This document shows positions 1 to 64,000 of a DNA stretch of 64,000 nucleotides, piece by piece; within the stretch, counting starts at the first letter, position 1; each line of letters begins with the position of its first letter. The stretch covers positions 372,001 through 436,000 of the forward strand of contig WHVD01000053.1 in NCBI GenBank assembly GCA_015178975.1, written 5' to 3'. The translations under genes and the position numbers were made by a program. The notes under the pieces were generated by a model that was not told the DNA's origin, did not search any database, and saw only the letters and a list, made by a program, of their open reading frames with translations. The DNA is from Hysterangium stoloniferum. Taxonomy: Eukaryota > Basidiomycota > Agaricomycetes > Hysterangiales > Hysterangiaceae.

Positions 1-1398
1 GACAAGGATTGTAGTTGGTCCAACCTCACTATAATGTAAAAAATCAGGATGATGAGATCTAAACTCAGCTAACTGTTCCAATCCTGATTCTGCAGTCCCT
101 CCAATAATCTTATTTCTCTTGTGACCAATTTTCTTCTCATACTGAACATGATCAACATTTAATAGAACTGGGGATATCTCTGTAACAGATTTACCTGGAC
201 CAGAAAATCCAAGAATGCCAACAGCTAATTGTAGTGAGCCCATTTTTAGATGTCCCTGAAATATTTTGTGGAGCTGAGATCATTCATTGGGAAGATGGAG
301 TTTATGAGTGGGTCATTGGTGAAGATATGTCACCATTGTGATACATAATCCCATTTTTATAATGAATATGTGTGGACAATACATTGTATGTCATATGATG
401 TAAATTCTGTCCACAGTCACAACTACATTTTAATTGCTTTTGAATACCAACAGCCCTGGTCTGTGTTATGACCGGAAATCCCGCCGGACTCCAGGCACTA
501 ACTTATACACACCTGCGCCCTATACGCACCTATTATCAGTTCACCAGAATTCCCACCGGACTCTGTACATCAGACTCGTCTATGTTCGTCTTTGTTACGT
601 TGTGTTTCAGTCACTGGAATACTCACTGGACTCCGTCCCTGTCTATATCTGACCTCATCCCACGTGTCAGTCACTGGACCCCGCTCAGTAAAACCCGTCA
701 CCTCTCTAACAGAGCCCCATTCCCATTTTAGTCAAATGACCTGTCATGATTCGGACTCCACTCCCGCTCTGTTTCCCATTATGGTTTATGATTTGTCACT
801 ATTTGGACTCCGCTCCGTTCTGTCCCGTTCCTAACACCAATTTGGTGTTTACTATTCCCATTTCATGTTTTGCTCATTTCGTTTCGTCATTACTGGATTT
901 CGGTATGACATTCACTCCACGGTCTATTTAAACTGGCAGATGTTGTACATACAATCCAGTCAGAAAATTGGCTTAGATTCCCCCCAGTAATCTGATACAT
1001 TTTCTGCTCTAAACTCCTACTTGAATTACACCACTCACACTAGTCGGAGCCCACGGGCTCTGGTGCATCTATCTCTCTCACCAATCTCAACTCACGACCC
1101 ACGACCTCCAACCTACAACCTCTGACCCACAACCCCCACCCAGACTCCCTGGGATTCTCGTCTGCCCATCTGAAATTGGACAACACGATCTAGTGAGGGT
1201 GCAGCCTATAAGCTGAAGCCAAGTCCTACCAGATATCCTGCGGGTTTCTCCAGAAACCTGCCCTGTACATATCCAAACAGTCTGAGGCTGAATGACAATA
1301 TCACAGTCAGGATTTTTACAATGTATGATACCCAAACATTTACACTTTGTATGATTTCCACCATCTAAAGTTAAAGAATTTATATCATGGTGTTTATC
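1..1398 (-). mobile_element. Zinc-cluster transposase-like protein fragment, split by a solo LTR
   Basis: Read on the minus strand, the sequence either side of the solo LTR at 464-1279 encodes one protein type. Positions 1398-1280 and 463 downward give a Cys/His-rich cluster (spacing resembling C-x-C, C-x4-C, C-x-C-x-C with later His), then an aromatic stretch ending near HNGD. Further down, about 250-1, comes a block containing GFSGPGKS and EISPVLLNVDHV. From memory, this two-part arrangement (GCM/FLYWCH-like zinc cluster followed by a GxxGPGES-type block) is common in agaricomycete predicted proteins that I associate with MULE-like or related DNA transposons; that link is recollection, not something I could test. 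The fragment has in-frame stops, runs off the left edge and shows no catalytic DDE region, so it is a decayed piece. Confidence 0.45.
464..1279 (+). repeat. Solo LTR, Gypsy family A
   Basis: This 816-bp block is homologous along its length to the 819-bp LTRs of the full-length element at 5148-13237. It starts TGTTATG and ends near CCAAACA, and is flanked on both sides by the 5-bp duplication GTCTG (459-463 and 1280-1284). It contains the TATATAAA-type promoter region, the CAGTCAGAAAAT block, and the family U5 block near 1200-1230. No internal sequence is attached, so it is a solo LTR left by recombination between two LTRs. It interrupts a transposase-like fragment. Confidence 0.9.
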
Positions 1399-2053
1399 TG
1401 TTAGGATCCCATCATTTCAGACCCTGCAACTTGTTTCTCATTATAAAACCCTCATCATCTCATTATCAGTGCCCCCACCTACATCATTATTCCTCACAGC
1501 TCCCCTAATACTTGTTCATAATGAACTAGTGACCAATTCCATCTTCACTCCATCTGCTCCTCCATTTCCATATCCATGCATTTGCCACCTAATATTGTTT
1601 CTTAGTACTATACATTACTTTCCATTGCTCCCTGCCTTGTCATAACTTCCTTCTGATCCATCTTACACCTCATTTCTCTGATTGGCCTCCTGCTAATCCA
1701 TCTCAATGTAGTATAAAGCTTGTTTCATGTACACTACAGTTCTCCAGTTTGGATATCGACTTAGATTACATAGCTTAGATTAGCCCCTCTTAGTTTTTTG
1801 CCTTCCCCTTTCATCACTATATTATCAAGAGTGGTCTTTGGCAAGCCACAACCCTCTACCTCTCAACTCTTAGTGATTCAGCCCTGCAGTCAATTAAGCT
1901 AAGTGTTGACTCTTACTCATACCATACTATCTGCTCTGTTTGAAATTCCAGAGCACCCTGACAGTTTGTGTGAGGGTGCAACACATAAGTTGAAGCCAAG
2001 CTCCACTACAGTGATAGAGTTGGACCTCCTGACTAGTACAATCTCTATTGACA
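1399..2053 (+). repeat. Diverged Gypsy LTR, probable 5' LTR of the older element
   Basis: Starts TGTTAGG, contains a TATA-like box (GTATAAAG near 1711) and, near 1960-2010, the same U5 arrangement as family A: a GTTTGAAATT-like segment, then GAGGGTGCA followed by ATAAG-TGAAGCCAAG. It is much more diverged than the other copies. The right end is placed at TTGACA by analogy only; the next bases (GTATGTATGTCAG) resemble the sequence after the LTR of the intact element. I infer that it belongs to the older Gypsy remnant whose gag is at 14096-14960, because later insertions separate the two. Confidence 0.5.
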
Positions 2054-2307
2054 GTATGTATGTCAGATCCCCACTGACTACACTTCAGGACTATATGTAC
2101 CTCTAATGCTCAGACCCCAGAAAGCTCACCAAAGCCTCTTCCAGTTCCTGTTAAGGTGCATGCAGAGCTTAGTGGAGGGTTTCTGGAGAAACCCACAGAT
2201 AATCCGGTAGGACTTGGCAAAGCTTATAGGCTGCACCCTCACAAGATCATAGTGTCCAATTTAAAACAGGTAAATGGGAAACCTTGGGAGTCCCAGTGTA
2301 GTTGATA

Positions 2308-2517
2308 CAGTAGGCAACAAAACCGTTCAGATGTTTCTTTGTTTTGAAAAGATCCTTTAGCATTAGCCCAAATTAAATTCTAAAAATTCTGAATAAATTA
2401 TAATAGATGCTCTAATATCACTAAATGTTGATTACATAACCATGATGTCATATCTCCATTTATGGTGATGTAATAATAGGATTAATGAAGCTTGTACATC
2501 CGAACAGTTTTGTTGCC
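2308..2517. repeat. Left terminal inverted repeat of the Tc1-type element
   Basis: 210 bp, AT-rich, the inverted partner of 4419-4628. The outer 20-bp motif is repeated in inverted orientation at the inner end (ACATCCGAACAGTTTTGTTGCC region, ending 2517), so the TIR itself resembles a small palindromic-ended element. Confidence 0.9.
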
Positions 2518-2658
2518 AAGACTCACAAAGCAAAGAAGTGGTCTAAAAATATTCATGATCACATGACTTTACTTCCACAACCTAAAACCTAAACCTTAAA
2601 CCCCAAAGTCACATAATTTGTTCATATTCAAGTATAAATACAAGGCCTTTTAGCATGC

Positions 2659-4390
2659 TTGTCCCCACAATTCATTATGCACACAATTCTCCCTGCTATT
2701 CATGAACACATCATTACTCTGCCCCTCTCTAATGTCTTTGGGCACTCAATTCATCAGACCACTTGTGTTAGTATTGGAACTATCTCAAAAATGCACTCTA
2801 AATACTGTCCTGAGGCTTTCAAGTCCTCTGGTGGTCATCCAACTAAGCTTACATATGCTGATATCAGCTATGCTAAGCATCTCATTTGCAGGCAGAAATC
2901 TGATAATGCAGTGCAAGTTACCAAGTCTCTTCAGGATGTCACAAATAAGTCCCTCTCCTCCCAAACTGTTTGTCATGTCTTATACAAGGCTGGCCTAAAA
3001 CCTGTGGTGAAGAAGAAGTGCCCTCTTCTGAGATGATCTCACAGGAGGGTGTCATGTAACAGGTAGATTTGATATCAATTACTCAAGCTGCTAACTAAAT
3101 TGTCATGCTACAGTCCATTCGTTTGGTTTTTATTCTCTCATCAGACAGTCAATTGTTATGATGCACGTATTCAACATACAAACATTACCAGGTATCTGAG
3201 CTATTAATGTTTGATACATGTAGTTAGGATACCTGTTTGTGAATGGACAGTAAAGATTTAAAATGCATATCATTTCTTAGCTAAAATTAATCTGAGACGA
3301 TTGTAACAATCATGCACAGCCACACTATATTTCGATCATGTGCAGTTATTATGTAGCAACCATAGTTTGTACGCAGTGATGCGCAGTTGCGCAGCACCAT
3401 GCCTATGTATTTAAACAGCTGAGCTGGATCACGAAAATATAGCCTTTTGAACCCCCTAAACTAGACAACTTTGTCACATTTGCATTTGTGCATCTTATTC
3501 CACCTGTTCCAGGTTTACAGGATATTACCTTTCTCAGGTTAATGAGAATCACTCTTATCACTAACGTGACTTATCTTAGTTACGCACTCCGAACGAAAGC
3601 TATTCGTTCATTTTCCAATATTTCATTTTATCTTTAACTACTATTAAACAAGAACCCTAAACTAATAGTCTATTGACACACTCAGCCCTTTCATATATAA
3701 CAAGTTGATGTCTTTAAGTTACTGCTAAGTACCTAAGGACTCTCAGCCTAAGAGATACATCACAGAGGGAGAGGCTACAGTGGGCAAAGAGACATCAGAA
3801 GTACACTCTGGAGGACTGGAAGAGAGTTGTATTCTCTTATGAGACCAAAATCAATCATATTGGGTCAGATGGAAGGAAGTGGGTGTAGAAAAGGTGGTGG
3901 GAGGGGTTGACTGACAGGCAGGTGGAGGGAACATTGAAGTTTGGTGGTGGTAGTGTGATGATGTGGGGTTGCATACTTTGGGAAGGCATTGGATCTGCCA
4001 CTAGAATTGAAGGGAAGATGGATTCACAGCTTTACTGCTCCATCTTGGAGGATGAACTTCAGCAATCCCTTGAGTTTTACAAAAAAACTCCATCTGATAT
4101 CATCTTCTAGCAGGATAATCATCCAAAGCATACTAGCAACATAGCTCAAAAGTGGTTTGATGACCATGGCTACACTGTTATAAAATAGCCAGCACAGTCT
4201 CCTGATCTAAACCCTCGAAAAGGAGGCTAGCTGACTATGAAACACCACCTAGTGAAGTGGAGGAGCTTTGGGAGCACTGTCAAGTGGAATGAGAAAAGAT
4301 ACCAAAGGAGGTGAGTCAGAACTTGATAGAGAGTATGCCTAGAAGAGTCGAAGTTGTAATGAAGGCCAAGGGAGGGTATACCAAGTACTA
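2659..4390 (+). pseudogene. Tc1-type transposase, degraded
   Basis: The N-terminal half (2659-3036) reads as the second helix-turn-helix of Tc1/Tc3 transposases, with conserved stretches such as SSQTVCHVLYKAGLKPVVKKK and PLLR. The C-terminal half (from about 3770) contains ERLQWAKRHQ, IGSDGRKW, FGGGSVMMWGC, QDNHPKHTS and SPDLNP, the DDE domain landmarks in the usual order. A solo LTR at 3050-3764 splits the gene; skipping it and one copy of its GAGGG duplication gives a continuous HRRERLQW junction. The gene is dead. There are several in-frame stops, the first catalytic position (normally SDE) reads SYE, and the frame is lost right after SPDLNP, where the last acidic residue should be. The second Asp (QDN) is retained. 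Confidence 0.9.
3050..3764. repeat. Solo LTR (family D) inside the Tc1-type transposase
   Basis: This 715-bp insertion starts TGTCATGTA and ends TACATCACA, near-perfect 9-bp inverted ends of LTR type. It is flanked by the exact 5-bp duplication GAGGG (3045-3049 and 3765-3769). It has no coding capacity and no internal region, so a solo LTR is the simplest reading. Its similarity to family A is limited to the short ends; it may be related to the TGTCACG-type solo LTR at 13569-14056. Confidence 0.75.
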
Positions 4391-4418
4391 GTTTAGTATA
4401 TAGGGTTTATAAAATACA

Positions 4419-4628
4419 AGCAACAAAACCGTTCGGATGTACAAGCTTCATTAATCCTATTATTACATCACCATAAATGGACATATGACATCATGGTTAT
4501 GTAATCAACATTTAGTGATATTAGAGCATCTATCATAATCTATTCAGAATTTGTAGAATTTAATTTGGGCTAATGCTAAAGGATCTTTTCAAAACAAAGA
4601 AACATCCGAATGGTTTTGTTGCCTACTG
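4419..4628. repeat. Right terminal inverted repeat of the Tc1-type element
   Basis: Reverse complement of 2308-2517 with a few differences. It starts with the inverted motif copy and ends GTTTTGTTGCCTACTG followed by the TA target duplication. Confidence 0.9.
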
Positions 4629-5147
4629 TAGGTCAAGGGTTGATAGGTCAAAAGACCAGTCGGGAAGCCCATGGGCTCTGACGAGGTCAATAGCAAGTGT
4701 TGTGATATGAGAGATGGGGATGGAGTGGGGACCAGTCAGAAAGCCTGTGGGCTCTGACGAGGTCAATAGCATTATGAGATGGGGATGGAGCAGGTATATG
4801 CTAAGTAACTGGGGGAGGACTTAGTCTGAAAACTTAGTTGATTTTCTGACTGGATTGTATGTACAGCATTAGCTAGTTTATATAGACTGTAGAATGTATG
4901 CAATACCAAATCCAGTAATAATGAGATCCAAACAAGTAATCATGAAACGAGATAAGTAAACACCAAATTAGGTGTTAGAGGTGGAATGGAACAGAGGTGG
5001 AGTCCAAAACATGTCATGTCATTAGACCATAACGGGAACAGGGCTCAGTTAGAGAGCTGTCAGGTTATCTGGGTGGAGCCCAGTGACTGGTGCATGGAAT
5101 GGGGTCGGACAAAGACAGGCTTTGATGTGTGCAGGTCCCAGTGGAGT

Positions 5148-5966
5148 TGTTACAACCGGACAATCCTGCCAGACTCCAGGCACTAACCCATACGCCCACA
5201 CGCACTACAAGCACCAATTGTCTGTTTATAGGATTTCCCGCCCGGACTCCGTTATGTCAAGACTTGTTATGTTCGACCTCATTACGACACATATCAGTCA
5301 CCGGACTTCCCCCGGACTTTATCTCTGTCTATGTCTGTCTTCGTCCCACACATCAGTCACCGGACCCCGCTTAGAATCCCGTCACCACTCTAATCAAGCC
5401 CCATTCCCATTTTAGTCAAATGACCTGTCATGATTTGGACTCCGCTCCCGCTCCATTTCCTGTTATGGGTTATGCTTTGTCACGATTCGAACTCCACTCT
5501 GTTCCGTCCCATTCCTAACACCAAACTTGGTGTTTACTATTCCCGTTTTATGTTTTGTTAGTTTCGTTTCATCATTATTGGATTTGGTATGTCATGCACT
5601 CCACAGTCTATATAAACTGGCAGATGTTGTACATACAATCCAGTCAGAAAATTAGCTTAGATTCCCCCCAGTAATCTAATAACATTTTCCACTCTAAAAC
5701 CTTACTTGATTCACACAGCTCGCACTAGTCGGAGCCCACGGGCTCCAGCACATCTATCTCTCTCAACTATCTCGACTCACGACCCACGACCTCCGACTTA
5801 CGACCTACGACCCACGAACCCCACCCAGACTCCCTGGGATCCCCGTCCGCCTGTTTGAAATTGGACAACACGATCTAGCGAGGGCGCAGCCTATAAGCTG
5901 AAGCCAAGTCCTACCGGATATCCTGCAGGTTTCTCCGGAGACCCGCCCTGTGTGTGTATCCTAACA
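5148..5966 (+). repeat. 5' LTR of the Gypsy element
   Basis: 819 bp, TGTTAC to TAACA. Contains a TATA box at 5609-5616 and, 33 bp further, the AGTCAGAAAAT block that probably marks the transcript start. The U5 portion carries a block (near 5885-5930) shared with other LTR families in the window. Confidence 0.95.
5609..5616 (+). promoter_or_regulatory. TATA box of the LTR promoter
   Basis: TATATAAA in the U3 region of the 5' LTR, with equivalents in the 3' LTR and in the solo LTR copies. The probable start of the transcript, AGTCAGAAAAT, begins 33 bp downstream. Confidence 0.75.
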
Positions 5967-5968
5967 GT

Positions 5969-5979
5969 ATTTTCTGACT
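5969..5979 (+). other. Primer-binding site, self-priming type
   Basis: ATTTTCTGACT begins two bases after the 5' LTR and is exactly complementary over 11 bases to AGTCAGAAAAT at 5642-5652, close to where the LTR transcript should start. This is the arrangement known from Tf1-type chromoviruses, in which the folded-back 5' end of the RNA primes reverse transcription instead of a tRNA. Confidence 0.75.
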
Positions 5980-6001
5980 TACACTCACAGATTGTTTCAT
6001 T

Positions 6002-7270
6002 ATGCCACCAAGGAGGAATACACGCGCACAGGCATCATTACCTGGACTGTCAACTCCTCATTCCCCGTTAACTCTGTATACCAGTCAGACACTTGCGAAC
6101 CAGTCGGAACCCATGGAAGAAGCCTGTATCGAAGAAGTCCTGGAAAACCAGGATGAATCCGAGCATGAGGATGAATCCGTGGCCCCCGACAAGGGCAAAG
6201 GTGTCGAAAATCCTTTGCCTGTTCCATGACCGCACTTGGGGGATCCTACTTCTGAGTTTTTAGCAGGCACTATAGATAAATTCATGACGCACCTGCTCGA
6301 AGAATGAAAGAAAAAGGAACAAGAACCTCCACAGTCAAAAGTCAATGCTCTGGAACCCTTCATGGATTCCAACCCAAACAAACTCTCTACTTTCCTCATG
6401 CAATGTCACTTCAATTTCCGTGATTGTGCTGCTGCATTCTCCATGGACTCCCGAAAAGTCAACTATGCACTGTCATATTTGTCAGGATCCACATTGAAAT
6501 GGTTCGAAGCGGCTTTTAGCGGAATTTCCGAGGAAGAGCGGCTCTGGCTCAACAATTGGGAGGCTTTTGTTGAGGAGCCTGAAACCAACTTCGGCCCGTA
6601 TGACCCGACAGGAGAAGCCGAGAATAGTCTCACAAATCTTCGTATGAAGGACACACAGCACATCATGGACTACATCGTCCAATTCAATAATCTTGCAGCT
6701 CGTTGTCAGTGGGGCGATCCCGCTCTCCACCACCAATTCTACACCGGTCTGCCTTCCCGTCTTAAAGACGAAGTCTTGAAAGGAGAAGATGGCAAGCCAA
6801 AAACTCTGTCCCGTATGCACCTCAAAGCTCAAAACGCAGATGCACGCTATTGGGAACATCGTGTGGAAGTTGCCCGCGAGACCTCCATGGACAAAGTAAA
6901 CAAGTCCACGGCCAATAAAACCAACAACAACTCGTCAACCAGCAACCAGAACTCCACTCAATCCGACAAGAAGAACGATAAAAAGTCTTCAAACAACAAC
7001 AACAATAAGGACAATAAGGAAATAACAAGGGTCAACAGTCTGGCAAGCAAGCTGGAAAACCCGACCTCTCAGGCAAACTCGGACCCGATGGCAAATTGAC
7101 CCCACAGGAAAGACAACATCGCATGGACAACAACCTCTGTCTCTTGTGTGGGAAACCCGGTCATTGAGTCCCGGAATGTCCGCTGGCAAAAGCAAACTCT
7201 TCTAAGGGTCGAACAGCCAAGGCCTCCACGGAAACCCCGTTGAAGGACAAACCGGCTGCCGATTCAAAAA
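6002..7270 (+). pseudogene. gag region of the Gypsy element
   Basis: Encodes a retrotransposon capsid-type Gag. An acidic N-terminal part (about 6002-6230) is followed by the capsid domain (about 6362-6900) with the usual LKWFEAAF, NNWEAF and LRMKDTQHIMDYIVQFNNL landmarks. A Lys/Asn/Ser-rich linker follows, then a CCHC zinc-knuckle region near 7130-7170 (CLLCGKPGH). The capsid part aligns clearly with the older gag remnant at 14096-14940 in this window. The region is part of the element fossil and is not scored as a working gene. Confidence 0.9.
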
Positions 7271-7394
7271 AAGAGTAAGCAACCCCGCGGACTCCACGTG
7301 GGTTGGGGGTTGCATTGCCTCTCCGCGCATTCAAGAGTTTACTCACCTCAACGCATCCGCTCTTTCACATTCTGATTCATTTTTCGTTAAACTT

Positions 7395-10300
7395 ATGTCT
7401 AATATGATCCCGAAATTTGTTTTTTCAGCTCTTATAGATTCTGGCTCGACTCATTGTTTTTTAGATACAAAATTCATGCAAAGAAATTCTTTGTCAACTT
7501 ATTTGATAAATCCCGTCGCTCTCCACCTCTTTGATGGCACAAGTAATTCGGTTGTTACCCAAGCTTGTGATTTACCCATCAGTTTCCCATGTGGAACATC
7601 TCAATTGGTCACTTTCTATGTGACCCAGTTAGACTCAAGTTGCTCGGTGGTCCTAGGACATAACTGGCTTACCCGCTACAATCCGTTGATTGACTGGATA
7701 GCTAACAGTATAACATTCCGGACTCCCATGGCAGCCAAGGAAACTGAGCCTGTCTCAGCCTCCACAGCACCCATGGCCTTCCCGGCACCTGCAGTCTCGA
7801 GGACTCCTGTGATCCCTACGGCACCCATAGCTTCCCCGGAACCCACGGCGCCTCCATCCATTTCTCTGATTAATGCTGCAGCTTTTATTAGGGCTTCAAA
7901 AATGGATGGCTCCCAGGCGTCCATTATCAACTTAAAAATTGATGAAGCAACTGGACGTTTTTCAACCCTGCTATCTGAATCTGAGCAAGCCGCTGACCTA
8001 GAAGGTGTCCCGGAGAAATATCATGACTTTGCGGATGTTTTTAGCAAGCGGAAAGCTGACCGGCTTCCACCTCACAGAGAATACAACTTAAAAATCAATC
8101 TTGAAGATGGTGCCCAGCCACCCCTAGGACATATTCACCCACTCTCATCCACAGAACTTTCCGCGATCTGCAATTTCCTGGATGAACATTTGTCCATAGG
8201 GTTTATCCGACCCTCAAAGTCTCCTTTTGGAGCACCTGTTCTGTTTGTCAGAAAAAAGGATGGATCCCTTCGACTATGTGTTGATTTTAGAGGACTCAAT
8301 GCTGTCACCAAAAAGGATAAATATCCACTCCCACTTATATCTGACCTGCTCGATGCTCCGTGGAATGCCCAGATTTACACCAAAATAGATCTCAAGCATG
8401 TCTATCATTTGGTCTGGATTGCTGTGGGCGACGAATGGAAAACCACTTTTAGAACCCATTATGGGGCCTTTGAGTGGTTGGTGATCCCCTTTGGACTCAC
8501 CAATGCTCCGTCTGTTTTTCAGCGTTTTATCAACAACATTTTCTCCGACATGCTCGATGTATGGGTCATTGTTTACTTGGATGACATTCTTATCTACTCC
8601 GAGAATCCCGCAGAACACGACAAACAAGTCCATGAAGTTCTCCGGAGACTCAGACAACATGGTTTATTCGCAAATGGTAAAAAATGTACTTTTGACACGG
8701 ACTCTGTGGAATACTTAGGTTTCATGATGGGACCCGATGGACTCCGAATGGACAAAACTAAAGTGCAAGTCATCAAAGATTGGCCCGAACCCCGAAAAGT
8801 TAAAGATATACAATCCTTCCTCGGCTTTGCCAATTTTTATAGATGTTTTATCCATGGATATTCCGACATCACAGTACCCCTTACCCATCTTACGCGTAAG
8901 GGTACTCCATGGAATTTTAATGATAAGTGTCAAAAAGCTTTCAATCTTTTAAAAAATTCTTTTTCTACAGCTCCTATTCTGTTGCATTGGAAACCAGACT
9001 TCCCACTCATTGATGGAAGGGATGCCTCAGATTATGCACTTGGAGCCATTCTGTCTATCCAGGACTCCGACGGAGAAGTCCACCCTGTGGCTTTTCTGTC
9101 CTGGACTTTTACCGGAGCAGAGCTCAACTATGACGTTCATGATAAAGAACTTCTGGCAATCTTTTCAGCTTTCAAAGCATGGCGACACTATTTGGAAGGT
9201 TCAGGAGTTCCTATTGACATTGTAACAGATCACAAAAACCTGGAATACTTTTCTACCACAAAACTTTTGACCTGCCGGCAGGCCCGCTGGTCTGAATATC
9301 TATCTGCCTTCAACATGATTATCCGCTTTCGACCTGGCCATCTCGGCAGCAAACCTGACACTTTAACTAGACAATGGGACATCTATCCTAAAGAGGGGAG
9401 CAACAACTATGCAACAGTAAATCCGCACAACCTGAAACATATTTTCACGAATCAACAACTTACCACATTGGTCCGCACAACTTTCCTCGTCAATCCCATT
9501 GTCCATGGAATTATCATTATGGATATCGAGAAGTTACATCAAGATATTCTATCGGCAATTCCACTAGACCCAATTACTAAAGCTCACCTTGACAATCCCG
9601 TGGACCCCGATCAACCTCGGTGGTCTCTTGATCAACATGGTTTCATTAGACTTGACAATCACATCTATGTACCGGACTCTGATGGCCTCCGCCTCAGGAT
9701 CCTTCAATACAAAAATGATCATCCACTCTCAGGACATTTCAGGTACAACAAAACTCTATCATTAATAAGAAGAGAATATACTTGGCCCGGACTCCGTGGA
9801 TTCGTTAAGCACTATTGTAAATCTTGCACTATTGTCCCCACTCAAAATCTCAGTGACACAAGCCATACGGCCTTTTGAAACAACTCCCAGTACCGGAACA
9901 CCCATGGAATTCTATCTCTATGGATTTCATTGAACACCTACCGGATTCTGAAGGCTTTTCTGCTATTCTAGTCGTTGTTGACAGATTCTCAAAACAAGGT
10001 ATATTCATCCCTACTTATGATACAATTACGTCCGTGCAGTTAACGGAACTTTTCATTATCCACGTATTTTCCAAGCATGGAGTTCTGTCCCACGTGACTT
10101 CCGATCGAGGATCAGAGTTCGTGTCTCACTTCTTTAGATCCCTCGGAAAATCCTTGGACATGACATTACATTTCACATCCAGACATCACCCGGAAGGTGA
10201 CAGACAAACCGAATGCATCAACCAGACATTGGAACAATACCTCCGCGTATATTGCAACTAGCAACAGGACAACTGGAAATCCTTGTTACCACTTGCAGAG

Positions 10301-10993
10301 TTTGCTTACAACAATGCACCTTCGGCCACTACTGGCATTTCCCCGTTCTTTGCAAATAAAGGATATAATCCAAATATTACAGTACATCCAGAACAAAATC
10401 TCACCTCTGCTCGCGCTCAAGAGTTCACCACAGACCTCCACGAGGATCTCTGGACTGCAATATTGTTCACCCAAGAGCAATACCAACATTCAGCGGACAA
10501 ACACCGGATCCCACCACCCAACTTCAAGATTGGTGACCGTGTTTATGTCAAAGCTCAATTCTTCCAGACTACCCGTCCATCAAAGAAACTTGCTGAAAAA
10601 TATTTAGGTCTGTTTGAAATTATCGCACAAGTAGGTTCAGTTTCTTGGACTCTACGGCTTCCGGATAGCATGTGTGTGGTACACCTGGTATTTCATGTTT
10701 CTATGCTAGAACCTTGTACTGCTAACACTATCCCAGATCGCATGCAATCTCTGCCTCCTCCGGTCATTATTGATGGAGAACCTGAGTTTGAAATCTCACA
10801 GATTTTAGATTCAAAAATTGACAAGCGTCGACGCACTTGTAAACTGCTTTACTTGGTCAAGTGGGCGGGTTACAAGGGCACTGATGAAGAAACCTCATGG
10901 ATTTTGGCCACGGAACTCGGTAATGCCACGGAAATCATTACTGACTTTCATACAGCTTACCCACTCAAACCTGGACCATTATCGTCTCTCTGA
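7395..10993 (+). pseudogene. pol region of the Gypsy element (PR-RT-RH-IN-chromodomain)
   Basis: Domains in order: aspartic protease with the LIDSGSTH motif (about 7430); reverse transcriptase from about 8150 with YLDDILIYS (about 8570) and the LGFANFYRCFI region (about 8820); RNase H (DGRDASDYALGA, about 9015; TDHKNLEYF, about 9225); integrase zinc domain (GHFRYNKT...CKSC, about 9740-9825); integrase core with the DRFSKQ, SDRGSEF and HPEGDRQTE blocks (about 9970-10205). The C-terminus is a chromodomain (LLYLVKWAGY, ETSWI, about 10850-10905). A chromodomain normally directs integration toward modified heterochromatin, which fits the nested setting. The region carries a few breaks and is treated as part of the element fossil. 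Confidence 0.95.
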
Positions 10994-11192
10994 CTGCACC
11001 CCACGGACCCCGTGTTACGTTTGGACTCATTTTCATTATTCCCTGTCGCCCTATGTCTCTCTTTGCTTTTACAGGTTCTGACATGTCTTGTCAAGTCCTT
11101 AAGCGGACTCTCCGTGGACTTTGGCTTTGACCTTTATTCTTATGTTTTTCACGCTTTACTTTATGTTCAAAATTATTATCAAGTTTTATTTT

Positions 11193-12208
11193 CTATTCTT
11201 CATCTACATTGATGGGGCTATCTTTTTTCCCCGCCTCTTTTTCCACCTCAGCCTTTCCTGCCTCATTCATCTCCTCGGGTAGCTCCGCGACCTCCGCAGG
11301 CACCTCCTCCTCATCTGAACCAGCCTCCTCAAAACTCCTGTCCTCCAGCTTGTATATACAAAGCCGGCATACTCCATCAGGAATTTGAAGTGGTCCCCGC
11401 AGATTGCGCGGAGATCGTTCACCATGATGACACTGACTTTGTTGCTCTTCCAGAGCAACTTGTTCTGGGCTTCAATGCCCTTGGCAATCTGTCCCAAGGC
11501 TTCCTCCAGACCAGAGTATCCATCCGACCCGCCATTCTCCCGTGAACCAGACCCTGCGGCCTGCTTGTGAACGAGCAAGCACCTCGCCTTGAGGTGCGCG
11601 CACTGGTAACACCCCGGGTTCCGGCCGGACTTCCGATTGCACTCAGTGTTCCGGTCATTACAACTGGAACACCGTGGGTCGTTCCAAGCCAGTAGGCAGA
11701 CTGGCGCCGCCTTCCTTGCTTTCTGTTGATACAGTTAGCTCCATGGTATACCCACGGACCGAGACTCACCTTGTTGGGGCTTTCTGGCTCCCCCTCGGAC
11801 TCCGACTCGACTTCTGCTGCCTTGCGCTGAAAATGCCAAGTCAAAGAAAAAAACGACAAGTTGAGCTATGGGACTTACCTTTCCTGCAACAACCACGGCT
11901 CGATCTGCCACCACCCGGGCTTTCTCTACCGCCACCCTGGCCTTCTCCACGGCCACCCGCGCAGCCTCCTCCTCCTCCTCCCTCTGCTTCTGCCTTGCAG
12001 CCTCTTCCTCCGTGGCCACAGCCACCTGGTATTCCCTATTCAGGGCCTCCTCGACTTCCCGGGCTTCTCGCTCCGCCTCTTCTCGCTGACAACGTTGCTC
12101 GTCCCACTGCGCCAAGATTTGGGCAGCGGACAGTGGCGCCCGGTACTGACTGCCCGTGGAGGGCTCAGTGGTTGGCATAGGCTTGCGCGGCGTGGGCTTT
12201 GGTCCCAT
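11193..12208 (-). pseudogene. Antisense accessory gene of the Gypsy element
   Basis: Between pol and the 3' LTR, the opposite strand has clear coding character. The N-terminal part (from 12208) is a Glu/Arg/Ala-rich, coiled-coil-like region (REEAEREAREVEEA and similar). The middle has a compact Cys cluster (CSSC, a single C, then CYQC and RC within about 27 residues), followed by a leucine-rich segment. The C-terminal part is acidic and ends near INVDEE. Intron-like GT-AG gaps with good donor and acceptor sequences separate the parts. The older Gypsy remnant carries a counterpart at 16210-16800, so this is a regular component of the lineage rather than chance. I recall similar Cys-rich proteins in agaricomycete Gypsy elements but cannot name a function. 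Confidence 0.7.
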
Positions 12209-12405
12209 GATATAGATGTTGGGGGTAATAAAGAAGAAGAAATTTCTATTTTTTCAAATTTATATATAGGCTCGTCGCGTTTGAACCTTACCTTCCAGAT
12301 CACATGACTCTTTGACACATATGTGTAACCGACATGACTTTTGACACATGCGCGTAGCCGACAAGAACCTTATCTAGGTCTAGAGCCTCTTTGGGACTTC
12401 GGCAT

Positions 12406-12415
12406 AAAGGGAGGG
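12406..12415 (+). other. Polypurine tract
   Basis: AAAGGGAGGG lies three bases before the 3' LTR and is the expected primer site for second-strand synthesis. Confidence 0.8.
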
Positions 12416-12418
12416 TAC

Positions 12419-13237
12419 TGTTACGACCGGACAATCCCGCCAGACTCCGGGCACTAACCTGTACACCCCCACACGCTACAAGCACCAATTGTCTGTTTAT
12501 AGGATTTCCCGCCCGGACTCCGTTACGTCAAGACTTGTTACGTTCGACCTCATTACGACACATATCAGTCACCGGACTTCCCCCGGACTCCATCTCTGTC
12601 TATGTCCGTCTTCATCCCACGCATCAGTCACCGGACCCCACTTAGAATCCCATCACCGCTCTAATTGAGCCCCATTCCTGTTTTAGTCAAATGTCCTGTC
12701 ACGATTTGGACTCTGCTCCCGCTCCGTTTCCCATTATGGGTTATGCTTTGTCACAATTCGGACTCTGCTCCGTTCCGTCCCATTCCTAACACCAAACTTG
12801 GTGTTTACTATTCCCGTTTTATGTTTTGTTAGTTTTGTTTCATCATTACTGGATTTGGTATGTCATGCACTCCACGGTCTATATAAACTGGCAGATGTTG
12901 TACATACAATCCAGTCAGAAAATTAGCTTAGATTCCCCCCAGTAATCTAATAACATTTTCCGCTCTAAAACCTTACTTGATTTACACCGCTCGCACTAGT
13001 CGGAGCCCATGGGCTCCAGCGCATCTATCTCTCTCAACTATCTCGACTCACGACCCATGACCTCCGACTTATGACCTACGACCCACAAACCCTGCCCGGA
13101 CTCCCCGGGATCCCCGTCCGCCTGTTTGAAATTGGACAACACAATCTAGTGAGGGCACAGCCTATAAGCTGAAGCCAAGTCCTACCGGATATCCCGCGGG
13201 TTTCTCCAGAGACCCGCCCTGTGTGTGTATCCTAACA
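12419..13237 (+). repeat. 3' LTR of the Gypsy element
   Basis: 819 bp, TGTTAC to TAACA, homologous over its whole length to the 5' LTR and followed directly by the GGAGT duplication. Confidence 0.95.
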
Positions 13238-13568
13238 GGAGTCCAATGAGTGATCCACAAGACACAGAGGGTCAGGCATAGATGGGCTTGATGTCCGGGC
13301 CCTGGTGGGTTTTCCAGTCTAGCTGTAACTTGGTATAGCAAGTCAGGTGCATGTAGGATGGGGTCTGGAGCCCGGCGGGTTTTCCAGTCCTAACAGTTCC
13401 CCCAAGCCCAGGTGGAAGCATTTTCCAGCACTTCTCAAACCCTCCCCAGTCGATCCACAACAGCTTGCATCATGGTAGTATCCCCAGTGGCAGCCCACCT
13501 AGCTCCCACAGTAGTGGACCTCCCAGCTCTCATCACAGTTTTGGTGGCAGGTGCATCTCATGGCAGTC

Positions 13569-14056
13569 TGTCACGAATCGAATTTTACTCAATAAAGTTG
13601 AATAAACAATTGAAGAATATTCAACAATATTGAATAAAGATGCCTCATTTGACAAAGTATTAATTTGTCCTGTTGATAAAGTGTGAGGCAAAGATAGGAC
13701 ACAGAGGCTCATGAATAAATAAATCGAAGAAAATCTTGGAGAAGTTTGATGATTATATAATACAGTAAATAATTTAATATAGTACAGGTTTTTTGACTGA
13801 CCTTTGTTCCTATCATTGCCCTTATATACTATATATCATTTACCTATGATGAAAATATGATATCAAAATGAAATCATCAATGATGTCAAACTGAGACAAG
13901 TCAAAGATATTCGAGATTGTTGAAGAATAGCTGAGTTGGAAGTCTGAGTTGGAAATTGAGTTGGAAATTGAGTCAGAAAGTTGAAGGAATGTCGAAGGAA
14001 TGTCAAAGAAAGTTAAATTGAATATTATCAAAATTTGAGCTTGTACATTCATGACA
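13569..14056. repeat. Solo LTR (family E)
   Basis: 488 bp, AT-rich, beginning TGTCACGAAT and ending ATTCATGACA (inverted ends differing by one CpG-type change). The flanks CAGTC (13564-13568) and CACTC (14057-14061) match at four of five bases, consistent with an aged duplication. It interrupts the gag leader of the older Gypsy remnant. Confidence 0.65.
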
Positions 14057-14095
14057 CACTCCATCAAACCCTGAACCTAGTCTTAGAACAGAACT

Positions 14096-14940
14096 TGAAG
14101 GACTCACCACTTTCATGGGACTGATACCTCGAAACTGCAGCCATTCCTTATGCAATGCAGTTTAAATTTCAATGACCACCCTGACAAATTTGCTACTGAC
14201 AGAAGCAAGGTCATATTCACCTTATCATTTCTTTGGGGTACCATCATGAATTGGTTCAAACTGGGACTCAATAATCTCAATGTTTATCAACCTGGCTGGC
14301 TCAATAACTATGCATTCCTCATTACAGAACTCAAACTTAATTTTGGACCCCATGATGCTGTTGGCAATCCCAAATCCACATTGGCCAACATTAAGATGAA
14401 AGACAGTCAGTAGATCACTGAATACATCATTCAGTTTAACTCCCTTGCTACTCTCATCAATTGGGGCAACTCCACCCTATGCATAGGTTCTATTCCAGCC
14501 TCCCATCTCATCATAAGGATGACATCTGTTGAGGTGGTGGCAAGCCAACTACACTCATTGACATTCACATGAAAGCTCAGCAATGTGATGCTCAATATTA
14601 AGAATGGTGTGCCAAAATCAACTGAGCAACTCCCTTGGACCACCCAGCAAAAACAAATCAAGATGTTGAACAGCCCTCAATGACCAACAACAATGGTGAC
14701 AATCCCTCGGAGAAGTCCAAAAAGAAAAATAGGACTGATTCGACCCCTAACGATGCTGCAGCCTCAAACAGCAAAACTAGAACCTCCACAGCCAAGCCAA
14801 AGGACAATTTAAGACTGTACTTGGTACAGATAGTAAGCTGATGCCTGAGGAAAGGCAATGACAAAAGGATAATGATCTCCGCCTCTGGTGCAGCATGGGA
14901 TACATGGCAAACAAGTGTCCCCTCAACAATATCAAAGCTC
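14096..14940 (+). pseudogene. gag remnant of the older Gypsy element
   Basis: The capsid part aligns with the gag of the intact element (QCSLNFND against QCHFNFRD, and the shared NFGP and KMKDSQ/RMKDTQ blocks). It ends in a zinc-knuckle-like segment near 14880-14930 (LWCSMGYMANKCP). Heavily decayed fossil. Confidence 0.85.
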
Positions 14941-16209
14941 AAGTTGCTAAGGCTGAAAAGCCCTCAGACACACCAACAATGGTGACTGAGTCAAAAATAG
15001 TGTAAAGCAACCCCCTGGGCCCCTGTACATGTAACAATTGCATGCTACATTTCTGTATGACAGTTGGCCAATCCCTCTTTGCAATGCATCCACTCCTTAC
15101 TACTTAAGTCCTCCTTACATTTCCTCCTGTTTTTTATTGTTTTTTGGCTCTCCCACTTTGCTCTTCAACCCTACCAGTTGACCCAGTTTTTTTCAGTACA
15201 CTTGGACAACATTGTTACCAATATTGTCACCCCAAAGAATGCCTTTTCAGTCACTGTTCCACAAGGAAAACATTTTAGGTCCTTTGGAAAAGTTGGTTCT
15301 TGTTTTTTGGCAGTCCTTGGACATGATGCACCCAGCCACTTACAATTTGTTGATTGTTGGGTATTGGGTACTCATATAGTCTAGTCTCCCAACACTCAAT
15401 CACCTTCTCTTTAGTTTGGCCAGGGTGTGGAGGCTCCACTGGCCACCCATTTAGGTTCTCCTGGATACTCTCTCAGTTCAGTGCCCTGCATATGCAAACT
15501 ACCTATAGAGCTCCCCCTGAACACCCACTGTTCCAATACCTCCATACTGAGACTACACCTTTTAGAAACAACTGTGAAATGGTTTCCCAACCCAATCTCA
15601 CATTTTTTTGGCTACCTTTTCAATATACATTTCAACCTCCCTTGTGTTTTTTTCAGCACACCAACTTATGGCTAGATGGTGGGACATCTACCTTATGAGG
15701 GGACCAGTGACCATGCACTCAACAAACCACCTCCTCAGGTCCCTGATGTTGCCAAACACCACCTCTAGTTATCTGATATCCACCACTGTTGGACCTCTGA
15801 AAGGTCATCAGACTGATGCATTAAAGGTACCAATTGAAACTCTTTCTTCCCCAAGATCTCAATACTGATACCCTTGGACCCATTACCATTACTCCTTATC
15901 ACCCTATGTCACTTTTATTTTAGCTTCCCCATTGTATCCCAGCCCTCTGGCCTATAGTTGTTCTTGCTGGCCCAATACCTCTGTTATGTTCCCAGAACCC
16001 CCACTTTTTTCCTCATTCCTGTCATCTTAATACTCACCATCCTAATCACTGTTAAAATAACTTTATTTTCTACTGTAAAGTCTCTATTGGAGGCCCCTCT
16101 GGTTCTCCCTCACCATCCACTGACTTACTCCTCCTTGGAGCTAGTAGATTTGGCCTAGACCAATTTATAAGTCCAAAACTGTCCTGACTGTCCATTGGCA
16201 TCCCCACTC

Positions 16210-16800
16210 CTACTGGTTCCCTGTTTCTGTCCTACCATCATTTCCAGCCCACTGCTCCTCTGCTTGATGGTATGCCATTACCTCTAGAACTTCCAAAATC
16301 CATTTGAGGTTTTCCCCAATTTCTTTCAATAGCTCCACCACTGACTCCAATGACATGGTTGTCAGACTGCAACCCTTTTTGCTCCTGTTGCACTGCACAC
16401 AGGCTCTGTTAAAGCCCATGGGAGTGCAATGGATGCCTGCTGTTGTGGATCGCACACATGACAGACCCCCCAAAACAGGAGTCTTCCTATAAATAAAAGC
16501 ATCAAAACAAAAAAAATGGAATGAGAAAGGATATTACTCACTGTTCAGACCACCAACCTCCTCATCCTCATCCTTCTCATCATCCTCATCATCCTCAATC
16601 ACATGTCTCTTCTTCACCTATATGTCAAGTTCTGGATCTCAGGATGGAATTCCCAGTGGTTATTGCACATACTTCCTGGAACATGTCCATGGAGTTCCTG
16701 AGGATTAGTCTCAGGAGTATCAGAATATTACCAGAATACAGGATGGACCTTCAAGCCAAAGCCCAGAGCTTAACACTGTGGGGCAAAACAAGGGGACTGT
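16210..16800 (-). pseudogene. Antisense accessory gene remnant of the older Gypsy element
   Basis: On the minus strand, 16473-16210 gives a Cys-containing segment (CVQCNRSKKGC), then a leucine-rich amphipathic stretch (SVVELLKEIGENLKWILEVL). This matches the order Cys cluster then leucine-rich segment seen in the antisense gene of the intact element at 11193-12208. Further upstream, around 16560-16620, an Asp/Glu run is separated by an intron-like GT-AG gap. Fossil. Confidence 0.6.
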
Positions 16801-17587
16801 AGTGGACTGGCCACCTTTTTCACTGATGAAAGTGAGGAACCAAGTGGAATGAGTAAGGTCCAAGACCTAATGTGACAGCACAGAGTGTGATGCAAACTTA
16901 ATTATATTTGTAAAGTACACAATACCTTGCAACCAACAATACTGTACATATGTATGTATTAATATTAATATTTGACAGAACCTTCTCTGATGAAACAGTC
17001 AAGAAAATTATTTTCATTCAACAATGGTTAAAAATAGCAAGTAAAAATAATTGAAACAACCTTTATAACATATCCATGAATCCCTGTGGTACCACAGTAT
17101 GGGTATGTAGTGTGTGTTACAACCATGTCACAACCTGATGGTCCCCGATGATACCATCGTCCATCTGCGCTTCAAGTTACTGGCCAAAGTCATTGTATCA
17201 GAAACTGTCGGTAAACTGACACTGATGTATACCCTCACAGCAATCATACCCCATTTACGCCCCCTGTCAAGTTATACTCGTACCATCTGGTTATGCTTTG
17301 ATACGTCCCCTTTTACTTATGATGATCCCTTCCATGCTATGTTTCACCTATGCCCGTATATACTTGTAACCCTTGGACTATTTCCTTTTCTTGTAATCCC
17401 ACTCTCAGTTAATCGTGGCTTCCAATCTTATCGTAACCTTCCAGTTTCTAGTCAAGTCTATTTGTCAAATAGTATTTCCACTCTTCCCTTAGTTAGTAGT
17501 TTCTAGATGCCAATAACTCATATATAAACCCACTGTAAATGTAGTTACTAGGTAATCAGAATATCGGCTCAGAACACTTGTATACCT

Positions 17588-18908
17588 TGTTATGACCGTG
17601 TCACAACCTGACAGTCCCCGAGGTTATCGCTGCCTATCAACGATTCAAGTCATTGTTCAAGCCATCACATCAGAAACCGTCGGTCTCCCGATGCTGATGT
17701 ATGCTTTCACGGTGATCAAACTCCATTTACGCCCCTGTCAAAATATACTCATACTATCTGGTTAAACTCTGATACATCCCTTTTTTATTATGATGATCCG
17801 TTCTACTCTATGTTTCACATATGTCTATATATACTTGTAACCCTTGGACTATTTCCTTTTCTCGTAATCCCGCTCTCGGTTATTTCACAGCCTCTGAACT
17901 AATTGTAACCTTCCCGTTCCTAGTCAAGCTTATTTGTCAATACCGTTTTCCACTCTTCTCCTAGTTAGTATTTTTCTAGACGCCGAATACTTGTATATGA
18001 ACCTGTTGTAGTTGTAGTTACTAGGCAATCAGAATATTGACTCAGAATACCCTCTTACACCTCTAGAAGTCTCAAAACTAAGGAGGATAACCGAAAACTT
18101 TAAAAATTATTTATCCACTAAAGTATATATATTTATATTGTTTGTTGTAAAATTAATATTTAATTAATATTTAATCAACTTCAGTTGATTAGGTATCACT
18201 CTGAAGAATGCAAAAATATTAATATTTATCCTATATCTGACAAAATTTAGTCAAACAATCATCTGTAGATTATTCTTTTGGAATAAATTGCACAATGGGG
18301 ATTGGTACCCCAGATAGTTCTGGTTAACTCTCTAAACCAACTAAATTTAAATTATATGAAATATATTTGAAAGTTTGCTTGTATACAAGAGAATACATCA
18401 TAACCCAAAGATTAAGTCAGAACCCAAATAATCTTGTTTAACCCAAATGATCTAGGTTAACCCAAATAATCTTGTGTAACTATGTCATTTGTGCATATTT
18501 TAAAAGGGCATGCATATTTTAAAGATGAAATTTCAGGTAATTAAATATAAACTCATAGAATAAGTTGTCATGGCCAGAAGGAATAGACTCACTTGGAAAA
18601 TATGAGGATTATTCAGTAAAATTTTGTATATTCAATAAAGTGTGACCATCCTCCTAAGTATCCCACTATCCACCTTCATGTGCACTCACCCACTCTCGGT
18701 TCCCAACCCCATGGCCCAACACTTGATTTATCCTTTGGTTCCAATCAGTAGTTTGCCGGGAGGTACTCATTAGGACTAGTCTTCGCCCATCCGAAATTTA
18801 AGGATACCTGACGGATAATTGCAAGGGCGCAGCACATAAGCTGAAGCCAAGTCCTTCCAATCGGTCCCCATCGGCCTACCGACATTAGTCAGTTTTCAGT
18901 TCTTAACA
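17588..18908 (+). repeat. Solo LTR, family B, copy b, nested in copy a
   Basis: Starts TGTTATGACC and ends CTTAACA; about 750 bp once the 571-bp insertion at 18083-18653 is excluded. The target duplication is imperfect: TACCT precedes it, and TACCT occurs four bases past the expected right end. Confidence 0.82.
18083..18653. mobile_element. 571-bp unclassified insertion in LTR copy b
   Basis: AT-rich, no reading frame of note. Flanked by exact 5-bp duplications CTAAG (18078-18082 and 18654-18658), with short inverted ends GAGGAT and ATCCTC. The intact family B sequence (21341-22078) has a single CTAAG here, which confirms an insertion. It contains about three direct copies of a 23-25-bp unit built on AACCCAAATAATCTTG (about 18420-18480). 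The ends are not TG/CA, so it is not an ordinary LTR; the superfamily is unknown to me. Confidence 0.75.
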
Positions 18909-19290
18909 TATGTACCTCTCTCATAGTCCTGCTCTAAGTATCCCACTCCCACCTTTGCTTGCACTCACTCACTCTCAGTCTCCAACCCTCCAACCCCCAA
19001 CTATCCTTCGGTTTCCAATCGGTGACTTACCAAGAGGATTATTCGATAGGACTTAGTTTTCTGCCTGCCTGAAATTTAAGGACACCTGACAGTAACTTGC
19101 AAGGGCACAGCACATAAGCTGAAGCCAAGTCCTTCCATTCGGTCCCCATCGGTCTTCCAACATCAGTCAGTCTTCTGTTCTTAACAGTGTGCCATAGTCC
19201 ACTACTGTGTAACCATGATACCCATTTTGGAAACACTGTGGGTATACCCATGGCAAAGCCATTATGGCACTGTATTTTGATGTGCAGGTG

Positions 19291-20631
19291 TGTTACAACT
19301 GTGTCGTAACTGTGTTGCAACCATGGTCCCCGAGAATACTACTGTCTATCGATGTTCCAAGTTATTGATCAAGTCATCATTTCGGCAACCATCGGAACAC
19401 TGACACTGACATATACCTTCATGCTGATCAAACCCCATTTACACCCCTGTCAAAATATACTTGTACCATCTGGTTATGCTTTGATATGTCCCCTTTTTAT
19501 TATGATGATCTGTTTTACTCTATATTTCACATATGCCTGTATATACTTGTAGCCCATTGTTAAGTGCTGTGTCGGGAACTTATTCCGGAACTATCGGAAA
19601 GTCACCGGAAAGTTGGGAACTGTCAGATAGGGTCAGGACGTTGGCTTCAGCTTATGTGCTGCACCTCTACGCAAACACTCAAAGTCCTTAATTTCAGAGG
19701 TGAGACTTACAATGGAAGATACGGATATTCAGAGTTCCGAAGAGTTCCGAATATCGAGTATACAGAAAGATGGAAGAAGGAATAAGAAACTAAGTCAATA
19801 TCAGATCTAAGGTAAAGTACAAATTCGCAGAAACTAATATAAGTCTTCTCGTTATTGTACTACAAACTGAGACCATAATAAGACGGAAATGGAAGTATTC
19901 TTAAAATGGAAATACAATAAGACATATCAGGGAGACAATATTCCGAAACAGGAATATAATAAACAAACGAGTGAATACTTGTCAACGGAAAAATTACCAA
20001 ATGCAGAACAAGGGAAGAATGCGGAAGATACGGTAACTATGATGTTCCATAGTCGGAGATCGGGAGTCAGATATTGAAAACATCCAGGAATGGGTCGTAA
20101 CACCCGTGGACTATTCCCTTTTCTTGTAATCCCACTCTCGGCTAAATCACGGCTTCTGATCTTATTGTAACCTTCTAGTTTCTAGTCAAGTTTATTTGTC
20201 AATTGTGTTTCTGCTCTTCCCTTAGTTAGTAGTTTCTAGATGCCAACAACTCATATATAAACCCACTGTAAATGTAGTTACTAGACAATCAGAATATCGA
20301 CTTAGATAACCCTCTAATCTCCAACTCCATTATCTGTTCATGACCACCACATTCCGACTCCATCCGATTTACAATTCAACCTACATTTATGACTTCAACC
20401 TCTAATCTCCAACTCTCAGTCTCTGACTCTCCAACCCAACCCTTGACTTATCCTTCAGTTTCTGATCAGTAGTTTACCGAGAGGTTTACTCGACAGGACT
20501 AGTTTCCACCCACCCGAAATTTAAGGACACCCGATGGTAACTTGTGAGGGTGCAGCACATAAGCTGAAGCCAAGTCCTTCCATTCGGTCCCCATCGGTCT
20601 ACCGACATCCATCAGTTTTCTGTTCTTAACA
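19291..20631 (+). repeat. Solo LTR, family B, copy c
   Basis: TGTTACAACT to CTTAACA, flanked by exact AGGTG duplications (19286-19290 and 20632-20636). Interrupted by a minus-strand family C solo LTR at 19558-20102. Confidence 0.87.
19558..20102 (-). repeat. Solo LTR, family C, nested in copy c
   Basis: 545 bp from TGTTAAG to CGTAACA. Flanks CCCAT (19553-19557) and CCCGT (20103-20107) differ only by a CpG transition. Orientation is minus because the reversed U5 block (GGCTTCAGCTTATGTGCTGC, about 19643-19662) lies near the left end. Its body is unrelated by eye to families A and B. Confidence 0.8.
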
Positions 20632-20636
20632 AGGTG

Positions 20637-21335
20637 ACCATACTGGTATCTCGAATTTTTTCCCACAGAGTATTTTGAGAAAGATAACCTAAGTAAGTGC
20701 ACCAAATCTACTTTCATAAGAAAAGAACACAAATCTCCATTCTCTTTAAAAATTTTAGCAGACATGGAAACATACTGGGAACATAATGTTTTTTAAGATG
20801 CCAATTGGTCTTTCAAGATTGTAGTTTCAACCATTCCTTTTAAGTGTCACCTAGCAACTGGAAACAATGAGGGTTTTCAATGTATACCTTTTCAGTGAAG
20901 AGTTGCTTGATAGCTAGTTTCACTGCTTCTGCTGTCATAATGATGTGAATATTGGATGAAAACAAACTTTATTTGATGCTGTGATGAAACAAATGCAACA
21001 TGAATGACACGAATATGTATTACAAAGCATGTGGGTGCTGTCACCTAATGTCACCTAATGTCACCTAATGTAACATTCTTATGTCAGAGTGGGTTTATAA
21101 GGTCACCCATGGTCTGCAATTAGCATTTTCATATGAAAAGTCAAAGAAATGGGTGAACTGCCCCTAGGAAAAGGGTGTTTTCATCACCAATTCCAACAAT
21201 AGTACTCAATCAAAGAAGGTCACATGCCACAAACCTACAGCAATTTTCCTGGAACAACATGAGATGCATAATTGTTAAAGCAGGCTCATATGCACTCACA
21301 TTCTATATAATAGCTTAGTTGGACCGACTATATTT
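20637..21335. other. AT-rich target sequence between solo LTRs, unassigned
   Basis: With 16831-17109 and 19192-19285 this is the host sequence into which the family B LTRs inserted. The minus strand shows short open stretches (for example 20765-20640) but no family I recognise. A 10-bp unit (GTCACCTAAT) is repeated three times at about 21040-21070. Confidence 0.5.
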
Positions 21336-21340
21336 ATGGC

Positions 21341-22078
21341 TGTTAAGAACTGAAAACTGACTGATGTCAGTTGGCCGACAAGGACCGATCGGAAGGACTT
21401 GACTTCAGCTTATGTGCTGTGCCCTCGCAAATGTCTGTTGAGTGTCCTTAAATTTTGGGCGGGTGAAGACTAATCCTAACGAGTTCCTTTTGGCAAGATA
21501 CCAATCGGGACCGAAGGTTAAGTCGAGTGTCAGGCCAAGGGTCGGTGACTGAGAGTGGACGAGTGCACGCGGAGGCAGATGAGGGGATTCTTAGTACAAG
21601 ACTGTTAGAGGCGTAAGAGGGTATTCTGAGTCAATATTCTGATTGCCTAGTAACTACAACTACAGCGGGTTCATATATGTACAAGTATCAGGCATCTATA
21701 AAATACTAATGGGGAGAAGGGCGGAAAACAGTATTAACAATAAGCTTGACTAGGAATGGGAAGTTTATGATTAGTTCGGAGGCTGATGATAACCGAGAGT
21801 GGAATTATGGTAAAAGGAAATAGTTTGAGGGTTACAACTATATATAGACATATGTGAAACATAGGATAGAACAGATCATCATAATAAAGGGGATGTATCA
21901 AAAGTTTAACCAGATAGTACAAGTATATTTTGACGTGGGCATAAACGGAGTTTGATCACCGCGAACATACGTCAGCATCGGGGGCGATGGTTTCCAATGT
22001 GGTGACTTGAGCGATAACTTGAATCGTCAATAGGTGGCGTTAACCTCGGGGCCGAACGGCTGCAACACGGTCGTAACA
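21341..22078 (-). repeat. Solo LTR, family B, copy d, uninterrupted
   Basis: 738 bp, TGTTAAG to CGTAACA, with exact ATGGC duplications (21336-21340 and 22079-22083). This is the only family B copy without an insertion and gives the reference length. Confidence 0.9.
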
Positions 22079-22099
22079 ATGGCTTACAAAGCAGGCTGA

Positions 22100-22287
22100 T
22101 CAGGAAAGTGGGAAGATCAATAAGTATGCCGTCTATATTGTCTAGAGTCATCTAGGAGAGCTAGCTAACTCAGCTAGACACACTACTTTCGCGAGATCCC
22201 TATTTACTAGCCGGTATAAAAGCTTACTATAGATCTAGGGAGGCTAGGGAGTCTACATAATAGGTGTAGGCATTCCCAAATCCTTGA
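22100..22287 (-). repeat. MITE-like repeat, copy 1
   Basis: 188 bp with inverted ends (TCAGGAAAGTGGGAA and its diverged partner near 22269-22287), flanked by TGA on both sides. The same sequence recurs in opposite orientation at 35459-35630 and 43594-43777. No coding capacity. Confidence 0.7.
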
Positions 22288-22738
22288 TGAATTATTTCAC
22301 CGAGATCCACCGTCAGATACCATGTCTCAGATTCATATAGTAAGAGTTACTCATATTTCGTATCAGCGTTACTCATACCTCAGTCGTTTACACTCATCCG
22401 TGTCGACTGAGGTACGTTACCCATGATTATATCCCTTAGTAGTTTACTTATAGTATTATAACATTACTTGTTATAATAGTTCCTACTGTTTCCCAGCAGT
22501 TTGACTAAGAATCTTAAGACTATATTTTATAAAATTGGATGGGAAAAATATATGAAAGGAGAAATACCGAACTTGTCCAATAACGAGTAACACGATTATG
22601 TAATGCTTACTTGCCTGTGAGATTTGAAGGGGCCGATCGGCGGGGAGATTGGAGTGGCAATTGGCAATTAGCAATGCTTCTTCTATTGTTCAGCGATATA
22701 CGCACCGAAACGCCTTTACATCCCTTTCAACTTAGATC
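22288..22738 (+). promoter_or_regulatory. Upstream region of the cyanamide hydratase-like gene
   Basis: About 450 bp of AT-rich non-coding sequence before the ATG at 22739. It contains repeated GTTACTCAT-like words (22346-22395). No clear TATA box close to the start. Confidence 0.4.
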
Positions 22739-23709
22739 ATGAGCAACGATAACATTGTCAAATACGGATACTTCCCAGTTCCTCGCGATCCCGATGTTCT
22801 CTTCAAAGATCACCCGACTGCAGGAGGTCCTGATCCCCAGCAGGCGTCCTACACCCTTGCAGAGATCCCCTTTCCAGATTCAGAGCTAGTCAGAAGGAGC
22901 AAGGCATTTGTTGAGAAGAAACTGAATGAGCCGACATTCAATCATAGTCATCGGGTCTACGTTTATGGTGAGTGCCGTAGTTGTCTGGTTGGGACATTGA
23001 GATTGACGCGGATATGTTACAGGTACCGCACTCGTCAAGAAGCACTTCCCGGATTGGAAATATGACGATGAGGCGTATTACCTGAGTTGTTTATTCCATG
23101 ATATCGGCACGGCTGATGCCTATTTGTCAACAACTAAAATGTCTTTCGAGTTCAAAGGCGGGATAGTCGCACGCGAGTTCATCATTCAACATGGTGGTGA
23201 GGAGGATTTGGCCGATGCCATTTGTGAAGTACGTTGCTTGATTTTCTGCTTCTTTGTACCACTTATTCATTGAATTTATTATAGGCCGTTATTCGCCACC
23301 AAGATATCTTCGTAAAAGGCGGGAACATTACCGCCATTGGTCAGGTATTGCAGCTTGCGACCATCATCGGTGAGCACGCACAGACCAATATTTAAGTACT
23401 CCCTCATCTCCTCTTTCAGACAACGTCGGCATGTGCGTTCACCCGGCTCCGATCTCCTTTCCGATACCCTTCTGACCTTCTCCTTTTAGCCGTGCCAACC
23501 TCCTCAGCACCTCCCTCATCGAGGCCACCGTCGCCGCGTTCCCGCGCCTCAAGTGGTCTGGTTGCTTTGCAAGTGTGATCAACAAAGAACTCGCACTTAA
23601 GCCCTGGTGCCATACTTCGACTTTCGAGATTCCGAACTGGAAGGAGGGCGTACCGAGTAACTTTGCGGGAGATGTGCTGAAAAACTCGTTGATGAATAAT
23701 TTTGAGTGA
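22739..23709 (+). CDS. Cyanamide hydratase-like HD-domain protein
   Basis: A five-exon gene (22739-22967, 23023-23228, 23285-23369, 23420-23432, 23490-23709) joined by GT-AG introns of about 50-60 bp, giving 250 residues. That is close to the roughly 240-250 of fungal cyanamide hydratases, including yeast Ddi2/3. The family hydrates cyanamide to urea in the cytosol with a metal bound by an HD domain. Visible landmarks are NHSHRVYVYG (residues 68-77), CLFHDIGTAD (His102-Asp103, the HD pair) and AVIRHQDIF further on. The 13-bp fourth exon is unusually small, but both its splice sites are good and the frame is kept. The start is the only ATG before the conserved Tyr-Gly-Tyr-Phe-Pro region. It stands alone at the right edge of the transposon nest. 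Substrate is inferred from family; HD proteins of this group can have other small-molecule substrates. Confidence 0.85.
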
Positions 23710-26700
23710 GCGGAAGGGGCTCCACTTATCTATCGTCGTTTGCATAGTTGACTGATACTCGGAGCATAAATCAATCATGTATGTGAGACTCACTTCAAGC
23801 GGTAACCAGTTTTTCTGGTTGAAAATGTAATAATTATATTCAGCGGAAAAAGTATCTTCCCTGACAAGTACAAGTAATCAAACCCCGAGTTGCGCTGGTG
23901 AATGATGCTGATGCCGTTTATAGACACTTTCTAAATTACAAAAGTGAAAGGGTCCTTGTCTGCCCAGTAGACAAACCCGAAAAATCCAAAACAAGCGTTG
24001 CTATCACTACACCGTCTTAGATACTTGTCATCAACATGTCAACTAGTACTCACAAGAATATTCCAGTAATTATTACTCAACACATCGAATAACGTCCTTG
24101 GGCTACCTGATTTTCCATAAACACGATATAAACCACCTTCATTAATTTAATGAACACCCAACTATTTTGGCAGCTTCAAACAGAATGAAATAGAACTTAA
24201 ACCATTTCAGTCGGGGGTGAGACCCTTCTCTAAATCATCACCTATAGACTTGAGTTGCGGAGTCCGTTTTATCCACTGTTTCGTTCTTGCACATCATCTC
24301 CTGTCTATCCCAATTATATGTATCTATATTATCTTTCATGAATTCTGCTTATTCCCATGAATCTGTTGTTCTTATTATTAGTGGTTTATGCGAGCGTGCA
24401 CACGGCGCCACTATTGTTCCATGCGAAGGCGACAGGTACACTTGCATACATGAGACAATAAAAGGTCGACAGGATGTATCTAGTAAATGAATGGTTGGCT
24501 CATGAGATACCTTAAACACATTCGTTTGCTTCTTGGAAGCGATAATTGGCAGTGGGGCAAACCTGTCTCATACAGGGACTTTGAAAGTGTGCAACTTAAA
24601 CCTTCCCTACCATGATCGCAATGCAGAATTCATATTTGAGGCTATCCAGACCATCTACACTATATTACAGTATATCATATGACTTGTGCGAGAAGGGTGA
24701 GTATCTGGAAGCTGGTTGAAATGGTAGCGCAACTCCCGCTCAGAACCCCGAGTTGGGGAATTGAATGTTCGAGTACAATATAATACATTTTTAAGAAGGA
24801 GCGTTGTCAGGTGGCCTCACAGAAATCGATATTCCAGTTGGCACAAAATCACTTCTGAGCTACTATATTCAACTCTCTGATAAAGCTACGCCCAGATATT
24901 CTACATGTCTACATGATCATGTTGAGAAAAGACACCGTAGGACAACCTACCCCGAGGCATTATCGTTAGAACACCTTTGGCAAGTTATTCTATGCACCAG
25001 ACTGAAGTGAGTTCGGCCTTTATAAGGTATCAAATTATGTGCCTGGCATGATATTTTATAATTACATAATATAATTTGGTATACTCTTCTATACACGAGA
25101 GTAAGTATAACATTTTGTCGGTACATAGCATAGTCCGGTATACTATTCTACACACGAGACTGGGGATAACATGTTATAGGTTCTACATTTTAACACAATA
25201 CTCTGAGCGAGGAGGTAAATAACACTTTACTCTGGACTGTATCCTGGCTTATTCAAAAGTTGGCGATCTAACTTTGCAGGTAATGTAGCATATCGCCTCG
25301 TAGACTCCGTTTACCCGGACAGAAGGGGAGTACCTCTGAAACAAACGAGCTCCTACTAATATATGTATTTCCTACCTCAGACTATGGCTGTGCGTACAGC
25401 CTCGATTCGGTGGTTCAACCAGCCGGCACACAATGACATTCATTATCACCTGAGCTTCGTATCTCAACGGGAAATCTGACACGCACCAGACGCTATCCAG
25501 GCTGTGCGGGGTAATTGTCTGATGTTGAGGCTTCTACCGGAATAAGTGAACCAATGCAGATCTCCCCTTCTCATCCTGGTCTAGACCGAGGACAGGAGGG
25601 GAGAACCTCAAAACGGTACAGTCGTCTATGCACCACGATGCATCGTGTCGAACGCACGCTAGACGGCGAATAATACGGCTGCGACCAAAACCGGCCTGGA
25701 CCAGTGACCCCGCCTGGGAGACCGGCGATAAAGTTCACCTGATATTATGGGAAGTTGCTAGGGGGTCGTGTCATGCCAGGAATATCTGTACGGAGTTCAG
25801 TGTGCGTAAATACAGTTCTAGGTATGCTAATGGCACTCCCCATCAATGTCATATAGCGTAGTACATAGTTGTCATGCCTGGCATAATGTCGGTTTTATAC
25901 AACTATACTCGGTTGAAAAGGTCGTTGACGTAAAAGGTCACGCTGTATTGTGCCTGTGTAGTGCCTTCCAAGGAATCCGAGAACAAGTCATCTAGGTAAG
26001 CATCTCCCACAAAGCGATCGAAGGTATGTACCTAGACCATCTTCGAACCTAAATTTTATTACCTGAACACTTACAGCCATGACATTGGACACCAGGGCCT
26101 CTCACTACCTAATAAGAAGGCAGCCTTTCCTCGTTAGTTCAAGAGTGAGCCAATCCAAGATATTTTTAGAACAAACTCCCAGTCCATCTCCACATATTCT
26201 TCTATACCTTGGACGGCGGAATCGGGAACCTCGCCAACTTACATCACTGATTTGAGCAGATGTCTTGCATATCACATCGAGTCTTGAGGCAAAGTCACGA
26301 GGCAGGGAAGCACAACCGCGACGGGAGTAAGTGTTATACCAAATACAGCACTGCGTTGGCAACATGAGCGGATGCCGTCCATAAAGGTCCAGAGATCACG
26401 AACAACTTTTAGATTGAATTAGACACTGGCCCGCATTCACACTACAGAGCCTTTCATGAAGGGGCAGAAAGCCGGGAATTCTCGTGAGAAGTTGAAACAG
26501 AAGTCGCCGCCACACCCGTTATATTTATAGACTCTTGGACTGCCACCGCACCGGATTAGGACTTGAAATAATCTATTTTTGAGCCATTATCACAAGGAAT
26601 CGCTGCTTGCCATAAGCAACTACTCCACTTGACGGGCGCGACGATGAAAAAAAAAGACAAATGAAAGATGCTAACACGGAGCATGGTCATGGGTTCAGGT

Positions 26701-27382
26701 TAAAAAAACGACCCGGCTGAGAATAGATACATGAATGGCGAAACGCAGAGAATGAATCAACGAGGCAGAGGGAAGGAATCGGGAGTCCCGGAGCCATGAT
26801 CCCCCTTAATGTTGCCAAGACGGTGCGCATCCTTCTGGCGCCCCCGAGGAGACATTCCCGAACGAAAAAGGTCTCTTCCTATAACAGAAGTCAAGTATCT
26901 GAGGAGAAATCCAAGGAGCCTCCCTAGAGTTAGGTCGATCAAGATGTGAACTGAAGACGTGGAGCGAGATACGACCGAGGGCAAGGTCATCGCTTTACAT
27001 GGCATTTGATATTTATTGGGAGGTCAAATGATTTAACGTTTGGTAAATATAGACGGAGACTGAATCCAGGCCCCGATTCCAACCCAGATCTCAGTTACAA
27101 TGTCCGCTGTAAGGTTTCAGGCGGCAAGACGGTACACGCTCCGACACGGCCGCGAAGAGATGCCGACGGCAAATGGACTCTGGTCGGTTGACCCGGTCCC
27201 CTCTCCGAAATGATTTGCCTTATATTCGAAGCAAGCGTTGCCGGGCCCTTTGGTGTAATTGAAATGCGGGACATACTGTATTAGCTTATCATGTATCTGG
27301 TCGTGGTTGTTGGACAATTCCAGGACGCCTGAATAAATTAAGAGAGGGTTCATCTCAAAAGTTCCGATTTGGATACTTCTGA
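23710..27382. other. Gene-poor stretch, no recognisable gene
   Basis: 3.7 kb with only short open frames on both strands and none I can tie to a family. Composition is mixed. It contains a 59-bp tandem duplication (25078-25190), a possible RNA polymerase III box pair (24713-24776) and an A-run near 26648. It may contain decayed coding sequence too altered to read. Confidence 0.5.
25078..25190. repeat. Two-copy 59-bp tandem repeat
   Basis: GGTATACT-TTCTA-ACACGAGA recurs 59 bp later (25078 and 25137), followed by similar GTA/GGGATAACAT tails. The copies are diverged. Confidence 0.6.
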
Positions 27383-27688
27383 AATGGAGCCCCTTCCATC
27401 TCCGATCACTCGGTTACTGCCCAGCGTCCTCCGGCTTATGCAGAAATATCGTTTTGGGATCGCATTGTTCTTCTGTTCAAGCCAGATGGTTCAGTCATCG
27501 GGATAAGTCCGAGGAGGGAATTGGACGCATGGCCTTATCTGAGCATTGCTTTCTCCACATGCCGTAACAACTCGGATGATGTGCAATCATTGGCGATCAC
27601 TATCATAGAAGCTATTCACAGGCTTTTGAGGCTGAAATTCAACGGATACTGCCATTCAAAGCCAAGGACCAACACGACGTACCCTTGA
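27383..27688 (+). CDS. Unassigned coding-like segment
   Basis: An open stretch of about 100 codons with protein-like composition (AEISFWDRIVLLFKPDGSVIG and AWPYLSIAFSTCRNN are typical segments), ending in a stop at 27686-27688. It has no obvious in-frame ATG near its start, so it may be the last exon of a gene whose 5' part I cannot identify, or a remnant. Family unknown to me. Confidence 0.3.
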   Translation, partial: NGAPSISDHSVTAQRPPAYAEISFWDRIVLLFKPDGSVIGISPRRELDAWPYLSIAFSTCRNNSDDVQSLAITIIEAIHRLLRLKFNGYCHSKPRTNTTYP

Positions 27689-28046
27689 CGCACCTGTCTT
27701 CTAATGTTTCAGAGGACGGAGACCGCCTTTGACGCCGTCGGAAAGGTCCCGTTACATATTGAGGAATGCTGGAAACCCACAAAACATGTTCGAGTTCTAC
27801 TGTACCGACGGCATTTTCCGCCAGCAGTCCGGAGGAAACTGCACTCATCCTAACTGGCGGCTGACTTACACCACTCGATTCATAACCAAAACACACGGCC
27901 CTCGTTGCTCCCAGCGTTTCCGTGTTCCGCCTTCTGCTTTTCATTTGACTTTTATGGTCATATTTGGCTCACCTCCCCGCACCTCCCCGTCATATATACC
28001 TACCCCACCACCAGCTTTGAGGATTCCACCATGCCCCTCCTAAAAA
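27689..28046 (+). promoter_or_regulatory. Upstream region of the F-box gene
   Basis: About 360 bp with pyrimidine-rich tracts (CACCTCCCCGCACCTCCCCG near 27970-27990) and a TATATA word at 27993, 50 bp before the ATG. Otherwise I see nothing. Confidence 0.4.
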
Positions 28047-30237
28047 ATGACCCAACTCCATCTCGTCCCACCAGAGATATTGCACAACATATTTTTATTC
28101 GTCGCCACTGACCGTGCCTCTCTTGGTCCCCCGAGTGGGATCATTCCGCTAATTCTCACGAGTCGCCGAATGCACTCGCTCCTTTGCGCATGCAACGCTG
28201 AGAATGCTCACATTTACTATGCACTCTTCTTTCATTTCTTTGACATGGAGGCACCACGACGGCGAATGGGTCGAGACCTCACAACGTCATCCTGTTGTTC
28301 ATCGGAGCTTCGCAAGCGTTTTGCGTCTATTCAACGTGTTCGAGACCACACCCGTTGCCGCTATATTAATGTGGGGTTATTAACCGAGGACCTATGTCGA
28401 TGCTATTTGATGTTGCTAGAAAAGTAGGCCCATCTCCACTCTATCTCCGCCAGCAGTTTAATATCCGTATCAATGTTCCTAGTGATGAGAAAAATGCCCC
28501 ATTACTATTTCACTATGCTAAACTTCCCACGGTTATCGTTGGTCTTGCCCAAGAGTATCTTTCCGATGATTGGTTGTCCTCCATACCCTCCTCTCCCCTG
28601 CTATCGTTTTTACTGTGGAACCTATGGCTCGTTTCGTCACATAGTACGTCGACTACGCTTTCTTGCTCGATTTCACTTACAAAATTTAATCAGGTCTCTT
28701 GATGGGAGAAGACCAGAGCATTCTAAATAAATTCCAAGATAGCCTTTTCCCATGCGCTATCTCTGCCTGGCTTGTAAGTCGAGTTGATGTCACAATAGTT
28801 TAGCTAACACCCATCTCCAGTTCCCTGACTACCCGCCCTCCATATCTCCACCCCCTAGTGATCTGCGTCGACCCACTGCGATTGCACCATCACTCTCCTA
28901 CACAATTAACTTATTTTCCAGATCCGTCACCTTCACTGCCCCACCCCCGACGCCGGCAGCGATCCTTTCCTCTTGTCCCCGCTCGGACGCGGTTCTCCTC
29001 AGATTTGCCCAGAGTGCGGCGGCGGCAGCCAATCCATCCTTTGCTCCCAGTGAAGAATCTGTAGCCCGATCTGAACGATTCCTGGCTTCCTCCGTCGCAA
29101 ACCTTCTGCAGGAGGAGCCCATCGCATTGATCCCCGGACTTGACGTCCTCCGGCGACCTAGTGCACGTTTCGATGACGACTGGGCGCGGCTTCAGATGAC
29201 GCACCCAGGCCCAGGCCATGTACGCACTCCCCCCGTGACCAATGATATCCGCCCTTTACTTGCCGCTATTTCCGGGATTTGGGAGGGTCGCATGGAGGTG
29301 AGATTCTCTGTTTATTTTCCCCGCCCGCCTCCCCTCGTGTGGTAATTCATGTGCCTAACGCGTTTTCGGCCAATCAAGTATCCCACTTACGGCCAATACA
29401 TGGGCCTCCGCGAATCTGGCACTCCCCTCATAAGCGCCTATGAGTCTCTCTTCATAACATCATTGCCGCTGACAGCTCGCCTCCGAGTATATTATTGTGT
29501 TGACGAGTCCTTCAAGCTGCGAGTTCCCGGAGGCAGGGACAGTATTCTACACGCGTGTCTACCACGTGAAGAGGAAATGAACATCACACTGACTAACGGA
29601 GGGGTAAGCTCAATGCTTGCCTTTTATGGACATTGATTCTCATGGCCCTGTATTAATGTAGGATCTACGAATTTCGGATCGGATCGAAGGAACCCATGCC
29701 AGATATCTTCTCTACGATCCTCTCCGAGGTAACTACGCTGTCGCCAATTAATGCTCTTATTTACATCATTTTCCACCCCAGGGATTCCTGATGACGTTAA
29801 TATAATAGATGTAATATTAATGGGAAACGTGAGTCCCCCCAATTTTCGTTCATTTGTTCAGACATGCGCTCCGAGAAACCGCGCCGCATGAAAATAAAAA
29901 TAAGCGAATTGTCGAATTTAAACTCACCATTTCTCTGCAGACTCTTTCCCCAAACGCAGGGCTCGACGCACAATACATAGGCCGCCTTAACATGACCAAT
30001 GGACTGATAATTCTACTGCGTCACGGCGTACGCATTCCTTTTTTATTTCTGCACAATGGCACCTGATGCGATCTCATCGAGCAGCCACAATTGGGGGGAG
30101 AGCTTCTCCGCGGCTTCATCCATCACAACCAGAACTTCGTAGGTCGCTGGCGGACCACGACACCACCTGCCGAGGCAGATAATTGGGAAGGCCCGTTCCT
30201 CATGGGACGCCGTAGCGAAGAGACGATCATCTCGTGA
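28047..30237 (+). CDS. Basidiomycete F-box family protein, possibly frameshifted
   Basis: The first exon starts with an F-box-like segment (LVPPEILHNIFLFVATD, residues about 6-22), then the conserved LTEDLCRCYLMLLE block. Downstream exons give LLSFLLWNLWLVSSH, a long Ala/Ser-rich exon (about 28,840-29,300) ending WEGRME, segments resembling RYLLYDPLRG and YIGRLNMTNGLIILL, and a last exon with NFVGRWR and WEGPFLMGRRSE before the stop at 30235. That order fits the large mushroom F-box family I know, thought to recruit substrates to SCF ubiquitin ligases. Odd point: the LMLLE exon and the following open frame (from about 28,430) are in different frames, and I found no GT-AG pair that joins them properly. 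The gene may carry a frameshift. The intron at about 28,644-28,693 and later ones look normal. Confidence 0.65.
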
Positions 30238-31732
30238 ATCCGAAACCCGGCCCTGTTCTCTTTGGCTGATGATCAAATGTGGCAGCATGACCCTGTGTCG
30301 ATCGCATGGCACGAGGTCCGCTCAATGGCGAAGTCTCATCCTTCCATTCAGGGCACCCGAAGTTTATTCACCGTCACATGGCAATACATTTTATAATTCA
30401 TCTTATATACACGATTATTTTTTTCCATACCTACTCGTATCCCCGCTCATCGCATGGCTCATTCAGCATATCACTCAATGTACGTTCTCATCGGCAGCCA
30501 TATGTGAATATACATGCTGGCATGGTTCTTGCAGGAACCGAGCGACGGCTTAGACCAGTCAAGACGAACAATGCACAATCGCACGGGAGAATCCGGATCC
30601 CCCCACAATCTCCCCTATGACGTAAAACTCTTGGGTGGTCGGATTCGAAATGGCACTAGTTGAAAGAATCAAAACGTCCAGTAAGCCGTTCATGTATTTA
30701 GGCTTGTGAGTCACGAAGGATTTGTAATACGTTAATATCAGTTGTTGTGGTTTGGACCCACATGTACCGACATGCACCGACAGTTGTGCGCTGGTCGTAG
30801 TATCGAGTGCCGCACGATCCCTGCGTGCCGGGAGTAGTTCGGCACTCAACGTCCAGCCGAGCGTATGAAGGAGTCGCACGCCTTTTGTTTCCTACGACAT
30901 CTCTGTCAGTACAGTATCTGAGATCCTTTCACGGATTATCATTCCTTAATTCTTTCTTTTTATTTCTCCCATCCACCCTTCCCCCATATTGAGGATTTGG
31001 GTTAATCAATGAATCAAGTTTATTAATTATTGGATGTTTAATCTATTGTTAAGTGAGAGTGAGAGTTGTACTGCAAGAGAGGACCCGCCCGGCGAGTCTT
31101 CCCACGCATATGTGGAGAGCTAAGCTCTCCCCCTACCCAACCATACAGCTCTCTGCTCTCATCACAACACATAGATGAAGCTGGATTTGAGTCAGAGGCC
31201 CTTTCAAGAATTTTGCCCTTGAAAAATCTTTTTCCTGTTGAGTACCAGTAAGAGCATTGGCTAGCCTATTATGTGACAGGTCATGTGGGAGACCTCTACC
31301 AACCATACATCAGAATTTACTTTATGCATGACTTTGTGGTTCCTAGCAGTTATGCAGCTGATAATGTAACAAAAATGGGAGTCTACCAGGCTAGGGATTG
31401 GAGTTTGGGTGTTGTTGAAGTAAGCTTAAGGGACTTGGCTTCAATTTATGGATGTATTGTGCCATCCAAAGAAATAAATTAAAAACAAAATATGTACTCT
31501 TTAGATTTTCCTTAACCACATCATTTTTATGCTACTGAATTTCTGCCTGAGGTGTTTAGTGTGTGACAGTCAACCCACATCTGAGATTCAGAAATAGGCT
31601 GTGAATGTACAATTATCAGCTAAATGCAAACCTGTCTACATATATTAGTCCTCACATGTGAATGCACCAGCACAAGGGGCCTGTGAATCAATACCCACTT
31701 TTTATTATAATTCCTCCGCATTTCGCTCGCAA
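30238..31732. other. Intergenic stretch, nothing recognised
   Basis: About 1.5 kb between two converging genes. It has AT-rich and pyrimidine-rich parts and short open frames without a family. At about 31428-31450 a GGGACTTGGCTTCAATTTATGG segment resembles the reversed U5 block of the LTR families, but I could not define LTR ends. Confidence 0.5.
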
Positions 31733-33269
31733 TTATGACGCCTTAGACTGCAGGGTGCTCTCCTGTAACAATTTTAATGTAGCATATGCAGTCTCAAGCC
31801 TATTACCACATCCGCCAGCAGAATAAGCAACCATCTACGAGACTTGCCAAATGTAAGCGTACTCACTTCGGTATATCCACTCCGATTTCTCTGCCTTTCT
31901 TAACGACGCCGCCGACAATGCCTTCCACCTCCATGGGCCGACCATGCATCAAATCAAGCAGCATACTCGGTTTGTATGAATTTGCGGGCTTGGTCCGTCC
32001 GGGATATGTTTCCGCCCAGTTTGAGTTTGAAAGTCTTTCAGCGCCAGCGATCGCGGTATCTGGTAACCCAAGATTCAATCCCTTGCCGACACGTGCTGCC
32101 TGAGGATAGAGGTTATAAACGGAGCTTTGTCACTAATCTGGAAACATTCTACCTCATTCATGAATCCAAGAATGGTGGGTGTGGTAGAGGGAAACCATTT
32201 GTCCGAAAGAACAAGGCTCAAATCAGAACGAGACAAAGTGCTAAAGACGGAGTAGCCGATATTCCTGTATAATAGCGTGAAAACAGGGTGTAACTGAGAT
32301 GGCAGATATAACTAACCAGATATTTTTCTCCCATCTAAGTGCATCGATGTAATCTGTAGTTGTGGCCTCACTGCCACCTAATTTTAATGCCCCAGTTATG
32401 AGGTTGAGCCGTTCCTGCGCGAAGGCCTTGTACTTTGGGTCCACCTCAGTCTTGGGCCAATGAATTCCGAGGACAAGGCGGTCCTAATAATGATGAATTT
32501 TTAGATTACATTCTAAAAGTTTTTTTTTTCGATATACAACATACTACGCCGCCATGCTTCACCGCTCGGCCACCATCGACGACACTTGCATCGACCCACG
32601 CACACGTTGATAGGACAGCCGCATTTGGTGTGGCTTTTTGTAGATCTTCATTGATGCCGATACCGTTTTGAATGAGAAGGAATGTCGAGGAGCAGGAAAG
32701 GAGCGGTCCCAGTAACTTGGGTGTGGTAATTACGTCCGGGAGATATCTATTTATAGACGCTTTAAATTGTATAGTGGACGGGATGGGATGATGTGATTAA
32801 ACCCACTTTGCAGCACAAATAATGAAATCGTATTTTCTATCAGCAGCCTCTGTTGTTGACTTGACCACTATGAGTCGGGAGCGTCAGAGTTGGATCTGGC
32901 AGCGTCAGAGAATTACCTCGTGAAGGTTTCCATGCATTAATATTTCCAAACTTTGATGATCGTATATCGAGGCCACGGTCTGGAGTAATGTCAGAAAATA
33001 TAGAAGGATAAGAGGCGTTTCACAATAGCCTGACGCACCTTTAACGACGTCGTAATTGGACCTGAAAGTGTCAAGGTTTGTACTTCCAATAATACATGTG
33101 ATGCTCACCTGCACACTGCAGTGACAGCAGCTTTTGCGGACCTTCCCAAGACGAAGCTATAAAGACCACCGAGTGCTTCATGAATTCATCATGACACGTT
33201 AAAATCTGAGATAAAATTCTGGCTTCTCGTGTACTTACCTCCAAGCCCAACAAGACACACTTGTAACAT
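31733..33269 (-). CDS. Ketopantoate reductase-like protein (ApbA/PanE family)
   Basis: Read from 33269 on the minus strand, the first exon is MLQVCLVGLG, then GALGGLYSFVLGRS, the Rossmann glycine motif binding NADP(H). After short introns come AVCRSNYDVVK and GLDIRSSKFGN, then PLLSCSSTFLLIQNGIGINEDL and AVLSTCAWVDASVV. The C-terminal domain has RWEKNIW, SMLLDLMHGRPMEVEGIVGG and a last exon LETAYATLKLLQ before the stop at 31735-31733. Both ApbA domains are present in order and no disabling change is evident, so the gene looks intact. The family reduces 2-ketopantoate to pantoate for coenzyme A synthesis; fungi have many diverged members whose substrates differ, so the exact reaction is not certain. 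It is divergent from the SDR gene starting at 33733, 463 bp away, which may allow a shared promoter. Confidence 0.82.
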
Positions 33270-33732
33270 CAAAAACGATAAGAATGACTCAGAGTTTTGC
33301 TTAGTTACCCGAACTGGTAGCGCTGGTCGGTTATGTCGTCATTAAATCGTACAAAAGTTCCTGAAAAGCTCACGTTGTAAATTCAGGCCTTAAAACGGTA
33401 AAAGCGACCGATTTAGCATTTCTAATATACATACTAATATAACACCCGACCGAGTCCTCAATCACGCCTTCCATGGGCCTACAAAAGCCAACAAATATCG
33501 ATAATTTTGATATCCGATCATATGTTACCAAAATGTCTTGCAAACCTCGGGTATGATCTCCCGCAAATCGCAATCCGTTTGGAAATCTCACACGTGACGG
33601 GCCGCTTTGAACTCTCGGACCGTTCGACTCAAGACTATCCGTAGAAGCCATCAAAATAAAAATAGATAAATACTGTCCAGCCTGAACTCATGAGAAGATT
33701 CCGTTCGTCCAGAGTCAATCGATCTGCACAAG
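33270..33732. promoter_or_regulatory. Shared divergent promoter region
   Basis: 463 bp between the start codons of the ketopantoate reductase-like gene (-) and the SDR gene (+). I see no clear TATA box or palindromic operator. Shared control is inferred from geometry only. Confidence 0.35.
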
Positions 33733-35036
33733 ATGTCTAGTAATAACACCTCCGAGTTCAAAGCTGAGAACCTTTTCAATGTACAAGGGTGGGTTGCAGT
33801 TGGTATGTTGTGGTTTTGAATTGTGTAGCACGTGCACTGGTGCTTATCAGAGATGATACAGTGACTGGTGGGGGGACAGGTTTAGGTCTGATAACCGCCA
33901 AGACCCTACTTGCAAATGGCGCTGCTAGAGTCTGTGAGTGACTCGATAGATCCATGAAACGAATTATAGGCATCAACGTTGTTAACAGATATCACCGGCC
34001 GTCGCGAGTCTGTACTCCAGAAGGCTGTCGAGTCATATGATGGCAATGGTACAGGAGAAATCATTCCTATTGTGTCTGATGTTAGCAAGAAGGATGATAT
34101 TGAAAGTAAGGCTATCAGCTTATGGCATGCATTTCCCTCATCGTTTCCAATTCAGAGCTTGTGGAAGTGGTGAAGTCTAAAGACAAATATATTAACCTTC
34201 TTGTGAATAATGCCAGCGTGGGCGGTGACACAAACGAATTCAAGAGTAAAACGGGTATTGATGACATTTCTCGAGCACTCTTTGCCTCGAAACTAGACGA
34301 TTGGAATACACTATTACATCTGAATACGTCCAGTATGTTTTTCGTGGCAGGCAAGTTTATGGTTCTACTAGCAGTGATTGAGGTCTTAACATGTATGTAA
34401 GTACAGCCGCTTTTCTTCCTTTGCTGGTTGCAGCGAAAGAGCGGTTCCCATCCCCGGGTTCGATTATCAATGTATCGTCTATGTCCGGCATCACCAAACA
34501 AACCCAGGTATGTTCCACTGCCTCTACAGTTCGCGCAGGTCTCTCACCCATACTTGTTAGGGTGGCCAATTTGCCTATAATTCTGCAAAGTTTGTGCCAA
34601 TTTTCTTTTCTATTTGCAGCCATCTGAGTTTTTGTAGGGCGGCCACCATAGCTCTTACTCAGCAACTAGCCTATGAATTCCGAATCCCAGACCTAAACGT
34701 CCGTGTAAATACGATAGCGCCAGGATACTTCCCTTCCGAAGTAAGTAATTTACCTCTGTTTCTCAAGTCGACATGCTTGATATGTTTCCTACAACAGATG
34801 ACACCTGCCGAGAAGTTCGGCGGTAGTCCAGAGCACGTTCGAGCCCAATGGGGTATCCCGGCTGGTCGTTTGGGTAATGTGGAACGGGCAGATCGAGGTC
34901 AAAGGAAACGCTCACTTTTATTTGTGCAGGTCTACCAACAGAATATGCCCAGGCTTTAATATCTCTCGCCGTAAACGGCTACGCCAACGGTTCGACAGTG
35001 TTAATCGATGGGGGTTGGTTGTTGCAACAATCGTAA
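33733..35036 (+). CDS. Short-chain dehydrogenase/reductase (SDR)
   Basis: Starts MSSNNTSEFKAENLFNVQG, then after a short intron the cofactor motif TGGGTGLG (classical TGxxxGxG). Further landmarks are ITGRRESVLQKAV, LLVNNAS (NNAG-like), GSIINVSSMSG with the catalytic Ser, YNSAKAA with the catalytic Tyr and Lys, NTIAPGYFPSEM and a C-terminal NGSTVLIDGGW ending QQS. About seven short introns split it, one of them directly inside the YNSAK codons. All catalytic residues are present, so it is probably an active NAD(P)H-dependent oxidoreductase of about 300 residues; substrate unknown. The ATG is followed closely by the LFNVQG segment typical of the family N-terminus. The neighbouring ketopantoate reductase-like gene is also a nicotinamide-dependent reductase. 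Confidence 0.87.
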
Positions 35037-36598
35037 GATTCTACTAGCTTCAAATCTGATTTTTTTGTTTGACATCGGCATGACTTGTATGAAATATTGT
35101 GATGCGCATATAAGAGATGTACAAGATTGGTTCATAAAAGAATACATAGCATGAGCTTCGTTATCTACCCATGGAATACCGAGATTCCCAGGAGTTGACA
35201 CTCGCTATGCCACAACGCTCTCGATATCAACGTCAAAGTTCCGAATTTCACGGGTTGTTACAAGTCATTAACTGCAGGAGCTTCAAAATGGGAATTCCGG
35301 CGAACCGTTGGTAACCTCACCCTATGCCAGACATAAACGGGATGAATGGCCAATTTTCCATAAGTAATTGGATGTTCATTGCGAATAGAGTCGCTCCAGA
35401 GCTGTGCAATAAGATGTTTTCTCCGTTCCCAAGAATCTGAGTAGTGACCTCAAAATGTTCAGGGATTTGGGAATGTCTACAACTCTACACCCTTTATGTA
35501 GACTACCTAAATCTGCAAGCTTTTATATCAGCCGGTCGATGGGGATCGAAGGGTAGCATGTCTAGCCGGTTCTCCTGTAGCTCTAGACAATTAATATACG
35601 ACATACTTGCTGATCTTCCCATTTTCCTGATTTGAAGGTTCAGGCATAAAACTGTGTGGACTAGTAAATTCGGTTATGAAGCTGCAAGTAGGTAGGTCCG
35701 TAGCCTATATAATAACTTTAAGATTTTTATTGATTTTTAATTAATTTTCCACAACGCCTTTGAGCATCAATAGTGCAAAATGGAAACTATCTTATCTCCC
35801 CCGTGCTTGATATAACCATATATAACCAATGTCTAGCACCTAAAGGCATTTGAAGAGATATCATCATATATACAACAGTTAGTAGAAATATCCCTTCCTA
35901 CCTGAAGAACTTTAGGAGCGTCCGATAGAGTATAGATCTACGAATATACAGTAGGATAACATCGATGCCAGAGACCAAGCAACTTCTACATATATTGACT
36001 TTGGATAGCCATATCCCGTATACAAATCAGCCCTCCGTAAATGAAGGTTGAAGGATGTTTAGGCTACTATACTTTGCGTAATAGCACTTCTGAAGTTTTG
36101 GACCTTGCATCATAATAGTACATGGCCATCAAGATACCGCAGCAATTGTCTGCATGCTACTTTGCAAGAAACGTATGCCTAATGATGCCAATACACGCTA
36201 TAGGGACTGCACCCTGCTATATCAGATACTTATATTAATCAATTCCAATGATTTGCGGGAGGGGCCACTCCATCGGTCTGCTTTAGGGCCTCCGACCCAT
36301 CTTCCCTTCAACACTTTGTTATTCTTAGCACTTTTTTAAACGCGATCCATATTATCAATTGCTCAAATCAACGACATAATACTACGTGCGGAGATACATC
36401 CCATTCTGTAGACTGGTTTTCGACTGCTATACCGGCTCCACGTGGTAGTGTCTGGGTCGAACAAAGTGACGGTCCACGGAAGCTAATTGAAGGGTCAGTC
36501 CTGATTCCATGAATTCAAAATACACTGCTAACTTTATCATATTTTTTTTGTTTTCTTTTTTCAGGAGACAAATTAAATTATTTACAAGTACCTCAAGT
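35037..36598. other. Intergenic stretch with one MITE-like repeat
   Basis: 1.56 kb without a recognisable gene. It holds MITE copy 2 at 35459-35630; the rest is AT-rich non-coding sequence and the upstream region of the MCD4-type gene. Confidence 0.5.
35459..35630 (+). repeat. MITE-like repeat, copy 2
   Basis: TCAGGGATTTGGGAATG at the left and CCCATTTTCCTGA at the right form diverged inverted ends. The body matches 43594-43777 and, reversed, 22100-22287. It is the most diverged of the three. Confidence 0.65.
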
Positions 36599-39500
36599 AT
36601 GAAGAGCCGCTCACTCAAAGTAATAGCAACATCGCCAAACACTGGCCGTTTACTTATTCTGGGTCTTGTGTTTCACATAGTATGCGATAACGAGATTATC
36701 GTCGCAATACCTCAACATTGTCTTTTGCTATAGGTTTATATCATGTCTGTTTTCGATTGCTATTTTACAAGTCCCGTCGTGCATGGGATGAAGCATTTTA
36801 GTACTGAGGTGCGAGAAGCGGATCGCCTTGTCCTTATTGTCGGTATGATATTTATAATTATCCATTGTTTTTTTCTAAGAATTTTGATTAAGGTGATGGG
36901 TTACGGGCAGATCTTCTCTTCAACACACGCCCTTTCCCGTCCATACCTGGGTCGCCAGAGGTCGTAGCGCCTCATCTCCGATCTATCGTTGAAAATAGAG
37001 GTGTCTTTGGGATCTCACACACCCGCGTGCCGACAGAATCGCGTCCTGGACATGTAGCTATAATAGCAGGGATGTATGAGGACGTTTCTGCTGTAACCAA
37101 GGTGAGAGGAAGCATTTTTATTCACATTCAATACTTAGTGCGATATTATAGGGCTGGAAAACTAATCCGGTGCTTTATAAATATCCACCATTCACTGGTG
37201 AATACTAACTCCTCCTACCAGGTCGATTTCGATTCTGTATTTAACCAGTCGACGAAGACATTTTCATTTGGTTCACCAGATATCTTACCCATGTTCGCAC
37301 GTGGTGCGACGCCAGGCAAGGTCCTCACGTGGTGCTATGACGAGAATGACGAAGATTTCACCAAAGGTTGTGCTCGTCTCATCCTCCGCGGCTTCTGATC
37401 TTCAATTTTATTAGACGCAACCTCCCTTGACACCTGGGTGTTGGACAAAATGAAATTATTGTTTCAGAATGCCACGACAGATCCTGAACTAGATGCACAA
37501 CTTCGTTCTCCAGGCATAGTGTTTTTTCTGCATCTTCTAGGTCTTGATACCACCGGCCATTCGTACCGGCCACATTCCAAGGTATTTGCGTTCTTTTTGA
37601 CACTATTGTATATCCAACCTTTTTGAAGGAATATATGAAAAATATCCAACATGTCGACTCAATCGTGAAACAAACAGAGAGCCTTTTTAGGTCCTTCTAT
37701 GGTGCTGCAGAGAGCCGCACAGCTTATATATTCACAGCCGATCATGGGATGTCGAATGTTGGGAATCATGGAGACGGAGGTGAAGTTAGCCAACATCCCA
37801 CCGTCTTTCCGCCCATTATTCACTAATAGCAGAACCGGACAATACACGCACCCCTCTCATTGCATGGGGATCTGGCATCCGTGGACCCAAACAATCAACA
37901 TCCGGATCGCCATCCTTTGCTTGGAATCTTACACTCCAGGCGCAAGATGTTTCTCAGGCTGACATTGCGCCGTTGATGACAACTCTAATCGGCCGACCAT
38001 TTCCTGTTAATTCTGTAGGTGTACTTCCGGACGTATATGGGGAGGGCATACTGAGTCCAGCCGGTGGGGAAGAGGCTCGTGCGAGGGCGGCCGTTGTAAA
38101 CGCCAAGGTTGCGATATATGGCTCATTCACCAATGGATGATTAATCACAATTACATTCAAAACAGGTTATTCTTGAACAATATCGTGTTAAGCACAGTAC
38201 GTCGAGTATCCTTCGCATTTTTTTCCGTCAATTATTTTAATTCATTGATAGCCATCAAGTCTTCGCACGCGCTTTCGTACAAGCCATTCCCACTTCTCAA
38301 AACCGAATCTTCAGATCCAGGATCATCCGAGCTTGAGAACCTCGATTATCTTCTTACGCAAAAACTATGGTCTGAGACCCGCCATGCCGCCGCAGGATTG
38401 ATCGATACAACTCTCAAAGGGCTGCGATATCTTCAAACGTGGGTTGCGTGGCATGTACAAGCTTTGGTGCAGTTGATATAGATACATAACAGCTACGATC
38501 GTCAACTGCTCCGCACGATTGTCACAGCAGGCTATGCTGGTTGGAGTATTTTCAGTGCGCTTTTTGTCATTCAGCACTATGGCGTTTCCCTACCTTCCAC
38601 ACCGTCATCTCGCATCCCTCGCCTAGTCGCGTTCATTGTATTCCTCGCCGCCTCGGCCTTATTTGCAATACGTCGGTCGCCGATCACATATTACATGTAT
38701 ATCGCTTTTCCAATTTATTTCTGGGGTGAGATTCTGCAGAAGATTGGCTCATATCTCACCTATAAAGCGGACGCTATGCCATTCAATAGGATGTCCGTGT
38801 GGAAGAACGGAGTAACCGCCGGGTTGATTATAGTTGCTTTGCAAGCCATGGTCGTAAGCACAACTTTTTTTTTGTTAATAATTCTCCTAAATCTTTCAAA
38901 ATGTTTTCATGATCAGGCCGGCTACACTCATCGTGCCATATGGAGCCTTGGATTTTTAATCATCGGAATCATATGGCCATTGTTTTCGTTTAGGACGGCA
39001 TACCGCTCCCAAGATACTGGCATATGGATAGCATGGACTCTATCCTGCTTGGTAACTGCTGTATTCCCGCTTTTGAGTGTAGAAAAAACTGCAAGTGTGA
39101 GCACGATGTCAGTATTCGTCAGCCATCTCCTTGCTCATTTCCTAATAACCTCTATATTAGTTTGATCGGAGGTTCTCTGATGTGCTTTGTGGGCGTGGCA
39201 ATGGAGTGGGCATTAAGCGGTACTACACCAAGGATGTTCTCACATCAAGTACGTCAATTGTTCTGACATCAGACCGTTATATCCTACCATGCTTTTGTTA
39301 GGTATTTCTCATAGTTATATCGATGCTGACTACATCCAGCTCTATTAAGAGCCTGCAATCAAAACTCGGCCTTCCTCTCATGAATCAGATTACAGCCTGG
39401 ATTCTTTTCAGTATGTGTCCTATTCTTATTTGTATGTAGCCCATGATATTAATCTAACCTATCACTCAGTAATATCACCTCTTTTACCTTTTTTAAACTC

Positions 39501-40438
39501 CTCTAGTATGATTTCGCCGCATCATCGTCTCTTATCCCTTTTTCTCTCCCTTTGTCCATGTTTCGTCATCCTGTCTATTAGTGTCGAAGGGCTTTTCTTC
39601 ATCACATTTTCGGCAACATTGACCCTATGGATTGAAATCGAAGGGCGTATAAGGGGAGGACGAAAACTCAAAAAGACTAATCTATTGAGGGCGGATGATA
39701 TCCGCGCATCAATGTTTTTCTTGTTCTTTGTTCAGGTTGCGTTCTTCGGTACTGGCAAGTGAGTCATGTCTACAATCAGGCCGTTTCGTTATTGGCTCAT
39801 AATACTCCTAGTGTTGCATCAATATCGTGCGTGTAAAATACACTAACAACTCAAGTGTTCACTCTCGCGTTGACGCTGCATCTGTCCAGGTCATTCTATC
39901 TAGAACCAGTATATCGACTGGTGCCGGTTTTCAATCCATTTCTCATGGCCTCCTTACTGGTACTGACATCAGGCTTTGAGACCCCTTCAGCCAGCTTATC
40001 ATTTTGCTTTTTCAGATCTTTAAAATCGTCTCACCATACATAATTCTTTCCGCGACATTTGCAACTCTCACTGCCCGTCTGAATCTACCACCATTTTCTT
40101 TGTTTTTGGTTGCACTGAGTCTTACTGACGGTACGCTGTATGCCCCTGATTTGAGATGCAAATATGAGCTGATGTGATGGATAGGTATGACACTGACATT
40201 CTTCTACAATGTTACTGATAGCGGTACCTCCTATTTTTATAAACATGCCCCACTCTACTTATACAGACGCAACACAGGATCCTGGTTGGAAATCGGGCAA
40301 ACTATATCATTTTTCTGCATAACGTCGCTGCTTCTTGTCTGGAGCGCCGGCGTTTGTGTTGCCGGAGAATGGCTCATGGGAGGTACATTACAAGCAGCCG
40401 GTCTGGCCTCGGAGAATGTAAGAGAGAAGCAGATATGA
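36599..40438 (+). CDS. mcd4: GPI ethanolamine phosphate transferase 1 (MCD4/PIG-N)
   Basis: The family adds ethanolamine phosphate to the first mannose of the GPI anchor precursor in the ER membrane. The first exon [20 protein letters not shown] leads into a signal-anchor-like helix, then [15 protein letters not shown], a family hallmark. The sulfatase/phosphodiesterase-like lumenal domain shows LIVGDGLRAD (metal-binding Asp), VPTESRPGH (nucleophile Thr), [15 protein letters not shown] and [16 protein letters not shown]. After about 38,400 come many hydrophobic segments (for example [43 protein letters not shown]), matching the multi-pass C-terminal half. It is cut by many short introns, and about 950 residues are expected. 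The start is chosen because it gives the usual short cytosolic N-terminus. All active-site blocks are present, so it is probably functional and essential. Confidence 0.92.
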
Positions 40439-41494
40439 AAAGGAGATTTGGTGCAAGAGAAGGAAAAGGAGTGTATGCGACAGCGTTGTCACATAGAATT
40501 ATTTAATATAGCTCCTTTTTCAGCCGGACTGCGAGACATAAGATATCGATTTAATCACGAGAAAATGCTAGTGGTCACAGATATATGCAATGGCCTAGAT
40601 TGACATCAAGACCGCTGGGCTAGATTGTCAGCGCATTGCTAGTGTTCCTGCTATCGGTATCGAATCACGCATCCTCATGAAAAACAAGAAATATTTCCAG
40701 ATCAATTAATCTCCGCATTTGGGTAAGATATTTCGGGATCCCAATTAAGGTGAAGTGAAGTCACCGGTTCATCAGGCACCAGGGATCAGGCACCCCTTCA
40801 GAAGTGGTGAAGACTCTAAGTGATCCAACAATCACAACATGCACACGACACTGCGGAAAATGGACGTGCGCATGGCATTGTGGAAGATAAGCGCTCGTCT
40901 TGCATCCCGAGCCGGGCTAGACAAACACACACAGTACATTGTATCACGCCGTGCCTCCGCGTCGATACATCGTGATATATCCTACGATGCAGAACATGGC
41001 TCGCCCCCACGCCACATCATCCACCTTAATAGACGTTTGCGTGGAAAACGGCGGTGGCGTCTCTAGTGCCAGTGAGATCCCGGAACCCACTTACGTTCCA
41101 TCAATTCGTTCATTTGATACAGTTTTAGATTCCGATTTGCCTCTTCAGCTGGCCAAAAGGGAGAAGTATGCTTCTTTTCAATGTCGTGTCTATTATCTCA
41201 GCCCAACCCGCGCCCTGCATCCTGCACTACCAAAGTGAAACAGATAAACCGAGTTCTGAGGCTTTCAAGTCGAATGCGGTGCGCTATAAATATGTCCGCG
41301 GAGATGATAGTTTACACTCGTGGCAAGAGCGCCGAAAACACCTAGTGATGGACATATTGATTAAGAGGACAGCCTGCTATAAGTTAATCGACAATGCTAT
41401 GGAATGAGGAGAAGGTGTGCATATGCACCCCCAGGCCTCTAACTAGAACACTACTTAGAACTGAACTACCGTGGGTCGTTGGCACGAGCTGTAG
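40439..41494. other. Intergenic stretch with small unassigned open frames
   Basis: About 1.05 kb. Plus-strand open stretches at 40839-41066 and 40939-41238 overlap in different frames; the second (starting MYHAVPPRRYIVIYP) has fairly protein-like composition, but I know no family and no splice pattern supports it. The rest is non-coding. Confidence 0.35.
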
Positions 41495-43268
41495 ATGGCT
41501 GCTACAAATATGTCTGACGTTTTAATTGACTCCATTCGTTTCACAACACGCACGCGATATGTTCAAGGTGCGTCTGATTATTGGAGGCTTGTGGGTTGTC
41601 CAGAGTCATAGCTGACTTGGGCGTTGTTAGTGGCCTCAATGACTTTATTGGCATACGATTATAGTAAGATCCTAGCCCTGTTTTTCTTATTTCAGTAAGC
41701 AATACTTAGCATGTGGCAGTTTTAACATTATCAGAAGAAGTATGTAATTTATGCTGTTATTTCACCGGCAATGTATCTTACCCTCTCTAGGTCGACTACG
41801 TCTGGGTACATACTTCCCCAGTAGTTTCTTAAACCTTTGCTACATTCATCTCATTGCTTGATTAGATTCAGGGGACTCGCTCTCGACGGTGGTCTCAAAT
41901 ATTATATTCCGTTATCCGGTATTTACCATTTCTCGCAACTATGGCCAATTCAACGAGTACGTCATGTAAAAGACATTATTTGACGTAGCTCATGCGTGGT
42001 GTATGTTATAGTCCTTATAGGGTCCAGCTCTAATAGTTCATCTGCAGAGGCATGCCTTACCTGTCTTCTCCCCCCTTGCATTTTTCTCATGTGTTTCCCC
42101 TTTCGAACCTTTCACGGAATAGTCTAACTCAGCTTGTAGGCATTCTCCCTAAAACTCTCCTTCATCCCGCGCTCATCTCTTGGGTCGTCAAAAGGCACTA
42201 ATTGGTTCTTATACCGCGCATGGATCTGCTTTGGTGTTTTCGCCGGGATTCAGGGTGAATTATGGCTCTTCCCGACGCCGGTGCATCCCCACGCTGATTT
42301 ACAAGCAGTAATATCGCAGCTTCGTCTGTGGGTAATCTATAGGAACCTCGTCCTGTTATTCAGCATGGGCCTCGTCACTCTAATAGCTCTCTTGTGTATG
42401 CTTTCGGTAGCGGGCGTAGGATTTTCGCAAGCTGTTGGTAAATCCAATTTCTTGCAATATACATTGTTATACTGGCGTTCTAACCCAAGCATTTTAGTTT
42501 CGTCCTCTCGTGAGTTTGGCACGCTGCTGGCGGGGAGTGATCCAACAATTTCCCTGTGCATACCGACATTTGTACCGCGCTATGTGTGGCTCTTCTGGTC
42601 GCTTATTTTATTCCCGACATCATTCTTGGTTAATTAACCCAAAAACCGCTGCAGGATACCGCCCATACTTATCGAGACTATGTCCGTGATGCTGGTCGTG
42701 GGGAAGGCTGTTCAACACTCTCGAGAGGAAACCCAAGACCAGTGGACGACATCCCGTCTTCTCAAGTGCATGTCAATGTACAGCGTGATCTATTTCGTCG
42801 TGTCAGTCCGCCCTCAGTTTGTGTCTAACTCGTGGCGTGTTCTGACCTTGATTCTAAAGAACCCTCGTCGCTTACATTGCCGTTTTCTACAGCTGGATTC
42901 AACTGCCTGTGAGTACTGATACAGCCGTCCATGATAATATTGGGCATTTTAATGACACGGCAGAATAATAGGTAGCGGCATTTGAGCTGTATATTCCGCT
43001 CACTCTTGCTTTGCCAAGCGTAGCTGCAAATAGGATGTTGCTGTCTATCCGTGCACTGTTTTCTGGGACACAACCAGTCACTCCGGCAGGAGCCCCTGCT
43101 ACATTTCTCAGGCCAGTGGTGCAGCCTTGCGGTCCCGCGGATGACTCGTTCCTGGAGATGGCAGACACAAGTACGACGACTGACGGAGAGACATATCCTT
43201 TGCATGGGAATCCTATACCTGTTCGAATTACCTTCCCGGGTCATTTCAGACCGACCATCACATGTTAA
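41495..43268 (+). CDS. DUF6533-type multi-pass membrane protein
   Basis: First exons read MAATNMSDVLIDSIRFTTRTRYVQ, then VASMTLLAYDY, LTLSEEVDYVW and RRWSQILYSVIRYLPFLA. This Tyr-Asp...Leu-Thr...Glu-Val...Trp and Trp-Ser...Arg-Tyr-Leu-Pro pattern marks the N-terminal DUF6533 domain. Later exons give further hydrophobic helices (RNLVLLFSMGLVTLIALLCM, YVWLFWSLILFPTS, CMSMYSVIYFVVS, LYIPLTLALPSVAANRML), as in the seven-helix layout of this fungal family. The C-terminal tail is hydrophilic and ends TITC. The function of DUF6533 proteins is unknown to me; they are plasma or internal membrane proteins very abundant in mushroom genomes. Exon borders in the middle (about 41,960-42,300) are less certain. 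It follows the MCD4-type gene in the same direction, but 1 kb apart. Confidence 0.7.
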
Positions 43269-44360
43269 TACGCATTCACTTGACATTAAATCATTTTAAT
43301 GATATACTTTTTTTATTTATGTTGTCCTTGTATATTATTCGTCAAGGAACAACTTCCGGTCGTTAATTAAACTTAAAATCCATGAAAGGCTGCTGTCTAA
43401 TGCAGCCTTACATTGGCATCGGTCCAGATGTTGATAGGACCAAACTATATTCCTCGAGAACGGCGAGTAGGATATACGATGATGACGGTAAGTAAAAGCG
43501 ATTATCTAAAAATGATACCATGCGCGTCTGTAATAATGTAAGCGGTATGACGTCCAGCGCTTATTATTTTCTGCATAGGTGCACTTGGCTACATCAGGGA
43601 TTTGGGAATGTCTACACCCATTATGTAGACTCCCTAGCCTCCCTAGAATAGTAAGCTTTTATACCGACTAGTAAATAGGGATCTCGCGAAAGTAGTGTCT
43701 AGCCGAGCTAGTTCTCCTAGATGGCTCTAAACAATATAGACGGCATACTTACAAATTTTCCCACTTTCGATCCTTAAAAAGATGTATTACACGGAACACC
43801 ATAAGCAAACAAAAACCCAAAAAATTCTCAGTCAAAAAAAGAAAGAAAGAAAGAAAAAAAAAAGGGAAAAAACGAATCAATATATTTCTATTTCAAGTGT
43901 TCACATCCTCCACGAAATAGAGAAGAAAAAATGAAATGCAAAAAGAGGGTATTGTGTCATGCAAGCAAAGAACGGAATGAGAAGGACTATACCAGCACCT
44001 GAAGTAGTAAATATTGTCAAGAGCAGGGTATGGTACGCATAGCCAAGTCAGAGTTGTGGGGCGCACAGAGTTTTGTAAAGGATCGTGTGTTCAAAAAGAT
44101 GGTATACGAGTGCAAGGGTAAAATGCTCAAAAGCATTATGGACCCATAACGTACACGTTTGGTGGGGACAGGGGACAAGGGACACAAGGGATATTGTGGG
44201 TCGCGAAAATTAATGATATAATTGAACGCAGTAGGGGAGGAAGTACAGGAGGTGGGGGAGAGAGGCAGGCATAGAACAAGACGGGGAATGTCTGGTAATA
44301 AACAAGGGAGAAGGGAGGGGGACGGGTCGTAGTCGGCCAAGGTTTTCTTCCGCTGCTTGT
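43269..44360. other. Intergenic stretch with MITE copy 3 and a simple repeat
   Basis: 1.1 kb between two converging genes. Holds MITE copy 3 and a purine-only GAAA-type tract at about 43838-43870. No gene seen. Confidence 0.55.
43594..43777 (+). repeat. MITE-like repeat, copy 3
   Basis: Starts TCAGGGATTTGGGAATG and ends near CCCACTTTCGATCCTTA. The body is nearly identical to the reverse complement of 22100-22287, including the CTCGCGAAAGTAGTG segment. Right end approximate. Confidence 0.7.
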
Positions 44361-46461
44361 TTATTCATTCGCAACCTGCAAAGAAAAGGTCAGTTTTTAA
44401 ACCAGGAGAGATCACGTGTGAAGAATGAACAGAAGGAAAATGATGAAAGTAAACGCCCAAGAATAAAAATAAAAACATCATCCACTCAAGCTCACCTTCA
44501 AAACCCTCCTCCCGGCATACTCATCCTCATCCACACTTCCCGCACCATCCTCGTCCCCAAACGCATGTCCAGTTGCAGCCACCCCGTGGTGCTGTTGATC
44601 CTCACTCCCGTCATAGGCGTACGCCTGGCCATCATCATACGCATCCTCTTCCAACGCAAACGCCGTGGAAAGCGGTGCATCCCCCCCGCCATGCGCGACC
44701 TTCCCAACGCGCCCAGCACCAGCAGCAAGACCGCCTGCACCTAGCCCAGCAGCACCAGCGACCAAGCCCTCATGCGAGTGCGCAGACGGGGCATTATACG
44801 CATTAGACGGCGCGAAGGCATGCGGGGGCGACTGGGACGGCGGCGGCGGGGGGCTGCGCGTCTGCGCCTGTGCCTGTGCCTGCTGGGGATAGTACCCGCC
44901 GCCCTGTGCACCCGGCGGCGGCGACTGGGACTGGGACTGGGACTGCGAATAGGGATGCGCGAGCTGGCTCCGTCCCGCGAAGGGGTCCTGGTCCTGGTAC
45001 CCGAGCGTCTGACCCTGGCCCTGCTGGCCTGGGGCATTAGGCTGATCAAAGTACTGCTGTTTTTGCGGGGGCTGGCGCTGGGAGAATTGGCGCTGCGGTG
45101 GCTGCTGCTGGGGTTCGCCGCCTCTGCCGTACATCCCCATCGCGACGCCGTAGCCTCCATCGGGTGTGCGGCTTGGTGGTGGCGGGGCGTAGTACGGGTC
45201 TCCTTGTGGATATCCGCCTTGGTTCTGCGAGCCGTATGCAAAGCCCTGTTGGGGGTACCCCTGGGCTGGTCCCTGATTCTGTCCTTGTACACCGTAACCT
45301 TGATGTTGCTGAGCACCATACCCAGCCGCGAGGGCACCCACGCCGGCTACACCACCCATGTCGGCCATGTTGTAGCTCTCGTTCTGGGCATGGGACATGG
45401 GATCTTGATAGAGCGAACCATGCCCTGAAGACTTTGACAGGTCCCTATGGGGAGTGATGTCGTCTTTGTACGCCATTGGACGAGCGCCGTATCCGCCATC
45501 TGGGTATGGGTAGTCATCATCATCCAAGGCAGGGTTCACGTGGGACGTCGCTGCGGCTTGAGCGGCAGCCTCGGCGACGTCTCTGTCGAAGCGACGTGCA
45601 CGACGACGTCGAACACATGTTGTGACGAGGATAAAAGCGACAATTAGCCCCGCGATGCCTACGACGGCTGTTGGAAAGAATATATATGAGAGGGTGGAAT
45701 AAGGTAAAAAGGATTGCGTGATGAAAACGTACAGAAAACGCCTGCTACTGCGCCGGTGTTTTGGAAGAAGCCTTTCTTGGAAGAGCCCGAAGAACCTTCT
45801 GCATTTGTACCAGATGGTGTCGGTGCTACTAAACTGACGACAGTGGACTGGCTTTGTGAGTTGAAAACAAAGGTGGTCAGTGGATCCGATATGGAGGATA
45901 CAGCTGTGATAGTGGAAGATGGGGTTGTGGTACTGATGATGGAGCTTGACGATGTTGTGGTAGACGAGGTGGTTGTCAAGGTTGAAGGAGGAAGACTGGT
46001 TGAAGTGGTAGTGGTTACTACAACAGGTGGGGGAGATGTGGTTGTTGTGACTGGTGGTCTATAGGAACAGATTAGATCCTTGTTACCAGTCTGCTTCTTT
46101 TTACTTACGAAACGGGTGGGGTTGTCGTTGTCGTTGGTGGGACTGGTGTCGGAGTTGTGGTGGGAGGAGGAGGGGTAGGGGTAGGACTTTGTTTCGAATG
46201 AATTATTTGGAATAATTGGATAGACAGGCATGAATGCTCACGTCGGTGAAGGTATCGGCGCCGTCACTGTCGTTATGGATACTGCCTCAGCCTCTGAACG
46301 AAGCGACGAGTACAGGGACTTGACTCACCTTGCCTCTCGACGACAACAAGTTTCCCTACTTGAAAGGACATGCTTGTCCCTTTGTTGAGTCTGTAATGAA
46401 CGTGGACCGAGTTTGTCGGATTTTTCTTAAAAGTGCGGATGATGGCGTGTAAAAACGCCAA
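44361..46461 (-). CDS. Ser/Thr/Pro-rich single-pass membrane protein with Gln/Gly/Tyr-rich tail
   Basis: The minus strand encodes, in order: an N-terminal part of uncertain extent; a Thr/Pro/Ser-rich region (about 46,260-45,800; PTTTPTPVPPTTTTTPPV, then long Thr/Ser runs) likely outside the cell and glycosylated; a SSKKGFFQNTGAVAG juxtamembrane segment; after an intron, a membrane helix VVGIAGLIVAFILVTTC followed by RRRRARR (stop-transfer). The cytosolic tail from 45,539 is 350 residues rich in Gln, Gly, Tyr and Pro (YPQQGFAYGSQNQGGYPQGD), with a Gln-Ser repeat and an acidic end DEDEYAGRRVLK. A last tiny exon adds VANE and the stop at 44363-44361. The layout resembles fungal wall-stress or Mid2/SKG6-like surface proteins, but no family domain is certain. 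The start at 46461 is a guess; the first exon may lie further upstream. Confidence 0.65.
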
Positions 46462-47496
46462 CCACGTACCAAGTATTTCGCACTCCGACAGAAGATGGCC
46501 GAAAAATGCAAGCCTCTCGCCTCGGAGATAGTTTTTCTCTGAAAGGGGAGAAAACGGTGCAAGAGACGAGGGTCACGTCTCCAATCCCACAAATGGTTCA
46601 ATTGTTACTTATTAGTGGAGCTGTCCCGCTTTGACCAATTAAATGGGGTAGCCAGGGTGCGGGTCCAATAAACCATGTCACATGTGAATATTATATAACA
46701 TATATCGAACAAGCGCTCACCAAAAATAAAAATGTGTGCTTTCTCGCAATTTAATTGGGGGGCCGGGGGCCGTATACGAAGCCGTGCTTCCGGTTCACAT
46801 GAAGCTCCACGCTGGACAGAGCCGAGATGACCACCTGACTGTCGAGTCGCCTTGCGGAATCCGTGGCGTTGCTCCTATAATGTCGCCGTGACTTTAGGCG
46901 AAAATCGCTATTAAATTAATTGATATGTGAGCGTTTGAATTAGCGATAAGTTATTCTTAAAGTAAATTAACAGGCCCCCAGTACACATATTGTGAAGAAT
47001 AGGTGGAAATTTATAGCTATTTATGCTAGTCAAATGTGTTTTTGAGGGCATTTTGAGGTGTTCATTGCAGTCGCGGCAGCCGCGACACCCTGTGCGGCAC
47101 TTTCCCATCGGGTTTCGCGCGCTTATTGAAAATAGAGTACAGTTGTTGGCCCTAAGGCCATGTTTTCGCAACAGTATGCACAAGACCTTATTGTGCTGAA
47201 TCACAGACACTGTTTGTCTCAGGTATAAATCGGAGTCTACGCTTATTCTCAGCTGAGGAACACAAACAGAGGAACAAGGAATGACCAACCGTCAACCTTC
47301 ATTCCTTCACGCCCAATCAAGACAGCATCCAGTCACCATAATGGCTTAGAGATAGCCACCTTCAATCGGATTCAACCACGTGATCATTATATCTGAAGGA
47401 AACGGAAAAAGAAGATAAAGAATTTGCCAATCATATTTGTATTTTGAATACAATTTCTTTTCTTTATAGATATTCCATTAATTCACAGTTTTTCAG
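46462..47496. other. Intergenic stretch containing a decayed copy of the arm repeat
   Basis: About 1 kb with no gene I can support. Positions 46853-46950 match part of the inverted-repeat arms described below. Confidence 0.5.
46853..46950 (+). repeat. Third, decayed copy of part of the inverted-repeat arm
   Basis: GAATCCGTGGCGTTGCTC and, 50 bp further, TATTAAATTAATTGATATGTGAG match 53077-53330 in the right arm (same orientation) with much intervening sequence deleted. Confidence 0.55.
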
Positions 47497-48563
47497 GCGG
47501 GTTTGTTTGGAGCAATTCTTACCGCATTCCTGATCGAAAGTAGGAAGGATTTGTAGATAGATCCTGTTAAGGAAATCCTTCAGGCGCTTCAACACCACTT
47601 CGCTGTAACTACCTCTCAGCCTTTTGAAGTCTCCAAATCATCCCTTATCGTCAACTATGTGGTTCACTAGTCTCGGTCTGACTGTCTTCAGTGCTCTTTG
47701 TGCTGTACTTGCAAGAGAATGGCTAGCGAAGTATATCCCTGTATCCCCCGGGAAGTCATTCAAATGATGCATGCCAATGTCTCCTTCGTGTTATTTAAGA
47801 GAGCACTTCAATGGCACCTCATACTGGAATCCCACTTTTGATTCAGCTAGCTCTCTTCCTTTTCTCTGCAGGTCTCGTCTTATTCACCTGGAATAACAGT
47901 GTAGCTTTCGGCACTCTTATGCTTTGTGTGACCATATCTGCAATATATATACTCGGCACCAATTTTCCCTTGTTGTCCCCCACTTGCCCCTTTCAGACAA
48001 CAGCGTCACGGTTTTTCCCGATCATCTCTGCAAGCCCAAAGTATGACACGTCCACATCAGACTACTGTCGGTCTTTGCCACCAACAAGGACGTATACATT
48101 CAGAATTTCTGAATGGGTAGAATGCCTTTCTCGGTTCCTCGCCGAATTGCATGGCAAGCCTCCGCGGGCCGAACTTGAAGCTGATGTCCTGGCATGGGTG
48201 ATTGCAAACACCATGTCGAAGGAGGCAGTCAACGAGGCACTTAGGGCTATAGCAGGCGCTAAACAATGTGAACAGATGCGGACTGCCTTGTGCCAACTAG
48301 CCGTGACGAAGAAATTATGCAATATTTTGGAGAACTGCTTCCACCTCACCGCAGGCATCATGATTGTAGGTGATCAAGCACTTGCAGAAGTTTCTCTCCT
48401 TGCAATGTCACGAGTCCTATCGCCGCCAACAGACAAAGCTGTGAACAAAGAGTACCTTATGCCCTTCAAAACACTCCTACATGTTGGGAGACTGTTACAT
48501 CGGTTGGACAATTTAGATCGTTGCGTGAAGACATTGGGATGGGCGGTTTATATTGGTATTTGA
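47497..48563 (+). pseudogene. DUF6535 membrane protein, broken
   Basis: After a good splice acceptor (TTTTTCAG at 47489-47496) the sequence reads AGLFGAILTAFLIESRKDL, then a stop codon in frame. It continues IDPVKEILQAL, VNYVWFTSLGLTVFSALCAVLAREWLAKYIP, followed by another stop and a frame change. From 47811 a long open frame gives IPLLIQLALFLFSAGLVLFTWNN and FPLLSPTCPFQTTASRFFP. This is the DUF6535 order: two helices, the LAREWL loop, then two helices and the CPF..T segment. The upstream first exon is missing. The gene belongs to a large mushroom-specific family of unknown role and looks inactivated, although the last 250 codons remain open. A small frame at 48570-48830 may be a further piece of it. 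Confidence 0.7.
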
Positions 48564-49487
48564 GTAAACATGGATGACGGTAACCTGGAGGTGGCGACAA
48601 GCCCACACATTCATGCAGTGACCACTATGGGTGCAGCACCATACGAGCGAAGGACGTTAATGGCGGCAACTATTGATGGTGCACGGTCAGAAAACCAGGG
48701 CTTACGTGTAACCTGCGAAGGGGCATATTGGCATCTTGGTAGGGATTTCTTTTATGGCGCCCACAAAGAAACTGATTGGGGGGCAGCGGATTGCCGGAAA
48801 ATGCTGACAAAAAGGCTTAATAGGAGTTAAACTGGGTATACCATGAGTCAAATACATGTACCTAATTATAATCACGACAGGTATGAAAAGGAGTAGACGA
48901 GGAAAGGGTGGCTGAAAAAGAAAATTGTACAGAGGAACGATTATTATTGGAATGTGGTAAGAAAATACCAAATGGAGGAGTACGATGCAACATGCACCGG
49001 TTTGTAGCTAGATTCAACGATAATAACCTAATGTTTGTCAAATGAATCGCCCACAAAGACATCAAAACTCACCCCGATGACTTTGTGAGCTCTGGATATG
49101 CTTGTGTTTCCGCTTCTGCGGCGACTTTGTATTCACCGGCAATGATGCAAGGCTATCGACCCGAGGGCTGGGGCTCAGCAGTGATTCATCGAAGTGACGA
49201 GCGTTTGGCGCTGGTGCGTTCGACCGTGATGCTTTCGACCATTTCAACGCTGAGTGCTAGATGTTGAACCTATCCACGCCAAGAGGGGCCGATGAACTGA
49301 ACTTCTGTAGGGAAAGTTGTGCAAGTTACTACAACGACTAGCTCATTATAACAAAGCATCACAAGTCAGAAATAATACGACGAACCTTCTCCAACTGACC
49401 CAATTGCTGCTTCATGATAAGCTGACTTGAGCGACTGTGCGGTTCTGTCAATATCCACGAATTTTGGTGGGGCGATCGATTACTCAC

Positions 49488-49660
49488 CTCGCACAGCGAA
49501 AAAATACGGTTCTGAACTCTTTCTCCACCTACCTTGCGCATGAAAAAACCATCCCGATACATCTATTCCAATTCGGTGGGCTCGATTGCCATGTTAATTG
49601 GTCATGAATATTGGCTGTACAGCGAGTTTAATGAGCGACTTGGATTGTGGCTGCTATCGG
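49488..49660 (-). pseudogene. XPG-like nuclease N-terminal fragment, left arm
   Basis: The minus strand reads SLIKLAVQ, then HRIGIDVSGWFFHA, the start of the XPG/FEN N-domain in mushroom PIN-like nucleases. It contains an in-frame stop before the HGNRAHRIGID block and a frame change before the FFRCAR-like end. No later nuclease exons are visible apart from a possible 49247-49070 tail segment. A decayed partner of 54700-54875. Confidence 0.6.
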
Positions 49661-50390
49661 GAAGTAGGGGTAAGTGAAGGGTAAGTCTCGTTGGAGCCAC
49701 TCCTAGAGCTATCTGTCAGGAAATCGCGCAAGTTGTCAACGAAACATAGAATATGAAGTGCCACAAAATACTTCCAATTCACTGCAACCATGATGGTAGC
49801 TTGGATAAACACAGCAGTTATTCGCCAAAGGTACCCAACGACTGTGCGCGGGGTGCTCTTCGTTGGCTTTTTCAGAACGGCATGTAAAGAGTTGGGGTAT
49901 TGTATAATTAAGTCCATTAAATGGGAAATGACAACGATTGTGCTTACTTGGGATTTTTGCAGGCGGCTTGTTTGATTGCGCCATCAGCAGGTGTACGACT
50001 TGCCTTGTGAGACTACGAGATTCACGGGATCTACCCGCTTAGGCCGTAATTTTTGACGAACAAAGGTACTTATTAGATCATGGATGGTGACAGAACAAAG
50101 GTTCTGGATGCAGGTGAGTCGTTGGTTGGGACCGGACACATTATATCCCATAGCTGAGGACACATCCAATGGACACTGAAGACATTTGAGATGAGGCAGT
50201 ATTGACCTGCATTGTCGGGATGGAAATGGCATCGAAATACAAGATATGGAAGTGTATATATCGTGATCAGTATTATGTGAGTTTAAAATACATTTCAACG
50301 CACAAAGATTGATTTCATTACAATTAATGCTCTCTTAAAAACACGAAATACTTTTGACATCTTTCAAGCGCTCTAGAACATCATACCGCC

Positions 50391-51030
50391 GTAATTGCAG
50401 CTCCAAGATAATCTATGATTTGCTGTCGCCTGGCGAGGACTAAAGCGTGGCCAGGGAGGGGGGGAAGACCGAGAGCTTGCGCGGTGGACAGACATGCAGC
50501 AACTAAGGATACTATTACTTGAGGCAATAGTATGAAAAACGATCGCTACTTACCAGTGAGGTCATATAAATTGTGCTTAAAAATTGGCCTATCATTGGGT
50601 AACGGAATACCTGGAGGGTACATCAAGGCTGCATTGACTGAAGATGTTGCGTTTTTGAGCCTTATTGAAAAAAGAGCTTGAAACGTGTCTTGTCTGCCTT
50701 TTGTCAGCGGGAAACACTAGAACTGAGAAGCTGGACTTACGAGTTTTGTAGTTGCTGCAACCGTTGGTCGAGTTGCTGCAACCGTTGGTCGAGTTGCTGC
50801 AACTGTTGGTCGAGTTGCTGCAACTGTTGGCCTTGTTGCTGCAACTGTTGGCCCTGTTGTTGCAACTGTTGGCCCAGTTGCTGCAATATTTGCGTCTGGA
50901 CGAGCTGCTGCTGCTGTATCTGGACGAGTTGCTGCTGAATATTAAACATAGGTAAGTTTGGGACGAGTATTAGTTCTTGTCCAGCTGCTATCAGACTTTG
51001 ACCGAGCAGTGGGATGTTTGGTTGGGCCAT
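50391..51030 (-). CDS. Small Gln-rich coiled-coil protein, left copy
   Basis: Starts MAQPNIPLLGQSLIAAGQEL at 51030. Three exons give about 172 residues: an N-terminal exon with a Gln/Leu heptad array (LQQLDQQ/LQQQGQQ units) ending LQQLQNS; a second exon LKNATSSVNAAL, YPPGIPLP, NLYDLT; a third exon AQALGLPPLPG, RRQQIIDYLGAAITAV and the stop at 50393-50391. Introns have GT-AG ends. The heptads predict a long coiled coil. The C-terminal part resembles small mushroom proteins in which a coiled coil is followed by a conserved LPP...LxxYLG segment, family name and role unknown to me. It is intact and paired with an inverted paralogue at 53698-54263. A TATA-like TTTATATA and CACGTG lie upstream. Confidence 0.7.
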
Positions 51031-51225
51031 GGGCGGCGCGAGTGGAGGAAGAGGGGGTATAGAGGGTGGAGAGGTCTGATAACGGCGTGTGGTACCGGAG
51101 TGTGGAGAGGTCTGTACGAGTGTGGAGAGGTCTGTACCGAGTGTAGAGGGGGCTGTACAGGTTTGAGGCTGCTGCTACTGTTGGGGGGGTGTGGCGGACG
51201 AGATCTGGTATATAAATGCTAGCCT

Positions 51226-51231
51226 CACGTG
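51226..51231 (-). promoter_or_regulatory. CACGTG box upstream of the left coiled-coil gene
   Basis: CACGTGA, about 196 bp before the ATG at 51030 and 15 bp from a TTTATATA box. The same box in the same context occurs at 53523-53528 before the right copy. CACGTG is a classical bHLH site. Confidence 0.45.
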
Positions 51232-51736
51232 ACTTTGTCGACATGGAAAATTCGTCAAATGAATAATTAGGAAAAAAACTAGATGCTAAAACAAAAAATT
51301 TATATCGACCTTTATTTACAGGTTCCCCTACTACCCATGGATACCTCGGAGGCGCGTTCAATGAGGAATTCGAGGGTTTAGATAATAAATGGAACATTAT
51401 CGTTATATATCACCTTATAAAACTCCAAATGCTCATATCTCAATTAATTTAATATCGATTTTAGACGACAAGTATCTTCGAACCATGTCAAAACAGTCTG
51501 GTGGTGTGGGGTTACTCGGGCTGTGGTGGCCCTTGACAAAAACGGCGACATAATCACCTAACTCTGCCAAGGTGCACCTCGTCACCGCGACCATTCTGGT
51601 ACTAGAGCAACACCACGGATTCGCAGAGTTATAGGTCGATTGTTACCATTCGCGTATGTCCTTCCAGATCTGATGGCATCAGCCGTAAAATCAAATTAGG
51701 TTGACTTCACTCCGCTGTAAGACCCCAGCTGTGAGT

Positions 51737-52336
51737 GTGGTGCATTTATTTCGTGCTTCTGAGCGGGGGCATGGGTTCCGAACGCAACTCATAGAATGTG
51801 CATGATTATTTGTTGATATGAGCTACTGTTTATGGTAGATTTGGCATTTCTCTGTTATGGAAGTACCAGATTCGGAGCAAATGGATTATTAACGATAATG
51901 TGTTTATTCCGACGTGTTTTAACATGCATACTGAAGAGCCGAGTAGAGCAATCTGGATGATTCAAGATTCGTGTCTGGACTAACAGCCTCTTTGCTGCTC
52001 CGGTGATTATCATTCTTATTTTATTTATTTAACTTTTACTTAGAGGAACGTTAGGAAATCATTGCTGGCTCGGTGGTAAGATTGTGCTACACGTTTCATA
52101 TTTGTGAACCAGCTACTTTTCTTCATAACATCTCAATGTTTTCCGCTCATATTTGGGGTACAGCACATAGGACTGTCATGGATCTATAGTTGTCGAAAAA
52201 ATGGCGTGTCATCGTAACATTACTCAGCGTTGTCTAACTGATACATGAAGAGATATGGATTTCGACTCCCTGACCATCCGACCACCTTTTCTACCCCATT
52301 ATCCACCAGTAATCCCAATATCACAAAAGGACCCAC
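51737..52336. other. Spacer of the inverted repeat, non-coding part
   Basis: 600 bp of single-copy sequence between the left arm and the spacer gene. No open frame or repeat of note. Confidence 0.5.
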
Positions 52337-52996
52337 ATGTCCTCGACTTCTCTCACGGACACAGGTGCGGGTGACCGCCTGCGTGTGTCCTCTCAACTCG
52401 TATTGAGAGCTGCTACTACACGTGTACAATTCCGTGCCGTGGGTTCAGCCATGAAGAGAGATCTCATTGCAGAATGCATCACATTGCAAAAGGATTTAAA
52501 GACCTTGTTTTTTTTCGACCGAGAGTTTGATGAGGCGCAAAAGTTTCTTTAGTGAGTGCTTGTCCTTTACTTTTTGTTTACCTCTTTCTAATTTGCTTAT
52601 CTAGTCTAATGTCACCAGGCCGTGTCATTTATCCAGACGGTATCCCTGCCTATCTAAACATGCCATGCATCAAATTCGAGTGTCTTTGCGCATTGTTGTT
52701 GCCCGGATTGCTATTTGTAGAGGTGAAGACCATCGCTAGAATAACCCGTACATTCTGCTCCGATTGCGGCTTAAATGGTAAGTCGGATGGTGCTTATATA
52801 TTTCACGCGTATACAGCGAGTCATTCTGTGGCAGCCGGTGGGTACACTTGTAATTCATAGCTACCTTCAAATATGACCAGCAATAGTATTGGGACCGCCT
52901 GGTATTCAGGCAGACTTCAACGTGCGATCGGAACCCACACTAATTTTCATTGAGTCACTGGTCCAAGTCACAGCTGGGCGCCATACAGCGAAGTGA
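52337..52996 (+). CDS. Small spliced gene in the inverted-repeat spacer, unknown family
   Basis: Three exons (52337-52551, 52605-52777, 52887-52996) with GTGAGT and GTAAGT donors and TAG acceptors keep one frame and give about 165 residues. Visible: MSSTSLTDTGAGDRL, a charged helix-like part (MKRDLIAECITLQKDLKTLF), SPGRVIYPDGIPAYLNMPC, a leucine-rich helix (CLCALLLPGLLFVEVKTIA), FCSDC (CxxC), and a last exon VLGPPGIQADFNVRSEP ending AGRHTAK. I do not recognise the family. The last exon runs into the inner edge of the right arm, and the left arm ends in the inverted copy of the same 3' end. So the inversion breakpoint lies in or next to this gene's last codons. The intact splice pattern suggests it is expressed. 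Confidence 0.5.
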
Positions 52997-53522
52997 AGTC
53001 TACCTGATTTGATTTCACGGCTGATGCCATCAGATCTGGAAGGACATACGCGAATGGTAACAATCGACCTATAACTCTGCGAATCCGTGGCGTTGCTCTA
53101 GTACCAGAATGGTCGCGGCGACTCCAGCCTCAAACACCGTGTGGTGACGAGGTGCACCTTGGGAGAGTTAGGTGATTATGTCGCCGTTTTTGTCTAGGGC
53201 CACCACTGCTGCTAGAAGCCCGCGTAACCCCACACTGACTCCACCGGACTGTTTTGACATAGTTCGAAGATACTCGTAATCTAAATTGATATTAAATTAA
53301 TTGATATATGACCATTTTGGAGTTTTGTAATCAGCAGTATGAACGAGCTGCAATGGTGTGTCCGGAAAAGGTGATATATAACGATAATGTTTCATTTATT
53401 ATCTAAACCCTCAAATTGAACGCGCCTCGGAGGTATCCATGGGTAGTAGGGGAACTTGTAAACTTTAAAGGTCTATATAATTTTTTTTGTTTTAGCGTCC
53501 AGTTTTTTTCCTAATTATTCAT

Positions 53523-53528
53523 CACGTG
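53523..53528 (+). promoter_or_regulatory. CACGTG box upstream of the right coiled-coil gene
   Basis: Counterpart of 51226-51231, 170 bp before the ATG at 53698. The neighbouring TATA-like element of the left copy is degraded here (CTTATGTA). Confidence 0.4.
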
Positions 53529-53697
53529 AGGCTAGTGCTTATGTAGATCTTGTCCGCCACACCCCCTAACCTTGCACAGACTCCCAGCCAGCCTCATACC
53601 TGTACAGACCCTCCACACTCCGGTACAGACCCATCCACACTCCGTTATCAGACCCCCTCCACCCTCTATACCCCCTCTTCCTCCACTCGCGCCACCC

Positions 53698-54263
53698 ATG
53701 GCCCAACCAAACATCCCACTGCTCGGTCAAAGTCTGATGGCAGCTGGACAAGAACTAATACTCGTCCCAAATTTACCAGTGCTTGATATTCAGCAGCAAC
53801 TTGTCCAGATACAGCAGCAGCAGCTCGTCCAGACGCAAATATTGCAGCAACTTGGCCAGCAGGTGCAGCAACTAGACCAACAGGTGCAGCAACTACAAAA
53901 CTCGTAAGTCCAGCTTCTCTGTTCTAGTGTTTCCCGCTGACAGAGGGCAGACAAAACACCTTTGAAGCTCTTTTTCCAATCAGACTCAAAAACGCAACAG
54001 CTTCAAACAATGCAGCTTTGGTGTACCCTCCCGGTGTTCCGTTACCCCCTGATAGGCCAATTTTAAAGCAAAATTTATATGACCTCACTGGTGAGTAGCG
54101 ATCGTTTTTCATACTATTGCCTCAAGTAATAGTATCCTTAGCTGCTGCATGTCAGGCCACTGCGCAAGCCCTCGGTCTTCCCCCCCTCCCTGGCCCAGCT
54201 TTACTCGTCTCCAGGCGACAGCAAATCATAGATTATCTTGGAGCTGCAGTTACGGCGTTTTGA
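53698..54263 (+). CDS. Small Gln-rich coiled-coil protein, right copy
   Basis: Starts MAQPNIPLLGQSLMAAGQEL and has three exons like the left copy: heptad array ending QLQNS with GTAAGT donor; LKNATASNNAAL, VYPPGVPLPPDRP, NLYDLT with GTGAGT donor; then AACQATAQALGLPPLPG, RRQQIIDYLGAAVTAF and the stop at 54261-54263. It has 144 residues, 28 fewer than the left copy, exactly four heptads. Both copies keep open frames and splice sites despite the decay of the neighbouring nuclease fragments, which suggests selection on this gene. Family and role unknown to me. Confidence 0.7.
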
Positions 54264-54699
54264 TGTTCTAGAGTGCTTTCAAAATGTTAAAAGTATATCG
54301 TGTTTTTAAGAGGGCATTAATTGTAATAAAATCAATGTTGTGCGTTGAAATGTATTTTACACTCAAATAATTCGGATGACGATATATATACTTCCATATA
54401 TTGTATTTCGATGCCAGTTCCATCCCGACAATGCAGGTCAATACTGCCTCATCTCAAATGTCTTCAGTGTTTTGGATGTGTCCTCAGCTATGAGATATAA
54501 TGTGTCTGGTCCCCCTTCTCGTCAACCAACGACTTACCTACATTAAGAACCATTATTTTGTCACCACCCATGATCTATGTGATAAGTACCTTGTGCTGTT
54601 TCGTATTCTATGTTTCATCGAACAACTTACGCGATTTCCTGACAGATAGCTCTAGGAGTGGCTCCAACGAGACTTACCCTTCACTTACCGCCTACTTCC

Positions 54700-54875
54700 C
54701 AATAGCAACCACAATCCAAGTCGCTCACTAAACTCGCTGTACAGCCAAGGTTCATGACCAATTACCACGGCAATCGAGCCCACCGAATTGGAATTGATGC
54801 ATCTGTGTGGTTTTTTCATGGTGGTGGAGAAAGAGGAAATCCAGGGTTCAGAACCTTGTTTTTTCGCTGTGCGAG
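54700..54875 (+). pseudogene. XPG-like nuclease N-terminal fragment, right arm
   Basis: Reads SKSLTKLAVQ, MTNYHGN, RAHRIGIDASVWFFHGGGERG, NPGFRTLFFRCAR followed by a GTGAGT donor at 54876. This is the conserved first part of the XPG/FEN-like PIN nucleases common in mushrooms, including the metal-site Asp of GIDAS. Better preserved than the left copy, but a stop lies just upstream and no further catalytic exons (the I-region) follow, so it is a truncated remnant. Confidence 0.65.
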
Positions 54876-55355
54876 GTGAGTGATCGATCGCCCCACCAAA
54901 ATCGGTGGATATTGACACAACCGGATAGTCGCTCAAGTCAGCTTATCATGAGGCAGCAATGGATCAGTTGGAGAAGGTTCGTCGTATTTCTGACTAGTGA
55001 TGCTTTGTTATAATGAGCTAGTCGTTGTAGTCACTTGCACAACTTTCCCTACAGAAGTTCAGTTCATCGGCCCCTTGTTTTTTTATTCCCGAGTTGAAAC
55101 ATGATTAGAGTATACGGTCGGCCCCTCTTAGCGTGGATAGGTTCAACATCTAGCACTCAGCGTTGAAATGGTCGAAAGCATCACGGTCGAACGCACCAGC
55201 CCCAAACGCTCGTCACTTCGATGAACCACTGCTGAACCCCGGCGCTCGGGTCGATAGCCTTGCATCATTGCCGGTGAATACGAAGTTGTCCCAGAAGCGG
55301 AAAGGCAAGCATATCCAGAGCTCACAAGTCATCTGAGTGAATTTTTATATCTTTC

Positions 55356-56429
55356 TGAGTGTGACAACTGGCATGATTAATTTGATCAACGGATCGACGT
55401 TAGGTTATCATCGTACATATCCCAGACACCTCGCATCCCTGCCACATTGCCTCTAAATCGGCACCCTGTCATCTATTACGTCTTATAATCACCTCTAGTC
55501 CGTGTCTGTGCGACTTGCGCAATCTATGGCATAGAAGCAATGCACCTGGAAATGGGAATAACATGCCACCGTTACAGACTGACCTTACAACGCCTCTTCT
55601 TGCCTCGCCGCGGTCTTAGCCCGTCTTGAATCGCAGCCTAGTCCTTCGCTAGTCAAAGGAGTAGCGTCCGTGCGATCATAGAACGTACACGGCGACCGTC
55701 TGACTCGCAACACCATCCGGACTTGAGCTCTGACATTTCCAATTCGACAATGAGACTCTCTCCAAATATACTCCTACACTTGAATTTAGGATCACCGCTG
55801 GCTGTGAACCACGCAGCGACATCAGAAAGCAGTGAAAGGGGACTCTTAAAGGCTGGAATGCAACTACCAACCACAACCTATCTGATGCAAAAGCAAAGTA
55901 GAAGCGCCACTCCGGGCCAGGTCTGAGAAGGTCAGGATCGGGAACTAGCACATCCATTCCGGAGAGGTCTGGGGACTTGTTGTCCATAGCTTCGTCCCCG
56001 CATGTGAATGCGCGTTTGTCAAAACATAAAATCAGCTCCTTGCCCTCACTTGAGACTGAAACTGTAATTACCTCGCGCCCCTCGACTCGTCACCATCCCT
56101 AGTAGCCTCTTTGTCGCCTGGATCAAAGGCGTCGCGTCATCAGGTTTGATCAGGATTGCCAGGGACTAGCATGCTGTATTTTGAATGAATGAGTCCTTCG
56201 AATTCATGGAGCGCTAGTGGTCCTTATTTGGTGATAAAAGACCGCGTGCCAAAACGGATGCAGCATTCGGTGATGTGCAGGTAAAGATTACGTGGAACCA
56301 GATGGGGTATCTTGATTGACTTACATGCGCGTGGGGTTAATATTGACAATTGCCCCTGCATGCAGATGTCAGAATTGGATCATTTCTCGAGTCAACTTGT
56401 CATGAAACATTGGTATGATTTTGCCATTG
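55356..56429. other. Unassigned stretch with a coding-like segment on the minus strand
   Basis: About 1.07 kb. On the minus strand, 55987-55653 has two overlapping frames with protein-like composition (MDNKSPDLSGMDVLVPDPDL at the start; SDVAAWFTASGDPKFKC further on), possibly joined by a short intron. Family unknown. The rest is non-coding. Confidence 0.35.
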
Positions 56430-56732
56430 TTTGCCCCCCGAGAAACAGGTGCTTGATGTGACCTCAAGTCGCTTCTTGGCAGATTCGGAACACAGTTTCA
56501 AACAACTGGTGGCAAAGCAACGGTTGGTGTGGAGCAATTCTAAATACTCCTTTGATGTTGATACGATTGAAGATCTAGGTTTCATCCTGGGACTCCATGG
56601 CCTCCAGATGGACCCCACCAAGTTCAAGTGATCAATGATTGGCCTGAACCTTGCAAAGTGAAAGACATTCAGTCTTTCCTCAGCTTTGGCAATTTTTACT
56701 GATGTTTTTCTTTTCAATTACTCCGTCGTTTC
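56430..56732 (+). mobile_element. Gypsy pol fragment (reverse transcriptase C-terminal part)
   Basis: Matches the reverse transcriptase of the full-length element around 8690-8850 (GLQMDPTKF, the WPEP segment, VKDIQSFLS and NFY). Heavily decayed fossil with no LTRs of its own, interrupted at its right end by the probable LTR at 56733-57110. Confidence 0.8.
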
Positions 56733-57110
56733 TATAATGGTTACAAAGTCTCAGTCGACACAAGGTAAGAAATCGACTAAGATATATTGATACCTATAAT
56801 AGTTACAAAGTCTTTCGGATGTGTGAGCATTCGAATATGAATACGCAATGTTCGTAACATACCTCAGTCGACACAAGGTAAGAAATCGACTGAGGTTGGC
56901 TGATTGAGCAGCTCGTAATTTATAGTAGTCCGAGAGAGAGAGAGAAAAGAATAGAAATAGTACGATGCCTTGGATTGGTATCACAAGTGCACACTAAGCA
57001 CTCATTAGGCTTGAGGCACGTATTAAGCTTCGATCCTTACTTTGATTAGCTACGCATTAGACTTCGATCCATACTTTGATTAGGCACGCATTAGGCTTCG
57101 ATCCATAACA
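56733..57110 (-). repeat. Probable solo LTR with internal repeats
   Basis: 378 bp flanked by exact GTTTC duplications (56728-56732 and 57111-57115). The right end ATCCATAACA fits an LTR start read on the minus strand; the left end TATAATGGTT is a decayed partner. Inside are a direct repeat of CGACACAAGGTAAGAAATCG (56757 and 56871), a GA microsatellite (56930-56947) and a roughly 33-bp tandem repeat around GCTTCGATCCATAC (about 57010-57105). Confidence 0.6.
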
Positions 57111-57424
57111 GTTTCTTTATTTAGCAATCAGCTATTTTTCAATAAAATTTGTCATTTTACCCATAAATACATTCTCGTTCCGGAGGCAATTTGCAATGTA
57201 AAACTGGGTGTAATCAAGACGTGTTTGGAATGTGACACGTGGTTCACATGGCTCAATGATATTTACATGTAAATTACCGATCTTAACGACTATGGTCATT
57301 TAGTTTAATCATGATAATCTCTTGATTAGCCCATTGGAATATTCGGAATCAATACACTCAGATTACCATTTCGTAGGTCTAGTTTAAATTATCAGGAAAG
57401 GGGCCAAAGGCTGTTCAATATTCC

Positions 57425-60400
57425 TTACCCAAATGGCACACCCCGCGGGTTTTGGATATGCGGCACCTTCCTGGCATCTGCAGTATTGGCGAATACACTG
57501 CGAAAAAGTCGACATAAAACTTTAACTGTGAAATACGAGGAGAATAAGTAGTAAACTCACGTATTGCCCCACCAAGTGGCGACATTAGTGGCACCGATGG
57601 TTCCATTCTTTGGAAATTGTAGACTTTAAGAATATTGGCATCAGGGGGAGGAATGAATGCTGAGTGTGAGACTTACCAGAAGAACACAATGATAATACCG
57701 ATGGCCAACCCGCTATCTAGCGCAGCGGACAACACGTCTAGACCGTTGTATGAAGTTAGGCACGGTAGAACACGAGATATGACCCCATTCACAATTGTAC
57801 TTTATCCACCAACTGAAATGACGCCTCCTGATAACATATTGGAAACTAATATAACATCAGAAGGTGTACGAAAAAAAAGTGAAGCCGTGGTGCGTACATA
57901 AATCCAACGATGGCCCACGGGACGTAGTTGACGGCCGTCGCCGGAGGGATCAAACCAGTGCCATTGAGAATGACGGGGAAGCTGCCCGAGGTTGGTTGAG
58001 TATTGTGTGAATGTGTAAAATTGTGACGTACTTGAGATATTTAAAGATCGAGTTAGGGTACTTCCTGGTGATCAGGTACGGTACAAAAGGCGCCAAGGTT
58101 CCCCCAAGGAAGAAGAACGTGAGGGCTGAACAGGATGTAAATGATGGCCGTAAAGGTACTAATTCAGTATTTTCAGACTCACGATAATAGAGCTGTCCTT
58201 TTGAAAACTGCCGTGCGGGACCAATCACACCCCAAACGACAGATGCTGTACCAAATACTTGCGTATGGGGGCAAGTGAAACTTTATAGACATATCGTCTT
58301 TAAACTTCAGGATGAAATATATCCGGAAGTACATACCCATCTTTTTGGTCAAGTGAACAAACGTTGTCAATATTTGTGAACATCCATGCTTGGACACCAA
58401 GCTGAACGGTCCCAGCAATGATCGTTGCAAGGACCTTTGCAAATGTAAGTAGATATGAAACCATTGAACTTGCAATCACGCTCACTTGACACCAGAACAT
58501 AGTACGAGGAGGAATCTTCATGTAATGTCCTGACACAATCATTAAGGCCATCCCACAAGCGTGTAAATTATATTCCCCACCAAGCTTGAAATCTGACGTG
58601 AATTGCAAGGCTTGATTCATGGTGATAAGACCCCAAGACTTGAACATCATCATAGCTGCAAAAAGGTCTAACAAGAGCTAGATTTGGTACATTCTTACTC
58701 ACCGATGGGTCTTCCAGGAAGAGCATAACCAATGATCAACTCGGTAATAACACTACAAAATTAGGATCAATGTAACACACGACTTCATCAACGATATATC
58801 ACTTTAATTCAATTTGTTGATTCGTAATGGCCTGAATCATACCAATAGGTATGATGTATATGAAGCCTGTTAAAACGAAACTCAGGCCTAGCACTGAGAA
58901 GCAAGCTTTGAAACGTACAGATGGAAAGAGCAAGGCAGAATGCCCACACAGGCTGCCATCCCGAACAGATGAAAGACTTCAATCGCTACAGTTCTAAGCG
59001 ACCTACAAACTTCGTTGGCCAGACCTCTGAAAGGAAGAGATTGTTCAAGGAATATTCCTGCATTTAATAACATATCACTTACCAATACTGATGATACCAA
59101 GCACAAACATACTTAAGAAGAGTACGACGTACCACCTGCAACATCATACTTAACTTGTATTATCAAGTGATATTTCAACATAACTTACCAATCAGGTACT
59201 GGCTTATAACGCGACATAAGCCTAGCATGGATGTCGGGTTGCTCGCTCACACTACGACGAGCTTGAACCCAAATCTGCTTCCTGAAGTACAAGATTGCAT
59301 GTACCAGAGTAGCCGTGATACATGCGAAACTCAAACCATAACCGAGGGCGAAGGCGGAGGAAAGGAAGAGGGGGGAATATGCTTCGTATTTTTCGATGTT
59401 CAACGTTAAATCATCGTTAATGATAGCGGTAACGTTATATTTTTTACCCATGTTATCAAAAGAGACAGCAGACAGCATAGGAAGATGAGCTTGGAACATA
59501 GTGTTGGTATAGTACCATGCAGGCACAACCATCCAGAAAAATACGACAAAGCCAAGCATGACATTAGCTGATGATAGTAGTTAGGATCCGGAGTAGACGT
59601 TATAATGAGAGAATATGTACCTTCTGTCCACCATGGTGTTACGAGGGGAGAGCCAGTATAAGTGATCTGTGCCCAACTTTGAAAAGATATATGAAAAACG
59701 CTTTACAAGTGTTACCCAAAAGGGGACTTACTCGAAAGTGAGGATACTAAATGCAGACCAATCGGTCGGAACTTTAAATCTATGATGATGAGTTCCTGGC
59801 CTACCTCATTCCCAACCCTGACTGATAACCAAACAACTGATTTACAGTGGCGTTGTTCGGCGCGATCCAACAAACCCAACTGAAGACAGAGAGTGCTTGG
59901 AAAAGGAAACCTGGTAGGAAATCTTCGCTGGCGGTGAGGACGCTATACTACGAATACAGAGCGTAAAATACAACATACACCACAACACGCCACCAATGAA
60001 AACATAGGTAAAGAAACGCTCTCGGGAGATACCCCCACGGGTTCCAATCCCAGCATACTGTAAATTGAGTGGGGTCAGTACAACATCTGAACAAATTTAA
60101 TTACGCACTAACTTGTTGGGAATGCAGTGTGTTAAACAAAGCGCAAAACACAAGATTTGCAGGCCAGACTATGATAGGATATCAACGGATGGACATAGAT
60201 TTTTGCGAATGTTATCATACTCATAGATGGCGGGGCGACGAGGAAGCGTCGAGCTATACCGCCAATCGAGAACCCGATCATTTGAGTTGACAGTACCAAG
60301 AACCATTGGTCTATATGCAATGAAGGGAATATCGGATGAAGTTACATTTGTGAGCTCACAGGAGAAGTTGTAGATCTGGTTGTAGAATACGCGCTGGACG

Positions 60401-61171
60401 GCAACAATCTCACCCGCGTGCCCAGTTCCGGCGCCAGCCATGACAGTGATTAATCTATCAAGACGCTCTGAACAAACACATGGAAAGTGAAGCGCTTGTG
60501 AAAATCATACACATGCTCCTTGACGGAGAAGGGTCCAGGATTGAGCGACACGCCAAAAATCTTCCAATCAGGAACGACTCTTGCCCAAGCTCTACCAAGC
60601 GGGAATGAGAGCAGTTGTGCGACAAGATTTCCAACCGTTACCGAGGGGAGACGGAAGGAAAAAAACTGGTTCAATCCTGCCGACAGAGCCCATTATGAAC
60701 ACGTTGGTCACTGTCAACCTTAAACAGCAACCATACCTGGAATAAGAATAGCCCATAGAAAACCGATGATCCATGCTCGGATAGTGTTCACGGGCCTTTA
60801 GAGATGTCAGTTACCTTCGAGAAATTTGGCCTGTATGGTAACATACATTTCGGGGTCGTCTGTATTAGCGACTGCACTACGGACCTCCGGATATGGGCTG
60901 TAGAACGGTAAAATTATATTTTGTGCAAAAGGTGGAAATGATTTACCTATCATCCTCAAGTTGGATGTGGTTTTTGTCGAGGTTGAGATCGTCAAAGAAC
61001 GCCCCTGTTACTTCCTATATGCAAAACCAATCAAGTGACTTTCGAACAACCTAGAAGTCGACTCACCGCAATTCGATTCTCGTCAAGGGACTCGGTCTTA
61101 CTTTCAGGATCATACTTCTCGTCCGTAAATGACTCAGAAGAGGGGGGGTGTACACTCTCGATGGAGGTCAT
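57425..61171 (-). CDS. OPT-family oligopeptide transporter
   Basis: Proton-coupled membrane transporter of small peptides or related compounds (Isp4/OPT family). From 61171 the minus strand reads MTSIESVHPPSSESFTDEKY, an acidic cytosolic tail, then LEDDSPYPEVRSAVANTDDP, a strong OPT landmark. Next come NQFFSFRLPSVTVG, LSLNPGPFSVKEHV-like (VSLNPGPFSVKEHV) and AVQRVFYNQIYNF, then many hydrophobic helices including YAGIGTRGGISRERFF and SGLGM-type loops. The last exons read ATNVATWWGNTV and FANTADARKVPHIQNPRGVPFG with the stop at 57427-57425. About 15 short introns; roughly 800-900 residues expected. The ATG at 61171 is preferred to one at 61219 because a TATATAAG box at 61238-61231 would put the transcript start near 61205. 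No disabling change seen. Confidence 0.88.
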
Positions 61172-61230
61172 ACTGTATGAATGACAAGGCAAAGGGCCGT
61201 ACAGTTCCTTACTCATCAAACTCTCAGGCT

Positions 61231-61238
61231 CTTATATA
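61231..61238 (-). promoter_or_regulatory. TATA box of the OPT transporter gene
   Basis: TATATAAG on the minus strand, 60 bp before the preferred ATG at 61171. Confidence 0.55.
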
Positions 61239-61260
61239 GCAAGGCAATTGGCTCGGAGAG

Positions 61261-61491
61261 AACATGCCGTCATTGAATTTCCCATACAAACGTTCAACAT
61301 TCATTATCACCCGCAGCTGGACGGTAGCAATAACATGCCGTCATTGAACTTCCCAAATAAACGTTCAACATTCATTATCACCCGTTTCCGGTCAGCCTGG
61401 ACGATAGCAATAACATGCCGTCATTGAACTTCCCAAATAAACGTTCAACATTCATTATCACCCGTTTCTAGTTCAGCCCGGACGGTAGCAA
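61261..61491. repeat. Three-copy tandem repeat upstream of the OPT gene
   Basis: Units start at 61261, 61332 and 61412 with AACATGCCGTCATTGAA and include CGTTCAACATTCATTATCAC. The unit is 71-80 bp, and copies 2 and 3 are nearly identical. They lie 20-250 bp upstream of the TATA box and could multiply a regulatory site. Confidence 0.8.
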
Positions 61492-62269
61492 TGAGACTCT
61501 TACATATCCCTTATTTTGCCTTGATTCAAAACCCCATTTCAAAAGTAAGTGAGTCTATATTTGTGTCTTTGCATTTATAAAAGTGTATATGCGTTGTGAA
61601 GAGTTTTACCCCGATTAACGGCATCGGCTGAACATCATGCCTTCCTGACTCCGAAAGGGAATGCTGGCATGAATGAGTAGTGACATGATCTGATAGCATG
61701 TGTGAGAGTATTTGCAACTAACGCAAGTTGGTTCCTGATATTCATATCGAACACCATTCAGTGTGATAGTATATATTAGTTGCAAATACTCCCTATTAAT
61801 TAATGTGTGAACGAACACAAGCGCCCCCTCACTATGACATTTCCCAAAAAAGAAATTATTACAAATCTAATCAATCTGAACCAAACAACACGTCTACAAA
61901 CACTACCCAAAGAAGCTACAACGGATTCCTCGCCTTGTTTTGTTGATTTCCACGCTTTGGTTGGTTCCGACATACTTGTAAGACTCCGGGAGATTGGAAT
62001 GATAACTCGAGGTCTATCCAACACGTAGTGGATATCCTGGCTGTAAGACTTCCATTGAGATATCTGGATTGACTTACAGCGTATCCAGAGTGTGCAAAGA
62101 AATCAATCCGCTCTTTTCGCACACATATTTGCGGTTAAAAATCACACAAACCCAGACCCCACTAGCGACACATTTAATCATGAATCGATCCACTATTTTA
62201 CGAAACGTAAAGTCGGCCTAAATTTTGAACATCAGATTGTTGATTTATGATCTTTAGCTCTCACGCGAT
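61492..62269. other. Intergenic stretch with a short inverted repeat
   Basis: No gene recognised. AGTATTTGCAACTAA at 61707-61721 is the exact inverse of 61776-61790, with 54 bp between, possibly a small MITE or hairpin. Confidence 0.5.
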
Positions 62270-62740
62270 TTTTGCCGAAGGCGAAAGTCAGAAAAGAGAA
62301 GAACTTGCTTGGTGCCCTAGAAGATGAGGAAGAAAAGACTGAAGAGGTCATGGAGCCTCAGATGGATACTATAGTGCCCTATTGTATGTTTCGTTCATTT
62401 TGATTCCTGGGTATTTCTAATCAAAATATTCAGGGCATTCTAATTTAACATCAACATTGGTCTCCGATGGACCTTTGATACCGTATGAGAGGCTCCCCCC
62501 TGCCCTTACCCAGTGTATAAGTTGTCCATAAGTTCAAGTGCGTTGTGTGCTGATTCCTTTTTTGCAGTTGTCACACTAAGAAAACTCAGCAGTGCGTAAT
62601 TTGCTATACATAACTTTTACATCAAGCTGAGACCGACAGTTAGGTATGACAAGGAGGCATTCCGTTACGTGTCATACGCTGCAGTACCATTTCTTGCTGG
62701 CTACACGATATATTCACTGATGTACAAGACTCACCGGGGC
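62270..62740 (+). pseudogene. CLPTM1-like transmembrane protein remnant
   Basis: Segments in family order: PKAKVRKEKNLLGALEDEEE and MEPQMDTIVPY, then after an intron WHSNLTSTLVSD and IPYERLPPALTQ, then KLRPTVRYDKEAF, RYVSYAAVPFLAGYTIYSLMYKTHRG. These match parts of CLPTM1 (an ER/Golgi multi-pass protein), but the long segment between LPPAL and VRYDKEAF and everything after THRG are missing or unreadable. An in-frame stop follows soon. I read it as an internally deleted, truncated host gene copy; a functional copy is expected elsewhere. Confidence 0.65.
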
Positions 62741-62805
62741 TGCTCGAGGGTGACAACTGTGAAGGAGGTGATGAGGGAACTGATGAAGAATTCGATGATT
62801 ATTTA

Positions 62806-63096
62806 GTGGATACACAATGGGGAGAGAGGGGAGGTGAAACCTTCGAGGAAACCATGAACAACCATATCAACACCATCCATCCTTCAATTTGTGAAGGCCT
62901 CTGCTACCAGGTTCAGTTCCGGGATGAGCGAATACTGCAGGTGGTAGAGTGCAAGGGAGCTTCATTCCCTCGGTTTGCGAGAGCATACATGAGCAAGGAG
63001 AGGAAGAAGACAGCAGGAACGATGTGGGACAAATCAGTGGGCAGTGCTATGTTTTACCGCCCGAGGCCTTCCCTTTCTGATAGGAACACTGGTTGA
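62806..63096 (+). CDS. Unassigned 96-codon open frame
   Basis: Open from ATG 62806 to TGA, preceded in frame by an acidic stretch (DEGTDEEFDDY). Composition is protein-like (SFPRFARAYMSKERKKTAGT, MFYRPRPSLSD). The tone resembles transposon-encoded proteins of mushrooms, but I cannot name the family. It begins right after the CLPTM1 remnant, so an insertion there is possible. Confidence 0.35.
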   Translation: MDTQWGERGGETFEETMNNHINTIHPSICEGLCYQVQFRDERILQVVECKGASFPRFARAYMSKERKKTAGTMWDKSVGSAMFYRPRPSLSDRNTG

Positions 63097-64000
63097 TTAT
63101 CAAAAATGTGGCGTGGGAAGTTATTGAGATGACTGGAAACTTTGTTTACATAACAATATCCCCTAACAATGCCTGAACATACAATCAAGAGAGTTTGTGA
63201 GTATATGTCGATGCAGAGGAGGTAGAGAACAATGTTGAAATCTTATCAATTATCCTATCGTGTTTGTAATCACTACCATTCTGGGAAGGTCATATCGTAT
63301 GTGTAATCATTACCATCTTGAGAATGTCATAGTGGGGGGCGCCAGTGGTACTTGTGGGGAGCTCAAGACGCGGTAAGATAGTGATTGTCGTACCCTCGTG
63401 TGTGGTCATGAGGATGCCTAGATTGAGGTGGGTGTATCGCGTCCTGTGTCTATCTGCCCAACGTTGGTTCCACCCGCAGGCTTCTTACATTCTCATTCGT
63501 TGCATTCTAAGGCGAAACCTATATCCATCGCTGAACAAAGAAGCACTCCGTTCACTCACCATGTCGGGCTTCATATTTCCGCCCGGTGCCCATGACCCTG
63601 ACTTGTTCAGGATATGCGGGATACCCTGGCTCGCCGCTGGTTGTGAGTGAACATGGTGTGCATACCTCGCAAACCTCCCCGAATTTGACCTCCGACTGAC
63701 ACCTTCACACATCCATTGCTCACGCAAGTTCCGTGCAGGCTGTCACACACTAGCGGCCTGAGTGTAGAGGTTAGGTTAAGGGGGGATGGGAGAAGAGGGT
63801 GCTTAAGACATCGAGATCGAGAAGTACTTTTGAGATCTTGATTGAGTGTTATGGAGAAAAGGACGAATGTGTGTCTTTGCATGCATGAACCGTTTATCCT
63901 ATCCTGTCCATTATTGCTCCCATGTTTCGGGCTTCTGATTGCAGGCTAATTACTGGTTTCCGTTTCCGTCTGAGATAGCTGCGTAGTGGGGCGTTGTGTT
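63097..64000. other. Right edge, nothing recognised
   Basis: About 900 bp. The words CATACCATC-TGAGAATGTCAT / CACTACCATTCTGGGAAGGTCAT repeat about 40 bp apart near 63270-63330. An open stretch at 63345-63650 (+) has no family I know. A gene could continue beyond the window. Confidence 0.4.

What the first reader, a model, noticed from the sequence alone, without database searches (positions are those of the whole stretch)
49055..55355. Inverted duplication with two preserved coiled-coil genes around a small unknown gene
Two arms of about 2.4-2.7 kb in opposite orientation surround a 1.2-kb spacer. The coiled-coil gene keeps open frames and splice sites in both arms, while the XPG-like nuclease fragments beside it have decayed. 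This contrast suggests selection on the small gene. The inner breakpoint falls in the 3' end of the spacer gene, so the ancestral order was spacer gene, coiled-coil gene, XPG-like N-terminus. A three-gene set of this kind, with a nuclease partner lost, could be a small fungal gene module that has not been described; that part is inference.
Basis: partly seen in the sequence, partly recalled or inferred. Interest (0 to 1): 0.7.

Follow-up and report, generated by a model that had tools for sequence, protein, structure and literature searches.

The report
Inverted gene copies in transposon debris
A small coiled-coil gene of a fungus lies twice, in opposite directions, around the remains of a mobile element; the supposed three-gene module is not one, but the small gene looks real and its relatives in the same genome also sit in inverted copies.

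Summary
The inverted duplication is real. The 'spacer gene' is not a gene: 51787-53077 is the decayed 3' part of a repeated element whose 26-base end occurs 27 times in this genome, two of them in the window (reversed control 0). Both copies of the duplicated stretch end inside that element and meet at 51786|51787 without a spacer. Contig C541 has the adjoining sequence without the element, joined at 53078. The 'XPG' piece is only weakly recognisable and belongs to a dispersed mosaic repeat (30 matches on 14 contigs). In the loci read, none of the three pieces goes with either of the others as a set, so a three-gene module is not supported in this genome.

The coiled-coil gene is probably real: three exons open in both arms, and an intact paralog on C509 with the same exon plan, 51% identical. 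Evidence for selection is mixed: no excess of silent change (P 0.15-0.39), no frame-breaking indel (P 0.01), mild replacements (P 0.002-0.008). New: both other loci of the family also hold short-centred inverted copies. Expression and sister species could not be tested.

The parts
49052..51786 (-). Arm 1 of the inverted duplication (coiled-coil gene on the minus strand); similarity to L024 reaches 49013
   Evidence: self-BLAST; L024; inner end
52923..55357 (+). Arm 2 (coiled-coil gene on the plus strand); similarity to L024 reaches 55454
   Evidence: the partner of 51786 at 52923 is read by eye from the alignment
51626..51786 (-). Element 3' pieces at the inner end of arm 1 (equivalent to L009:5237-5276 and L009:5785-5881)
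51787..53077 (+). The 'spacer gene': 3' part of the repeated element with internal deletions, ending ...GACCTATAACTC; orientation is that of the element end
53078..53265 (-). RNase-H-like fragment beside the element in arm 2 (arm 1: about 51480-51625); continuous and free of the element on C541
   Evidence: the RNase H name rests on a weak Pfam match (E 0.016, below cut-off) and on recall
50381..51030 (-). Coiled-coil gene, arm 1: exons 51030-50741, 50693-50554, 50502-50381; 183 aa
53698..54263 (+). Coiled-coil gene, arm 2: exons 53698-53903, 53951-54090, 54142-54263; 155 aa
54712..54876 (+). GEN1/XPG-like N-terminal exon fragment, arm 2
   Evidence: E 0.019 and 0.023; copies in L021, L022, L023, L025 and others
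49487..49647 (-). The same fragment, decayed, in arm 1
   Evidence: alignment, coordinates counted by eye
55040..56064 (+). Fragment of another gene (open copy in L024, contig C12); the first part is also in arm 1 (49013-49330)

Best explanation
A small coiled-coil gene stands among mobile-element debris: an RNase-H-like fragment on its 5' side into which a repeated element inserted, and on its 3' side a mosaic repeat with pieces of a GEN1/XPG-like gene and of another gene. The stretch from inside the element to that other gene's fragment was then copied in inverted orientation, and the two copies joined inside the element at 51786|51787 (the usual ways are template switching at a stalled fork or repair of a broken end; general knowledge, not shown here). 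The right-hand copy is probably the older, because its matches to the element and to the other gene run on past the arm limits. Both copies of the small gene kept open frames afterwards. What the protein does is not shown; I infer a small protein that pairs through its Q/L-rich coil and has a short helical C-terminal part. Shown: arms, junction, element, element-free site, paralogs. Inferred: order of events, polarity, expression, protein function.
For: Self-alignment. Element copies and its fixed end, 27 matches against 0 in the reversed control. Element on both sides of 51786|51787 (score 50 against at most 32 in 200 shuffles). Element-free site on C541. Mosaic repeat elsewhere without the gene. 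Gene: same three exons in two arms and in the C509 paralog; no frame-breaking indel where 4.6 were expected (P 0.010); mild replacements (P 0.002-0.008).
Against: 29 replacement to 14 silent changes do not differ from neutral (P 0.15, 0.28, 0.39), and the lack of stops is not significant (P 0.12-0.19); YN00 even gives dN above dS. The tests were not corrected for their number. The class and the 5' end of the element were not found. No transcript data.
Confidence: 0.85

Rival explanations
1. An undescribed three-gene module (spacer gene, coiled-coil gene, XPG-like nuclease) that lost its nuclease.
For: The three pieces are adjacent here, and the coiled-coil gene is better kept than its neighbours.
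Against: The spacer feature and the XPG-like piece each occur at many places without the gene, and the gene occurs without them on C509 and C541 in the stretches read.
Confidence: 0.03
2. Hairpin RNA: inverted copies of this gene family are transcribed through and give small RNAs that act on the family, as described for some plant miRNA genes.
For: All three loci with recognisable copies hold inverted copies. A transcript across the first C509 centre would fold back (z -42.8). One C509 fragment is 88% like the intact gene in opposite orientation, spacer 1.4 kb. Argonaute (Piwi) and RdRP matches exist.
Against: Any inverted repeat folds; the C509 hairpin itself is only about 69% like the intact gene. 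In the window the genes diverge, so ordinary transcripts would not form the hairpin. Dicer was not searched. No small RNA data.
Confidence: 0.08
3. Both gene copies are decaying neutrally and simply have not yet been hit by a stop or frameshift.
For: Replacement share as under neutrality and no significant lack of stops.
Against: No frame-breaking indel (P 0.010), mild replacements (P 0.002-0.008), intact diverged paralog.
Confidence: 0.25
4. Assembly error: a fold-back read gives a false inverted repeat.
For: Inverted repeats are a known assembly error (general knowledge); short-centred ones occur elsewhere in this genome.
Against: The arms differ by about 10% substitutions and many indels, with a long stretch in one arm only.
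Confidence: 0.02

Closest known systems
Inverted segmental duplication with a breakpoint in a transposable element
   Same: Inverted arms, junction inside an element copy, decayed fragments around a gene.
   Different: Nothing that sets it apart was found; the mechanism of joining is not shown.
Plant miRNA genes born by inverted duplication of their target genes (for example miR163; start of the abstract of PMC5388894 seen in the listing)
   Same: Inverted copies of a gene family near an intact member.
   Different: No RNA evidence, a fungus, divergent gene order in the window, and the C509 hairpin is only about 69% like the intact gene.
Fungal Helitrons with captured genes (passages of PMC4289320)
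   Same: The mosaic repeat with gene fragments stands beside a Helitron Rep frame in L026.
   Different: That frame hits only L026 among the 20 loci compared, and not the window.

Membership tests
Conserved functional gene module | The same genes occur together at independent loci of this genome | tested here: not met
   12 element copies and 8 mosaic copies read without the gene; 2 other gene loci read without either
Conserved functional gene module | The same order in other species | not testable with these tools
   the genome has no relatives here
Transposable element (spacer feature) | Many dispersed copies with one fixed end and different flanks | tested here: met
   27 ends; 10 different flanks among the 11 copies shown (L018 and L019 share one)
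Transposable element (spacer feature) | Recognisable transposase and both ends (class of element) | tested here: inconclusive
   no Pfam family for the frames searched; 5' end not found; of the 27 ends only the window pair stands in the arrangement of terminal inverted repeats, which the duplication explains
GEN1/XPG nuclease (fragment in the arms) | XPG_N domain | tested here: inconclusive
   PDB matches E 0.019 and 0.023; no Pfam match; not found by the XPG_N genome search
Coiled-coil gene family of this genome | Same three-exon plan and aligned protein | tested here: met
   83% and 51% identity to arm 2
Hairpin RNA locus | Dicer-sized small RNAs from the arms | not testable with these tools
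   no RNA data held

The most novel reading that the evidence does not exclude
A small fungal coiled-coil gene family that again and again makes inverted copies of itself: in this genome all three loci with recognisable copies carry inverted pairs, three of them short-centred, and these are kept because they make hairpin RNA that controls the family.
Probability: 0.08. Interest if true: 0.6.

Novelty: new member of a known kind. Interest (0 to 1): 0.28.

Why it matters
It removes a false gene module and shows how mobile-element debris around a real small gene can look like one. What is left of interest is that all three loci of one gene family hold inverted copies; small RNA sequencing and sister genomes would tell whether that is chance, a fragile sequence, or a silencing device.

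Tried and rejected
Module reading: rejected by the copies elsewhere in the genome. Helitron capture of the XPG-like mosaic: a Helitron Rep frame stands beside it in L026 (PF14214 has 151 matches in the genome, a lower bound), but that frame hit only L026 among the 20 loci compared and not the window, so I did not adopt it. RIP-like mutation as the cause of divergence: CpG-type transitions are 33 of 219 mismatches, so not the main cause. Terminal inverted repeats of the element: among 27 ends only the window pair stands in that arrangement. Structure prediction was not run: the spliced protein is not given letter for letter by the DNA, and I did not test the rule. Pfam for the coiled-coil protein: only weak coiled-coil matches, those shown all under the curated cut-offs (25 of 99 rows shown for arm 1), and for the part behind the coil nothing better than E 0.094; PDB profile search best E 0.046. 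Literature: one paper, none and ten papers of which eight were listed; none of the titles listed concerns such a module or this gene family. That says only what those searches gave. A first gene model used another acceptor for intron 1; the verdict on silent and replacement change was the same. The three pieces searched for transposase families included no full frame of the element.

Full report
What is there. The inverted duplication is real. BLAST pairs 50063-51734 with 54592-52968 (78.8% with gaps) and 49052-49773 with 55357-54584 (83.7%). Without gaps, non-coding columns differ at 167 of 1643 and coding columns at 43 of 468. Similarity to an open gene on contig C12 (L024) reaches 49013 on the left and 55454 on the right, with a further block at 55503-56064.

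The spacer is a transposable-element remnant. Window 51787-53077 matches a repeated element at many places of the same genome. I read 12 copies (L009-L020). Six of the other eleven match L009 in a single stretch of 3.1-6.0 kb at 94.8-98.7%; the rest match in pieces or over less, at 78-97%. Over its main block the window copy is 81-86% identical to 11 of the 12; L020 is 87.9% over 265 bases only. Most copies end with GACCTATAACTC; the 11 copies whose end was shown have 10 different flanks, L018 and L019 sharing one. The 26-base end occurs 27 times in the genome with up to two mismatches, the reversed control not at all, and two of the 27 are the window arms. Frames on the opposite strand of longer copies look like a transposase to me, from memory only; Pfam gives nothing convincing. 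The 5' end was not found, so the class of the element is open.

The junction. Read on the minus strand, arm 1 holds the element's end and then, up to 51786, an earlier piece of it (51786-51747 against L009:5237-5276, score 50; 200 shuffled queries reach 32 at most). From 51787 the plus strand is the element again (L017:2930). So the two copies meet inside the element, and the 'spacer gene' is the part of the right-hand element that has no partner on the left.

Element-free site. Contig C541 carries the sequence that in the window begins at 53078, and there it continues without the element. This places the element's end to the base. The invaded sequence may be the RNase H part of a LINE: weak Pfam match, E 0.016, below the cut-off, for the longer C541 frame; no Pfam match for shorter pieces and no PDB support.

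The XPG-like piece. The fragment 54712-54876 has two PDB matches up to E 10, both called 'Nuclease-like protein' (5cnq, 6grb), at E 0.019 and 0.023; that these are GEN1 is recalled. Pfam gives none, and a genome search with XPG_N finds five matches at four other contigs but not this piece. The piece belongs to a mosaic repeat: window 49055-50075 gives 30 matches on 14 contigs, the window's own included. Eight such loci were read (L021-L028) and none matches the coiled-coil gene. The outermost part of the arms resembles a different gene, open in L024.

The coiled-coil gene. Both arms hold a three-exon gene with an open frame, 183 aa in arm 1 and 155 aa in arm 2, which lacks 28 codons of the Q/L-rich coil. 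Protein searches of the genome find relatives at C509 and C541; with the C509 protein, further matches outside the family are at E 0.25 or worse. C509 has one intact copy with the same three exons, 51% identical to arm 2. The 6.0 kb read at C509 and the 8.0 kb at C541 show no match to the element or to the mosaic repeat.

Selection. In 155 codons there are 29 replacement and 14 silent changes. Simulated neutral change gives about the same share (P 0.15, 0.28, 0.39 for transition bias 1, 2.4, 4), and the lack of stops is not significant (P 0.12-0.19). NG86 gives dN 0.087 and dS 0.138, YN00 0.117 and 0.074, so the ratio is not stable. Against that, 16 of 24 non-coding indels would break a frame, which predicts 4.6 in coding sequence, and none was seen (P 0.010). 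The replacements are milder than neutral ones (mean BLOSUM62 0.38 against -0.39 to -0.48, P 0.002-0.008). Four tests, not corrected. I take the gene as probably coding, with weak constraint since the duplication.

Inverted copies at the other loci. C509 holds two short-centred inverted pairs of gene fragments (arms about 350 bases, 81% and 72%) and C541 one (arms about 116 bases, 74%). In the other 242.5 kb that I held (20 loci and the window) there are two such pairs with arms of 100 bases or more, in L019 and L025, and five with shorter arms. Three in 14.0 kb against two in 242.5 kb gives P about 0.0002 by my own Poisson arithmetic, but the background was chosen for its repeats and the foreground by homology, so this is a lead only. 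A transcript across the first C509 centre would fold back (z -42.8), as any inverted repeat does. The genome has Piwi and RdRP matches; Dicer was not searched. The C509 hairpin is about 69% like the intact gene, though one C509 fragment in opposite orientation is 88% like it. For fungal hairpin loci I saw passages of PMC9757828, which says that fungal miRNA-like loci are often associated with protein-coding genes and that natural long hairpins need study.

Verdict. This is an ordinary kind of event around a small and probably real gene. The one thing that may deserve more is the inverted copies at all three loci of the family.

Noticed in passing
L041:1264-4781 (C509:160263-163780): Cluster of the coiled-coil gene: one intact copy and several fragments, with two short-centred inverted pairs and one with a 1.4 kb spacer.
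   Followed up: partly
L042:918-1149 (C541:239417-239648): Two 5' fragments of the coiled-coil gene tail to tail, arms about 116 bases, 74% identical.
   Followed up: partly
L019 centre 3678.5; L025 centre 8830.5: Short-centred inverted repeats not related to this gene, arms 187 and 171 bases; such repeats may be common in this genome.
   Followed up: no
L026:3743-4998 (C272): Helitron Rep frame beside a copy of the XPG-like mosaic repeat.
   Followed up: partly
window 46809-46872: Short stretch similar (80.6%) to the RNase-H-like sequence of C541.
   Followed up: no
window 17113-22289: Cluster of direct and inverted repeats, 69-89% identical.
   Followed up: no
window 464-1281, 5148-5968, 12419-13238: Three copies of a direct repeat of about 820 bases, 83-93% identical.
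   Followed up: no
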